Of a stretch of 64,000 nucleotides of DNA, positions 1 to 64,000 are shown in pieces. Every line of letters begins with the position of its first letter. Position 1 is the first letter of the stretch. Origin of the DNA: Tachypleus tridentatus (taxonomy: Eukaryota; Arthropoda; Merostomata; Xiphosura; Limulidae). Location of the stretch: positions 46,443,094-46,507,093 of the forward strand of contig NC_134830.1 in NCBI RefSeq assembly GCF_004210375.1, given 5' to 3'. Below the pieces are notes generated by a model. That model was given only the letters and a program-made list of their open reading frames with translations. It was not told the origin of the DNA and ran no database searches. Position numbers and translations under genes: made by a program.

Positions 1-1451
1 TGTCTAAAAAGAAATGAACTGGGTCTCATTATACACGATTAGACATACATTTTACAATAACAAAATGAAGTACATGACAAGAATATGAGGGAGGAAGGTA
101 ATGGGATAGATGTAGGGTGTAGTTACAAAATTAACTTTAAAAAGTTACAGTATTATATATTTTACTATTTTTAATAGTGGGTGGTACCCACCTGATGAAG
201 CAATACATTCTAGTATTATAAGCAATATCATTTGAACATCATATTTAATTATTCTTAGTACTAGGTATATATCTTTAGTTTAGATATACACAGTTTACTT
301 TGATCAGAAGTAAATATTCATAAATGCAATTTGTACATTTCTGCCCTTCACATTTTTCATTTTCACCTATATGATTTGGTTCACTTAATAACTATTACTT
401 CTCATATATTTAACTCTACAAAAAATTAAAGCCACACTTGCCAACTCTTCATGAGCTTGTACTCCTCTAACTTCCTATACTAAAAAATATAATTTTGAGT
501 TAAGTTAAGCATACATTCTGGAGCCGCTTTTAACTCTGGTTGAATATGAACAAAATGAAAAGCATTAAATACAATTTCTTCATAGCTTGTTTCACAAATG
601 AGCTAATAGTAATATTAATTGTATTTTTGATCCACATAAAATAGTTATACTTCTATTAAATCAAAGTACAGTATTTAAGTTAGAGAAGCACAATTAACTC
701 AATACCAAAGAGCACTGAGCATGTTGATAAGTGTCATGTATAATAAAGTTATGATAAAAGTTTTTAAATGTCCTGAAAATAAACAAGTGGCTGAAATATG
801 CAATTCCAATTATTACATTATTATCATCAGAATATAACCATTGTGATTCTTATTTTTTCTTTATTACTTTAGGGTTATTCAATTTAATAATTAAATGCAT
901 ATAATAAATTACTAAGCCTCACAATTAACAACTAACATTCCACTGATCACTCAGGTTTTGTTAAAGTTCAAAGATGATAAACCCCTTGATAAGGTGTTCA
1001 GTACAACCAACTGATAATTTAACAAAGTTTATATGACAAGTTACACAGGATACATGGTTTTGTAGGGTTAAAAAGAAGGGTTTACACAGATTTATCCAAA
1101 TATTTGGCAAATTACATTTAATTATATTAATTGCAAAGTAATGCATTCAGGTTATAATTTGAATCATGTTAAATACAGATAATATAATTACATAAAGTAT
1201 TTACAAACATATTGAAGTCAATAGAAGTAATCATCTCCATAGGAATCACCAGTTAGGCCTTGTTTAGAATACTGTTTAAACTTCTGGTCTCTTTTTCTAA
1301 GAGAAAATACTCACCAAGAGGAAATGGTCAAGGAAGATCACTAGGATATTTTAGGAGTAGAAGGGTTATACCATAGGAATAGGTTAAGGTCTAATTTGTG
1401 CTGAATTATGTAAATAATGATATAAAAGGATCTAACTAAGTTTTGGAAAAA
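1..1451. other. AT-rich, inferred SRF intron 1 (distal part)
   Basis: No coding exon, RNA gene or known repeat is recognised. It lies downstream of the SRF first exon on that gene's strand, and no second MADS-box exon is visible, so I infer it is intronic. Confidence 0.5.
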
Positions 1452-2052
1452 AAGCAAGCTATGCTAGTATTATAAGATAGTATTAATTAAAGCAAGCTAT
1501 GCTAGTATTAAGATAGTATTAATTAAAGCAAGCTATGCTAGTATTATAAGATAGTATTAATTAAAGCAAGCTATGCTAGTATTAAGATAGTATTAATTAA
1601 AGCAAGCTATGCTAGTATTATAAGATAGTATTAATTAAAGCAAGCTATGCTAGTATTATAAGATAGTATTAATTAAAGCAAGCTATGCTAGTATTATAAG
1701 ATAGTATTAATTAAAGCAAGCTATGCTAGTATTAAGATAGTATTAATTAAAGCAAGCTATGCTAGTATTATAAGATAGTATTAATTAAAGCAGCAAGCTA
1801 TGCTAGTATTATAAGATAGTATTAATTAAAAGCAAGCTATGCTAGTATTATAAGATAGCATTAATTAAAGCAAGCTATGCTAGTATTATAAGATAGTATT
1901 AATTAAAGCAAGCTATGCTAGTATTATAAGATAGTATTAATTAAAGCAAGCTATGCTAGTATTAAGATAGTATTAATTAAAGCAAGCTATGCTAGTATTA
2001 AGATAGTATTAATTAAAGCAAGCTATGCTAGTATTATAAGATAGTATTAATT
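1452..2052. repeat. Tandem array, 36/38-bp unit, about 16 copies
   Basis: Near-identical head-to-tail units contain the words GCAAGCTATGCTAG and GATAGTATTAATT. Units come in two lengths, 38 bp (TATTATAAG) and 36 bp (TATTAAG), interspersed through the array. One copy has an extra GCA and one lacks a T. The array lies in the inferred SRF intron 1. No ORF crosses it. Confidence 0.95.
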
Positions 2053-2844
2053 TTGTAACAAAGTGAATGGCTTATGGATCAAGTAAATATTGCCAACAGT
2101 GGAGATCTACATTTTATAGGAGTTTAGGAGGGAAGAGGGTTTGATTTTTTTTTAAAGTAACAGGTAGGTTGAAGTTTTTATTTTTTCAAGGTTGCATGCA
2201 CAAGGACAGCCTAGAAAGGTCAACAGGTCCTTCATGGTTCATAGGTTACGTTATGCAAATTAATGAAAAATTAAAATTTTAGCCTAAACAATTAAACTTG
2301 AAAAATTCTTACTAACCCAAGAAAGAAAACTGAAAGTAAACATTTCATATTAAAAGCCTATTCAAAAATGAATGACACTAAATACTGTAAAATAAGTAAA
2401 ATGTCACACTTCTAAAAGTATGGAACTTGTTTGTAAATTGATAAAATAAGATCAAATATAAAAAGAAAAATTCTTAGGCCTTAAGTAGCTATGAAAGTCT
2501 ATTAACTTAAAACTTTACATCTGACTTAAAAAATACTTTACATGGTCTTCAAAATCATTTATTGTTAATACTGAACTTTTAAAGAATTCACATATACATA
2601 ATGTAACTTGAAATTAAGGGAAAAACACTTTTATATTATTACTAGCAAAGTGTAGGCAGAATTGGCTATAATAATGATATAGAAGCTGCATTTTGTTTTT
2701 ATATAGATGTTTGCTAGAGGGTGCTGGGGGCTAAGACTTACTAAATGCAACTAAGAACTAGGCAGACAATTAGTTACAAATATGAGCAAGCAGTTTGTGC
2801 AAGTGCCAGCCAATTAGTGAAGCACAAAGTTTAGCTCATTCAAT
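2053..2844. other. AT-rich, nothing recognised
   Basis: Intronic by inference; no supported feature apart from short A and T runs. Confidence 0.4.
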
Positions 2845-2856
2845 GATTGAGAAGTT

Positions 2857-3094
2857 TTGTTTGTTTGTTTGTTTTGGAATTTAGCAGTGTAAGACTAGAG
2901 GGAAGGCAGCTAGTCATCACCACCCACTGCCAACTCTTGGGCTACTCTTTTACCAACGAATAGTGGGATTAACCGTCACATTATAACGCCCCCACGGCTG
3001 GGAGGGCGAGCATGTTTTGGCGCGACTCGGGCGCGAACCCGCGACCCTCAGATTACGAAGCGCACGCCTTAACGCGCTAGGCCATGCCAGGCCC
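2857..3094 (-). mobile_element. SINE-1 copy with internal deletion and TSD
   Basis: tRNA-derived SINE in reverse: a TTTG-rich tail at the left, then the conserved body (AGACTAGAGGGAAGGCAGC), then a tRNA-like head ending GGCCATGCCAGGCCC. It is flanked by a perfect 12-bp target duplication, GATTGAGAAGTT (2845-2856 and 3095-3106). About 45 bp of the tail-proximal body is missing, between two AATTT words. It sits within SRF intron 1. Confidence 0.95.
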
Positions 3095-3106
3095 GATTGA
3101 GAAGTT

Positions 3107-3767
3107 AATAAATAATTCAAGTTGTTTTTTATTGCTTATATTCAGTTAAGCTATTAATTATCTGTGAAATTGTACAAGTAAATTTGCTTATATGCTAGTA
3201 CTATTAGTATTAGTAAGGAATTTTATTAAAATGTTACTTGTGAACCTAAGCCGACAACAGTACATGTATCAAAGTGAATACGTTTCACAAACAATGAATT
3301 TATTAGATGAGATTTGAATTTTGAAACTTAATATATTGCATATATTAACCTCTCATCATTAAATGTTGTAACTATAAATTTTGTATTGTTTAAACTGTAA
3401 TATAATTTACTAAATATGATACACGTATAATCAAAACATTGAGGTATTAAACATTATACATCTTTTTTACAAGTGTCAAACATTTTTTGCTTTTTTACTT
3501 ACCGTTAGTTTTAATAACATTGTTACTTTTGTTCACAATCACGTTTCACAGGTGTGTAAATAAAAATTAATTGCATTTAATGAAAACAAACTTTTCATCT
3601 ATTCTAAACGTCGAAAAGGTGAAAAAAGGGTGCAAATAACTCACTCAAAAAATTATTTATATACAATTTCAAGTCTCGCCAACACCCAAGTTATACACTT
3701 ATCAACGATCTCATAAGAAACACACAACACTGATCAACTTAAATTTTTAATTGGTAAATACGCAAAC
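3107..3767 (-). other. SRF intron 1, proximal part
   Basis: AT-rich sequence directly downstream of the SRF exon on the minus strand. The splice donor GTTTGC begins at 3767. Nothing else is recognised here. Confidence 0.6.
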
Positions 3768-4103
3768 CTTTTTCATAATTCCAGTCTTTCTTTTGCTGAA
3801 AGTTGTATATCGTCGCAGTTTGTTATCGATAAATTCCATTTTTATTTTTACACGACCCTTCGTTTTCTTCCCATTTGGTGGAGTTGTTTTCTTTGATTTG
3901 TCCGTGTTTCCGCCTTCATTTTCAGAACGGCCAGGAAGTCCAGCTGCCTCAGCCGTTCGTTTTTCGCCACCAGGGCTACCCGCATCTTCTTCCCTTGAAT
4001 CGTCTTCGCTGTCACCACTAAATCCTTGTGTTAAAGAGTCCACATTTTCTATCATGAGTCCAGTGTGATTGGTTTCGTGTCCAACTGATGAAACTCTCTG
4101 CAT
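3768..4103 (-). CDS. SRF: Serum response factor, first coding exon (MADS-box start)
   Basis: This encodes the first 112 residues of an SRF orthologue, the MADS-box transcription factor that binds CArG boxes and controls immediate-early and muscle/cytoskeletal genes (blistered in Drosophila). Residues 1-80 are an acidic and glycine/serine-rich low-complexity region. The MADS box starts near residue 83 (GRVKIKMEFIDNKL) and continues through RRYTTFSKRKTG to IMKK, which matches animal SRF and not MEF2. The start is the ATG at 4103-4101: an in-frame TAA lies 18 bases upstream of it, and the only earlier start-like codon is a GTG. The exon ends AAG|GTTTGC, a phase-0 donor inside the MADS box, after which the frame reads six residues to a stop. 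The rest of the gene must lie to the left of the window. Identity is very secure. Confidence 0.96.
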
Positions 4104-4446
4104 TGCTACCACGTCACTTTACTCCATTCACTCTTTCCCTTTCTGCTTCTACTACACAAATAACATTCAACCCTTACACTAAATTACACAATACGAGAGC
4201 ACGAGGAAAAAAAGAAAAAAGCGCATGCTCTAACAGCTTCGTGGAATTATGTGTTCATGCATAACAAAATAGTTCCACGTAACTATTAGAATTTCTATTA
4301 TTGTTTCAAAATAACATTTTAATTTTATTAATACGAGTCAATAATTAATTACGAAGATAAAATATTATCTATAATATAAATAACGCATTATAAATAAATC
4401 TATGTTAAAACGAGTAATGATACATATGAAACATGTTAACAGGGGA

Positions 4447-4508
4447 GGGCGGTGTCTCCATGTTTGGAAAACCATGTTTCCGTATAAGGAATACGTGGCC
4501 ATATATGG
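4447..4508 (-). promoter_or_regulatory. SRF: SRF upstream region: CArG box cluster and GC box
   Basis: Seen directly: CCATATATGG at 4499-4508 is a perfect CC(A/T)6GG CArG box. CCGTATAAGG (4480-4489) and CCATGTTTGG (4458-4467) each differ from the consensus by one base. GGGCGG (4447-4452) is a GC-box core. The three CArG-type sites start 19-22 bp apart, about two helical turns. The cluster lies 350-400 bp upstream of the SRF ATG. Vertebrate SRF promoters are known to carry paired CArG boxes with Sp1 sites that mediate autoregulation; the same role here is inference. The transcription start is not identified. Confidence 0.7.
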
Positions 4509-4615
4509 AAGGCGATAAAGAGTGCAAGGTATTTGCTTAATGTTATTAAAGTTGTTGCTGGACGACTGCCGCTAAAGCCAAAACAGCTAAGTAATATAAA
4601 ATTAACAAATATTCT

Positions 4616-4768
4616 CAGTGATGTCGAGAAACCCACTTGTTGAGAAATTTATATGCAAAAACGGCTCGTTTGGGTTGAGAAAATATTTTACATAGAAGAG
4701 CGAACAACGTTTCGACCTTCTATGTAAAATATTTTCTCAACCCAAACGAGCCGTTTTTGCATATAAAT
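4616..4768. mobile_element. Foldback element with perfect 54-bp inverted repeat
   Basis: Arms at 4645-4698 and 4717-4770 are exact reverse complements, 54 bp each, with an 18-bp loop containing AACGTTTCGAC. The left end reads GTGATGTCGAGAAACCCACT. Flanking sequences TTAACAAATATTCT (4602-4615) and TTAACAAACATTCT (4769-4782) look like a 14-bp target duplication with one mismatch; it overlaps the right arm by 2 bp. The left end is shared with the insert at 29716-29792 and the reversed copy near 60885-61045. It has no coding capacity. It lies just upstream of the SRF promoter. Confidence 0.85.
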
Positions 4769-4782
4769 TTAACAAACATTCT

Positions 4783-5900
4783 GTTGAATATTGAAGATAG
4801 TAAGTATTTTAACTTACAGTTCTATAATTTCTTCATTTAAAGTTTGATATATTCTTTAAAAATACTTTTCGAATAAATAATTCTACCCTTAATTGTGTCT
4901 TTTTTATTTTATTTTGCAATTTGTAACTGTTTATGCCCTGTGATAAATAAGGTGTAAGTAAACTTTGTGTCTTGTATAAGGACTTTAGAATCGGGAGTTT
5001 TCTTAATGTGCAGTTGTTTACAAATTGTGTATCTGTAAACATATTTGTGTAGTTAAAAATTCACCTATACATATGAAAAGTGGATAAAAAAAACATATTT
5101 AAGATTATCATATTCCATTCCATAGTTGATAAATACGTGTATTTAGTAGAATATTCATCATTTGTTAAAACTACGCTTGTGTGTATGAAGTGCTATAAGG
5201 CGTCAATTATTAAAAAATGATGAGATTAAAATATAAATTTGCAGTTGGAAAAAATCCTTACGCAAAACTCTGTTTAGAATTATAAAACAAAACTTTTCAA
5301 AGTTTTGTATTTCCCATACACTGATTTTACTTAGAGTCAAAAGTTAGAAACAGGTTCGAAAGATAATAAGTTACAAAGTGCCTTTCTGTGTATCTATTTG
5401 ATCATTCATCGAGTTCGTCAGGAAGAAATAGTCGAATCACGAATAAGTATAATAAGAGAATTTAAGAACAATATAAAAGCACAATAATAGTTTCTAATTC
5501 AACACAAAATAAAACAGGAACAGTGGATCTGTATTAGACTAGCAAGAGAGAAATATTTGCCAGCTCTCTTTCAACAAATAGTCCAGTGTATGGCCCTACC
5601 TCTCCCCGTAAGCCAAAGTAAGATAAATTTGTAAAATAAAAATAGACTTGAAGTTAAAATAAGATATAAAAATTACGAAAGGTTTGCCTAAGGTTCAGTA
5701 AAATGTAAATATTAGCAAAAGAAAGTAATAAATAAAATTTCCCATTTTTAGCAAAAACAACTTCTTAAAAGTTAAGTCACAAAAACATTTCATCAAAATA
5801 TTATGAACTAAGGAAAAGCTGACTTTTAATACAAAACTTAATAACTTAAGCCAGGTTTGCACGTGACCTCTGTCCACTTATGCTAAAGTGCTGAGGTAAG
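4783..5900. other. AT-rich intergenic, nothing recognised
   Basis: No exon with splice signals, RNA gene or repeat family is recognised. Short open frames here have no coding character. Confidence 0.4.
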
Positions 5901-6173
5901 GGTTTGTTTGTTTGTTTTGAATTTCGCACAAAGCTACTCGAGGGCTATCTTTGCTAGCCGTCCCTAATTTAGTAGTGTAAGACTAGAGGGAAGGCAGCTA
6001 GTCATCATCACCCACCGCCAACTCTTGGGCTACTATTTTACCAACAAATAGTGCGATTGACCGTCACATTATAACGCCCCCACGGCTGAAAGGGCGAGCA
6101 TGTTTGGCGCAACGGGGATGCGACCCTCAGATTACGAGTCGCATGCCTTAACACGCTTGGCCATGCCGGACCC
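5901..6173 (-). mobile_element. SINE-1 copy
   Basis: Nearly full-length copy in reverse: tail GTTTGTTTGTTTTGAATTTC, complete body, and tRNA-like head ending CCATGCCGGACCC. Part of the B-box region is lost (GGGGATGCGACC). Flanks CTGAGGTAAGG and ATGAGATGAGG may be a decayed target duplication. Confidence 0.93.
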
Positions 6174-8799
6174 AATGAGATGAGGGAATTCCCAGATCAT
6201 TACTCATTTAGTTGACCCCTAAGATAGCTTTCTGTTTTTGGATGTCGCATGCTATCTTCCTTGCAAGAAGCTCGATTAATCGCCAACTAGTAAAGACCTA
6301 CAAAAAGATGAAGCTGAGATGTGTTTACTGAGATGATTTTATAGTTGTAAACTAAGAAAAATACATAAATTCCAAAAAATTGCATATTAATCAAGAGAGT
6401 ATAAAATACACAGTGTTGTCTTGTTCTACAATGTACTTTGTCAATGCAGATATCATGTAAACTACTTTATTATTACTTTCTATTTTAGATTTTGTTCTAC
6501 AAGTACAAATGAACTAAGAGTAGAAGGAAAACTTGAATGATACTTTTTATTATGTATTTCTTGGTGATATATCAATGATTACTTTCATTGTTATACATTA
6601 ATTACACTGATTATTGTTATGATAGCTTTGCCAGTTTATCATATTATACATTGGTTCTCATTTCACCAAAGTTAACACAGAAAGCATAATTGTGATGTAG
6701 AGTTGTCTGTTTATATGGACGATAGATTTACTCCTTAAATATTAATGTTTTTTTTTCTAACAAATAACAACCTTTTGAAATAATTCTTATAACAATCCAA
6801 ACTTTCCCTAGGTTTTTGTACACATTTATGATACTCGTATGAGGACAACAGTGATCTCCACCTGGAAATTTAATATGCAACATTTTTTTTTCAATTCAGT
6901 TCTATATAACCAAACATTAGTAGAAATGTACAAGGAAACCAGTTTTCAAAGTTTAGGTCACTAGCTTTTAAGATAGTGTATATGCATTAAATGTGCATAT
7001 AATGTGACTTTTACACATCTCACTTTTCAACATTTGTGTTTTACATCACTGATATAATCATAACTACAATTCGCACTCAACTTCAAATTATTTTTTTATT
7101 TTTCTCAAGGAAGTTCTAATAAAATACACTATATAATAAATAAAGAAAGTTAGTAATTATATTTTCATTTATAACAGCTTGTATATATAGTTCAAGTCAC
7201 TGTATTTACATTCCGGTTCCCCTTTCCATCTGTCCTAACACCTACCTGTATAGACCAAGTGTACAAACAATACACTTCAACAGACTTCTGTTTCCAACTT
7301 TTGTAATTCTTTGATTTGTTGCACTGTCTGCTGTGGGTTGCAGTTTCATCTGTTGAAAGCTCAATAACATTCTTTAATAATTACATTACAGATACCGTTT
7401 ATTTTCACCAAAGGTAAAATTGAAAATAAATATGTGACATAGACGCCTAATGCATTCTGTGATTTTCTGTTCTGCTGTGGACTATAGTTTCGACTATTCT
7501 AGGCTTATCAGTGCAGCTTGGGTCAGCAAACCAAAAACATACAAAAACAATGAAATCTATATGATTATTGTAATAAGGGCAGAAAAGAAAATGTGACGTA
7601 TTGATTATTATATATCTGTTTTAATATCGATATTTGTTTAAGTTAAATTTATCTTTAGAAATGTATATAACTTGTACTGTTAAATCTGTATTACAAAATT
7701 CCCACCTATTCACTAAAGTCGTAGAAAATTCTCGAGAGTAAGAAACAGCATATGTGTGTGTACGTAAACACTAGTGTATCGTCTTTATTACTGTTCAGGT
7801 AGAAATTTCTAGAAACTCTCCTTACAGGTATAAATGAAACTAATGCGACTCGCCAAGAGATCGTATATATTGTTGGTTTGCTATAGTTGGTATACTATAA
7901 ACCAGGGAAGCTATAACTGTGATCAACACTTATTAATTGGGAGCTTCAGAAATTTGACCAGAAATGTTTATAAATTTCGAACATTACAAACCGTTTAACT
8001 TCAGTGCATTCACATCAGACATTAGTATTTTTACGAATACATTATGCGACTTAAGAGGTGAAATATTTGATGTGTGGTCAGCGAAGACTAAAGAATACAG
8101 ATCTAGCTAGCTCCATATTAAATGAATAATACCTACATTAACTTGAAATTAACTCGTTCATCGTGAACCCTCGATAAGACATCAAGAACGTTCTACACCA
8201 GAAATAAGACTCGATATTGTTTGTAAGTTTGTAAAAGTTTTGTACATACATCATTATCTGGAATAACCATTATTGTAAATTATATTATCGTTTTTATATT
8301 AAAATATATTTATAGTAAAAAAGAAACTGTGTTTAATAATCTTGTTGGCAAATATAATAAATTGGATACATATCGATATTTATTTAACCTCTATATCTAA
8401 ATTACAAATTAACTCAGTTTCAGGCTATATGAAACTGTAACATAAAAAAAGGAGCTTCTGGAAATTCCTTCAAAACATGTTTTGGAATGCAATTGATGAA
8501 GTGATAATGTAGCATATCACGTTTTATTACATTAATATAGTATTATCTTAAATTTATTATTCATTATGGATCTACATAGTTCTCATATAACACGTTGTCA
8601 GGAAATACGTTAAAGTGATATTGTTTTATCTGCTTTTATTCTTTCTCATTCTATTCAGATCACACCTCTTTCATCTTTAATATACCGTAAATTGTAAAAA
8701 AAGGTAAACAGAGCTGGTGTTCTTCAACGGTAATTGATATAAAATGTCAAAGCTATAGCTACTGTAATGTTAGAATAAGAATGTCCAGTCGTGTAGGTT
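6174..8799. other. AT-rich intergenic, nothing recognised
   Basis: 2.6 kb of AT-rich sequence in which I see no gene or repeat family. Confidence 0.4.
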
Positions 8800-8805
8800 T
8801 GGCTG

Positions 8806-9062
8806 TGTTTTGAATTTCGCGCAAAGCTACACGATGGCTGCCTCTTTTAGCCGTCCCTATATCAGCGAAAGACTAGAAGGAAAGAAGCTAGTCATCATCA
8901 TCCACCTCCTACTTTTGAGCTACTCTTTTAACGACGAATAGTAGGGTTGACTGTCACATTGATAACACCCCCACGGCTGAAAGGGCAAGCATCTTTCTTG
9001 GGACGGGGATTCTAACTCGCGATCTACAGATTGGAGAGTGCTTCAACCACCTGGCCATACAG
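8806..9062 (-). mobile_element. SINE-1 copy, diverged
   Basis: Recognisable by TTTTGAATTTCGCGCAAAGC at the left, TAGCCGTCCCTA and the head CAACCACCTGGCCATAC. More diverged than its neighbours, with several substitutions in the body, which suggests an older insertion. Confidence 0.88.
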
Positions 9063-9515
9063 ATAAAAGTATTTACTCTGGGTAAATTTGACATTAATTG
9101 TGATGTAAAAACAACACTGAATTTAAATGTTCTAGTTTTGAGACCTCGAGCTGGAGAATTTAGAAAAAAAATTATCTGATCCAGTAGAAGCAACGTTTCT
9201 GTGCCTATAAAACAAATATATATATTGTATTTGTGAATTAATAAAGATTGTATTTTACATTGTATCTAATCACCTTATTTTATTATCACAATTACTCAGA
9301 GACTGAGTACTACTTTATGATAGATATCTTGTAGATACGCTTCTTGATCAGTGGACCTATCCAGAATTCAGTGTTTTAAAGTTAGCTAGTTTAACATAAA
9401 TATTCAGTAATAATTGTATGCACTGCTTGTACTTAAAATATCGATCACGTTTAACCTATACCAAAAAGGGAGAAAAATAAATCATTATTGTTTTGTAACG
9501 TGAAATCCCTTATCT

Positions 9516-9796
9516 AGGGGCCCGACATGGCCAAGCGTGTTATGGCGTGCGACTCGTAATCTGAGGGTCGCGGGTTCCCATCCCCATTGCATCAAACATG
9601 CTCGCCCTTTCAGCCGTGGGGGCGTTATAATGTACTATCAATCCCACTCTTTGTTGGTAAAAGAGTAGCCCAAGAGTTGGCGGTGGGTGGTGATGACTAG
9701 TTACCTTCCCTATAGTCTTACACTACTAAATTAGGGACGGCTAGCAAAGATATCCCTCGAGTAGCTTTGTGCGACATTCAAAAACAAACAAAGAAA
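9516..9796 (+). mobile_element. SINE-1 copy, full length, with TSD
   Basis: Head GGCCCGACATGGCCAAG contains an A-box-like TGGCCAAGCGTG. The B-box region is GCGGGTTCCCATCC, slightly mutated. The full body is followed by the tail AAAAACAAACAAAG. Flanked by CCCTTATCT (9507-9515 and 9797-9805). Confidence 0.95.
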
Positions 9797-9805
9797 CCCT
9801 TATCT

Positions 9806-10374
9806 GGCAAAAAGTTTTCACACCATTCTTGGACACATTTAGAAACGACAGCTTACCTAATTACATTAGACGAGGACTTTCTGATGCAAATCACTCCAAT
9901 TTAGAAATTTTACAAGTATAGTATATTAATATTATATTTATATTAATTTACTTATTTATTTATAAGTAAAGATCATCTTCTATGGAATAGGTGATATAAT
10001 AGGTTATGATTCAATCAGAATAAAGCACCCATCAACACATTATGCCAATTGGAATTCCATCTGTAGTGTTGTAAGCTACATTTTTAGGACACTTAATTTG
10101 TTTTGTAGTTAGAGGATATATTCCATTATGATAACCTAGAATTTCTAGAAAGTTTTATGTTGACGTTTTCTCGCACATTTGATGCTGGATTATAAATACA
10201 AGACAGTTTTTTTTTTTTTAGAACGTGTGAACTGGAAGATAGTCAGAGATACAGTTTAGATCATGCGAAGTTACAAGAGGTTAGACAGGATTGTTTCAAG
10301 ATAAAAAGTTGAATCAGTTAGCTTGTGTTCACGATCCATGTTTGTTATCATACGTATTGAAATAATCTGTACAC
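9806..10374. other. AT-rich intergenic, nothing recognised
   Basis: No supported feature apart from a short T run near 10207. Confidence 0.35.
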
Positions 10375-10740
10375 ATGAGCCAGTTTTATTTAATTCTGTT
10401 ATTGTTAGGGAGGTTTGGGTGTTATGTGTAGTGTATGACTACAGCAGTTTGTGACAGTGTACAAGCGTCTAAACATATTGAAATATTAAAGGAGGAAGTA
10501 AAATAATTTGTCATCTTACTTTAAATGAAACAGTTTTTGAATTATTTATAGCAGATAAATTAAAAGAATCCATAAATGAAAAGAGTAGAAATACTATTGT
10601 CTGAAGTGGGGCAATATTTTTGTTAAAATAAGAATAGAATTTCAACTGTTGATGATTATGACCACGTGCACGAGGTAAGTTGTGAGATTCGATCATTACG
10701 TGAAATGATGAAACTGTTTCAGCTATATGTATATCTAATG
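10375..10740 (+). repeat. Diverged duplicate segment, copy 1
   Basis: Similar in order and spacing to 10915-11270. Shared words include GTTTG.GTGTTAT, GAATTATTTATAGCAGATAA followed by TTAAAAGAATCC, and GAAATGATGAAACTG. One frame reads ELFIADKLKESINEK before a stop, against ELFLPCKLKEPANERR in copy 2. This suggests a decayed coding ancestor, possibly a retroelement gag, duplicated locally. Function unknown. Confidence 0.5.
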
Positions 10741-10914
10741 CTATAATTTGTTTGCTAGCTCCGTGACGTAAAATGCATAGAGAATTCTAGGCTTGCGTCA
10801 AGTTTTTCTTGCGCTTTCTAAGCTAGGTTATAAATTTGAACCAGTCATTGTGCTTTCACGCAATATGTGGATATGTTTCTGTTATACTGTTTATTACGAT
10901 ACTTTGTACAGGTA

Positions 10915-11270
10915 AGTTGATTTTATATTAATTCTAGTACTGTTAGAGGGGTTTGAATGTTATTTATAACGTAGACCTACGACAGTTTATGTTCAAGTTT
11001 ATACAAACGTTGAAGAAGGAAATAAAGTAACGTGCTTCGTGCAATAAACGTTGAATTATTTTTACCATGTAAGTTAAAAGAGCCTGCCAATGAAAGAAGA
11101 ATGTTACAGCGCTTGGTATCAGACGTGACGTATTATTTTGGTGAAGATAAAATAAAACTTTAAATGTAATTAAAATAAAACTAAAACCGCTGAAAAGGAT
11201 TACCACGAAGCCAAACAATAAAAGGGAAGCATTATTTGAGATAATGAAATTGTTAGGACAAGATCAAAAG
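10915..11270 (+). repeat. Diverged duplicate segment, copy 2
   Basis: Partner of 10375-10740, offset by about 540 bp. It retains a slightly longer open stretch (ELFLPCKLKEPANERR, then VSDVTYYFGEDK) and later REALFEIMKLLGQDQKK, but stops intervene. The following purine-rich stretch to about 11395 would encode lysine/glutamate-rich sequence. Probably a dead repeat; the family is not identified. Confidence 0.45.
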
Positions 11271-12396
11271 AAAAGGAATAGAAAACCAGAAGAAAAAGAA
11301 AATTAAAACATCACATAGAAAGAGAAGAAAAATGAGAAATAGAAATTTATAGAAAGTTGAAAGAGGATAAAGAAGGCAAAGATGGAACTTACAGAAAAGT
11401 TTGTTTCTACCTTCCGTTAAAATGTTATCTATACTGAAATGAAGGTATCATGAGTTGGGAGTCAGTTTCCTCTACAATGTTAAAAATTAGAATACTTTCT
11501 TATGCGGTTGATCTAGGATTGTGAGAAACACTATTTTATTACGAAATTAATTGTTAATACTAGTGATCGTGAAGCGGAATAAGGGTTCGTAATATAAGAA
11601 ATTGATACAGGCTGTTAAGTTGCTGTTAGAATGTGTTTTTTTTTTTCTCGGTTTGAATATATTTTTTTGTTATTGTTTATCTAATATAGTGCATATTTTG
11701 ATACCTAGATGGCAGGGCAGTACTTTTGCTTCATCCTTAGTAATTCTGTTGCATCAGACTTGCTCATAGGATTATTTGAGTAATTAAAAATAGTGATCTA
11801 GATAGTGAATTATAACACAAACGTCCACTTAACTGTTGTTATCAGATATTGCTTTAGTTTCTAGTGTGCTGAAAAAAACTAATGCTGGCTCTGGTTGTTA
11901 TGCTTATTGGTGTTTATACGGAATGGTGACGTCATTTACTGAAAATATATGTTGATTAATAGTTATGTTAAGCCAAATAGTTATGCTCGTTCATACATGT
12001 GCAATTAATATTATATATGGAATGATTTATGAATTATTTATTACGTTTTCACACTTCAAGCATCCAAGAGCAGAGTTTTTCAGACAAAGAAGAAATTTGA
12101 CTTCGATATTGAGATGTTTGGTAAAGGCCACAATAACAGATGAAAACATAATGTTTTTTGTGTGTATTTGCTTAATTTCGGTAAATCATGTTTTCAGTTT
12201 AGCCCTAAATGTGTGGTTTGTCACATACACAGAGAAAAATAATAGACTACAAGTTCAGTTTCCTCCACGCTAACTTAGAACACGGCGGAACCACTTTTTT
12301 CATTTGCGTTGGTGAGGCATTATCCGATCTTTACAAAGTAAAATCACAATTTGTTCATTAGGAGTGAAATAAAACATGAAGAATCCGTTTCCAAAC
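11271..12396. other. Purine-rich then AT-rich, nothing recognised
   Basis: 11271-11395 is strongly A/G-rich on the plus strand. The rest holds a 102-codon open frame (11965-12273) with no recognisable domain and no promoter or splice support, so I do not call it a gene. Confidence 0.35.
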
Positions 12397-12971
12397 TTTG
12401 TAGATATTATTGAATATTTTATTTAAGTGTTAATCTGAACAATGTAATCTCCTTAGTTTTTATATTTGTAGATATTACTGAATATTTTATTTAAGTGTTA
12501 ATCTGAACAATGTAATCTCCTTAGTTTTTATGTTTGTAGATATTACTGAATATTTTATTTAAGTGTTAATCTGAACAATGTAATCTCCTTAGTTTTTATA
12601 TTTGTAGATATTACTGAATATTTTATTTAAGTGTTAATCTGAACAATGTAACCTCCTTAGTTTCTATATTTGTAGATATTACTGAATATTTTATTTTAAT
12701 GTAACCTCCTTAGTTTTTATATTTGTAGATATTACTGAATATTTTATTTAAGTGATAATCTGAACAATGTAACCTCCTTAGTTTTTATATTTGTAGATAT
12801 TATTGAATATTTTATTTAAGTGTTAATCTGAACAATGTAACCTCCTTAGTTTCTATATTTGTAGATATTACTGAATATTTTATTTTAGTGTTAATCTAGA
12901 CAATGTAATCTCCTTAGTTTTTATTTTATTTTAATGTTAATCTAGACAATGTAATCTCCTTAGCTTTTATA
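12397..12971. repeat. Tandem array, 68-bp unit, about 8 copies
   Basis: Unit contains TTTGTAGATATTACTGAATA and AACAATGTAATCTCCTTAG. Successive starts at 12397, 12465, 12533 and 12601 are exactly 68 bp apart. Later units are shortened and more diverged, as expected at an array edge. Confidence 0.95.
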
Positions 12972-13623
12972 TTTTTGAACTATTAAGGAAAAAAAGAACT
13001 TATATTCATAGATATAACTGTAAGTTTCAGAATGATAAAGCATGAAGTCACAACTTTACCGATACATATTTATAGTGTTTATTTGGTTACATGAAATACA
13101 GATTGAAAAATCCCCAAGAAACATGTGTGACGAATATCAAACTAGCTACAGTTGATTTCTGGTGGTAGAGAAATGTGATATTCAACGTTTTCTCGTAAAT
13201 TCAAACACTTTAAGTTTCCAAATACTTTATTGTATAAATAACTAACACAGTAGTATTGATCCGATATGGTAATACTATGTTTCATTAATTCTATATAACA
13301 AATGGCTATTGATTTAATTTATAGATTGGCACTAGGAGGCTAGCATTACATCATAACTGTCCTAGCTGTACCTTGACGGGGTAATAGAGATTTATGGTCT
13401 TTTGTGAGACTTTCTAAGTTTCATATATCTGTAAAACCCTATGTGAGTTTGTTTTTTTTAATATTTATTCCAGAGTATTCAAACAAAGAAACAGTGAAAT
13501 GTATTTAAGAGAAAACTTAGACGAAATAAAGGTGTTTGGTGGAGACTGTTGGATAGAGGCGGCGCTAAAGGGAATTTAAGGGAATGGAACAATAGTTACT
13601 CGGCGATTTGCCTCAGCCACCGT
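12972..13623. other. AT-rich, nothing recognised
   Basis: No supported gene or repeat. Confidence 0.35.
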
Positions 13624-13892
13624 CCCGGCATAGTCTGGTGGTTAAGGCGATCGACTTGTAATCCGAGGGTCGCGGGCTCGAATCCCCGTCACACCAAACA
13701 TGCTCGCCCTTTCAGCCATGGGGGTGTTATAAGTGAGGGTCAATCTCACTATTCGTTGGTAAAAGTAGCCCAAGAGTTGACAGTGGGTGGTGATGACTAG
13801 CTGTCTTCCCTCTAGTCTTACCCTGCTAAATTAGGGACGGCTAGCACAGATAGCCCTCGTGAAGCTTTGTGCGAAATTCAAAACAAACAAAC
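13624..13892 (+). mobile_element. SINE-1 copy, head of a composite repeat
   Basis: Full-length SINE-1: head CCCGGCATAGTCTGGTGG, B-box GGCTCGAATCC, complete body, tail AAAACAAACAAAC. Unlike a solitary copy, the sequence after the tail (13893-14125) is also repeated, in inverted orientation, beside the SINE at 27376-27652. Confidence 0.95.
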
Positions 13893-14125
13893 ACTTTGAG
13901 GCTGTCGACATATTAGAAGAGTGATTATTTGTTAAACAAGAGCTGGCGGTGGGCGCTGTTGACTTAATGACTTCCCTCTAGTTTGTTACTTCAAAATTAG
14001 GGACGATAAATAGTGTGATAGGTGCGTACATGTATGAAAAAACTACTTGGTACAATTCTTTGGAACACGTTGAGAAAAATCAGCATTCACTTTATATCGT
14101 ATGAAACGGTTAGTATGCAAACCTT
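13893..14125 (+). repeat. Composite-repeat 3' segment
   Basis: Reverse complement closely matches 27064-27375. Shared words include CTTTGAGGCTGTCGACA, GGTGCGTACATGTATGAAAA, CGTTGAGAAAAATCAGCATT and CGTATGAAACGGTTAGTA. It contains a truncated SINE-1 body of a variant type (GAGCTGGCGGTGGGCG, CTTCCCTCTAG). About 95 bp present in the 27-kb copy is absent here. Confidence 0.85.
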
Positions 14126-14580
14126 CAGACATGGAAAATTAAATTTGTTTAGTTTTTATTGCTTTTAAGAAATACTTCGCAGCCATTTACTTAACATTTT
14201 CAAAGCTGTAGTCTATAGAAAGTTCGTATTGTGTTAAAAATGGGCAAAACGTCAGTTTATCTTTTGCTTTTTTGTTAAATAACCGAAAAAGTGAAAATCA
14301 AACATAAACCAGGTTTAATCTCGTGTCGCAGAAACGTGTAACAAGATCTACAATTGTACAAAATAGATTGTTGACATATCGAAGCATAGTTAAACGCTTT
14401 CGCAAGTAAACTTAATATACACCTAGAGTTTTCCTTCTCACACTGAAAGTACAACGTGTAGAAGTTTATGATTTGACCCCCTGAGCCCAGAAATACTACT
14501 TCAGGTGCTCACATTCAAGTGTTTACAGAACAGTGAACCTGTACACCATACTTAAACAAACAACAACTTCGGATCCCGAT

Positions 14581-14785
14581 AACAAATTTTTCTCGCCCTT
14601 TCAACAGTGGGGTGTTATAATGTGCGCCAATCCCACTTTTCGTTGGTAAGAATATGGCCCAAAACTTGTCGGTGAGTAATTTTAACTAATTTCCTTTTCT
14701 CTAATTTATCACTTTTAAATTAGGGATGACAAACGCAGATAGACCTCGAATAGCTGTGTGAGACATTTCAAAAACCAAACAAACA
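14581..14785 (+). mobile_element. SINE-1 fragment, diverged, head missing
   Basis: Starts within the body (CTCGCCCTTTCAACAGTGG) and runs to a tail CAAAAACCAAACAAACA. The tRNA-like head is absent. Many substitutions indicate an old copy. Confidence 0.85.
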
Positions 14786-14848
14786 TACAAAATCGTGACT
14801 TCTTCACTTTATATTTCTATAACTTTATTACTGAGACCCCTCTCTTGA

Positions 14849-14950
14849 GGGCCCGGCATGGCCACGTGATTAAGGCACTCGACTTGGAATCCGATGGAAG
14901 GCTAGCACAGATAGCCCTCGAGTCGCTTTGCGCGAAATTCAAAACAAACG
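14849..14950 (+). mobile_element. SINE-1 copy with large internal deletion
   Basis: Intact head GGCCCGGCATGGCCACGTG through the anticodon-like CTTGGAATCCGA joins directly to GGAAGGCTAGCACAGATAGC and the tail. The B-box and central body, about 180 bp, are missing, so it should be transcriptionally dead. Confidence 0.9.
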
Positions 14951-15280
14951 AAACCAGACCTAATGTGCTCCTCAGACACATCCATCTTCATAACGCTTTA
15001 CTTGATTATTTATCTGAAAAAGTGCAGTTGCGTTAGTTTCTTTTATTTGTCTGAACATTTTTACGCACGTCTTACTGCATACTTTAGTCATTAAAGCCCT
15101 CTACAAAAACAGAATTGATGATGTACTTTCTGTATTAACTTTTCGGTTATTACTTATGGGATGACGTGATATATATATATATATATAGTCATTGTGCATT
15201 GTTAATTTGATAATATTTTCGTTTTGGGTTAGCGAAAGACCTTACTTTAATATTCGGATTGTATTGATTTCGTTTATAAA

Positions 15281-15562
15281 GGCCCCGGCATGGCCAAGCG
15301 TGTTAAGGCGTGCGACTCGTAATCCGAGGGTCGCGAGTTCGCATCCCCGTCGCACTAAAAACATGCTTGCCCTTTCAGCCGTGGAGGCGTTATAATATGA
15401 CGGTTAATCGCACTATTCGTTGGTAAAAGGTAGCCCAAGAGTTGGCGGTGGATGGTGATGACTAGCTGCCTTCCCTCTAGTCTTACACTGCTAAATTAGA
15501 GACGGCTAGCACAGATAGCCTTCGAGTGGCTTTGTGCGAAATTCAAAAACAAACAAACAAAA
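15281..15562 (+). mobile_element. SINE-1 copy, full length, perfect TSD
   Basis: Head GGCCCCGGCATGGCCAAGCG, B-box-like GAGTTCGCATCC, complete body, tail CAAAAACAAACAAACAAAA. Perfect 11-bp target duplication TCGTTTATAAA at 15270-15280 and 15563-15573. Looks relatively young. A short (TA)n run lies about 90 bp upstream (15170-15186). Confidence 0.97.
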
Positions 15563-15573
15563 TCGTTTATAAA

Positions 15574-15971
15574 GAGTCATTTTTATGACGGTTTTCCTTT
15601 CTCTTTTTAATGTTTGATTATGGGCTTTAATTTTTTTTCATGTGTCACGTATTTGATTTTAAGCTGTTTTTTGTCTAAAGATTATGGAATTTCTTATTTA
15701 TAATGTTTTTACTTTTATGGTCGCATTTTTTTCTTTGTTTAATGTTTAATTTTCGTGTGTGCACTGTTTTATCATTAATTGATTTGTTCATGTACTTTGG
15801 CAAAGGATGCTAAATTACCGACCCCTAGCGGTGATAAGTATTTATTGTTGATGCTTGTTTGTTAAATGCCATGTTCTAACCTATGTTAAAGGATGTTTTT
15901 GTCTTTATGAGCGTGCACCTACGAATTGCTTATTCTTGGGTGAAGGGTTTTCATTCTTTTTTCCTGTCAGA
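15574..15971. other. T-rich, nothing recognised
   Basis: Poly-pyrimidine sequence without a supported feature. Confidence 0.35.
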
Positions 15972-16083
15972 CGGTTGGGCAGTCGTAAGTCTTCGGACTT
16001 ACAACACTAAAATCAGGGGATCAGTTCCCCTCGGTGAATATGGCAGATAGCCTGATGTGGCTTTGCTATAAACACACACACAC
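15972..16083 (+). mobile_element. SINE-2 copy (short tRNA-derived)
   Basis: A second, shorter tRNA-derived SINE of about 110 bp. The A-box-like part is GGGCAGTCGTAAGTC, the middle CTTACAACACTAAAATCAGG, the B-box-like part GATCAGTTCCCC, and the 3' part GCAGATAGCCTGATGTGGCT. It ends in an (AC)n run. Confidence 0.85.
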
Positions 16084-17419
16084 ATTTTTATCTCATACTT
16101 TGTATCACGTAATATTTTATTACGTTTTTTTAATCAATGGTAACTTTTTCGTTTTTAAAGGCATTATTTGTTAAAATACCATATTTTAAGGAAGTTTTTC
16201 GAGGGTTTTCTTTTTAATTACTTCATTTTCTAAAAGATATATTATTATATCGTAATTGAAGTTGTAGTTATATCTTATTTGAAGTTGTAGTTAAAGCACT
16301 TTATTTTGTGATTAAGTGTGATTTATTATTAAAGGATTTTTGTGTGTTTAGAGTTTGTCTTGTGTGGGCGTTACATGAATAAGGTAAAGTTAACACATTT
16401 CTAAAGCGTGTTGTGAGTTTAAAGATAGTTGAAATTAAGGTTATTTTTAATTGTTGACCTAAGGACAGGACTGAGACAGAAAGACAGGAGTGTGCTATGT
16501 GGGCATATCACGTGTTTCCAACCTTCTATTAGTAATTTAGAATTATTCAAAATTATTGAATGTTTAATTTCCAAACTAACTCTAAAAACCTCAATGGAAC
16601 ACGTTCACTTCGGAAACTCGTTTAAATTACTGGGCCAATCCTGCTGTTATTCATCCATAGAGTGGACCACTTTGAGTAGTTAAAAATGTCTTAACAGGAA
16701 AAGCGTGGAAGATGGTCCTTTAGTTCAGTTTAGCCATGCGAAAGTTCTCGTGTTCAAACCCGAAGCGAGGAGAAACATATCGTGAAAAGAAAGTGAAATA
16801 TCAATATAAAATATCCATGTTCTGGACTGAGATTTCTGTAGTCCAACCACAATCCAGAGAGGCTCCGTTGTATTGAACAAGCTCTTTCCATCCCTTTGCC
16901 CCAAACAGATTCTTACCAATAAACAAACTCATAAACCAACTGTTTATGGTACCTAAGTACTTGTGAATAATTCGATCATGTTAGTGTGGAGGTATGAATA
17001 AGTTTCAAAAGTAGTACCCACAGAGATGGCCAGGAACACAAAACAGATTCGATTGCAGCAGCCCTTTCAGGGCCTGCTTTAATTTGCCACGGGTTTAACA
17101 AACCAACGTGTCAAATCAGGAGCTGTCCTGCATAATAACTTCTTGCATAACTTTGCATATCGTCAGACTCACCATTTTCTTCAGAGACAGCACTTTCTGT
17201 GGAATTGTTATGGCTCAGATCACCATCACTGAGATATCCTTTCTCGAATCTAGGAATTTAAACCTTGTCAAATATATCCTTCTATTGACCGTCTCACCCA
17301 TTTAGTATGCGCGTGTCAACCCCATAAATGATATTTCTTTCTCTTCTTTTATTCAATGCATATTTTCCCATCTTGCACAATTAGATTTTCAAGTAAAATA
17401 CTCAAAGCCTCTGGAGTTT
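16084..17419. other. AT-rich, nothing firmly recognised
   Basis: Open frames at 16429-16683 and 16725-16919 (minus) show no domain or splice support. The text around 16718-16770 weakly resembles a tRNA-like B-box (GTGTTCAAACCC), too diverged to call. Confidence 0.35.
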
Positions 17420-17528
17420 TGAGCTACGCAGTAGCTCAGTAGTAAGTTTGAAGACTTATAACATTAAAGAATCAGGTTTTGATACCTGCCATTGGAACAG
17501 CTCAGATAACCCACTGTGTAGCTTTGTA
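17420..17528 (+). mobile_element. SINE-2 copy, split by SINE-1
   Basis: Contains CAGTAGCTCAGTAGTAAG (A-box-like), GACTTATAACATTAAAGAA, the B-box-like GGTTTTGATACC and CAGATAACCCACTGTGTAGC. It is interrupted after GCTTTGTA and resumes at 17815 (GCTTTGTAGTGAACAACAAC), so the 3' tail lies beyond the inserted SINE-1. Confidence 0.88.
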
Positions 17529-17814
17529 CTTGTTTTTGTTTGTTTGTTTTTGAATTTCGCACAAAGCTACTCGAGGGCTATCTATGCTAGCCTTCCCTAA
17601 TTTAGCAGTGTAAGACTAGAGGGAAGGCAGCTAGTCATCATCACCCACCGCCAATTCTTGGGGTATTCTTTTATCAACGAATAGTGAGATTGACCGTCAC
17701 ATTATAACGCCCCCACGGTTGAAAGGGCGAGCATGTTTGGCGCGACGGGGATGCGAACCTGCGACCCTCAGATTACGAGTCGCACGCCTTAACACGCTTG
17801 GCCATGCCGGGCCT
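17529..17814 (-). mobile_element. SINE-1 copy nested in SINE-2
   Basis: Full-length SINE-1 in reverse, from tail TTTTTGTTTGTTTG to head CCATGCCGGGCC, with low divergence. Flanked by an 8-bp target duplication GCTTTGTA (17521-17528, 17815-17822) that lies inside a SINE-2. This fixes the order of insertion: SINE-2 first. Confidence 0.96.
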
Positions 17815-17840
17815 GCTTTGTAGTGAACAACAACTATAAA

Positions 17841-18732
17841 CTGACCTTTGGCATAACCATAAGAAGAAATTCGTTTGCTAAGACAATCTAAAGTGAGTCA
17901 ACTGACATATTTGAGTCGCGTTTGTACTACCAAGACTGGTGAGGAAGAATTCGAGTTAATCGTGAATAATAGGAGTTACCTGCACATGTTGTTAACTATT
18001 CACGCAACATTGTTTAACTAAAAGCAACTTGAAAGTAGTGTAAAATATACCCATATAAAGTTAAAATTTAAAAAAAGGTTTGTGAGACTCAGCCTATAAT
18101 TTTCACCAGCCAGTTAAAGCTAAATGTGTTGTTTCTCTATTAATATCTAAGCTGAAAAAAAGAAAAAAAAACGTTTAGCCTAATACACGTTTTTTTATAC
18201 CAGAAATGACGTTTTCTAAATAGGAATTAATAATTCCTAACCATAATCTAACTTAAAGCCATATTTTTAACTTTATATTTTATTTTATAGTATTTTTTTT
18301 TATTTTCGTAAAGGAGGCTTGAATCTTTTGACTTAGTTCTGAATAATATCTTAGGTTACGTCGCTTAACTTAACTATTGAGTTCAAAACCCATTCTTTTC
18401 CCCAGTTTTAGATTTAGTTCAAACACACACTGTCTCCTTCAAATAGTCCACTCTCTAAATATAGCCACGTAATAACGGCGGTAATGGGTGTATCCAATTT
18501 TGTTAGAGAAATTGGGAAGACAATGGTTTACTTATACGGGCAGCTCATGAACACGAGACATGGCCCAACTAACATGTTCTCCACATGAACTCAGAATAAA
18601 ACTATAGAGTATAAATATCGATGAGTAGTGTAAAAGAAGATGCGAAATGTATCGTGAAATAAGTTAACTTCAAATAATAGGGACAATAGTCCTCGTTCTT
18701 AGTTATCCACGAGTTACTACTTAAGGGTACTA
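17841..18732. other. AT-rich, nothing recognised
   Basis: No supported gene, RNA or repeat family. Confidence 0.35.
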
Positions 18733-18744
18733 ACAACGTGAGAA

Positions 18745-18784
18745 GACGAGGTGGCCGAGTGGTTAAGAAGATGGACTGCTAATC
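18745..18784 (+). pseudogene. tRNA-Ser(GCT) 5' half fused to SINE-1
   Basis: Forty bases match the 5' half of a eukaryotic tRNA-Ser(GCT): acceptor GACGAGG, D-arm TGGCCGAGTGGTTAAG, anticodon loop CTGCTAA with anticodon GCT, then TC. Homology stops just past the anticodon loop. Four bases (TCTT) later the SINE-1 head begins. No 3' half of the tRNA is found after the SINE. The flanks ACAACGTGAGA (18733-18743) and ACAATGTGAGA (19061-19071) enclose both parts, so they appear to have inserted as one unit. It is not a functional tRNA. Confidence 0.88.
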
Positions 18785-18788
18785 TCTT

Positions 18789-19060
18789 GGCCCGGCATGG
18801 TCAAGTGGGTTAAGGCGTTTAATTCGTAATCTGAGTGTCGTGGGTTCGAATCCCCGTCGCACCAAATATGCTCGCCATTTCAGCCGTGGGAGTGTTATAG
18901 TGTGACTGTCAACCCCACTATTCGTTGGTAAAAGAGTAGCCCAAGAGTTGGCGGTGGGTGGTGATGACTAGCTGCCTTCCCTCTAGTCTTACAGTGCTAA
19001 ATTAAGGACGGCTAGCTCAGATAGCCCTCGTGTAACTTTGCGCAAAATTCAAAAAACAAA
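18789..19060 (+). mobile_element. SINE-1 copy with tRNA-Ser half at its 5' end
   Basis: Complete SINE-1: head GGCCCGGCATGGTCAAGTG, intact B-box GGTTCGAATCC, full body and A-rich tail. The left target duplication is found upstream of the tRNA-Ser half and not at the SINE head, which makes this a chimeric insertion. Confidence 0.95.
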
Positions 19061-19071
19061 ACAATGTGAGA

Positions 19072-20718
19072 GTACGCTACCTCTGATTTTAGTTGAAATT
19101 GTTTTCATATTCTAAGAAATGTTGACACGTTAGGAACGTTGTAACGTTATTCTATTTAATATAGCCAGATGTGAAAAGCTATCATCTGTAACTTCTGTCA
19201 GATGTGTTTTGTTTTGTCTTTGGTGTGAAGTCCATGTTACTAGAGTCTGGAAAATGCGTCAGAAAAATTGTGGATTGATATGAGTAACTTCATGAAGTTT
19301 CAAAATGATGACTAAGTCTACAGGTATATATGTGCATAATTCAACCATATCTAACTGCGAATATTTATGTTACGTTGTGGTGCATATACCAGGGAAAGGA
19401 CCTTCGTCTACATAACTAAATACCCACTGATAACAAGATTCAATATTAATCAAGTTACAAACCTGTTTTTTGTACCATTCAGTTGGTAGTGTCCATATAT
19501 TACACACGTTGAGTAATTCTATGCTTTTTACCCCTTACAGCACTCACATAATAAACTAACTAAATAAGATGGCTAATATCACTCACTCTTGATGTAAAGT
19601 ATATAAAAGATTTGTTTCAAAGTCGATTGTGTTTTTGTTTAAAAAATATTATTTATACGTTATAATAGAATCTGTAAACCCCCCTCCAAAAAAAAAAGAC
19701 AAAAAATGGACCACGTGCAACTTGATGAATAAATAGTTTCAGAAAAGCCTACTGGGATCTTATAGAGCACATGCCTTGAAAATAAGTAGTAATCGTCCAC
19801 TCCAATGGTGTTGTCATACCCATCATGAATGACAAAATATTCGGAGGAAGAAGAAGTCCAAACAGAACTTGACCTTCCCAAGTCAAAACGAGATTTAAAC
19901 ATAGATCAAGCAAAAAAGTAAGAGTAAGAAACGTGAGTCGGTTTACAAAACTTGTATTACATCATGGTCACTTTTTTGTGTGCCATTTTAAAATAGTTAC
20001 ATTTTTAACAATAATAATAAAATACTGTGTCTTGTGTATTAAACTTATAAAACTAAATACGACTTGAATGAAACAATTTTTTCTTTAGAGACTTCCTTAA
20101 AGAAATACATAACTCGTGTTTGTAGTTACTACTAATTTTTCGGACTGCTGTGACTTTCACACTAGGCTGTGCACAGAAGGCCCAAGGTTTGAACTTCATT
20201 ATACCGTTGTAACCGTCATAGTCAATTCATTTATTTGATTAAATGTATAGGCGGTGTGTGTTTTTCAGTGGTACACTTACTGTTTCAACATTCATAAGTC
20301 AGGGAGGGCTATTCTTGAATCTTAAGGGTCTTCGACTAAACCGATCAGCCAATGTGACACACAACACCCCTTTTAGGTTGAAGATATCAAATATCTGTTT
20401 TGTAGTTAAATTATGAATTCAAACAGTTTGAATATGTTTATTTTCTTGTTGTTTTTATATTATTGGTCACTGACAAAATGTTTAAAATCAGTACGTTTTC
20501 AGTTTTCTTACCACAACATAATTATACTTTTCTATCTTCTTGTTCACTAAAACTGTACTTATTACCAACAAAAAAAACAAAAAAAACACGAAATTTTAGA
20601 AAATCTCTCATGCAAGTGTGGACTTAAAATATCTAAAGAAACATAACCAAGCAATCTGATTTTTTTCTCTGAAAATCATGCAAAATTAAATGATTATAAA
20701 ATACACTTCTGAATTATA
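19072..20718. other. AT-rich, nothing recognised
   Basis: An 80-codon open frame on the minus strand at 19660-19902 has no recognisable domain. A possible degenerate tRNA-like stretch near 20150-20230 is too weak to call. Confidence 0.35.
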
Positions 20719-20845
20719 CTAGCTGACCTTTTCAAACGCTGACCCCAACGTCACTTTCTGTGGGGCCCTAAGGACACCTGCCAGGTTTGGTGATAACAGG
20801 CGCAGCGGTTAGTTAATTATAAACGCACATACACAGACGTTTGTG
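20719..20845 (+). mobile_element. Probable LINE 3' end fragment
   Basis: CCAGGTTTGGTGATAACAGG then GCAGCGGTTAGTTAATTATA then CACATACACAGACG follows the layout of the 3' untranslated ends of many animal LINEs (GTTTGGTGA..., CAGCGGTT..., short CA-rich end). It is preceded by a locally GC-rich segment (CTGTGGGGCCCTAAGGACAC). No reverse-transcriptase ORF is present. The clade is not determined. Confidence 0.5.
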
Positions 20846-21466
20846 ATATCGTTATTATTAGTAATGTTCTTGTTCATGTTTCTTTTTTCTTTAATTCACT
20901 GTGTCTTATTGCTTACAAAATTCACTTGATTGTGTTTGTACATATGATTATGAAATGCACAAACACGACCATTTAAATATACGTAGCTCATCCCTATCCA
21001 CTATTTTCAACCTCTGCAGTTTGAAACTTGTTCCCGCGTCTTCAAATAACGGTTTAGAACTTTGACTCATTGAAAATGTCTATTACCCTTTAATTACAAT
21101 TTTCATACAATATTTTGTTGAAATACGATACGCTGATTACAAAAACAAAAGCTCAGAGTACGTTACTAAATATCTAAGTGTAATATGACATATTAGAGCT
21201 TCAATGTGGTCCCTCTGGAATGGAAAGTTTTCTGGTAACAGTAGCCAAGCTCCTTCAGATGGTTGAATGTGACCTGCTGCCTTTCATTTCCCATTCAGAG
21301 TTTTAAAAATGAATAGTAAATTTGGATCATATATGAACATGGTAGCCAGATAGTAAATAATTTTATATTAATTTAATATGGCTACCTCTAGGCTTACATT
21401 TTATTGATATTTTCAAGCAGTTTTCACTGGGAATATTTTTTATGATGTTGAAAGCTCTGAAATAAT
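20846..21466. other. AT-rich, nothing recognised
   Basis: No supported feature. Confidence 0.35.
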
Positions 21467-21478
21467 AACATTTTTATG

Positions 21479-21712
21479 TGTTTGTTTGTTTTTGAATTTC
21501 TAGTCTAGTGTAAGACTAGAGGGAAGGCAGCTAGTCATCACCACCCATCGCCAACTCTTGGGCTACTCTTTTACCAACGAATAGTGGGATTGACCGTCAT
21601 TTTATAACGCCCCCACGGCTGAAAGGACGAGCATGTTTGGTGCGATGGGGATTCGAACCCGTGACCCTCAAATTACGAGTTGAGTGCCTTAACCACCTGG
21701 CCATGCTGGGCC
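21479..21712 (-). mobile_element. SINE-1 copy with internal deletion and perfect TSD
   Basis: Reverse copy with tail TGTTTGTTTGTTTTTGAATT, then directly TCTAGTCTAGTGTAAGAC, so about 45 bp of body is missing. Intact B-box region GGGGATTCGAACCC. Perfect 12-bp target duplication AACATTTTTATG at 21467-21478 and 21713-21724. Confidence 0.96.
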
Positions 21713-21724
21713 AACATTTTTATG

Positions 21725-24700
21725 AAGCTCTGGATTTGGTTGTTGTGAAGCGCAGAGCTACTCAATGGCCTATCACGAATATCAAGACCTGATTTTAAGA
21801 GTGGTAAACCAAACCTATTTACCACTGAGTCACTGGAGGTATATACTGTTTTATGAAACAAAGTAACCAAAATTACCAATCCACTGGTGGTAATTTGCGG
21901 GAGACAAAATATTTATCTAAAGTGCTATTTTTTACATGTCTCTTATTTTAAATCCAAAATTAGTAAATTAAAAGGAATATGGGTAAAAAAAACTACAACC
22001 ATCACCACCACCAACAACAACAACAAAAAAAACAAACACATTTTAAATTATGTATCACCAGTTTTAGGTCTAATGCAACTTTCAAGTAGATTTTTCGAAA
22101 TCCCCCATTTTCATTTATTCACTGGTATAGTGAATTATGGGCCATACTTTTTAGTTCGGAAACTATTTAAATGAATAAATAATCCACATGTAAAACTTAA
22201 TTAATTGTGGTGGTGAAGTTCCCATTCACTGTGTGTGTGTGGTAATTGTACCCGTACACTAACTATATATTTATTTTTAATATATAGTACTTATAATAAA
22301 TATTTTAAAGAGCGTAGTTCAATCCACATAAAAAGAAAAAAATGAGACAATTATAAGTAGAACATGTTTACTGTTAATTAATATATATTAATAAAAAACA
22401 CGAACTTATGAATATACTTTTTTACAATATTTTGCTGTTGCAAAACAATAACTATTTTAATGTTCTTCATTGCATCTTGTGTTATGCCAGTAATCGTGAG
22501 AAATTATGAAATAAAATGAGAAAACAGTATGAAATTTTCCGATATTTATTTGGTAAGCATTATACATTATGCATAAATCATACTAAATCTTTTTACTCGT
22601 ATAAAACAGTCAGATGATAAATACACATTATTCGCGTTTATTAATATAATTCATACAGACATATTTGAGAAAAACGCCCACAACAACCAAACAATTTCAC
22701 AGTAATTTTTTTTTATGTGCTGAGTAAATTCATTCCAATAAATATAAATTAGTTAAAAACGATCTTGTCACAACAATGTAGTAAATCGATGCGTCACTAG
22801 ATGGCAAGATAAAACAACACATCTTGCAGGAAACGAACCGATGCGTGCCGCAAACAGAAGACGAATATCACATAAGTACTGGTTATGAAATAAAAAATAC
22901 CAGTACCTGATGTAATACTCATCTACTGGAAGCTGTCCCACCATGCTTTGGGAATGACCAAAACAAAAATACAAGCACGATAAAGCAGAGTTTAAAGTAG
23001 TTTCGATTTTATTCACTTGTGGAATGAGTTCCAAGACAGAAAAAACAAAACAAAATAAAAAGGGTTTATTGCAACAATATATTTACTTTATACAAAATAC
23101 CTTAATAGTTTTTAATCTTTCAAAAATTATTGCATAACGAAGAATTAGTTAACTGCCATAAATATAAATGTATTTACTTTAAAAGAAAAACATGCAGCAG
23201 TAAAATTTGGCGCCAATAAAAAAAAGTGTCAAGTGCAAAACCAAATAAAACACAGTTTAGCAAACAACTCATTCAGCATGTCTGTAAACATGTCTACAAA
23301 TTAATGTTACAAATTGGGTTTATTGCGCGAAATACTTTCAAGCATTTAAAAAGTATGGTTAATGTTCAGAAAAATGTGAAACGATTGAATTATATCATCG
23401 ATTACTTTAATACAAATAGTTCATTCAATTTTAGATTTTCCTAAGAGCTCAGAGTTAATTTATGTATGTGGGTTTTCAACTGTTTTATTTTCAAAAATAC
23501 TTTGATCCACAATATATTTTCTTATCTCATTATATAAATAGCAGTATTTACATTAAATTAAAGCTTTTAGAAGTTTTCTTTTCGCATGAAGAATTATACT
23601 AATTTATACAAATTATGTTTGTATGATTTCTCTTATTTTGTTAATGTTATGATTTCTGTATTATTTCTTAACACTGAAGACAAGTGTTAGGATGTTACCA
23701 ACTGATGAAGATTCCTTCAGTTTAACTACCATAGTAAATATGGATCCTGTTCATTAAATCCATGTGTATAACGTTACTATCTGATGAGATTAAACTTAAA
23801 TTCACAAAAATTAAATGCGTGTATTTTAATAATTTTTAATCAATAAAAGTTAACAAATGAAACTACTAAACTAGTAATAAATTTCAAAACTTACACTATT
23901 TTAAATATTTATTTAGTTTTATTTTTTTAGTTTTATTAATACAATTTGGAATTTTCGAATGTTTTCCTCGTGAATAACTTGGAATAAGAAAATATTCATA
24001 GGAGAATAAAAAAAACATTCGAAAATTTATAGGAAAAAAGAAAGAAAAATAAAATATTTCAATCCACCACCATTAATACAAGACTAGTCCTTGCTGTATG
24101 TTGATTTCAAACAGAAGTGAAGATGGTTAGATTGGTGAGAAACATGGTGCCTATCGCATCTCACTTGGTACCCCGAAATAGGCCTATCCAGAGTTACCTT
24201 ATGAGATTAGACCGCCACCACTACAGATAGTTTGGAAGATGGTGCAAAAACAAAGAAGATCAGAGCTCGTGCAGAGAACCACCCATGCAAGATTTTTAAA
24301 AAATCAACTATTTCAAACCTTGAACGAAATCATCAGAAGAGCACGTTTCCTCTGTTCAAACATCTTTTCATCTACAAAACAAAAAGGAACGTAACGAATT
24401 CAGTACAACATTCAGTCTATTTTATATTTATATATAGAATTTAACGTCGGTAACCTTAGTTTATAGTAATTGCAAGTAAACTCTCGCTGTGTTTTATTAC
24501 ACGAGACTTCCTGTTTAAAAACTAAAATTGTTTTAGCTAAAACTTGAAACTTAAGGATAATGTTTTACGATTAGTAAAGAGACTAATAATAAAGAAGATT
24601 TTTTAAAAGATCAAAATGAACAGACGTAACCACACTATTCTAAATTATTAATATCAAGCATTGTTCTTGTAGGCATATCCTTTGGTTCACTTTTGAAATA

Positions 24701-25014
24701 AATTTTTGTGACTAAAACATAAGATTGATTAGAATAGAAATCTTTTGATGTTTCGTTACAACGCATTACTGGGTACAACACGTACATAACGCTGCTTAGA
24801 ACTGGAACATTATCTGTTTCGAAAAACCAGAGTTATCAATTGTTCATTAGCTGGGTAGCTTATTATAGCACTAGCTGTCATGTCACACCTAAAACACACA
24901 ATGATTTGAGCACTCCTAAGTAACCCACCCTTATTTATTTAGTGTTGAAAATTTTATGAACAGGCCGTTACGTGTCGCTGACGAACATACAACTGCACGT
25001 AAAAACGTTTTTCG
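21725..25014. other. AT-rich intergenic, nothing firmly recognised
   Basis: Contains low-complexity CAA/CCA-rich DNA near 21990-22040. An 88-codon minus-strand open frame (22768-23034) has no domain I recognise. No RNA gene or repeat family is seen. Confidence 0.35.
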
Positions 25015-25026
25015 AGTTGCAATATG

Positions 25027-25287
25027 TTTGTTTGTTTGAATTTCGCGCAAAGTTACACGAGTACTGTTTGCGTTAGCCTTGCTTAATTTAACAGTGTAAG
25101 ACTAGAGGAAAGGCAACTAGTTATCCTCACCCACCGCCAACTCTTCTGCAAACGAATAGGGGAATTGACCGTCACACATAATGCTCCCACGGCTGAAAGA
25201 GCGAACATTTTGGTGTGACAGGGAATCTAACCCACGACCCTAAAGGTTACGAGTCGAACGCATTAACCATTTCACCATGCTGGGCCA
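25027..25287 (-). mobile_element. SINE-1 copy, diverged, with perfect TSD
   Basis: Reverse copy, tail TTTGTTTGTTTGAATTTCGC, head CACCATGCTGGGCCA. Several body substitutions and a small deletion. Still flanked by a perfect 12-bp duplication AGTTGCAATATG (25015-25026, 25288-25299). Confidence 0.95.
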
Positions 25288-25299
25288 AGTTGCAATATG

Positions 25300-27060
25300 T
25301 GAAATGAAGTTTGCCTGGACAAGAAGCTAAATTTTGTACATTTCTAGAATTTATTTCGTATAAGTTAATGAAAAGACAGAAAACCAATAATACGCCCATA
25401 TCTCATATATATATTAGTACAAAATATACTATTTCAGTAGTATGTTAAACGTTAAATTCAAAATTTCATCAAATACAAACATGTGCATGTAGAGATAAAA
25501 GCTAACATCTTATTCGTATTTGTTTATGTGCTTTCATTATACATCAAAAAGATAAACACTTTTTGAACATAAGTGCAAATAACACGAGAAAATTTAATAA
25601 GTTATTTTTTATTAAAGCCTTTTATGTATTACTTCTCTAAAAGGGGGCCAAAGATCGTTTGGAGAGGGTTACATGATTTAACCACTCGCACTATTATAAA
25701 GTAGAGCGTTGTTTGTCAGTCAGTAGACTCTAAAATAACACCACATAAGGAATGCTACCCGTTGCAATTTCTACTGTTTTGATGTCATTAAAACGTGCGC
25801 ATGTCACGAATCACGAAAATAATTATGCACCCTGTAGGCTACAACACAATGTGACATACGACCTTCAAAACTAAAAATAAAATATTTGTTACTCTTAATT
25901 TTGGTTTTATTTATTATCGAAACAAAACACTTTTAGGGCTCTGCTGCAATATTTTATTATTTATAGTAAAGTTATACAAGTGAAAACTACATGTGACTAG
26001 ATTATGCTGTTTCTTACTGCTGTAGGATTAGGGTTAGTAGGGTAAGAAATAACTGCGAGTAAACGGTTAAAAAATTAATCAAAATACTTTGAATTCTGTA
26101 ATTGTTAAAACAACAGACAGCTTCGTATTCCTACCAACACGCCCTCTTTCTGAGTGTGTTATAAATATACCCGATATATCTAATTATTTAAATATGTGCT
26201 CTAAACAGTGACAGAAGATTGATAAATAGTCAGGTGCTAAAGAATTTCAGGGTTAAAACTATTGCACAATCACTCTGTTATATCTGGATTTTACTGAAAA
26301 AATTACACAAGTTCCAATCTTATACTAAACAGAAGATAAACGATTCTAAGTGTTATCAGCAGAGATTATACAGAGATTATGTTAGATAACAGGTGTAGAA
26401 AATTTGGAAGGGCGCTAAATCTACCACTTGTGTCGCGCCACCAATATAAGTAATAAACTTGTCTTTGTCTCTCTGTACGAAACGTTTCTCTCAAATGTCT
26501 CGACTAAAAGACTCGTATAGTTAGAAAACCCTTTGTCCGATGAGTCCAGATTGCATATTGGTTTTTCCCATTTAGAATCACCTTACGTATTTTCTGCTTA
26601 CTCAAAACATTGTAATGTAACGAGTATGTTACACGACATTACAATATTGTTTTCATTACGTAACGGCTGGCTTGATTTCAACTTTAGCGTATACATTTGC
26701 AAAGAATTTCACACAAACAACACTTTATTCGGGTGAAATTTCTTAAGAAATAACATTACACTAAATTCAATGACTATGGGCTTTATCGACTTATTTGGGT
26801 CTAAAATACGCATGTGAGTTCTTTTAAAACCACAAGTTTATCACTTTGTGAACACAAATTCAGACGTTTTTGCATAATCTAATTTTGCCTTCATTACAAC
26901 TTTACATTTACTTCACAATAATGTACCTATAACTCGTTCCAAGTGCTACTATAAACACCTTTTAGCTACTTTTTTTCTTTAGTATGAGTTTTATTCTTCG
27001 TTTTTGTAAGTTTCTTAGTTTCAACTCGTAAAACCGTGTCACACTCTGAACGCTTGCTTA
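25300..27060. other. AT-rich, nothing recognised
   Basis: No supported feature; the 67-codon frame at 26533-26736 has no coding signature. Confidence 0.35.
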
Positions 27061-27063
27061 CTA

Positions 27064-27375
27064 ACCGTTTCATACGATCTAATATAACTATACACACCTC
27101 ACACAGATTACATTTATCAGACCTGAAAGTTAAGAAGAAAGTTCATAAATTTCTATGAGTACAACATTTTAAAAGTGAAATGCTGATTTTTCTCAACGTA
27201 TTCCAAAGAGTTGTACCACGTAGTTTTTCATACATGTACGCACCTTTCACACTATGTATTCGTCCCTAAATTTGAATGACAAATTAGAGGGAAGGCATTA
27301 AGTCAACAGCACCCACCGCCAGCTCTTATTTGACCGAATAGCCACTCTTCTAATGTGTCGACAGCCTCAAAGCGT
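27064..27375 (-). repeat. Composite-repeat 3' segment, longer copy
   Basis: Inverted partner of 13893-14125, and about 95 bp longer (27080-27175 is absent from the other copy). On the minus strand it directly follows the tail of the SINE-1 at 27376-27652. It includes a truncated variant SINE-1 body (27260-27330). Confidence 0.85.
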
Positions 27376-27652
27376 TTGTTTATTTGTTTTGAATTTCGCA
27401 CAAAGCTCCTAGAGAGGTATCTGTGCTAGCTGTCCCTAATTTAGCAATGTAAGGCTAGAGGGAAGGCAGATAGCCATCACCACCCATTGCCAACTCCTGC
27501 GCTACCCTTTTACCAATGAATAGTGAGATTGACCGTCACATTATAATGCCCCCATGGCTGAAAGGGCGAGCATGTTTGGTGCGACGGGGATTCAAACCCA
27601 CGACCCTCAGATTACGAGTCGAACGCCTTAACCCACCTGGTCATGCCCAAAA
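27376..27652 (-). mobile_element. SINE-1 copy, head of the second composite repeat
   Basis: Full-length reverse SINE-1 (TTTGTTTATTTGTTTTGAAT at left; head CACCTGGTCATGCCC at right). Its downstream neighbour on its own strand is the same 3' segment that follows the SINE at 13624-13892. A weak tRNA-like stretch lies just to the right (27676-27750). Confidence 0.95.
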
Positions 27653-27659
27653 GTGTGAA

Positions 27660-29056
27660 GCTTGATTTAATCAATTCTTTGTTGCAATTAGGACGCGAAC
27701 GTGGGTTCACAGACCTGCACCCTGGCACACTAAACACTGGGCCACACTTGATTCAAACATTATGAAACTCTTCGAAGGTGTCTAAGAGTGAATACATAAT
27801 ACCAAAATATACTTTTTACAATAGTCAATGTGCTGTAAATGTAACAATAAAAAGGTATCCGAAATGAATAATACATTGAAAACAGGGTCCGGTCAACAGT
27901 TTCAAAAAATTATCGAGATTTCTACAGACACCTAACATCATTAAGGTGCATATTCTCACACACATTACTCACCTACAGAACTATTTAACAGTCTTAATAA
28001 AGGTTTGTATGAACAAAGTTATGTACGTATCTATATATTACAAACTCAGAATTAATTTCACTGTTATCTAATTAAAATCACGACAAAACAAACTTTTTTT
28101 TTACTTCTTTAACCCCTTGGTATGACCAACAGTACGTCTTCTATCCTATATCTGTCATCCTGTAACGGTAATCTAACCTATATAAATGCCAGTGTGCGTG
28201 TCACGCACGCGCACGTCACCTTGATTTCTCGAAATAGGAGGAGCAATAAAAGCCAAAATGCATTTATCCAGGTAGAATAGTTAGATTACTGTCTGTCCAT
28301 TTCGATTTTAGTGACGGGGTGCAAGATGAACTGTGAAACCTTATAAGTGTAGTGAGTGTTGGTATAATAAAAATGAGTATGACATCACTTAGCCTTGATC
28401 TAAGTGCATGAAATTTATCATGAAAGATAAAACCTAAATTTAAAAAAAAACATTTTAAACCTAAATCGTTTCTTTAACCAAGAAAAGCTCTGAATTAAGA
28501 AATCAACAAATATTATTCCTGTTTTGTTATCTATAAATTTCAATTTATACCTTGAACATAAAATAACAACATTAGGAGTTACCTAAACACACTAGTTTTT
28601 CTGTATATGTTAGAAGTTGTTAATCTAACTGATTTTCACTAATAATTATTCTATGAATATTCGACAAATTAAATTTATAAAATGTTCGAAATTTTGATTG
28701 GCTCACAAAGGAATTTACCAACGTTTGGCTGCCTCGTCTGCACTTTTCTATTTCTCTGTTGGTCAAGTTTTATTTCGCAAAACTTATTTATTTCAGTTAG
28801 CTATGAAATTTGAGGTAGAGGTGGTAGTACTTGCCTTGTAATTTTTGACTGGCCTATACACTAATTGTAATAGTTCTCTTAAAACCTTATGAGCTGATAT
28901 TTTTAGTAAAATAAAAATGTTTAAATCATAATTCCCTCAAGGAGCTCAGTATTTGTACTGTCAGCACGATTCCATTTACAAAATTAAATACAGTATTAAA
29001 CAAACAATGTTAATATATAACATTTAAACGAGACAAACAATTTATTTAAATCTGTG
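27660..29056. other. AT-rich, one unexplained GC-alternating patch
   Basis: 28170-28220 has TATATAA followed by alternating GTGTGCGTGTCACGCACGCG, unlike its surroundings and possibly part of an unrecognised repeat. Nothing else is supported. Confidence 0.35.
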
Positions 29057-29372
29057 TAACAACGCTACCAAAAAAATGAATAAGCGTATCCATATCAATA
29101 TGGTGGTCTCCCAGTGGCTGAGCGGCAAGTCTATCAATATGGCCGCCTCCCAGTAGCTGAGTGACAAGTCTATCAATATGGCCACCTCCCAGTGGTTCTG
29201 CGGCAAGCCTATCAATATGGCCAACTCCCAGTGGTTCTGTGGCAAGTTTATCAATATGACCGCCTCCCAGTAGCTGTGCGGTAAGTCTATCAATATGGCC
29301 GCCTCCCAGTGGCTGTGCGGTAAGTCTATCAATATGGCCGCCTCCCAGTGGATGTGCGGTAAGTCTGTTGAC
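29057..29372. repeat. Tandem array, 39-bp unit, about 7 copies
   Basis: Unit contains TATCAATATGGCCGCCTCCC and AGTGGCTGTGCGGTAAGTC. The period of 39 is a multiple of three, so a 128-codon minus-strand frame (29042-29428, with a true ATG) stays open and reads a 13-residue repeat like LPHSHWEAAILID. No promoter, splice site or homologue is seen, so translation is unproven and I annotate it as a minisatellite. It is clearly more GC-rich than its surroundings. Confidence 0.9.
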
Positions 29373-29529
29373 TTGTACGCCAAAACAAGGTTTTCATACA
29401 AGTGATGAGCACAGCACAGATATTCCATCGTGTAACTTTCTACTTAACTATAAACAAACTAATATGGCCAATTATGAAACTAATTGCCACAATAAAAAAA
29501 TATCGACAAGAAATTGTAAACAAAAAGCT

Positions 29530-29890
29530 ACCCGGCATAGCCAGGTGGTTAGGGTGCATGAATCGCAATCCAATGGCTGAGCGGTTTTGAATTCCCATTC
29601 TACCAAATATGCTCGCTCTTTAAGCTGTGGAGGTAATATAATGTTACAGCCAATTCCACTATCTGTTGGTAAAAGAATTGTCCAAGAGCTGTCGATGGGT
29701 GGTAATGACCAAATGATAATCCGTGATAACGAGAAAACCCACTTGTAGAGAAAATTATATATTTAAAAACGGCCGTTTTTAAATATATAGTGATGACCAA
29801 ATGCTTTCCTTCTAGTCTTTCACTGCTAAATTAGGAACGGTTAGCGCAGGTACCATTCGTGTAATTTTGCGCAAAATTAAAAAAAACAAA
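29530..29890 (+). mobile_element. SINE-1 copy, diverged, interrupted by a foldback insert
   Basis: Head CCCGGCATAGCCAGGTGGTT, body with many substitutions, A-rich tail. Interrupted at 29716-29792 by a 77-bp palindromic element that duplicated 11 bp of the SINE. Confidence 0.9.
29716..29792 (+). mobile_element. 77-bp foldback insert with perfect 11-bp TSD
   Basis: Inserted into a SINE-1. ATGACCAAATG occurs at 29705-29715 and 29793-29803, while the SINE consensus has the site once. The insert reads GTGATAACGAGAAAACCCAC, then a 34-bp perfect palindrome (29756-29789) centred on ACGGCCGT. Its left end matches the left end of the element at 4616-4768 (GTGATGTCGAGAAACCCACT). Confidence 0.88.
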
Positions 29891-31978
29891 CTATTATTCT
29901 TTTAAGGTACCAACAGCTCTGAATTGCAAAGCGTGAACAACAGAGTCCCAGATTTATAGTTCGACTCGCTAACCAGTGAGGACAGCTAGGCCATGAAACT
30001 AGAGGTATCCTTAAAATCAGGCCTGAAATAAACGTGAAAAGAATACTTCACAGATATTACCCCTTACCTCAAGATTAACATTCGTAGGGTAATGAGAAAA
30101 ACAATTTTAAAGTACTGTAAAAACCAACATTTTTCATTCTTCTTTCTTCAGTTACGAAGTCATGCCGCAATTAAGTTTGACAGTGCACTGTAGAGGTGGG
30201 GTGGCGCCATCCCTAATTTCGAATCACCAACCACTAGGAGGCAACCTGTCGGCAGCAACCAATGTAAACAACAAAGGACTGCAATTTTAATAATCAAAAT
30301 GAAAAAGACTGCTAATCGCTGCTTGACATTCTAACAACAGGACGGATAAATGCAATCCAAACTTAATATCAACAACCAAGTTTATTATTTCTACACCAAC
30401 TATAGTAATTTAATTCAAGGAAACTACCATAATATTAAAATAACTCGAAACTGATTAGAATATTTACAATTATAGGTACCGAGTAAAAAGGTTATAAAGA
30501 GGATAGGCCTACTACTTACTGTCGATAGTATGGCTGCAGGGGAGACAAACTTAAGCCTAATTTAGTATTCATTTATAATAAAATTGCACGATCCAAATAT
30601 ATAGATTCAAATTGACTATTGAATTGTTTTTTAAAAATTAGAATAATTTTAATTAGACCATAAGTACACTGAAATACAAACCAAAACTCCTACAGCTTAG
30701 CTTTCAATCGTCTTCACACTTCAACACCTTCCCTTGCGATTCACATAACTATGGTAAAAATTACTTGGTAAGTTTTTCTCAAACTATTCAAAAGGCTTTG
30801 CTGATGGTTAGGAGATTTCTGTGCCATTGAATAAAATCGCACATAGAACACGCTTAACTTGCTCAATGTCAGACTTATAAGCACGAAAACCAGTGAATGT
30901 TGGCACGTTTATAGGTAGTAGGCCTAATATTCCACATACAAACTGTGACCCTTATCATACACTGTTCATATGCCTATGGCAAACAAAAATGTTAACGTCA
31001 TGCCAGCAACACTTTTTCGCTTGTCTACACGTCCCCAAAGTACCTGCTTTCAATCATTAAAAACTGGAAGTTCGAATACATTTAGGATAAGCATGCATGG
31101 AGGAGAGCGTTTTATCTCTTGAAAAGTGCATAGAAACATGACTTAGCTGAGTCACTGACGTAGGGTGTATTTAAAAAACACACATACACACAAAAATAGC
31201 TAATTCATTGTTATACATACATTTACAGATGAACACTAAGCATGAGACAACTTACAAGTCATCCCTAAAGAACGTGAGCGAAGATATATTAAATTACTGT
31301 GATTTTGTCGAAAGACATCGAATATTCTTCTCTTAAACAAGTATCTAGACTTCTACCAAAAACGTGAATATTAAACAGTCGAAAATCAAAGATGAATATC
31401 TGAACTATATTTCTAGCTACAAGTAATTTTCACATATCTTTTAATATAAATCTGAGATTGCAATGCGTGATAAGATTACATGACGCGATTTCAAGTTATC
31501 GTTCATATATTATAGTTCAGTTTAAGCTTCCAACAAATATGCTACTATAGGTGCTCTCAAATTACCAATAATTTATTGCCCTGTTTATTTGCCGGATGTC
31601 ACTGTGTATCAGATAAGGTTCAAACTAAATATACTAATATGAAAATAATGATGAATTGTTTCTTTGAGTTATATGAATCTCATAAATGCTTAGTTTGTCC
31701 TTGTCCAAGTTAAATGAAATGGAACGGTGTTTTATTATGAACTAGGAAGTCAACACAATTCGAATAACATCGAATTGTTTATTAGATTTTCTTTCATGAT
31801 TTTCCATCCTTATAAGTTATAGAAAGTAAATAATATATAAACAGCTATTCCTACAATTATGTTCCTGACCATCGGAACAAAAGATAACTATTTTTTTTTT
31901 AATCACTGACATGTTGGAATGACCAGCCAATTATTGAGGCTACTGGTTGAACGTTGGAATGAAGTCTTTTTGAATTAG
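29891..31978. other. AT-rich, nothing firmly recognised
   Basis: The phrase CCCTAATTTCGAA...ACCTGTCGGCAG near 30210-30260 recurs loosely at 58909-58935 and may be a minor repeat. No gene is seen. Confidence 0.35.
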
Positions 31979-31984
31979 TTTATT
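31979..31984 (-). terminator. Possible polyadenylation signal AATAAA
   Basis: AATAAA on the minus strand about 90 bp after the stop of the candidate small gene at 32074-32320. It is common by chance in AT-rich DNA; I list it only for its position. Confidence 0.3.
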
Positions 31985-32073
31985 GTTATCTAAGTTGCGA
32001 ATGAATGTTTCCGTGAGAGTCTTAGAAAGATCAGAGAGATGAAAGTTTCTTTAGGGTCACATAGAGCTGGACA

Positions 32074-32320
32074 TTAACTTGTTTTCTTTGTAGTAAGGAA
32101 CTTTCTTCTACGCTTGCTAATAGTGACACCTTTTTGTTTTGTTTCGGTCAAGACACGGCCTTGAAATGGCGCGACGCAAGTCGTTTCCAACTTGGCATCA
32201 GGTACAGGTAGAGAATTGGTTGCTTTTGCATCTGTCACACATAGAAATTTACGGTACTGTTGCCTGAGAAAATTACTGATTAATTCCACAAATGAATAAA
32301 GTTTACCTTTCTGGATTCAT
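32074..32320 (-). CDS. Candidate small two-exon gene, 67 residues
   Basis: I do not recognise this protein. The proposed structure is an ATG at 32320, 14 coding bases ending AGAAAG|GTAAAC, a 43-bp intron (32264-32306) ending TTTTCTCAG, then a 190-base exon to a TAA at 32074. This gives 68 codons in frame. Residues are balanced and end in a basic tail (SKRRRKFLTTKKTS). In-frame stops precede the ATG, and a polyadenylation signal follows at 31979. Against it: a 43-bp intron is very short, the exon is small, and no homologue is known to me. It could instead be a terminal exon of a larger gene, or chance. Confidence 0.3.
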
Positions 32321-32949
32321 AAAAAACACAACCTACTAAATTTTAAATGCTGTTTTGAGATTTAGATGGTTAGGCTTCCACTGAAAAATGTTACATCTTT
32401 TACGAATTTGAAAGATCAAGTTGGCAGAAAGGTAAATAATAGACTATATACTACGGGGAATCGAAATCCAGAATTTGCAACCTAAGTTCGTATACTTTCT
32501 GTCGGAGGAGAGTTTGAAAGTGAGCTATTTGTGCAATAGGCAGCGGTGGAGAAAATAGTATGACATAAACACTCTAGGTACAGCTAATACAAAAAAGTCA
32601 CCTATAATTAGTTTTGTGAACTAAACTCATATTTGGTGTGTGAGTTAGTTTTTACCAGGCTGAAAGCAACTTGTAATTCACTATTTAATTTTTCTCAAAC
32701 CAAAAGACATCACATTAGCTAGAAGTGAGAGCTTCATGTTACTTATTGTTCCTCATGTGGATATGGTCTTAAGGGCTTTAGTCCAAAGTTTTAAAACCAA
32801 AGTACAAGGACATAGGTTCTCCAGCTTCCAATTTTAGTTATGTCAGTGACGTAATGTAATGTGAAAATCGAAAACCTCTAAGATAAACAGTGCAGCTCTC
32901 TTTGTTCATCTCGTGCAGTCAATGTACGATGGGTTTAAGTTTTTAATAT

Positions 32950-33060
32950 TATTGTTTGTATGTATTTAAGTGCAAAGCTAGCCAATAGACTATATGTATT
33001 GAAACACGTTATTCAGAGTTAAACTTCTTCAGTTGTACCACTGTGCTAATACCGGTTGGG
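32950..33060 (-). mobile_element. SINE-2 copy, diverged
   Basis: Reverse copy. The 3' part is GTGCAAAGCTAGCCAATAGA and the tRNA-like part CTTCTTCAGTTGTACCACTGTGCTAATACC. No clear target duplication. Confidence 0.6.
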
Positions 33061-33549
33061 GAATATAATATTATACAATTTTCAGTTTATTTATTCATTA
33101 TACATGTTTATATTATGACGATTTGTGTGTGTGGGAGGGGGTGTTGTTATCATAATACATTTATTTAGGATTAACTTAAATCTCTTAAGCTTGTCGAATA
33201 TTATGAGTTATTATTGGAATTACGGGCGAAAGTGTCGATAACAACGAATATACTTAACTGGTGTTTCAATGCATTCCAGTCATTATCAGCTTTTATGGTA
33301 ACTGGGCACTTCTATTGATAGTCACAAATGCACTTGAAGGTCGACTTTCTGAAAATTTTATCACTCAAAGTCAATATTAGTTCTAGTTATACGAAAATGA
33401 GTATCAGTTATCATTATTACCGCGATCAAAGTTAAAAGTGTGTGACTCCAGAACATAGTTAAAATCGTAACATAAAGCAAGTCAGTATTTCTGTTCTAAG
33501 CAAGTTAAGAGGTGCAAAGATTCCGCTTCGTCTGGGAGTGTTTTATTAC

Positions 33550-33616
33550 CTTTGCTCCAAAGTCAATAGAATGGTGGTAGGAGGAGCGCGTTTTAGCTAC
33601 CATAGCAACGTGGTCT
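33550..33616 (-). CDS. Candidate short exon, start of an unknown protein
   Basis: On the minus strand TTTAATCTTTCCAG is followed by 67 bp ending GCAAAG|GTAATA, a good acceptor and donor. From the ATG at 33603 it reads MVAKTRSSYHHSIDFGAK in phase 0. A possible next exon begins after CTCTCCTCCGACAG near 32500. I do not recognise the protein. The ATG overlaps an X-box-like motif. Weak: both splice sites could be chance. Confidence 0.25.
33596..33609 (+). promoter_or_regulatory. X-box-like motif (RFX site), perfect to consensus
   Basis: GCTACCATAGCAAC fits RYYNYY-AT-RRNRAC, the RFX-factor X-box found at promoters of ciliary genes. A second near-match, GTTGCCATGGTGAT, lies at 33938-33951 in a locally CpG-rich patch. 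No recognised ciliary gene is adjacent. Confidence 0.4.
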
Positions 33617-33937
33617 CTGGAAAGATTAAAAGTAAAATTAAATCAGTTGCGTATAGTTAATAAGGGTTTCTACGTTTTAAAATATTTTAAAATTAAATTA
33701 TCTGTTGGCAGCTGCTTGCTAACGAATCGGGCTACTGAAATAAATAGAACAAAGCAAAGATGACAATATTTCTAAAGTGGTCATGTTAGCTAGGAGGGGA
33801 AGTTGCCTCCCATCGCTTAAAAAATCACTGTGAAACAAGACGTTGCATAAATAATAAAAATTATATACTTTCTCTACCCGTTTTAACAGGTGTGACTGTT
33901 TTCGTAATAACTCGTACGCATAAAGATTTGGGTAGGT

Positions 33938-33951
33938 GTTGCCATGGTGAT
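33938..33951 (+). promoter_or_regulatory. X-box-like motif, one mismatch, in CpG-rich patch
   Basis: GTTGCCATGGTGAT is followed by ACGCGCGCGCTTCCCGG. The CpG density is unusual for this window and suggests a promoter, but no gene is firmly tied to it. 33617-34294 otherwise holds nothing recognised. Confidence 0.3.
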
Positions 33952-34305
33952 ACGCGCGCGCTTCCCGGAGATGGCAAACGCAACGTTTCCTCAGCGATAA
34001 GCTTACAACAATCCCCTATACTGCTTTACACCCACATTGTAGGTGTAAAACAATACGGGCTTGAGTGCTCGTACGATTCCTTGAGCCTCAAACGTCCATA
34101 ACTGATCAACAACTTTACACTTCTGAGAAACTTATTTATGATCAGTTATAGTGCAAAAACATGTTCATAAAACAAGAGTTGCTAGCGATCAGATATCGAA
34201 TGTTAATCATATCAAATACATTTGTGTGGAAGCTATCAGGTTAAATTTTGAAGCACATGCGGGAGGTTTAACACCATACTTTTATGAAGTATATATAAAT
34301 TAGAT

Positions 34306-34419
34306 GCCCCCGCTAGTACAGCGGTAAGTCTACAGATTTACAACGCTAAAATCAGGGGTTCAATTCCCCTCGGTGGGCTCAGCAGATAGCCCGATGTGGC
34401 TTTGCTATAAGAAAAACGC
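34306..34419 (+). mobile_element. SINE-2 copy, well preserved, perfect TSD
   Basis: Best copy of the short family. CCCCCGCTAGTACAGCGGTA carries the A-box-like part, then TACAACGCTAAAATCAGGGG, the B-box GGTTCAATTCC and CAGATAGCCCGATGTGGCT. Perfect 11-bp duplication ATAAATTAGAT at 34295-34305 and 34420-34430. Confidence 0.93.
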
Positions 34420-34794
34420 ATAAATTAGATATAGCATTTCACTGATTCACTTATTGAAAACGACTATACCACTAGAGTACAATTCCACCAATTCACTGCT
34501 TAAAAAACATAGAAAAATTGGTTTATAAAAATTATACTAAAAACTGAAGATATATTAAAATTCCGTATCAACGTAAAACATTTACTTGACATCGAAATGC
34601 TCCAGAAGAAAATGGCGTGACTTAAAAACAATCACTCTTCCAAGCCTCCTGTTGCGAGGATGACCAAGTGATCCTATAGAAACTACATTTTAATTTGTTT
34701 TTCACTAATAGTGTACACTATTATAGAATAACGTAGCAAATTTAACAGTTACGAAAAATTAACAAAACTAACACTAAATATATACTCTTTGGCT

Positions 34795-35130
34795 CAACTT
34801 GCGTCCGTTCTTTATTGTGGTAAGCTGGGTGGCTTTGAGTGTTCTAATACCGCTGCGCTGTACATGCCGCCCAAGCTGGACAGGCCAAGGTGGAAAACGT
34901 AATCTCTCCTCGTGAATAACGGGGTTGGGCTTAGGTTAACCACCTCAACCTGCCAAACAAAGAGGGTTACAGAAACGTTGACGAGGAACTCAAGACTTGA
35001 GAGTGGAATACGAAGTACTTCAGTGTAAACAGAAGATACACAGTAGAAATATTGAAACCAGCGAGGTGGAGGAGACAGCCCAGAATTGAGTTACCTGGAG
35101 AAGAGTCAGTAATGATCTATGCTCTATATA
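34795..35130. other. Moderately GC-rich unexplained stretch
   Basis: GC is visibly higher than in the flanks (for example CTGCGCTGTACATGCCGCCC and GGTTGGGCTTAGGTTAACC). No open frame survives. It may be a decayed retroelement or host exon; I cannot identify it. 34431-34794 is AT-rich with nothing recognised. Confidence 0.3.
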
Positions 35131-35658
35131 GGGCGATTGGCTTAAATAAGTAAGTAGCAAAGATTCTTTACATATCTGAATATGATAATATGCTCATAAC
35201 TCAAATATTTGAAAACTATAGCAAAGCTTTCTGTTTAACGCTTTACTCCATTTCCTTAAAAAGAGAAAAAAATTCTCACAGACTTCCCTGTAGTAGCTGT
35301 AATAGACAATGTTTCTTTGATGCTCTTTACACAAGGTGTAACACAGAACATGAGAACTTATCTAGGGAAGCGGTTCTCCAAACCTTATTTGCAAATATTC
35401 ATAGCCAGTCCAATAAAATAGAAAACATTATCTAGCTTACGAAATAGAAAAGTAAAACATTATATAATTTCCCAATTCTATTTAGGTTATGTTCACACAT
35501 TTTGACGACAAATCAACTGAGAATTTATGATATAGGCAAACATGCTTAGCTCTTTAAATAACTTAGCAGTAAAAATACAATAATTTCAAGTTAAAAGTAA
35601 CATGCTTTATAAACAAATAGTTTCACAGAAACTCATAAAAAAATTCTTCTAATTAAGG
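35131..35658. other. AT-rich, nothing firmly recognised
   Basis: An 81-codon plus frame (35190-35435) includes CSSCNRQCFF after an acceptor-like AAATTCTCACAG. No homologue or donor supports it as an exon. Confidence 0.3.
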
Positions 35659-35925
35659 CCCTGGAAGACTTAGTGGTTATAACGCTCTATTTTGCAATCT
35701 GCCTTTCACCGGATCTAAACCAGTTGTTGAGCAATGTTTGACCTTTTAGCTTATAATTTGATGGCTGATCCCACTATTTACTGATAATAAGAAACCAAAG
35801 AGTTGACAGTGGGATGTAACGGGTAGCTAGTTAGCAGCCTTTTCTCTGGTGTAGAATTTCTCAATTAAAGACTGTTAGTACAAATAGCCCTCTACAACAT
35901 TTTTCACGAAATGTAATAAAATAAA
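35659..35925 (+). mobile_element. Old SINE-1-like copy
   Basis: Head CCCTGGAAGACTTAGTGGTTATAACGC, body words GATCCCACTATTTACTG and CAAAGAGTTGACAGTGGG, and the end TAGTACAAATAGCCCTC. Highly diverged but in the correct order. Confidence 0.75.
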
Positions 35926-37069
35926 AATTCTTCTCATTCACGGAAAAATAACCTGTAAGCGATAACAATTATTTGTGATTATAGGGATACTGTTTTCTTT
36001 CACTTGAACTTAAATCATTTAGTTGAAACTTTATTATCAAAATTCAAGTTATTTGTACATTTAGATAATTATATTGGGGTTTAGCTCCCTCACTAACTTA
36101 AGTGTTTGTACTATTTTGGACTACAGTAATTTAGACTGTTACTACTGTGTTTTAATAATAATAATAAATAAATTATTTAAAGAAATATTGAGTCAGGCCC
36201 ACAGAAGTGCTTCTGATAAAGAACAGTCTATAGAGGAGTGGAAAATCACCGAATCAAGAGCCTTAGGTTAAAAGTAAAAGTCATAAAGAATTATCGATAT
36301 ATATATATGCATATGCACCGTACGAAGTATCTATTGAAAAAACATAGTTATTAGCTAAAATTTCACCAATACAACAAAACTGTTTGAAATGGAAACTGCT
36401 TAGGTCATAAACCATTCAATACAATTAATCTAGTTCTAATACCTCTTGAAGAAACCTCACTGCCCCATAATTCAGCTTCTACCTTCTTGAGAGAGGGTTG
36501 ATTTTTGTAAATTATAAATTGAACTTGATGAAAAAAAAAAAGATCAAAATAGAGTTTTTATCGTTTTTATCGCTCTAACTAAACTCACTTTGCGACATTT
36601 TCGCTTTAGGTCTACTCCTGGTGTAAAAGAGATAGTTTGAAACTATTTCTATTTGCTATGAAGATCATTGTTGGTCGAGCATTATTGTCTTTAAACAAAA
36701 TACGTTCATAATATCTCCCGTTAGGTATGCCCAATTTTTTTGCATGTTGCTATCTTGCATTCTCTTGATATTTAGTCGTCAGATCGAAGCTTTAAAAAAC
36801 ACACGCATTAACTCAAGAATAACTCCAAAGTAAAAGATAAACTTTTATTATCGAAGCTGGGTCTCTTACGAGCGTACTGCGCGTTTGTCGAAAGTAAAAC
36901 TTGCGCTGATGTTTATCATTTATGTTTTTTTCAACCTTAGTTAGGCCCTATTCATTATTTTGTTAATTTAACGACAAATTGAAAGACTGGAGGTTGCAAA
37001 AAGGAGCAGAAGTTTCTTATTCTGAGAAATATATTTTACCAACAGGTTGCTTACTAATTCAACTATTGG
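35926..37069. other. AT-rich, nothing recognised
   Basis: No supported gene. A poly-A run lies near 36532 and a short (TA)n near 36300. Confidence 0.35.
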
Positions 37070-37257
37070 GTTTTAAAGGCCTAAATATTTATATGATATT
37101 CACTTAGTTTTAAAAGCTTAAAGATTAACTTAATATTCACTTGGATTTAAAGGTATAATTATTTATTTAATGTTCACTTTGTTTTAAAGAGCTAAATATT
37201 TAGTTAATGTTCATTTTATTTTAAAGACCTAAAGATTTACTTAATGTTCATTTAGTA
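37070..37257. repeat. Tandem array, 37-bp unit, 5 copies, diverged
   Basis: TTTTAAAGGCCTAAATATTT-type units with TTAATGTTCACTT recur at starts 37071, 37108, 37145 and 37182. Confidence 0.8.
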
Positions 37258-38821
37258 TCAGCTATTGTGAGTTAAAATTTTATTACAACTTTGGAACAAT
37301 TCACTAACTTACAGTCTTGAAACAGTACCAGAATTCTGCCAAGTGTTTCACATCTACCTTGCACGTCTACATGGGCACATGGGTAGGTGCCCGAAGTAAA
37401 TGTAATACACGGGCGTGACTGTTTCATTTAAGTTTGAGGACAAAGTAACAAAGAACAACATTTTGAACAGTCGTGTATGTTACGTAACTAACTGATCTTT
37501 CTTCACTTAAATTAAAAAAAACAACTAATTTCATAATTGTACTATGCATACAATTAGAACGTACATAGTTACATTGTTATTACATTTAAATATCAACATG
37601 CGTGCACATAAATAATTAAAAAATAAATATTTTGATAGCAACTAACTTGATTTAGGTACTAGAATGATTCGTTGAAAGATCTCTACCATGTTATATCACT
37701 ATACAACAGAAAACAGTGCTCCACTAACTACATTACCTTCCATACCTCCTCCCGGCAGTGACTAAACACTGATTGCCACAGACATACGTGAGTTGTTCTT
37801 GTCTTACAGGCTGCACCTCCTTTATGCTATTGTAAATTCAACCAATCAGGGTACGAAGTGCGAGTTAGTAAATATGTGCGTCACATGCAAACTGGAAGCG
37901 CAAGTGTCACACGTCGGTAAAACGATATCCAACTACACACCTGTATTAGGGTTCGCTACGTACGAGTCCTATGGTTAATAAAAAAAAGCTCGAATATCTG
38001 GCGTCTGAAGTTAAAAAGGTGGTCATTACAATGAGCGATGACTTCTGCCACACTTGGTAAAACGTCAACCGTTCTATAAATAGATGTCCTACCAGCTGTT
38101 GACTTACATGATTGTCAATACTTGCAGCGAATTTTGTTGTGCACAGAGAAACATATATACGATATTTCGCGTACAGTACCAATCCAACAGTAACTTCAAG
38201 GAAAATAATTAGTTAAATGATCAAAACTGGTCTTCTTACGAGCTAACCTAGTGTACGCAGAAAACAGGTTTTGTACATATCCACTCAAATGGTGTAGTCC
38301 ACTGTTAAACATTTCTATGATTGAAAATATAATTAAAAGTAAGATAACATTTAAAGGTTCAAGAGTACAACTGTTTACACTAAGTTTAAAAAGCTTGGTA
38401 GAAAAAATTAAAACATATTGAGTAATATAAGATTCAAGTTATATTTTTAATTAAAGTAACGGGTATTAAATATTGAAAACCTTACTCTTTATTCCCTTCA
38501 TTCATTTGAAAATTGCGAAGCTTGAAAATATTAATTTAGTTTAAACTTCAAAGAATCGTGCCAGTTTCGTTTGTGAAAAAACAACAAACAGCAGAAGACT
38601 AAAGATCGAATAAATTCACTGGCTATAGCACAGACAAACAGAAACAGAAGTTCTATCCCAGTTCAATATCACTTCTTGCTTCTAACGAAAACAAAGAGTA
38701 TGTCATTGGAAACACAAGTTATTTTTACCATCTCAGTAACTGGTGCATAACGTAACAAACCATATTACTGATAGGATTAACATGATATAAATACTGAAAT
38801 AGCAAAACGTTTTGTATAAAA
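37258..38821. other. AT-rich, nothing recognised
   Basis: The frames at 37793-37978 and 37946-38182 have no domain or splice support. Confidence 0.35.
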
Positions 38822-40510
38822 CACGAGAGACTATTAACAACATTGCATGTCTGTTAAGACCACTGAGGTACCAGAAAGATGTATGTGAAACACGAGAGAG
38901 TGTTAACAACACTGCATTCTGTTAAGATCACTGAAGTATCAGAAAGTTGTATATGAAACACGAGAGAGTGTTAACAACACTGCATGTCTGTTAAGACCAC
39001 TGAGGTATCAGAAAGTTGTATATGAAACACGAGAGAGTGTTAACAACACTGCATGTCTGTTAAGACCACTGAAGTATCAGAAAGTTGTATATGAAACACG
39101 AGAGAGTGTTAACAACAGTACATATCTGTTAAGACCACTAAGGTATCAGAAAGTTGTATGTGAAACACAAGAGAGTGTTAACAACACTGCATGTCTGTTA
39201 AGGCCACTGAGGTATCAGAAAGTTGTATATGAAACACGAGAGAGTGTTAACAACACTGCATGTCTGTTAAGACCACTGAAGTATCAGAAAGTTGTATATG
39301 AAACACGAGAGAGTGTTAACAACATTGCATATCTGTTAAGACCACTGAAGTATCAGAAAGTTGTATATGAAACACGAGAGAATGTTAACAACAGTACATG
39401 TCTTAAACCACTGAAGTATCAGAAAATTGTATATGAAACACGAGAGAATGTTAACAACAGAACATGTCTCTTAAACCACTGAAGTATCAGAAAGTTGTAT
39501 ATGGAACGCGGGAGAGTGTTAACAACATTGCATGTCTGTTAAGACCACTGAAGTATCAGAAAGTTGTATATCAAACAGGAGAGAGTATTAACAACAGTAC
39601 ATGTCTGTTAAGACCGCTAAGGTATCAGAAAGTTGTATAGGAAACACGAGAGAGTATTAACAACAGTACATATTTGTTACGACATCTGAAGTATCAGAAA
39701 GTTGTATATGAAACACGAGAGAGTATTAACAACAGTACATGTCTGGTAAGACCACTGAAGTATCAGAAAGTTGTATATGGAACGCGGGAGAGTGTTAACA
39801 ACATTGCATGTCTGTTAAGACCACTGAAGTATCAGAAAGTTGTATATCAAACAGGAGAGAGTATTAACAACAGTACATGTCTGTTAAGACCGCTAAGGTA
39901 TCAGAAAGTTGTATAGGAAACACGAGAGAGTATTAACAACAGTACATATTTGTTACGACATCTGAAGTATCAGAAAGTTGTATATGAGACACGAGAGAGT
40001 ATTAACAACAGTACATATCTGTTAAGACCACTGAAGTATCAGAAAGTTATATATGAAACATGAGAGAGTTTCAACAGTTCATGTGTGTTAAAACCACTGA
40101 AGTATCAGAAAGCTGTATACGAAACACGAGAGAGTATTAACAACAGTACATATCTGTTAAGACCACTGAAGTATCAGAAAGTTATATATGAAACATGAGA
40201 GAGTTTCAACAGTACATGTGTGTTAAAACCACTGAAGTATCAGAAAGTTGTATATGAAACACAAGAGAGTATTAACAACAGTATATATTTGTTACGACAT
40301 CTGAAGTATCAGAAAGTTGTATATGAAACACGAGAGAGTATTAACAACAGTACATATCTGTTAAGACCACTGAAGTATCAAAAACTTCTGTATAAAAAAA
40401 GGGTATTAGCAACAATACATGTCTATTGAAACCACTGAAGTGTCAGAAAGTTGTGAACAAAACACAAGAGTGTTAGCAACAGTAGTTGTCTGTTAAGACC
40501 ACTGAAGCAG
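38822..40510. repeat. Tandem array, 69-bp unit, about 24 copies, with higher-order structure
   Basis: Unit contains CACTGAAGTATCAGAAAGTT and CGAGAGAGTGTTAACAACA. Seven consecutive spacings between 38936 and 39350 are 69 bp apart. A block starting AACGCGGGAGAG at 39505 recurs at 39781, 276 bp (4 units) later, with the same four variant units. Because 69 is a multiple of three, stretches stay open and read a 23-residue repeat such as LKYQKVVYETRESINNS (for example 39674-39916 and 40220-40429), but stops occur in other units. Confidence 0.97.
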
Positions 40511-40511
40511 C

Positions 40512-41069
40512 TGTTTTTCTTGTTTCCTGGAAGTTTACAAGATGTAGGAAAACTTACATTTAGTGATGGACTTCAGGTTTTGTTTAAAATATACCATTAA
40601 TTAATTATTCCTTATCTGTAAAGTATATCATACACGTATAAATTAACGTTAAAATACCTGTTGATGTATGCTTTCCCTATAAAATAGAAAGCATTTCTTG
40701 TTATCTCTCTCATGTTTACGTGTTTGTTTGTTAAAATGAAACACTGACATTTATCTTAAAACGTTTAATTTTCACTATACGTTTTACAATTCCAATTTAT
40801 ATTCTATCAAACCTAGTCAAATAGAAGTAGTAAACTTTTTATTAGGTTTCTCAAATCTTTGTTTTGATGGGAAAATCTTTGGGCGTGCGTGGAAGATGTT
40901 TACAGTTTTCAGATTCAATTAAGAATGTTAATAAACAGAAGAATAGAAGGAATAAAACATTTCTCCCTTCCTCTCCCTTCCAAAAAAAAACGTTCTATTT
41001 AAAGTATCTCTTAAAAATTACAAATTTTTTACCCTCTTCAAAAAATCAAATATTAGATATCAGGAAGAA
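40512..41069. other. AT-rich, nothing recognised
   Basis: No supported feature. Confidence 0.35.
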
Positions 41070-41255
41070 GTTATAGTCTTTTGTTTTGTTTGGGTTCTGC
41101 AACTAGTAGTCCCTAATTTAAAAGCGATAGACTTAGGAAAAAGGTAGTAAGTTAAAATCACTCACCACTGTCTCTTTGAATATTCATTACCAACAAATAG
41201 CGTTATTGATCGTTACATTACAACGCCCCACAGCCGAAAAGGAGAGCAAACAAAC
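41070..41255 (-). mobile_element. SINE-1 fragment, old
   Basis: Reverse fragment: AGTCCCTAATTTAAAAGCGA, TCACTCACCACTGTC, CATTACCAACAAATAGCG, ACATTACAACGCCCCACAGC. The tRNA-like head is missing. It resembles the variant body seen at 57641-58231. Confidence 0.75.
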
Positions 41256-41575
41256 AATAAATGTTGGTCCTTTTTAGGAAGTTTAGAAAAATCAAAGGAT
41301 TTTTGTGTTATTCTTGTCAATATTTTATTTTAAGTAGAGTTTCTTAGTTTTAATTTTTAGACTATGAAGAGAATGTCAAAGTATTTTCTTAGATTTTCAA
41401 CAAACGAAAGAGCTAAAAGAAAACATGCTGCGAAATTAACTAAGTAGCTAGGTGTTAGGTTTTGAAGTTTAGATAACGAAATTGACAAAAACGTGATGTA
41501 AATTTATCAGAAAACATCGATTTTTTTTCACCAGCTTCACCTTTAAACACCATGACGGGGGATAGCCTTGTCTGG

Positions 41576-41792
41576 TTTGTTTGTTTGTTTGTTTTGAATT
41601 TCGCGCAAAGCTACTCAAGGGCTATCTGCGCTAGCCGTCCCTTATTTAACAGTGTAAGACTAGAGGGAAGGCAGCTAGTCATCACTACCCATTGCCAACT
41701 TTCGGGCTACTCTTTTACCAACGAATAGTGGGATTGAGCGAACCTTATAACGCCCCCACGGCTGAGAGGGCGAGCATGTTTGGTGCGACGGG
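41576..41792 (-). mobile_element. SINE-1 copy, 5' truncated
   Basis: Tail TTTGTTTGTTTGTTTGTTTT and full body to GCATGTTTGGTGCGACGGG, then the tRNA-like head is absent. Flanks CCTTGTCTGGT and CTTTGTCTGGT suggest a target duplication, so truncation occurred at insertion, as in target-primed reverse transcription. Confidence 0.93.
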
Positions 41793-41888
41793 CTTTGTCT
41801 GGTAAGTTTTTTATTAATATATGTTATATGAAAGAAATTACAGCTACAAAAACGAACTAATTTAATCCGATATCAATACACGTAATGT

Positions 41889-41990
41889 ATAAGTTTGTTT
41901 GTTTGTCCATGAACTCCTTCTACAGTTTTGAAACTAACAGGACCAAACTTGATATGCAAACTATGCATTGAAACTGTCAACATATTAATT
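41889..41990 (-). mobile_element. Probable LINE 3' end fragment
   Basis: On the minus strand: TATCAAGTTTGGTCCTGTTA, GTTTCAAAACTGTAGAAGG, AGTTCATGGACAAACAAACAAAC. This has the style of animal LINE 3' ends. The terminal (ACAA)n repeat equals the tail of SINE-1. No ORF is present. Confidence 0.5.
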
Positions 41991-42220
41991 TAAAGTAAAA
42001 CAAAAACCAGAAAAGCTACACATAGTTCAATAAATCTCGGATTATATTTATTACATCTAATAATTATTAAATATTTTTAGGTATGTGTTGTTCTGCTTCT
42101 TTTTTATAATTTGAGTCCATAGTGAGGGAATATATTGAGGGTATTTAGGCATTTTTGTAATAAAGTTATTAAAAAGACTACCTTTTCTCTCAGGATAATA
42201 ATACTCTTGTTCTGCTAGTC

Positions 42221-42244
42221 CTGATGAAATCGCAGAGGCGAAAC
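42221..42244 (+). ncRNA. Hammerhead-ribozyme-like core, incomplete
   Basis: CTGATGA (42221-42227), a 12-base segment AATCGCAGAGGC, then GAAAC (42240-42244) reproduces the two invariant boxes of a hammerhead in correct order and spacing. Helix II would need a GCC/GGC stem but reads ATC/GGC. No upstream partner for helix III is evident nearby. Such cores occur in Penelope-like retroelements. Probably a decayed fragment. Confidence 0.35.
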
Positions 42245-42283
42245 GTTGGCTGAAAGAAAACTCTGTTCATTATTACCTGGAGA

Positions 42284-42551
42284 GGCCCGGCACAGCCAGA
42301 TTGTTATGGCGCTCGACTCGTAATCTGAGGGTTGAGGGCTCAAATCACCATTACATCAAACATGCTAGCCTCTTCAGCCGTTGGAGCATTATATTGTGAC
42401 GGTCAATCCCACTATTCGTTGTTAAAAGAGTAGCCCAAGAGTTGGCGGTGGGTGGTGATGACTAAGTGTCTTCCCTCTAGTCTTGCACTGCTAAATTAGG
42501 GACGGCTAGTGCAGAGAGCTCTCGTGTAGCTTTGCGCAAAATTCAAACAAA
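42284..42551 (+). mobile_element. SINE-1 copy
   Basis: Full-length: GGCCCGGCACAGCCAGATTG head, B-box-like GGGCTCAAATCAC, complete body, tail ATTCAAACAAATAC. Moderate divergence. Confidence 0.93.
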
Positions 42552-42552
42552 T

Positions 42553-44511
42553 ACAGGTACATAAATTATATTCGTTTAGTAACAATACCAAAATGAGAAC
42601 GAGATTATATTGTTTGGAGTATTTTACGTCTTGTTGATAGTGAACATTGATATACTGGAATGTGTATTATCTCAAAGTACGCCCAAATTTAGTATCAAAG
42701 TGACAAAAAATAACTTACTTCTTGCTTATATGAGATTAAATATCACCAACTAACTTTATTTTTGAATATAAATTATGAGCAGTGTGCTTGGTTTATCGTT
42801 ATCTCGCTTGAAAATAAATAAATTGTTCTGTGACGTATGTTGTTTTTTATCTACTTCAGTGTTGTTTTAAAAAAGACATTAAGAATGTATCTATTATTTA
42901 TTTTGTAATAAGTACTATTGTGTGATTCATATTTGAAATATGCTCATGCATATGTATAATATTAGAAAAAATACACATATAACTATTTCACAAACATATT
43001 GAAGTTGAACTATTTCGTCCAAACTCTCGACATGGCTCGATTGTTTACTCTAAAGGGCAGGATAAAATATTAAACACGGTACAATAACTAAACAAACTGT
43101 TCCTTAAAAAAATAACAAAAACACCGACAGCGCTCGTTTCATCAAGGCCACGTGCCTGGCCAACCGACCAACCAGTTTTCCCAGCATTCTTCATTAGCAA
43201 ACAAAGACCGTACTAAAGTACAGGGCGGAGGTTAAATAGTTGACCGTGTAAACGCGTAACGCACACTCACACATATTTTTACATGCATGTAGGTATGCCA
43301 ACTCATATTTACAGAGGCAGTGCATTTTAACGTCACTAACATCAAATCATACACATCTATGATGCTAAATAAATATCTAATCTAATGCAGGTTATGTTAT
43401 ACACAGGCAGCTAAAACTACAGAGAAAGTATTCCTGTCCACAAAAAACTCTTAGATTATTATATATATATATATACACAAAACATTATACCTGTTCGACA
43501 AGAATTATCTGTTTCCATGTTTGGTGATTGATAGTTATGTCTCTCGCTGTGTTACGGCGGAGGGAAATTATTTGACAGAGCTGAACTTCCGGTTCTTTCT
43601 CCTGGGAACTTCCTGTATGCTGCCTTCGTGTTGTTTCATCACTGAGTGCTACGAGAAAAATTTAATCCATCTTTTTTGTACAGGTCACTGAGGGCGTGGT
43701 CTGAAGAACGGAAACCACATCTGATTGTGCATATATTTATATATATATACAGTTGCAATAGAATATTTTATTGAACCCAACGAAACAAATAATAACATCA
43801 GTAACTAGACAAGTGATTACTTCTTAAAAAACGAACGTATGTTGTTCATGTTTTTAATACACGAACTTAAGTTTGTACATAAAAGTTAGTAATAAAAAAA
43901 GTTCTAAACAAGCTTCGAATTTGTTTGGTTTTTAAGGACACAACGGGCTGTCTGGTTTGTGCCAATCATTTATATCGAGTTTTAGATTTTTAAACCTAAA
44001 TTACGACTTAACCAATATCGTATTGGTGATAAACCTGGTGCATGTAACGTTTAATAACGTATGAAAACGCTAGAACAACAGCTATGAATTAAAGCTTTCA
44101 TCTTGTAACGATTTTCACTGAAGAGGTATTTAACATTCTAAAACATATAATTTAAGTTTCTGGCTAAAACTCAGTTACTTTTTTTCCCATGCTCTTTCAT
44201 TTTCTTAAAACATAAAGAAACGAATATAGAACACTATGCAAACGTCAATAAAACGCCCTTTGACTCCTGTTGCCAGCAGTTGCAAAGTGAAAGGGTTTAT
44301 CACGTGCGGTAAATGTATTTGCATGTGGATGTGACCACCATGGGATATCAAATTATTAAGGAAAAGACAGCAGAGTTTTTTTTTTTAAGGTAGACAAAGA
44401 AACTTTAAAGCTGAAAGAAAAATCTTCTGTTGTCTTGGGTTTTGTACATCTTCAGATATAGATTAAAGTCATATGTTGTTAATTCTGCTAAAATATTTCG
44501 TAGAGGTTATC
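42553..44511. other. AT-rich, possible ETS-site cluster, otherwise nothing
   Basis: GAACTTCCGGTTC (ETS-type, reverse ACCGGAAGT) and a second AGGAAGT lie within 43580-43615 in a locally GC-richer patch. No gene is tied to them. Short (TA)n runs occur near 43460 and 43740. Confidence 0.35.
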
Positions 44512-44610
44512 TTGTGTAGCGCTCCGTTGGGACAACAGTAACTTTACGAACTTACACCGTTAAAATTCGTGGTTTGATTTTCCGAGATGGACACAACAGA
44601 TTTTCAAGAC
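44512..44610 (+). mobile_element. SINE-2-like copy, diverged
   Basis: TTACGAACTTACACCGTTAAAATTCGTGG followed by a B-box-like GGTTTGATTTTCC and ACACAACAGA. The order matches SINE-2 but similarity is low. Confidence 0.5.
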
Positions 44611-44639
44611 AAGGATATCTCTTGTGCTTAATGGCAATG

Positions 44640-45078
44640 GAAAACAATGGAATATAGGTCAACATGTAACACCCAGATCATCTTAAATGATACCAGCAAC
44701 AAGTCGCACCCCAGCCGTTGTAAGCAAGGTGCAGCGTATTGTATGAGATGATAATCCACGAACACAAAGATCAGTGTCAAGAGCCATTCACATGCCCCTG
44801 GCAAAAGGTTTTCTCCATCCGGGAAAACGACATGAGCCACGCGTAAACAAGGTGTTTCCATGATGTACAAGTTCAATTGTTTTACACTTCATGCACCTGA
44901 AGAATGCAAAAGCTAAGCATTCTATTTCATATGAGGATATTGTAGTTGAGTTGCCACCTTCAGCAGCTATGGAGTTCGGTGCTGTTGAAACAGGCGTTGG
45001 GATATGGTTCGTACGGGGAGGTAGGGTGTGCTTTAGACATGACAGCCTTACGACATAGCCTTTTGCAATATAAGTCAT
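44640..45078 (-). pseudogene. Possible decayed coding segment
   Basis: GC is higher than in the flanks and there are two overlapping minus-strand frames of 96 and 82 codons. Reading SYEIECLAFAFFRCMKC, then ELVHHGNTLFTRGSCRFPGW to a stop, gives a protein-like composition, but I recognise no family. It may be a decayed retroelement ORF or chance. Confidence 0.25.
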
Positions 45079-45526
45079 GCTGTAGAGTTATTGTCAGATA
45101 TACACTTTACAGATAAAATATGATCGAACATAAAGTACTTAACATCTGTTTAACTACGGTTAGCAGGTAAACTTAACTTTTTGTTACTTCCTTAAGCCTG
45201 TTTTCTCCGAAGCAAAAAAAATATTCAAAATATGAATTTTCAAAAACCGTTTTTGTTTTTCTTTCTCTTGTTTCGTTTGTACATGATCAACGGAAAGATG
45301 GAGATAGTAGCCCCGTACAGTTCGAATGCCTGATGTTATTTGATATTAAACTTTCAGGGGAGGAGTTGAACTTCGCCCACCAGTTTTGTTATATAAAAAC
45401 TTAAATTTAAACTTAGTGTATATCTCATATAGTTTCAGCATTTTTTTTTCACGTATATGTTTTGCTGTTATAATTTGGTGTTACAAAGATTTTCCAGTTA
45501 TTACTGTCTGAGTTACTGAGATAACA

Positions 45527-45650
45527 ATTGCTTGTTTGTTTGATTTAAAGCAATGTCACATTCAACCATCTGCAGTGTCCAATGCGGGAAATTGAACCTT
45601 GAAATGTAGCGCTATAACGCCATAGGCTTATCATTGTCTCACCAGAGAAA
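45527..45650 (-). mobile_element. SINE-2 copy, diverged
   Basis: Reverse copy: tail TGCTTGTTTGTTTGATTTAAAGC, then TCTGCAGTGTCCAATGCGGG, B-box complement AAATTGAACCTTG, GCGCTATAACGCCATAGG. No target duplication found. Confidence 0.65.
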
Positions 45651-45745
45651 CCGAATAAAGAACATATTACTTCCATAACACATTATGTATTCACATTGAT
45701 GATAGAATAATGACATACATGTTTGTAGTGATAATGTATACATTT

Positions 45746-45990
45746 TGATGGTAGAATACTGATATACGTTACTTTGATGACTAGCTGCCTTCCCTCTAGT
45801 TTTACACTGCTAAATTAGGGATGGCTAGCGCAGATAGCCCTCATGTAGCTTTGCGCGAAATAAAAAGAATTGATGGTAGAATACTGATATACGTTACTTT
45901 GATGGTAGAACACTGACATACGTTACTTTGATGGTAGAATACAGACATACGTTACTTTGATGGTAGAATACTGATATACGTTAGTTTTGA
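45746..45990. repeat. Tandem array, 29-bp unit, split by a SINE-1 fragment
   Basis: TGATGGTAGAATACTGATAT plus ACGTTACTT recurs every 29 bp at 45746, 45775, 45871, 45900, 45929 and 45958. The unit begun at 45775 passes into SINE sequence and the array resumes at 45871. Confidence 0.88.
45776..45862 (+). mobile_element. SINE-1 3' fragment inside a 29-bp array
   Basis: GATGACTAGCTGCCTTCCCT through GCGCGAAAT, the last third of SINE-1, is joined to the array at a shared TGATG. The head and most of the body are absent. Confidence 0.9.
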
Positions 45991-46261
45991 CAAGAAAGCA
46001 TATGTTCTTACGTTTAAATACTAACTACACTAATTGTGATGGTAATTTACCTATTTTGATGATATAATTGTGACTAGCTCACAACTTACCTCTGGATATA
46101 TAACAATCATTTTACTGAAGGATTTATACAATCATTTCCACACCAGAATATTGTCACGTGGTAAACATTTCTTACGATTCAATACTAAAACACCAACTGA
46201 TGCATTATAAACTGGGAATAAGACAGAAGAACTGTGACAAATATTGGCAAAGACACACCTA

Positions 46262-46450
46262 GTACTGGACTGAGCGTGGCCCAGTGGTTAATGTGTCGGA
46301 CACTAGAATTAATTGAGTGAGGTACTGTGGTTTGTATCCCATTACCGCCACAAAATATAAACATGATCTTCAGACATTGAGATGAGGGAGAGTTATAATC
46401 GTAAGGGTCAAATCTCACAATTCGATGAAACAAGGCTAGCCCAAGTGTGG
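46262..46450 (+). mobile_element. SINE with a different tRNA head and a SINE-1-like body
   Basis: Head GCGTGGCCCAGTGGTTAATG with a B-box-like GTGGTTTGTATCCC is unlike the SINE-1 head. The following AAGGGTCAAATCTCACAATTCG and GGCTAGCCCAAGTGTGGCG follow the SINE-1 central body. It may be a related family or a head replacement. Confidence 0.6.
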
Positions 46451-46736
46451 CGAGATTCACTAGTTCCTTTTCCTCTTGTCCAATTAGAAAACGAGGAAAT
46501 AGTAGGTATGTGATAGTCTCAATTTTTAAAAGCGTCGTATTAACAGTTCAGAAATGAACTCACTGGCTTTTGTTGATACGGGTTTGGATTCGATTCCAAT
46601 ATCGAGGATTACCAGAGTAATGTGAGGAATCTTCGATAAAGCCCGAGGACATTCCTTACTTGTAAGAAAGGGAAGAGTGTGGTAATTTGATATGTTAAAA
46701 AAAACTCCCTTAGTAACAGTAACCAAAGGGTTTTTC

Positions 46737-46801
46737 CCGTATGTCAGTTGGTAGTCTACTGACCTGGCAAGTGAAAGAACCTGGATTTAATCCCACATAC
46801 G
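46737..46801 (+). pseudogene. Degenerate tRNA-like sequence
   Basis: GTATGTCAGTTGGTAGTC... ends ...GGATTTAATCCCACATAC. The ends GTATGT/ACATAC can pair as an acceptor stem, and GGATTTAATCC resembles a T-arm. The anticodon arm is not convincing. Probably a tRNA-derived relic or SINE head. Confidence 0.35.
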
Positions 46802-46916
46802 AAAGTCGTGGAATAGTAACACAGACTATACCTCTACTAATACGAGCAGTTAGCATATAGAATTTTGACAGACGCTTCCCTTGGTATACTAAAAGTATGT
46901 GGTGATACAGCAATAT

Positions 46917-47372
46917 GAACGTGGTGAAGCCGTGATACGATAGTATCGATACATCGTTCGATACAAATTGTATATTTTCACGAACTTTTATACAGAAAAA
47001 ATCAGAACTTCTAATAAAGTATTTTTGCTAACAATTAATAATTCAATAAAGGAAAATGTACATGTTGTCTTTATTTATTTTATCGAAAACTTTACATGAA
47101 AAGTAACATAAGAAATTAGAAATTACAAAATAGAGAGACAGGTATTGACTACTTTGTTTTACTTCTCTTGTCAGCTGCCGTTTAGTCAGTCAAACCTGAT
47201 AATTTGACAAAAAAACCACTGCAAAGTGTGAAGTACTTATATAAGACAATGTTAGTAATATATATATAATAAATTACAGACAAGACTGTCAAACCTTGTA
47301 ACTAACTGTTGGTAAAAACGTCTGTATCTGGATACGCGTCGTATCGACTTCTGTGATGAAATAGGCACCCCT
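46917..47372. mobile_element. Possible hAT-like non-autonomous element
   Basis: The right end in reverse reads TAGGGGTGCCTATTTCATCA, then GAAGTCGATACGACGCGTATCC. The left part has GTGATACGATAGTATCGATAC and ATCGTTCGATAC. CAGGGGTGCC-type termini with repeated GTATCGATAC motifs are typical of hAT-group elements. The left terminus is not clearly preserved and no 8-bp duplication is found. Confidence 0.35.
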
Positions 47373-47606
47373 ACATTCTACATTGACAGTAAGATAACAG
47401 CTGATAAGCACTGCTTCTCTGTAAAAGAAAGAACTTTGATATCAGAATACTAATTAACAACCAAAGAAATCATACATTAGAGATAGAATGATGCTATCAA
47501 ATGCGACTCATTTTGCGCCTTTGTTTTTAATCCCTGTTTTTGAACAAAATATATGTTTGTTTATACAGATATTTCTTTATATAATTACATTAGTTATACA
47601 TTTAGT

Positions 47607-47722
47607 CCCAACCTCCGCGGTAAATCTGAAGATTTAGAACGCTAAAATCTGAATTTTGATACCTGTGATGGGCGCAGCACAGATAGCCAATTATGTATAT
47701 GTGCGCTAAACAACAAACAAAC
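47607..47722 (+). mobile_element. SINE-2 copy
   Basis: CCCAACCTCCGCGGTAAATC, TAGAACGCTAAAATCTGAAT, B-box-like TTTTGATACC, GCGCAGCACAGATAGCC, and a tail of CAACAAACAAAC. Confidence 0.82.
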
Positions 47723-47740
47723 ATTTAGCCTTCATTGATT

Positions 47741-47845
47741 CAAGTAATTATGAAAGTTTATAACAGTGAAAACCGTGTTTCGATACCGCCTGTAGGTACA
47801 GCACAAATAATCCTCTGTGTTGCTTTGTCAGAAACACGTAATAAT
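47741..47845 (+). mobile_element. SINE-2 copy, diverged, adjacent to another
   Basis: Follows the preceding copy directly: GTTTATAACAGTGAAAACCG, B-box-like TGTTTCGATACC, GTACAGCACAAATAATCCTC, TGTTGCTTTGT. Confidence 0.65.
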
Positions 47846-48980
47846 TACCCATGTGTTGTTACCTACGACTTAAAACTTCTTTACGTTTTCTGGTGGATAG
47901 TTTGATATTGTTTTAGTGTTGACTGTTTAAACTAGGAAAACAGCATTTGGTCACAGGTCTCATTATAGGTACGTATTTACTACTCACACTTTCAAGTAGT
48001 TTATTTAACAATACTTCACCTGGCAATTTTTTTTTTTTAATTACAAAAATGAATTAGTTGTAACATAATACAGTTTTCACTACAACAGTTTTATTGAGTT
48101 ATGGAACAAATTGACTGCCATTGATACGCCGTCTTGAAGAGTTCAATGTTACATACAGGGCATTCTATTAAAACTCGCTCTATGAAACACACACGCCACC
48201 AGGTATTGACAGTTCCTATTTTTAACCTGCCAGCTTAAATAAATCTACAATTTTCCACGCTAGAGAGGTAACAAAGTGACAAAGCTATCACATACAGATA
48301 GATATATTTTTAATACGGCTATGTTGTATCCACTAGAACATCTGTTGGTGTGTATATCCCAAGTCACAGCTGAAAACAGTGTTTCAAGTTCTGTACAGAG
48401 ATTAAATACACGTAGTCCATCTGTTCATGCGTCTCGTAATTATAAGTATTTCCACCAGGGTGTATCACTTTAGGGTTAAAGTTACAAAATATTTTATTGT
48501 ATATATGTTGTAAAGAGCAAAAAACAATAAAAACGAATGGCATCATTACAACACAAAACTATTATAAACCACGTGACTCAGTGGCACGTTTGAGTGGCTT
48601 ATAATGCTATATATACTTGAAGGGCAAATCACAGGTAGCATCTTTGAATCCATTTATATAACGGAAACTGGTTTCTAACAGTAATAACACGACGGATTTT
48701 TGTTTATTTTTGTATCAATTATATTTTCTGATGTTTAGCTTTACTGTAGGAATTCGTCCCAATTTTAGTATAGGAGGTGTTATGAAGTTACATGGTGGTT
48801 GCTTAGTGACTGTCTGTTTATTTGATGATTAGATATGCAGAGAACAAAGTTTTGATCAAAAAAAAGGAGCGAACTAAGCGTAAAGAGTTAAACCTGAAGC
48901 AGTTTACAAGAACAATAATCAAATGAATGTTTGTATTATACGAGTATTTCATACTGTCTTACATTGAGTACACACTCATT
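47846..48980. other. AT-rich, nothing recognised
   Basis: No supported gene, RNA or repeat family. Confidence 0.35.
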
Positions 48981-50745
48981 ATATTAGCCTAATAAACTGA
49001 TGTAGTCTAGTCTAATGCTCATTAATTACCACTGAAACGAAACAGTAATATTTTGTTTATAAATGACTTTATTAATTACCATTATCCTAGTAAACTGAAG
49101 AAGTCTAGTCTAAAGCTCATTAGTTATCACTGTAACGAAACAGTAATATTTTGTTTATAAGTGACTTTGTTAGGTTTCCTTTATCCTAATAAACTGAAGT
49201 AGTCTATTCTAATGTTCATTAGTTACCACTGTAACAAAGCAATATATTTTGTTTATAAGTGACTTTGGTAATAACCATTATCCTAACAAAATGAAGTACT
49301 CTAACGTTAATTAGTTACCACTGTAAAGAAGCAATAATATATTCTTTATAACTGATGTTGCTAATTATTGTTATTCTAAAAAAATGAAGCAGTGTAGCCT
49401 AAAGCACATTAGTTATCACAGTAACAAAACAGTAATATTTTGTTTATAAGTGGCTTTGTTAGGTTACCATTATTATAATAAACTGAAGTAGTCTAGTCTA
49501 ATGTTCATTAATTACAACTCTAACGAAAGAGCAATATTTTATTTATAAGTGACTTTGTTAATTACCATTATCCTAATAAACTGAAATAGTCTAATGTTCA
49601 TTAGTTACTACTGTAACGAAGAAATAATAATTTAATTATAAGTGATTTTCTTAAGTTACCGTTATCCTAATAAACTGAAATAGCGTAGTCTAATGTTCAT
49701 TACTTACCACTGTAACTAACAGTAATATTTTGTTTATAAGTGACTTTGTTAGGTTACCATTATCCTAATAAACTGAAGTACTCTAGTCTAATGTTCATTA
49801 GTTACCACTGTAACGAAGCAATAATATTTTGTTTATAAGTGACTTTGTTAATTGCCATTATCCTAATAAACTGAAGTACTCTAGTCTAATGTTCATTAGT
49901 TACCACTGTAACGAAGCAATAATATTTTGTTTATAAGTGACTTTGTTAATTGCCATTATCCTAATAAACTGAAGTACTCTAGTCTAATGTTCATTAGTTA
50001 CCACTGTAACGAAGCCATAATATTTTGTTTATAAGTGACTTTGTTAATTGCCATTATCCTAATAAACTGAAGTACTCTAGTCTAATGTTCATTAGTTACC
50101 ACTGTAACGAAGCAATCGTTTTTTGATTATAGCTAACTTTGTTTGGATACTATTATCCTAATAAAATGAAATAGTCTAGTGTAATGTTTTTGGTTTCTGT
50201 TGTAATTAAACAGTAATATTTTGTTTATAATGACTTTGTTAGGTTCCCATTATCCTAATAAACTCAAGTAGTCTAATCTTACTTTTATTAGTTTCCACTG
50301 TAACGAAACAGTAATATTTTGTTTATAAGTGATGTTGTTAATTACCATTATCCTAATAAAATGAAATAGTCTAACGTTCATTAGTTACCACTGTAACGAA
50401 GCAATCATGTTTTGTTTATAAAAGACTTTGTTAATTACCATTATTTTAATAAACTGAAATAGTCTAATCTTCATCAGTTGCTACTGTAACGAAGCAATAA
50501 TATTTTATTTATAAGTGACTTTCTTAAGTTACCATTATCCTAATAAATTGAAATAATGTAGTCTAATGTTTATTAGTTACCACTGTAACTAAACAGTAAT
50601 ATATTGTTTATATGTGACTTTGTTAGGTTATCATTAACCTAATAAACCGAAACGGTCTAGTCTAATGTTGATTCGTTACCACTATAGCGAAGTAATAATA
50701 TTTTTTTATAAGTGACTTTGTTTGGTTACCGTGATTAATAATAAA
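48981..50745. repeat. Tandem array, 98-bp unit, about 18 copies
   Basis: Unit contains CCTAATAAACTGAAGTA, GTCTAATGTTCATTAGTTAC and TTTGTTTATAAGTGACTTTG. Four consecutive units from 49763 are exactly 98 bp apart and nearly identical. Outer units are more diverged with small indels, a pattern of central homogenisation. Confidence 0.96.
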
Positions 50746-51240
50746 GTATAATCTACTGAGGAAAAGAACAGAGAAGTTCCTGGGTATTATTTAGCGTGGG
50801 TTGCGTGGGGAAAGAAGGCCAGATTATTTTGTATAATTTTAGCACTATCTTTAAACACATGTTTGTTTGTTTTTTTAAATAAAGAGATCTTAGAGGACGC
50901 TTGTTCAGTTTGGTCTCACGAATCGCTCTGAAAGCACCATGGCATATCTTCTATATAACGCTCAATGAAACATAACCGTTTCGGTAGCAATTTAGTTGCA
51001 GTATGTGGAGGCAAGGTTATAGGAATTAATGTTTTTTTTCAAAGGTTGCTTAGCCCTTAACAATATATTAATGTAATATTATAAAAATACTATGGCTTTT
51101 CCCGATGCAATCAAGCTAGACTTTTTTGTCGATGTAGGATAGCACGAGACGTTTTGTTGTCAGGATTGTATTATCGTGAACAAGATAATATAGAGATTTT
51201 ATAGACTGAGAAATATAAATTCATGATTGAAACTCGAAGT
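50746..51240. other. AT-rich, nothing recognised
   Basis: Spacer between two tandem arrays; no supported feature. Confidence 0.35.
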
Positions 51241-52500
51241 TCTCTGTAAGTGGACACACCAAGCCACGACATTATGTCAATATCTGTAACTCTTTGTTAT
51301 CTGTAAGTGGACACACCAAGCCACGACATTATGTCAATATCTGTAACTCTTTGTTATATTAGTAACACACTAAGACACTACATGATGTCAGTAGCTATAC
51401 CTTCTTGTTATATTAGTCAACTAATATAACAAAAAATGTTTTGAGTTATATCATATTAGTAGCTGTACCTCCTTGTTATATTAGTTAACACGCTAAGCCA
51501 CGATATGATGTCAGTAGGTGCATCTCTTTGTTGTATGAGTCCATACACTGAGACACGAAATGATGCCGGTAGTTGTACTTCCTTGGTATATTAGTCAACT
51601 AATGTAACAACAAAAAATGTTTTGAGTTATATTGTGTTAGTAGCTGTACCTCCTTGTTATATTAGTAAACACACTAAGCCACGATATGATGTCAGTAGCT
51701 GTAACGTCAACACATTAATACACGATATAATATCAGTAGTTGTATCTCCTTGTTATGTACGTCAATACATTAACACACGATATAATATCAGTAGTTGTAT
51801 CTCCTTCTTATATTAGTCAACACATTAAGACACGATATAATATCAGTAGTTGTACCTCCTTGTTATGTACGTCAATACATTAACACACGATATAATATCA
51901 GTAGTTGTATCTCCTTGTTATGTACGTCAATACATTAACACACGATATAATATCAGTAGTTGTACCTCCTTCTTATATTAGTCAACACATTAAGACACGA
52001 TATAATATCAATAGTTGTATCTCCTTGTTATGTACGTCAATACATTAAGACACGATATAATATCAGTAGTTGTACCTCCTTGTTATGTACGTCAATACAT
52101 TAACACACGATATAATATCAGTAGTTGTATCTCCTTGTTATGTACGTCAATACATTAAGACACGATATAATATCAGTAGTTGTACCTCCTTCTTATATTA
52201 GTCAACACATTAAGACACGATATAATATCAATAGTTGTATCTCCTTGTTATGTACGTCAATACATTAACACACGATATAATATCAGTAGTTGTATCTCCT
52301 TGTTATGTTCGTCAATACATTAACACACGATATAATATCAGTAGTTGTACCTCCTTCTTATATTAGTCAACACATTAAGACACGATATAATATCAGTAGT
52401 TGTATCTCCTTGTTATGTAGTCAATACATTAACACACGATATGATGTCAGTAGCTATACCTCCTTGTTATATTAGTCAACACACTAATCTACGATTTGAT
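51241..52500. repeat. Tandem array, 55-bp unit, about 22 copies, with higher-order variants
   Basis: Unit contains CACGATATAATATCAGTAGT, TGTA(C/T)CTCCTT and GTCAA(T/C)ACATTAA. Two unit types alternate in blocks: one with TGTTATGTACGTCAATAC and one with TCTTATATTAGTCAACAC. Two short inverted stretches (GTTATATTAGT/ACTAATATAAC) occur in the diverged left part near 51407-51430. Short open frames here come from the repeat and are not genes. Confidence 0.96.
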
Positions 52501-53065
52501 GTTAGAATTATGAATTACAATGACTTACGAGAAGTGCAGGTTTCTTTAAAAGGTGATTTGATGTATGTTTAGAAGTTGTACCAAAGCTAAAGTAAAAAGT
52601 GAATAAATAAATAGAATAAACGTAATCTTAAATAACAGATAATTGAAGATGAAGGATGTCACCAACACATCCAGCCGAAGACATCAATAATGACATAACT
52701 TTTTTGATAGGTATTTTACCCTTTAAGCCTTCTCACTTTCATTTTAACCTCATCAACTTGTTACTAAACTGTCTATTCGTTTAATGAAGTGTCTTGTACA
52801 TTACTATTTATTTTGAGTGCGCACTCTAGGCTACTTGTAATACAGTTCCTTCAAATCACATGATTCTTATCGTCTGTTACTAATGTCATTTTTACCTGTT
52901 ATTTCGTAAAGACGGGGTTTTTACTAAAATTCTGTCGCTTGTAAGAAAATTTCTATACATTTCAAACATTGCATGTGGTAACCCTAAACATAATAATAAT
53001 AATAATAATACGAATAAAATTTTAAAAATGTTTTTCGTGCATTCTTCAAATGAATTTTCTTTTGT
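52501..53065. other. AT-rich spacer, (AAT)n near 52990
   Basis: Lies between the 55-bp and 59-bp arrays. Only a short AAT microsatellite is recognised. Confidence 0.4.
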
Positions 53066-53655
53066 TAAGTTACAGCTTCATCTAGGAGCGTGATGTTTTA
53101 CTGTTTGTATCAGAAACATTGCCTTAAGTTACAGCTTCATCTAGGAGCGTGATGTTTTACTGTTTGTATCAGAAACATTGCCTTAAGTTACAGCTTCATC
53201 TAGGAGCGTGATGTTTTACTGTTTGTATCAGAAACATTGCCTTAAGTGACAGCTTCATCTAGGAGCGTGATGTTTTACTGTTTGTATCAGAAACATTGCC
53301 TTAAGTTACAGCTTCATCTAGGAGTGTGATGTTTTACTGTTTGTATCAGAAACATTGCCTTAAGTTACAGCTTCATCTAGGAGCGTGATGTTTTACTGTT
53401 TGTATCAGAAACATTGCCTTAAGTTACAGCTTCATCTAGGAGCGTGATGTTTTACTGTTTGTATCAGAAACATTGCCTTAAGTTACAGCTTCATCTAGGA
53501 GCGTGATGTTTTACTGTTTGTATCAGAAACATTGCCTTAAGTTACAGCTTCATCTAGAAGCGTGATGTTTTACTGTTTGTATCAGAAACATTGCCTTAAG
53601 TTACAGCTTCATCGAGGAGCGTGATGTTTTACTGTTTGTATCAGAAACATTGCGA
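53066..53655. repeat. Tandem array, 59-bp unit, 10 near-identical copies
   Basis: TAAGTTACAGCTTCATCTAG followed by GAGCGTGATGTTTTACTG and TTTGTATCAGAAACATTGCC repeats with only about four single-base differences in 590 bp. It is the most homogeneous array in the window, so the expansion or conversion is probably recent. Confidence 0.98.
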
Positions 53656-53689
53656 ACAAATTTTTCAGTTATTGAAATGTTTTCAAATT

Positions 53690-53788
53690 CAGCAAAAAGG
53701 CCCCTTCATAACTCTAGAAACAGGTTTTCGCGTCCGTTGTAGACACAGCACATTGTGTAGTTTTGTGCTTAATAACAAACAAACATAT
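53690..53788 (+). mobile_element. SINE-2 copy, 5' truncated or diverged
   Basis: AGAAACAGGTTTTCGCGTCC (B-box region altered), GTAGACACAGCACATTGTG, TTTGTGCTTAATAACAAACAAAC. Confidence 0.65.
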
Positions 53789-54715
53789 AGCAGAAAAAAG
53801 TGATTTAAATTTTACTAAATTTCAAAATGCCAAATTGAGTCTTTTTCCTGCTTGAAATATTTCCATGGGACATAATACATACAGTTTTCAGTATACCGCT
53901 TTGTAGTTTCTTCAAACGCTTTTCGTATCCGACATTGATTATAAGTTCCTTTTTATATTTGATTAAATCTGTCCAGTTTTTCATACCTTGTACAGGTACG
54001 ATAAGATATAAACACACGTTAACGTTACTTTATGGGTTGACGCGTGGGCGTGATGACTTTGAAGGCACGCCTTGAATAACTCTCAAATAAACAAAGGTGT
54101 TTTCTCTCTTTTTTTTGTTTGTTTTAGACAAAATGTCTCATAAAAATCCTCGAGTTCGATTTTTAATCTATTCTACTCGGTGCGACATAACGGTTTGATT
54201 TTCAAAACTTTATAAGAAAACTTTGAGATGAAATTAAAATATTTCTTGCACAGTTTAGTCTCTTAAAATATACAACCGATGCTGTTTGCTTGTTAACAAA
54301 TAAAAGTATTTAAAAATATCCTCCTCTTGTCGTAAACAAATCATAAACAAACAAAAACTATTGAACTTAGTGTTTTAATTCACTTCTTATTGTTTGTTAT
54401 TCGTATTTCGTACATTTTGAAGGAATGTTTCTTTGCTTGCAAATACTTCAGGAAAAATCTACATTCAGGGAATTTTACACATTATTATATTAGTATAGAA
54501 AATGTTTCAATTTCAGTCTCAATATTAAGCAAAATAAGGGAAAATATTGTAGCTAATTTCTATTCTCAGTAAGTTAAAGACGAGAACAATCATTGTGAAG
54601 ACCCAGAGTGTAACATAGTAACTATTACAGAAACGTTATTTTAACAGTAATGGGGACTGACCCTACCCCTACCTTCCGCAGTTATAAAAATACTTAGAAT
54701 ACGGATTTTACTGTG
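53789..54715. other. AT-rich, nothing recognised
   Basis: No supported feature. Confidence 0.35.
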
Positions 54716-54916
54716 AGATATGATACCCCTTCAACCACCCGTACGGCGACACGAATACTTGCTTTGAGGTATACCGTTCCTCCTGTCTTCCGTACTGTGA
54801 CACAAATACTTATTTTGAGGTATAACTTCCTCTCACCTTCCGACAGTGACCCAAATACTTGTTTTGATGTATAAAGTACCCCCACCGCCCGTACGGTGAC
54901 ACAAATACTTGTTTTA
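54716..54916. repeat. Tandem array, about 60-bp unit, 4 copies, diverged
   Basis: Each unit has CCGTACGGTGACACAAATAC or a variant, then TTGTTTTGAGGTATA and a C-rich segment. Short frames on both strands here derive from it. Confidence 0.8.
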
Positions 54917-55597
54917 AACTGGATATATAAACATCCGGCTTATAAAGAAAGAAAGGATGTATTAATTTCCAGAGTCTCAGATGATTCACGTGTTTTACAG
55001 CAACTATTCTTGCAACCACATTATCCAAGTCTATTATCTGTGGACTTTGGACACCTTTATAGTGCAGGTTACATGACAAATGGCACACCAACCTTTAGTA
55101 AACATCATCTCGTTTCAACGCTGTTTACTAAACACTCTATACCAAGACTAAAATTAAGCAGAAGATATTACAGTAACCATAAGGCTACGTTAATAAACGT
55201 TTTTTTTCTACAGCTAAGCTAACCATTATTAGTCTGTGAAAGGGTCAGGGCTGTTGTTATCAGAACAAATAAAACTTTCTAGCTTGTAACATATGCTCCA
55301 TAACAACCAACGTTATTTTAGAATCTTTATTTTCTCTCTCTCTTTTTCTATTTTGAATATTTTAATTCATAACTTCCATTTAAGGGAAATGCAAATAAAC
55401 GTATAAAGGCTTTTTATCTGATGTGAATTTCACGAATTACGAACTTGTTTAAGTAACTGAGAGTAAAAAAGGATGGTTGAAAAATAATATGAGGGAAGTT
55501 CTCATCATGAATTGAAGAAGTAACATGTGACAACAAACTTATTTCATTTGAACATTGTCTTACTAGTAGAAAAGGAACTTAACATCTCTGTGAAGTC
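54917..55597. other. Non-repetitive, one open frame of unknown value
   Basis: A plus-strand frame continuing to 55222 is open for about 100 codons (for example VLISRVSDDSRVLQQLF) but has no ATG at its start, no recognised domain, and an overlapping minus frame. I do not call it a gene. Confidence 0.3.
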
Positions 55598-55935
55598 CCC
55601 TTCCTGACAAGAAGCCAATCGGTAAGTGTCATGGCTTATAACGCTAAAAGTTTCGATACCCTTTGTGAGCACATAACAGATAGCACACGGTGTTGCTTTG
55701 TGTTTAACAACAAACATTTAGCCCTCCAGTAGCTTGACGCTAAGTTGGAAGGCTTAAAACGCTAAAAACTGAGTTTCGATACCCCTAGTAAGTGCACCAC
55801 AGATAGCCCATTGTTCTGCTTTGTGCTTAACAACAAACAGATATTTATCTTTCAAGTGGCTCAGAAGTGAGTCTCAAAGCTTATACCAGTGAATACCAGA
55901 TAGCCCATTGTGTTGCTTTGTGATTAACTATAAAC
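55598..55935 (+). repeat. Three SINE-2 copies in a row
   Basis: Units at about 55598-55710, 55718-55832 and 55845-55935 share CTTATAACGCTAAAA, the B-box-like GTTTCGATACC and CAGATAGCCCATTGTGTTGC followed by CTTTGTG.TTAAC. All are in the same orientation at about 120-bp spacing. The third lacks the B-box region. Confidence 0.82.
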
Positions 55936-56122
55936 AGTTGTCTAAAATATTTTTATAAAAATATTTAAAAGATCCATTAATTGCTTTTCTTCACATTTTA
56001 CTGACACCTGTGATTTTAATGTCTAAAAAGACGAACATAACACTTTTTATACTTATCACAAAGAAATATTTAATTTATACTTAGAGGTAAATATACATTT
56101 TTATTATACCCGTTTGCTGAAA

Positions 56123-56387
56123 AATGTTCGTTTGAGTTGAAATTTCGCTCAAAGCTACACGACAGTTATCTGTGGTAGCCGTCCCTAATTTAGCTGTGAT
56201 TGGAGGGAAGGCAACCAGTCATCACCGTCCACTACCAACTCTTTTACCAACGAATAGTGGAATTCATCGTAACATTATGTCTCTCTCACTGCTGAAAGAG
56301 CGAACATGTTTGGTGGGATGGGGAATTCGAACCCACGACAGTCATATTTCGAGTCTAGCGCTCTAACTACCCGACCATGCCAGATAA
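56123..56387 (-). mobile_element. SINE-1 copy, diverged, perfect TSD
   Basis: Reverse copy with TTTGAGTTGAAATTTCGCTC at the left and CCCGACCATGCCAGA at the right. Perfect 10-bp duplication TTTGCTGAAA at 56113-56122 and 56388-56397 despite sequence divergence. Confidence 0.94.
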
Positions 56388-56714
56388 TTTGCTGAAATAA
56401 CCATATCCTTTGTCGATAAGTACTCAGCTCTATATAGAATTAAATTAACACACGACAAAAATAAAATCACGTTTGGTTGCTGTTAAGCAAAAATTTAATC
56501 ACTCGGTTAATCACAGTGAATATCGAAACACAACATTTTTTGTTATAAGCCCTCAGTCTTTCCACCGATAACCTGAGTGGGTAAAAGAAACCAACAAACA
56601 AGATAACATATTTTTATTTTTTGAAACAGAGTACACGACAGCTCATTTTTCGTCTTCATTAAAACAAAATTCTTCAAACGTAAAGTGTCGTCAACAGGAA
56701 CTCCTTTATATCAT

Positions 56715-57015
56715 AAGCACTCGACTCTTAGTCTACGGGTCGTGAGTTCAAATCCCGACATTTGCCCTTGCAGTCCTTAGGTGTTATAACATGACGGCCA
56801 ATCTCACTATTCATTGGTACATAACAGTTCAGGAGTTGATGGTGGATGGTATTGATTAGCTTGCTTGAAGTCAGTCTTCAGTATTTCTGTGATTGTTGGC
56901 CTGGGAGGGTGAGATACTTACTAGATCTCTTCCGAACTGTTGTTTTTAGACGGTCATTACTATGGGCTTCAAGTAAGTTGCCTTTCCTCTAATTTTTCAT
57001 TTGAAAATTGGGGAC
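56715..57015 (+). mobile_element. Old SINE-1 copy with about 100-bp interruption
   Basis: Head region CACTCGACTCTTAGTCTACG, B-box GAGTTCAAATCCC, body ACGGCCAATCTCACTATTC to GATGGTGGATGGTATTGATTAG. Then about 100 bp of foreign sequence (56862-56960), after which the end TTGCCTTTCCTCTAATTTTTC to GGGGACGACG resumes. Confidence 0.75.
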
Positions 57016-57640
57016 GACGAAAAAATTTCTTAAGCTAATTAACTATGCATACTTACAGTTCGCATGTGCACACTGTCTTTCATTGTTTCCAGTACTCTGT
57101 TCCTTTGGTCACTAATGGTTTTTCTTGTATTATTTTTACAGTTTTAACCGGCAAAATCACTTTTCTTAGACTGTATTAATACAACTATTTTATCATCTGA
57201 ATACGGAGCTTGTAATAAAATACTGTTTCTTGTTTAGAAGAAGTTTTCTGATTTTCGGTTGAGTTATACCTGTTTTATTATTTTCATATAATTCACTTCA
57301 AGCAATGACATTAAACAAGACATTGGAACAGAAGAATAGTAAGAAGCAATGTCTGATTCAGTCCAACAACATTGTGAAGAACTATTGAAAGTCTACAAAA
57401 GTAACATGAACTTCTCTCTCTAAGATCCATGTGGTCTTTTATGTAGATGCCATGTTTCGTTATGTAGCTACGAGAGCTGGAACCATTGGATTATCAACCC
57501 ATCACACACAGATCTGCTCCTATTCTCTCGTGATACGGGAATATCAGACACAAGTTCCTTTCTGGGAAATTGTACATTGAGGATAGGAAGCCCAAAGTAA
57601 TATAGCTGCTCAAGCTAGTATAGCCTAAACTGGTTATGGT
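57016..57640. other. AT-rich, nothing recognised
   Basis: No supported feature. Confidence 0.35.
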
Positions 57641-57905
57641 GCCCAGCTTGGTTATAGCGCTCGACTTGCCATCTGCTGTTTGTATTTTGGAATCCCTTCA
57701 AAGAACGTACTCATTCTTTCAGTCAAGAGGCTTTATAAATTTTAAGGTCAATTCCACTGTTCTTTTGTAAAACAGTAGCCCAAGAGTTGGCGGTGGGCGG
57801 TGTTGATTAATTGCCTTTCCTCTAATTTATCAGTTCAAAATTAGGAACAGGTAGAGTAAATAGCTCACGTGTAACTTTGCGCGAAACATATGAATAAAAA
57901 CAAAC
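57641..57905 (+). mobile_element. SINE-1 variant, first copy of a tandem pair
   Basis: Variant body: GGCGGTGGGCGGTGTTGATT and TAGAGTAAATAGCTCACGTG in place of the usual GATAGCCCTCGAG. Head diverged (GCCCAGCTTGGTTATAGC). It is followed by a 37-bp flank (CATAAATTACCTACGCCAG...) that is repeated after the next copy. Confidence 0.88.
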
Positions 57906-57942
57906 ATAAATTACCTACGCCAGTAATCATTCAATTATCCAT

Positions 57943-58231
57943 GGCCCGGCATGGCCAGGGGTGGGTTAAGGCGTTCGACTCGTAATCTAAAAGTTGCGGT
58001 TTCGAATCCACGTCGCACCAAACATGCTCGCCATTTCAGCCGTGGGGGCGTTATAATGTGAAGGTCAATCTCACTATTCGTTGGTAAAAGAGTAGCCCAA
58101 GAGTTGGCGGTGGGCGGTGTTGATTAACTGCCTTCCCTCTAATTTATAAGTTCAAAATTAAAAACGGGTAGAGTAAATAGCTCACGCGTAACATGGCGCG
58201 AAATTCAAGAAACCTATGAACAAAAACAAAC
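57943..58231 (+). mobile_element. SINE-1 variant, second copy of a tandem pair
   Basis: Better preserved: GGCCCGGCATGGCCAGGG head, B-box GGTTTCGAATCC, the same variant 3' body (TAGAGTAAATAGCTCACGCG). The downstream flank CATAAATTACTTAAACCGG matches that of the first copy at a 326-bp offset, so the pair arose by tandem duplication of SINE plus flank, not by two insertions. Confidence 0.9.
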
Positions 58232-58268
58232 ATAAATTACTTAAACCGGTGATCATCCCTTTATCCAT

Positions 58269-59135
58269 ATCTAATTTCCCTATTCATTCTAAATTATATA
58301 TACTTCTCTCTTCCCCCTTCATTTGGATATAATCAACACTTCAGAAGAGCAATTACACAAAAGTATAGTCAAGAAAGTTTAAGCGGTATCGAATGGTTAC
58401 TGTTGCACACAACTCTAGTCCGAGACAAAGAAAAACGGAAGTTTGTGTCTATTGGCACCCAGTTTACAAGAAACGTCAGCTAAATGTTATACACATGCAT
58501 GTAGAATTCGAAAATATATATATATATATATATGAATAAAGATACATTATTTTCTAAATTGTAGGATGGTCAAATGTGTGAGTTTGTCAATTATTACAAT
58601 ACAAACTCTTGATTTTTCTTTTTACAAAACCTTCTGTATTTACGTTAGAATTTATCAGACGATGAAGCAGGATTATCCAAGAAAGATAATAAATATTAGT
58701 TTTGGTCGTTGTTTTTTTTATATAGATTTTGTTGTTTAGCATTAAGTTAAGGTTCCATCCTTATATGTGTTTAGCATCTGGTTCATAGTCTCATATTTGG
58801 ATTTATTTATTGTTCAGCGTTAGATGAGGCTTTCCTTTCTCCACTTATGAAAAATAAACTACACTCATTTTGCCAGTGGAGAGTATAGGTAGCGGGATGA
58901 CATCTGTCCTTAATTTCGACAACCTGTCGGTAGACACCTAGTGTTATTTTTATATATTATTAATTGATTAATATTTTATCGTATTTGGTTGTATATTGTT
59001 AGGTAGATTAATAGTTGAATAATTCACTTCAACGCCAGTTTATTTGCCATTTGATTTTATTGTTTGAACATGAAACTGTAGAATAAAGTACCTGGACTTT
59101 ATCTACTGAAAGGATCGAACCTCAAATTTTAGAAT
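58269..59135. other. AT-rich, nothing recognised
   Basis: Contains a (TA)n run near 58516. No gene is seen. Confidence 0.35.
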
Positions 59136-59137
59136 TA

Positions 59138-60113
59138 CACCCTTGTGCAAATTAATTGAAACAAGACGGAAAATTGCGATTTTTTTCAATTTTTTGCGTT
59201 TTATTTCTGAGAATCCAAAAATTACTCACAAATTAATACATGATATGACAGCCTTTATTTTTCAGAAGATCATTAATCCGCTTTGGCATCGAGTCCACGA
59301 GTTGACTGCAATTTTGTGGATCGCGGTACCACACCTCAATTAGCTCATCTTTCGTAGTACAGTCTTTTTCCCGAAGTATTTCTTTACAAATCGCCCAAAG
59401 ATTTTCAATAGGATTTAAGTCCGAAGAGTTTCCAGGCCAGTCCAGCACCTTTATTCGCGTTGTAGCCATAAAATTCTTCACAAGTTTCGATGTGTGGCAC
59501 GAAGCCAGATCTTGCTGAAAAATGCCAGATCCATCTGGAAATCTCTCTTTCAATTCTGGAACGACTCTTCTCTGCAAAACTTTGATGTACTGTGGTCCTC
59601 GCATCATACCTTCTACGATATATAAGCCTCCAACGCCATAGTAGCTGAAAAAGCCCCAAAACATCTTCTTCAAGGGGATGTTTTACGAACTGATTGATGT
59701 GAGATTCTCGAAGTTTCTCACCTGGAGATCTGCGAACATTCAGACTTCTTTGACCCTGTACGAAGAAATGAGTCTCGTCACTGAATAACACCTTTCTCCA
59801 TTGTTCTTGCATCCAGTTCTTGCATTTCAGACCTCATTGATACCGTTTTTTCTTCATTGAGTTGGCAAGAAGTTGTTTTTTTGACTGGTCTCCTTGACCT
59901 TCTAACGCAATTTCGAATGACGTAATATTCCTCAAAAATTCGTCATATGTCCCAAAAATAGATAGGCCGTACTGCAAAACACAGCTAATGACGCCGTCTG
60001 TGTGAAAACAATGACTATTAAAGGAAATCAGCAGGTCCAGCGAGCCTACACCGGCCGCCATGCTGAAAATATTGTAAAATGACCATTTGTTTCAATTAAT
60101 TTGCACAAGGGTG
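59138..60113 (-). mobile_element. Tc1/mariner element, complete ends, 976 bp, TA duplication
   Basis: Terminal inverted repeats CACCCTTGTGCAAATTAATT (59138 on) and its exact complement ending at 60113 extend for about 27 bp. TA occurs on both sides (59136-59137, 60114-60115), the standard Tc1 target. It is short for a 1.3-kb Tc1 element, so part of the transposase N-terminus is deleted. Confidence 0.97.
59233..60061 (-). pseudogene. Tc1-like transposase, broken
   Basis: DDE transposase that would cut and paste the surrounding element. Seen in order: a short N-terminal remnant from the ATG at 60061, MKKKRY then an in-frame TGA at 59834-59836 where the family has Trp, the first catalytic Asp in VLFSDETHFF, a +/-1 frameshift near 59672 (FVKHPL to KKMFWGFFSY), the second Asp in FQQDLASCH, and the DLNPIENLW motif with the third acidic residue. 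Most of the helix-turn-helix DNA-binding region is missing. The catalytic triad itself is intact, but the stop and frameshift make it non-functional. Confidence 0.95.
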
Positions 60114-60116
60114 TAA

Positions 60117-60884
60117 CATCCTTTAAACTTAACTTGATGTTTTAACTGTACAAAGCGCCAATTGGAGTGTAAAATTAAATTTTATGGTGATGATAACTCA
60201 TTCTATATGTAAAAAGGGTTCTCTTCTCTTAGTAATACTTCATTGTATTTGTCCTCTTCAGATTATAGTAACACACTAGACAAGAACTAAGTACAATAGC
60301 TAGTATTATTTAAAATAATTGTTTTCAGTGTACAGCTGTTAACATCACTTCAACCAACACTTTCTTAATGTCTTTCACAAAACTATATTACACGGTAAAA
60401 AGCTATTATTTTTCAAAACCGCGTTGCTAACATTATTTGGGTTTTGTCGCTCATAGAGATGCGTGTGTGTGTTTTTCCTATAGCAAAGTCACATCAGGCT
60501 ATCTACTGAGTCCACTCAAGGAGATGCAAATATTATTCTAAAAATATAAAATTACTAATCTCATTTACAGGGAAATCAATTTTCTGAGAAATAAAAAAAA
60601 AGTCTAAAATTTTGGTAGATACTAAATTTATCATGGTGCTATACTTTCACTTCTACTTTGGAAGAACATATTAACTTTTATCAGAAAATAAAAAATATAA
60701 TGGCACCACCAGCCTTTCGTGTTTTGCACACGTCTCTTCACTACCTGTTACAAACGAGAGAATAAACTTGGCTATAGAGGGCAGCATAAGTCTTTATTTG
60801 CTCTGTTTTCAGATAATTAGTAATAAGTTTAACATACCTTGATACAGATGGCATTACTGATGACATGAGTATTAGCAGTTTTAC
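60117..60884. other. AT-rich with a SINE-2 relic
   Basis: 60462-60530 in reverse resembles the SINE-2 3' part (AGCAAAGTCACATCAGGCTATC, TGAGTCCACTCAAGG). The rest shows nothing recognised. Confidence 0.45.
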
Positions 60885-61045
60885 AAAAAAAGCAAAAAAA
60901 ACCGAACGTTTCGACCTTCGGAAGATAACCTAAAAAGGTCGAAACATTGTTCTCTGCTTTATTTGTAAAAGTGTTAGTTAATACCCACACCAGCTGTCCT
61001 GAGATACATTTTTACTTCAAGTTGGTTTCTCGTCATCACGAGTGG
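60885..61045 (-). mobile_element. Relative of the foldback family
   Basis: The minus strand starts GTGATGACGAGAAACCAACT, the same end as at 4616 and 29716. It runs to a head-to-head pair of AAGGTCGAAACGTT/AACGTTTCGACCTT words near 60908-60958. The middle (CTCAGGACAGCTGGTGTGGG) is absent from the other two copies, so this may be closer to the full-length element. The target duplication was not resolved. Confidence 0.65.
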
Positions 61046-61659
61046 CAGCATTTAAATATGTATTGGACGCAGAAATATAATTTCTAAGGAAACATTTTGT
61101 CTACATTAACAATTTAGCGTCGAAGGTATTTATGTTTTAGTTTCCAAATAAATATAAATATTTGCCTTTTAAACAAAATGTTTTAAAAGCACAGATAACA
61201 AAAGTTTTTCCCAATCGCAATAAAATATGAACTTTATTTGTTCACAAATTAAAGCTTTGTATCTAATTTATCATAAGATTGAGTAAAAACAAGACTTCAC
61301 TAAAACAATTACACTTGTAGAAAGTATGTAGAAAATTAGTGTTATGATTATAAAGACTTATCTTTACTCAATCTTTTAATTAGGGAAATGACCAGGTTAG
61401 TGAAATATGATATATTTATCTCAAATTCTGAGATAACCTCATTAAACTGTAAAATAACTGACGACTTAGGGATGCTTTTTTGATATTAAATGTTGTATAC
61501 TGTGTTAAAAGTACCTATAATACTTCGGTATGTACCATGTTTCCTGCCTATTACACCGACCTTATATTCAGTATTACGTTATTACGTGAAGCTTAATTAA
61601 CATTGAATATGGAAATAAAATATCAAGCTATATATATTTTAAACAAAAACACGTCTCAT
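61046..61659. other. AT-rich, nothing recognised
   Basis: No supported feature. Confidence 0.35.
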
Positions 61660-61765
61660 ACTTTTGATTTAGCGCAAAGCCACAGGGAGCTTTGTTCTGT
61701 CCACCACGAGAATCGAACCTTGGGATTTTAACGCTGTAAGCCTACATTTGCTGCTGACCCAAGGG
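61660..61765 (-). mobile_element. SINE-2 copy
   Basis: Reverse copy: TTTAGCGCAAAGCCACAGGG, CCACCACGAGAATCGAACC (B-box complement), TTTTAACGCTGTAAGCC. Confidence 0.75.
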
Positions 61766-61999
61766 AAATAGGCACGATAATTTGATATCTGATAAATCAT
61801 TCTAATGACTGTTTGTTACCAAAGGTTAAAGTTATTGGAAAATGAATCAAACTTGAAGAGACAGAAACTTTTCCATAGTGCAATTTCACATATTTATCCG
61901 TAATAACAAATAAATGTCTTCTGAAAAAATGCTTACCAAGTTATATTTTTTCTCTGAAATTCTACTTTTTCTAACTTAGAAAATTTTATCATAAAGTAC

Positions 62000-62020
62000 T
62001 GTGCAAAAAACTTAAGTGAA
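62000..62020. repeat. Tc1-type terminal repeat of a truncated element
   Basis: TA followed by CTGTGCAAAAAACTTAAGTG resembles the termini of CAGTACTGTGCAAAAG-type Tc1 elements. It belongs with the transposase remnant at 62440-63055. No matching far end is seen, so the element is truncated at its 5' side. Confidence 0.65.
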
Positions 62021-62030
62021 AACCATAAAG

Positions 62031-62309
62031 GGCCTGGCATGGCCAAGCGCGTAAGGCGTGCGACTCGTAATCCGAGGGTCGCGGGTTCGCGCCCGCGTCG
62101 CGCTAAACATGCTCGCCCTCCCAGCCGTGGGGGTGTATAATGTGACGGTCAATCCCACTATTCGTTGGTAAAAGAGTAGCCCAAGAGTTGGCGGTGGGTG
62201 GTGATGACTAGCTGCCTTCCCTCTAGTCTTACACTGCTAAATTAGGGACGGCTAGCACAGATAGCCCTCGAGTAGCTTTGTGAGAAATTCCAAAACAAAC
62301 AAACAAACA
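62031..62309 (+). mobile_element. SINE-1 copy inside a Tc1 element, perfect TSD
   Basis: Low-divergence full-length copy: GGGCCTGGCATGGCCAAGCG head, B-box GGGTTCGCGCCC (mutated), complete body, tail CAAACAAACAAACAAA. Perfect duplication AAACCATAAA at 62021-62030 and 62310-62319. It is inserted between the Tc1 terminal repeat and the transposase remnant, so it is younger than that element. Confidence 0.97.
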
Positions 62310-62439
62310 AAACCATAAATTAGATTTCAGGTTAATTTCAAAGAATAATTGAAACATCAACATTTTATTAATCTTTATACTTAGAGCCACAAAAAACTCA
62401 GCAGAAGTACTTGAGTTCAGCAAACAGTTGCTATTTTGT

Positions 62440-63055
62440 GTGCCTCCCATTTGCGTTAATAACTGCAAACACTCTTTCAGACATTATTGCAACATAATTA
62501 ATCAAAGTGTCTTTGGGATTTTACTCCAAATGTTTCTAATACACTTCCACAAAGTTTCTTTGGGAGTAAATTTGATTTGTCAAATTTCTGATCAATCGAA
62601 TCCCAGATCTGGGCAATTGGGTTCAAATCGGAACTCTGTGGGAACCATTGCATCATTTGAATAACTCCAGTAGCCTCTTTCTTAGTTAAATAATTTCTTG
62701 ATACATTGAATGAGTGCTTGGGGTCATTATATTTTTGGTAGTATAATCCTTTACCAATAATACATAAACCCTTGGGTATACCATGATGGATCAGTATCTG
62801 ATGGTACTTGCGCTGGTCTATTATCCTATCTATTTTGCAAATATCTTCTGTCTCCTCAGTAGAAAATTATTTCCAAACTATCACACTGCTTCTTCCATGC
62901 TTCATGTTAAGTGCGTGAAGTAAGCATCTTTCACCTTTCTTTCGCAGGCTGTGCAATCTACGCTTTGAACCAAATATTTCAAACTTGAACTTATCCATCC
63001 ATAACACACTTTCCAATCATCAATAGTCCAGTTTCGTACTTTTTAAAGCAACTTT
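62440..63055 (-). pseudogene. Second Tc1-like transposase remnant, catalytically dead
   Basis: C-terminal half of a transposase from a different Tc1 lineage. It reads WMDKFKFEIFG, then MKHGRSSVIVWK and a TAA where the family has Gly-Cys, then RKYHQILIHHGIP. The QQDNDPKH-type motif is mutated to QKYNDPKH, losing the second Asp. In SSDLNPIAQIWD the third acidic residue is Ala. A frameshift near the C-terminus ends the frame early. The N-terminus and right terminal repeat are missing. The DNA just beyond (63060-63240) shows nothing recognised. Confidence 0.9.
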
Positions 63056-63245
63056 CAGTATCTTGAAAATATATGTTGATGGAAGAAAAGGGCATTAACT
63101 GCTACACAATCAAATGTTCCAGTCTCGTAATCTTCTTGATACTGTAAATCTGAATATTTTACTGTAATTTGCTACATGGTCGTTTATCTCATGCTTGAGA
63201 TTAGAGGATGTGACCTGGGTAATGAAATTTTCAAATTTACCCAAT

Positions 63246-63362
63246 TTCCAGAACATTCCAGGTAGGTTCGGTGCTGAGTAGCTGATAGAGAATTTTCTCG
63301 ATCTTACAAGAATTTTCAAGAACTTTCTAGAATATTGTAGAACTTACGAGAATTTTCTAGAA
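63246..63362 (+). promoter_or_regulatory. Heat-shock element array
   Basis: TTCCAGAACATTC (63246-63258) is a perfect three-unit heat-shock element. From 63290 to 63362, fifteen alternating GAA/TTC pentamers stand in an unbroken 5-bp register. Eleven are perfect and the others (GAT, TAC, TTG, TAC) differ by one base. Five perfect units run consecutively at 63310-63332. HSF trimers bind three or more such units, so this is an exceptionally strong predicted HSF target. It ends 11 bp before a TATA box. Confidence 0.9.
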
Positions 63363-63372
63363 TTTCAATAGT

Positions 63373-63409
63373 TATATATATAGGGAGCTCACCACTCACT
63401 ACTTCAGTT
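63373..63409 (+). promoter_or_regulatory. Core promoter: TATA box and TCAGTT initiator
   Basis: TATATATATAG (63373-63383) is followed by TCAGTT (63404-63409), the arthropod initiator consensus. If the A at 63406 is +1, the TATA box begins at about -31 to -33, the standard distance. This predicts a 54-base 5' leader to the ATG at 63460. An alternative is that TTTTATCACAG just before the ATG is a splice acceptor. Confidence 0.8.
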
Positions 63410-63459
63410 TAGTTCTAGCTACCTAAGTGAACACATAGACCTATCTGATTTTATCACAG

Positions 63460-63667
63460 ATGGCATCAAGAAGCTGCAAGCATTCTTCAGACGCACTCTG
63501 CTTTGTATGTGGCCAATTTCTCAAGACAAGAGCGAAAACGTACTCTGTAACAACATTTGCTAAAATGTGTGAAGTCTACAAGCCATATTTCGGCATGCCT
63601 GTCGGGGATCAAGATAAACCCTTAGCATTTCATTTTATCTGCGAGCACTGCAAAAAAACTCTAGAAG
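63460..63667 (+). CDS. Repeat-associated protein, N-terminal exon with two CxxC pairs
   Basis: From the ATG at 63460 the frame encodes about 69 residues of a family I recognise as recurring in arthropod and other invertebrate genomes as uncharacterised, often multicopy proteins. I cannot name its origin; a transposon-related origin is likely. Two CxxC pairs (Cys14/Cys17, Cys61/Cys64) could bind zinc. It ends KKTLE at CTAGAAG, where the family continues GWYRGEKR; that sequence appears at 63877 after an acceptor TTTTGCAG. The base pair after the junction is AT instead of GT, so the donor of this 209-bp intron looks mutated. Without splicing, the frame runs ten more residues to a stop at 63699. 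Confidence 0.65.
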
Positions 63668-63876
63668 ATAATACGGATAATTTTTGTTTGCTTGAATAGT
63701 AAGATTTTATATTATACAAATTTTAGACTTTTTAAAATTTAAATATCTCTTTTTTAATTTCCAATAGTATAGAAAAATATCACATATAAAATATTTTGCA
63801 TGAACCTCTTATACATTAGTTGTGGGTGAAATAAATTTATTCTTCATAATAATAATTTTATTTTGCTCTTTTGCAG

Positions 63877-64000
63877 GATGGTACAGAGGGGAAAAGAGAG
63901 CTATGAGGAATACAACAGTGTCAAGACCTTGCTAGAAGTCTTCAAGTATGATGAGTATGGCTGGTAGGTTATCAGAGACTTCAAAATGGTGGCATTTCTG
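63877..64000 (+). pseudogene. Continuation of the same family, internally deleted
   Basis: After TTTTGCAG the frame reads GWYRGEKR, then shifts. In another frame SYEEYNSVKTLLEVFKYDEY follows, then GW, an in-frame TAG, and VIRDFKMVAFL up to the window edge. Both parts belong to the family, but hundreds of residues that normally separate them are missing. The copy therefore carries a deletion, a frameshift and a stop. It continues beyond the window. Confidence 0.75.

Follow-up and report, generated by a model that had tools for sequence, protein, structure and literature searches.

In Caenorhabditis elegans, the promoter of the Helitron1_CE Rep-helicase gene F33H12.6 is described as carrying 14 heat-shock elements (HSEs), being heat-induced and being bound by HSF-1 (PMC6927752). 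DIRS-1 of Dictyostelium is a mobile element reported to have an active heat-shock promoter (PMC2685390), and one or two putative HSEs are described for TCN3 and TCN12, LTR retrotransposons of Cryptococcus (PMC12810828). The principle of heat-shock promoters on mobile elements is therefore already known from these precedents. The Arabidopsis element ONSEN is also heat-activated, but is described as a copia retrotransposon in a plant (PMC6927752).

The locus analyzed here lies near the right end of a 64,000-nucleotide stretch of the Tachypleus tridentatus genome, hereafter called the window (features are listed in Table 1). As read below, it would share with Helitron1_CE and its relatives the combination of a DNA transposon and an HSE-rich transposase promoter, as that source presents them (PMC6927752); it differs in that Helitron1_CE is of the Rep-helicase type with measured induction, whereas the present promoter is a predicted one. 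DIRS-1 differs in being a retrotransposon whose promoter is placed inside inverted terminal repeats (PMC2685390), and TCN3 and TCN12 in being LTR retrotransposons with one or two putative HSEs. The hsp70 promoters of Drosophila and Stratiomys likewise have HSEs close upstream of TATA, and that of Stratiomys contains a TATATA box (PMC4336284). The Drosophila hsp70 promoter is described with four spaced HSEs plus GAGA sites, in contrast to the one continuous 15-unit array of the window, where there is no chaperone (PMC4336284).

Table 1 Features of the locus and its flank (window positions).
Feature	Position	Strand	Remarks
Tc1/mariner transposase remnant, degenerate	62480..63240	-	Right edge uncertain
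Separate perfect heat-shock trimer TTCnnGAAnnTTC	63246..63258	+	
HSE array	63289..63363	+	15 pentamers in alternation; cores perfect in 11, mismatched at a single base in each of 4
TATA box TATATATATA	63373..63382	+	
Initiator-like TCAGTT	63404..63409	+	Putative start 63406
Inferred 5' leader, 54 nt	63406..63459	+	Final 27 nt resemble N-terminal extension of P0001/P0003
Exon 1, 69 aa, zf-AD/ZAD-like zinc domain	63460..63666	+	78% identity to P0012, tblastn E 1e-30
Intron	63667..63876	+	Donor non-canonical; acceptor TTTGCAG retained; left border uncertain by about 1 base
Exon 2 start	63877..64000	+	By tblastn and translation; continues past window end

The heat-shock element array and core promoter

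Across the array, GAA and TTC alternate strictly and in a single register through all 15 pentamers, with three of three core bases matched in 11 and two of three in the other 4. A first-pass annotation had counted fifteen pentamers, which holds for the frame and is slightly generous for perfect units; the separate perfect trimer that it also listed was found as described. Runs of at least three alternating nGAAn/nTTCn units, by which HSF promoters are recognized, are formed by both the array and the trimer. On the HSE chain score, a simple measure devised for this analysis, the array reached 9.0 against 3.0 at the runner-up sites of the 64-kb window. Resampling likewise gave a top score of 3.0, both when the full 64 kb was resampled 40 times (first-order) and in 3000 resamples of the local composition, and 9.0 was never attained. 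Variation within the array affected 4 of 45 core positions versus 8 of 30 spacer positions (one-sided Fisher p 0.04, which is weak). The array has a 10-bp period, and there is a weak indication that it is not merely a 10-bp tandem repeat in decay.

A TATA box and an initiator follow the HSEs at a plausible spacing, as in HSF promoters, judged against the standard distances. The TCAGTT motif puts the +1 A at 63406, 43 bp from the array's 3' end, in agreement with the start near 63406 that had been proposed in the first-pass annotation. Over its final 27 nt, the leader resembles the N-terminal extension of two relatives, P0001 and P0003, whose exon 1 is that of the fish protein P0012. The likeness was spotted by eye before scoring, and two extensions only were scored: for that of P0001 and P0003, 183 of 127946 27-nt window frames scored at least as high (p 0.0014), and for that of P0004, 946 of 127946. 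The leader also contains AAGTGAACAC (63425-63434), which we take to be like the Drosophila hsp70 leader.

Upstream of the promoter, the C-terminal part of the Tc1 remnant matched the window's other Tc1-like copy (blastp E 9e-6), and its DDE_3 match (E 0.052) was under the cut-off. Its N-terminal half, which we judged by eye against Tc1 proteins, fades out near 63240, about where the heat-shock region starts; apparent matches of the two Tc1 copies in their N-terminal parts (E 1.6 and 4.6) were attributed to chance. The other Tc1/mariner-like element (59135-60116) has 51-nt inverted ends that are 80% complementary, and a transposase split over frames with a DDE_3 match of E 3e-12 in one piece. 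A serum response factor-like exon (3747-4118, minus strand) encodes the start of a MADS domain (SRF-TF E 7e-7), with an acidic N-terminal part in frame. The window is A+T-rich (G+C 0.335) and contains long minisatellites at 1451-2052, 38793-40507, 48983-50722, 51704-52470 and 53065-53653; one window minisatellite comprises 10 copies of 59 bp with 98% matches.

The downstream gene and its family

The open reading frame at 63460 encodes 79 amino acids, the first 69 of which correspond to exon 1 of a far longer gene. In a 30-row alignment, five positions conserved to 90% or more are altered in exon 1: 13, 15, 55 and 57, plus 39, as judged from the aligned rows. The splice donor site was placed from relatives' proteins, which continue into intron sequence at this position, and comparison of the intron start with P0002 gave a similarity score of 0. 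Exon 2 encodes family residues 70-80 and then, after a deletion and a frame change, residues 293-324, with an in-frame stop inside. As it now reads, this copy is dead and internally deleted: the broken splice donor, the large deletion and the stop codon would leave it unable to make protein and to spread.

An initial search with the open reading frame returned eight matches, three of them from T. tridentatus. A search restricted to longer proteins returned 11 (seven from sturgeon, two from Serrasalmus, one from a frog, and P0012), among which only P0012, a 562-aa protein from the fish Myxocyprinus, is near family length. At E 0.001 or better, P0012 had at least 1788 relatives among 8000 candidates scored; the 120 matches listed included, going by source name, proteins of fish, lamprey, frog, mantis shrimp, prawn, moth, wasp and glass sponge, together with many unnamed metagenome proteins. 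The long protein is strongly conserved across animals, and the fish and horseshoe crab gene models of the family are shortened. Nearly all members are named 'uncharacterized' or 'hypothetical' in the searched databases, and no chaperone was seen among the matches, which bears out the first reading of the gene as a non-chaperone in an uncharacterized multicopy family. We take this to be the protein family called Cc8L18.2, a name that was not found in the literature searches made here. An NCBIfam scan of P0012 gave no match, and no relative of the family's DNA was found in viral contigs, genome contigs and phages. In one sturgeon gene model (P0016), exon 1 of the family is fused to an alkB homolog 3 protein; this fusion could be an annotation error or an exon capture.

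The exon 1 domain gave a weak ZAD-like fold match; the third Foldseek row was the P-element transposase THAP domain (E 0.85). Pfam zf-AD scores of 15.7 bits for the window exon, 18 for P0012 and 23.2 for P0017 were all below the 28-bit cut-off. In a 21-member sample, zf-AD was matched in five members at E 0.01 (best E 0.0015) and was the only Pfam model common to more than one of them. For the remainder of the protein, the predicted model of a relative, to which a helical-model warning is attached, contains an RNase H-like DDE fold with a helical insertion. Counts over 80 relatives, set against the RAG1 residues, recovered D, D and a candidate catalytic Glu (E) with CxxC and HxxxxH in order. 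Of these residues, no more than the second Asp falls within the window, given the deletion and the window's end. The family shares with Transib and RAG1 the predicted fold, the order D, D, CxxC, HxxxxH, E, and the spacings of second D to C and of H to H; it differs in a shorter D-to-D distance and a ZAD-like N terminus. No sequence similarity to the RAG1/Transib core was found, a profile of the 80 relatives searched against PDB sequences to E 10 returning two chains, neither of them from these proteins; viral protein structures gave no match at E 0.001 or better. RAG1/Transib elements are marked by terminal inverted repeats (TIRs) opening with a CAC heptamer and by 5-bp target duplications; the CACWRTG motif was absent from the + strand of 63000-63420, and the 3' end of the element is outside the window. 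On the predicted fold, the enzyme class of the family is likely a RAG1/Transib-like DDE transposase. Literature pairing zf-AD with the DDE transposase superfamily was not found in the searches made here.

Identities of the window exon were 78% with fish, 71-72% with the three Tachypleus copies, 71% with frog, 68% with the unnamed metagenome protein P0024 and 67% with mantis shrimp. In a small tree (all 30 rows, 69 aa) it groups with the three Tachypleus copies (support 0.77), next to fish and P0024, and support here is modest (0.72-0.81); the raw identities place the exon closer to fish, yet the tree groups it with Tachypleus. The closeness of this short horseshoe crab exon to fish suggests cross-phylum transfer. 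Literature on horizontal transposon transfer covering both horseshoe crab and sturgeon was not found in the searches made here. The transposase-like predicted fold, the wide animal spread and the fish protein as closest named family-length relative make the family look mobile; the first-pass suggestion of a mobile gene accordingly suits the family, but not the broken copy itself, which could not spread.

Origin of the promoter

On balance, we somewhat favor reading the locus as the 5' end of a dead mobile DNA element that encoded a RAG1/Transib-like DDE transposase with a ZAD-like domain under its own heat-shock promoter. The array, TATA box, initiator, exon, damage and family are observed parts of this reading, and the fold is a prediction on a relative. 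Caveats on this reading are the warning attached to the helical model, the difference in Asp spacing, and the fact that the leader was tested post hoc. HSF binding, inducibility, transposition and the array as the family's own enter as inferred parts. Binding of HSF trimers to the upstream trimer and the 15-unit array would be cooperative, and the TATA box and initiator would fix the start at about 63406, leaving the 54-nt leader before the ATG. Under stress, an intact copy would make more transposase and so be more mobile, and the gene may once have been stress-switched. Relative to P0012, 15 of 69 residues of exon 1 are changed, or about 10% neutral change, a clock that ignores selection before death and takes as reference a fish copy that is not the direct ancestor. 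Applied to a once-perfect 45-base array core, it predicts 4 to 5 changes. Because 4 are seen, presence of the array when the copy died fits this clock, which is not proof that the array came with the copy.

Alternatively, the remnant may have inserted next to a host hsp promoter or been joined to one by recombination, a one-off capture in a family generally without a heat-shock promoter. A single locus is seen, a TATA box, initiator and proximal HSEs are what an arthropod hsp gene would provide, and AAGTGAACAC may resemble the Drosophila hsp70 leader; moreover, the Tc1 remnant gives out roughly at the start of the array, which leaves the mobile unit's 5' limit unset. Against this, though not strongly, the likeness of the leader's last 27 nt to the P0001/P0003 extension leaves about 50 bp up to the TATA box for a junction, and one clock fits the decay of both array and exon; we consider capture unlikely.

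Subterminal repeats bound by the transposase are a feature of many DNA transposons, and the array could be of this kind, bound by the element's own zinc domain instead of by HSF. Its 10-bp period, the ZAD-like domain in exon 1 with the P-element THAP row, and a location that may be near the element's left end would suit such repeats. The strict 5-bp GAA/TTC alternation is, however, typical of HSF promoters, the cores are conserved with looser spacers, and the array lies directly upstream of the TATA box and initiator in HSF-promoter fashion, all of which makes this explanation quite improbable. It is also quite improbable that the family consists of domesticated, stress-induced host genes, as the strong conservation of the long protein among animals, the intron and the lack of TIRs seen might suggest: its relatives are very numerous, its fish and horseshoe crab gene models are shortened, the window exon is nearer to fish than to crustacean, and the window copy is broken. 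Chance simple sequence, conceivable in an A+T-rich window with many minisatellites, is hardly credible with no local or whole-window resample near the array's score.

Meaning for the family

As far as the literature searched tells, a heat-shock promoter on an animal DDE transposon lineage near RAG1/Transib would be new; the Helitron Rep-helicase is not a DDE transposase. More broadly, and tentatively, there is some chance that an unnamed, animal-wide RAG1/Transib-like lineage with a ZAD-type domain carries a built-in, near-ideal heat-shock promoter, with stress driving it to move inside genomes and perhaps from phylum to phylum. The RAG1/Transib-type enzyme family gave rise to the antibody-shuffling machinery, and the structural relatives of the antibody recombinase would then include a stress-triggered element. 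Promoter aside, a widespread unnamed animal family gains a likely enzyme class and a predicted fold near RAG1 and Transib. If the array is a family trait, this would be an animal DDE-type DNA transposon whose transposase gene has a full heat-shock promoter, and the old idea that stress mobilizes transposons would become directly testable.
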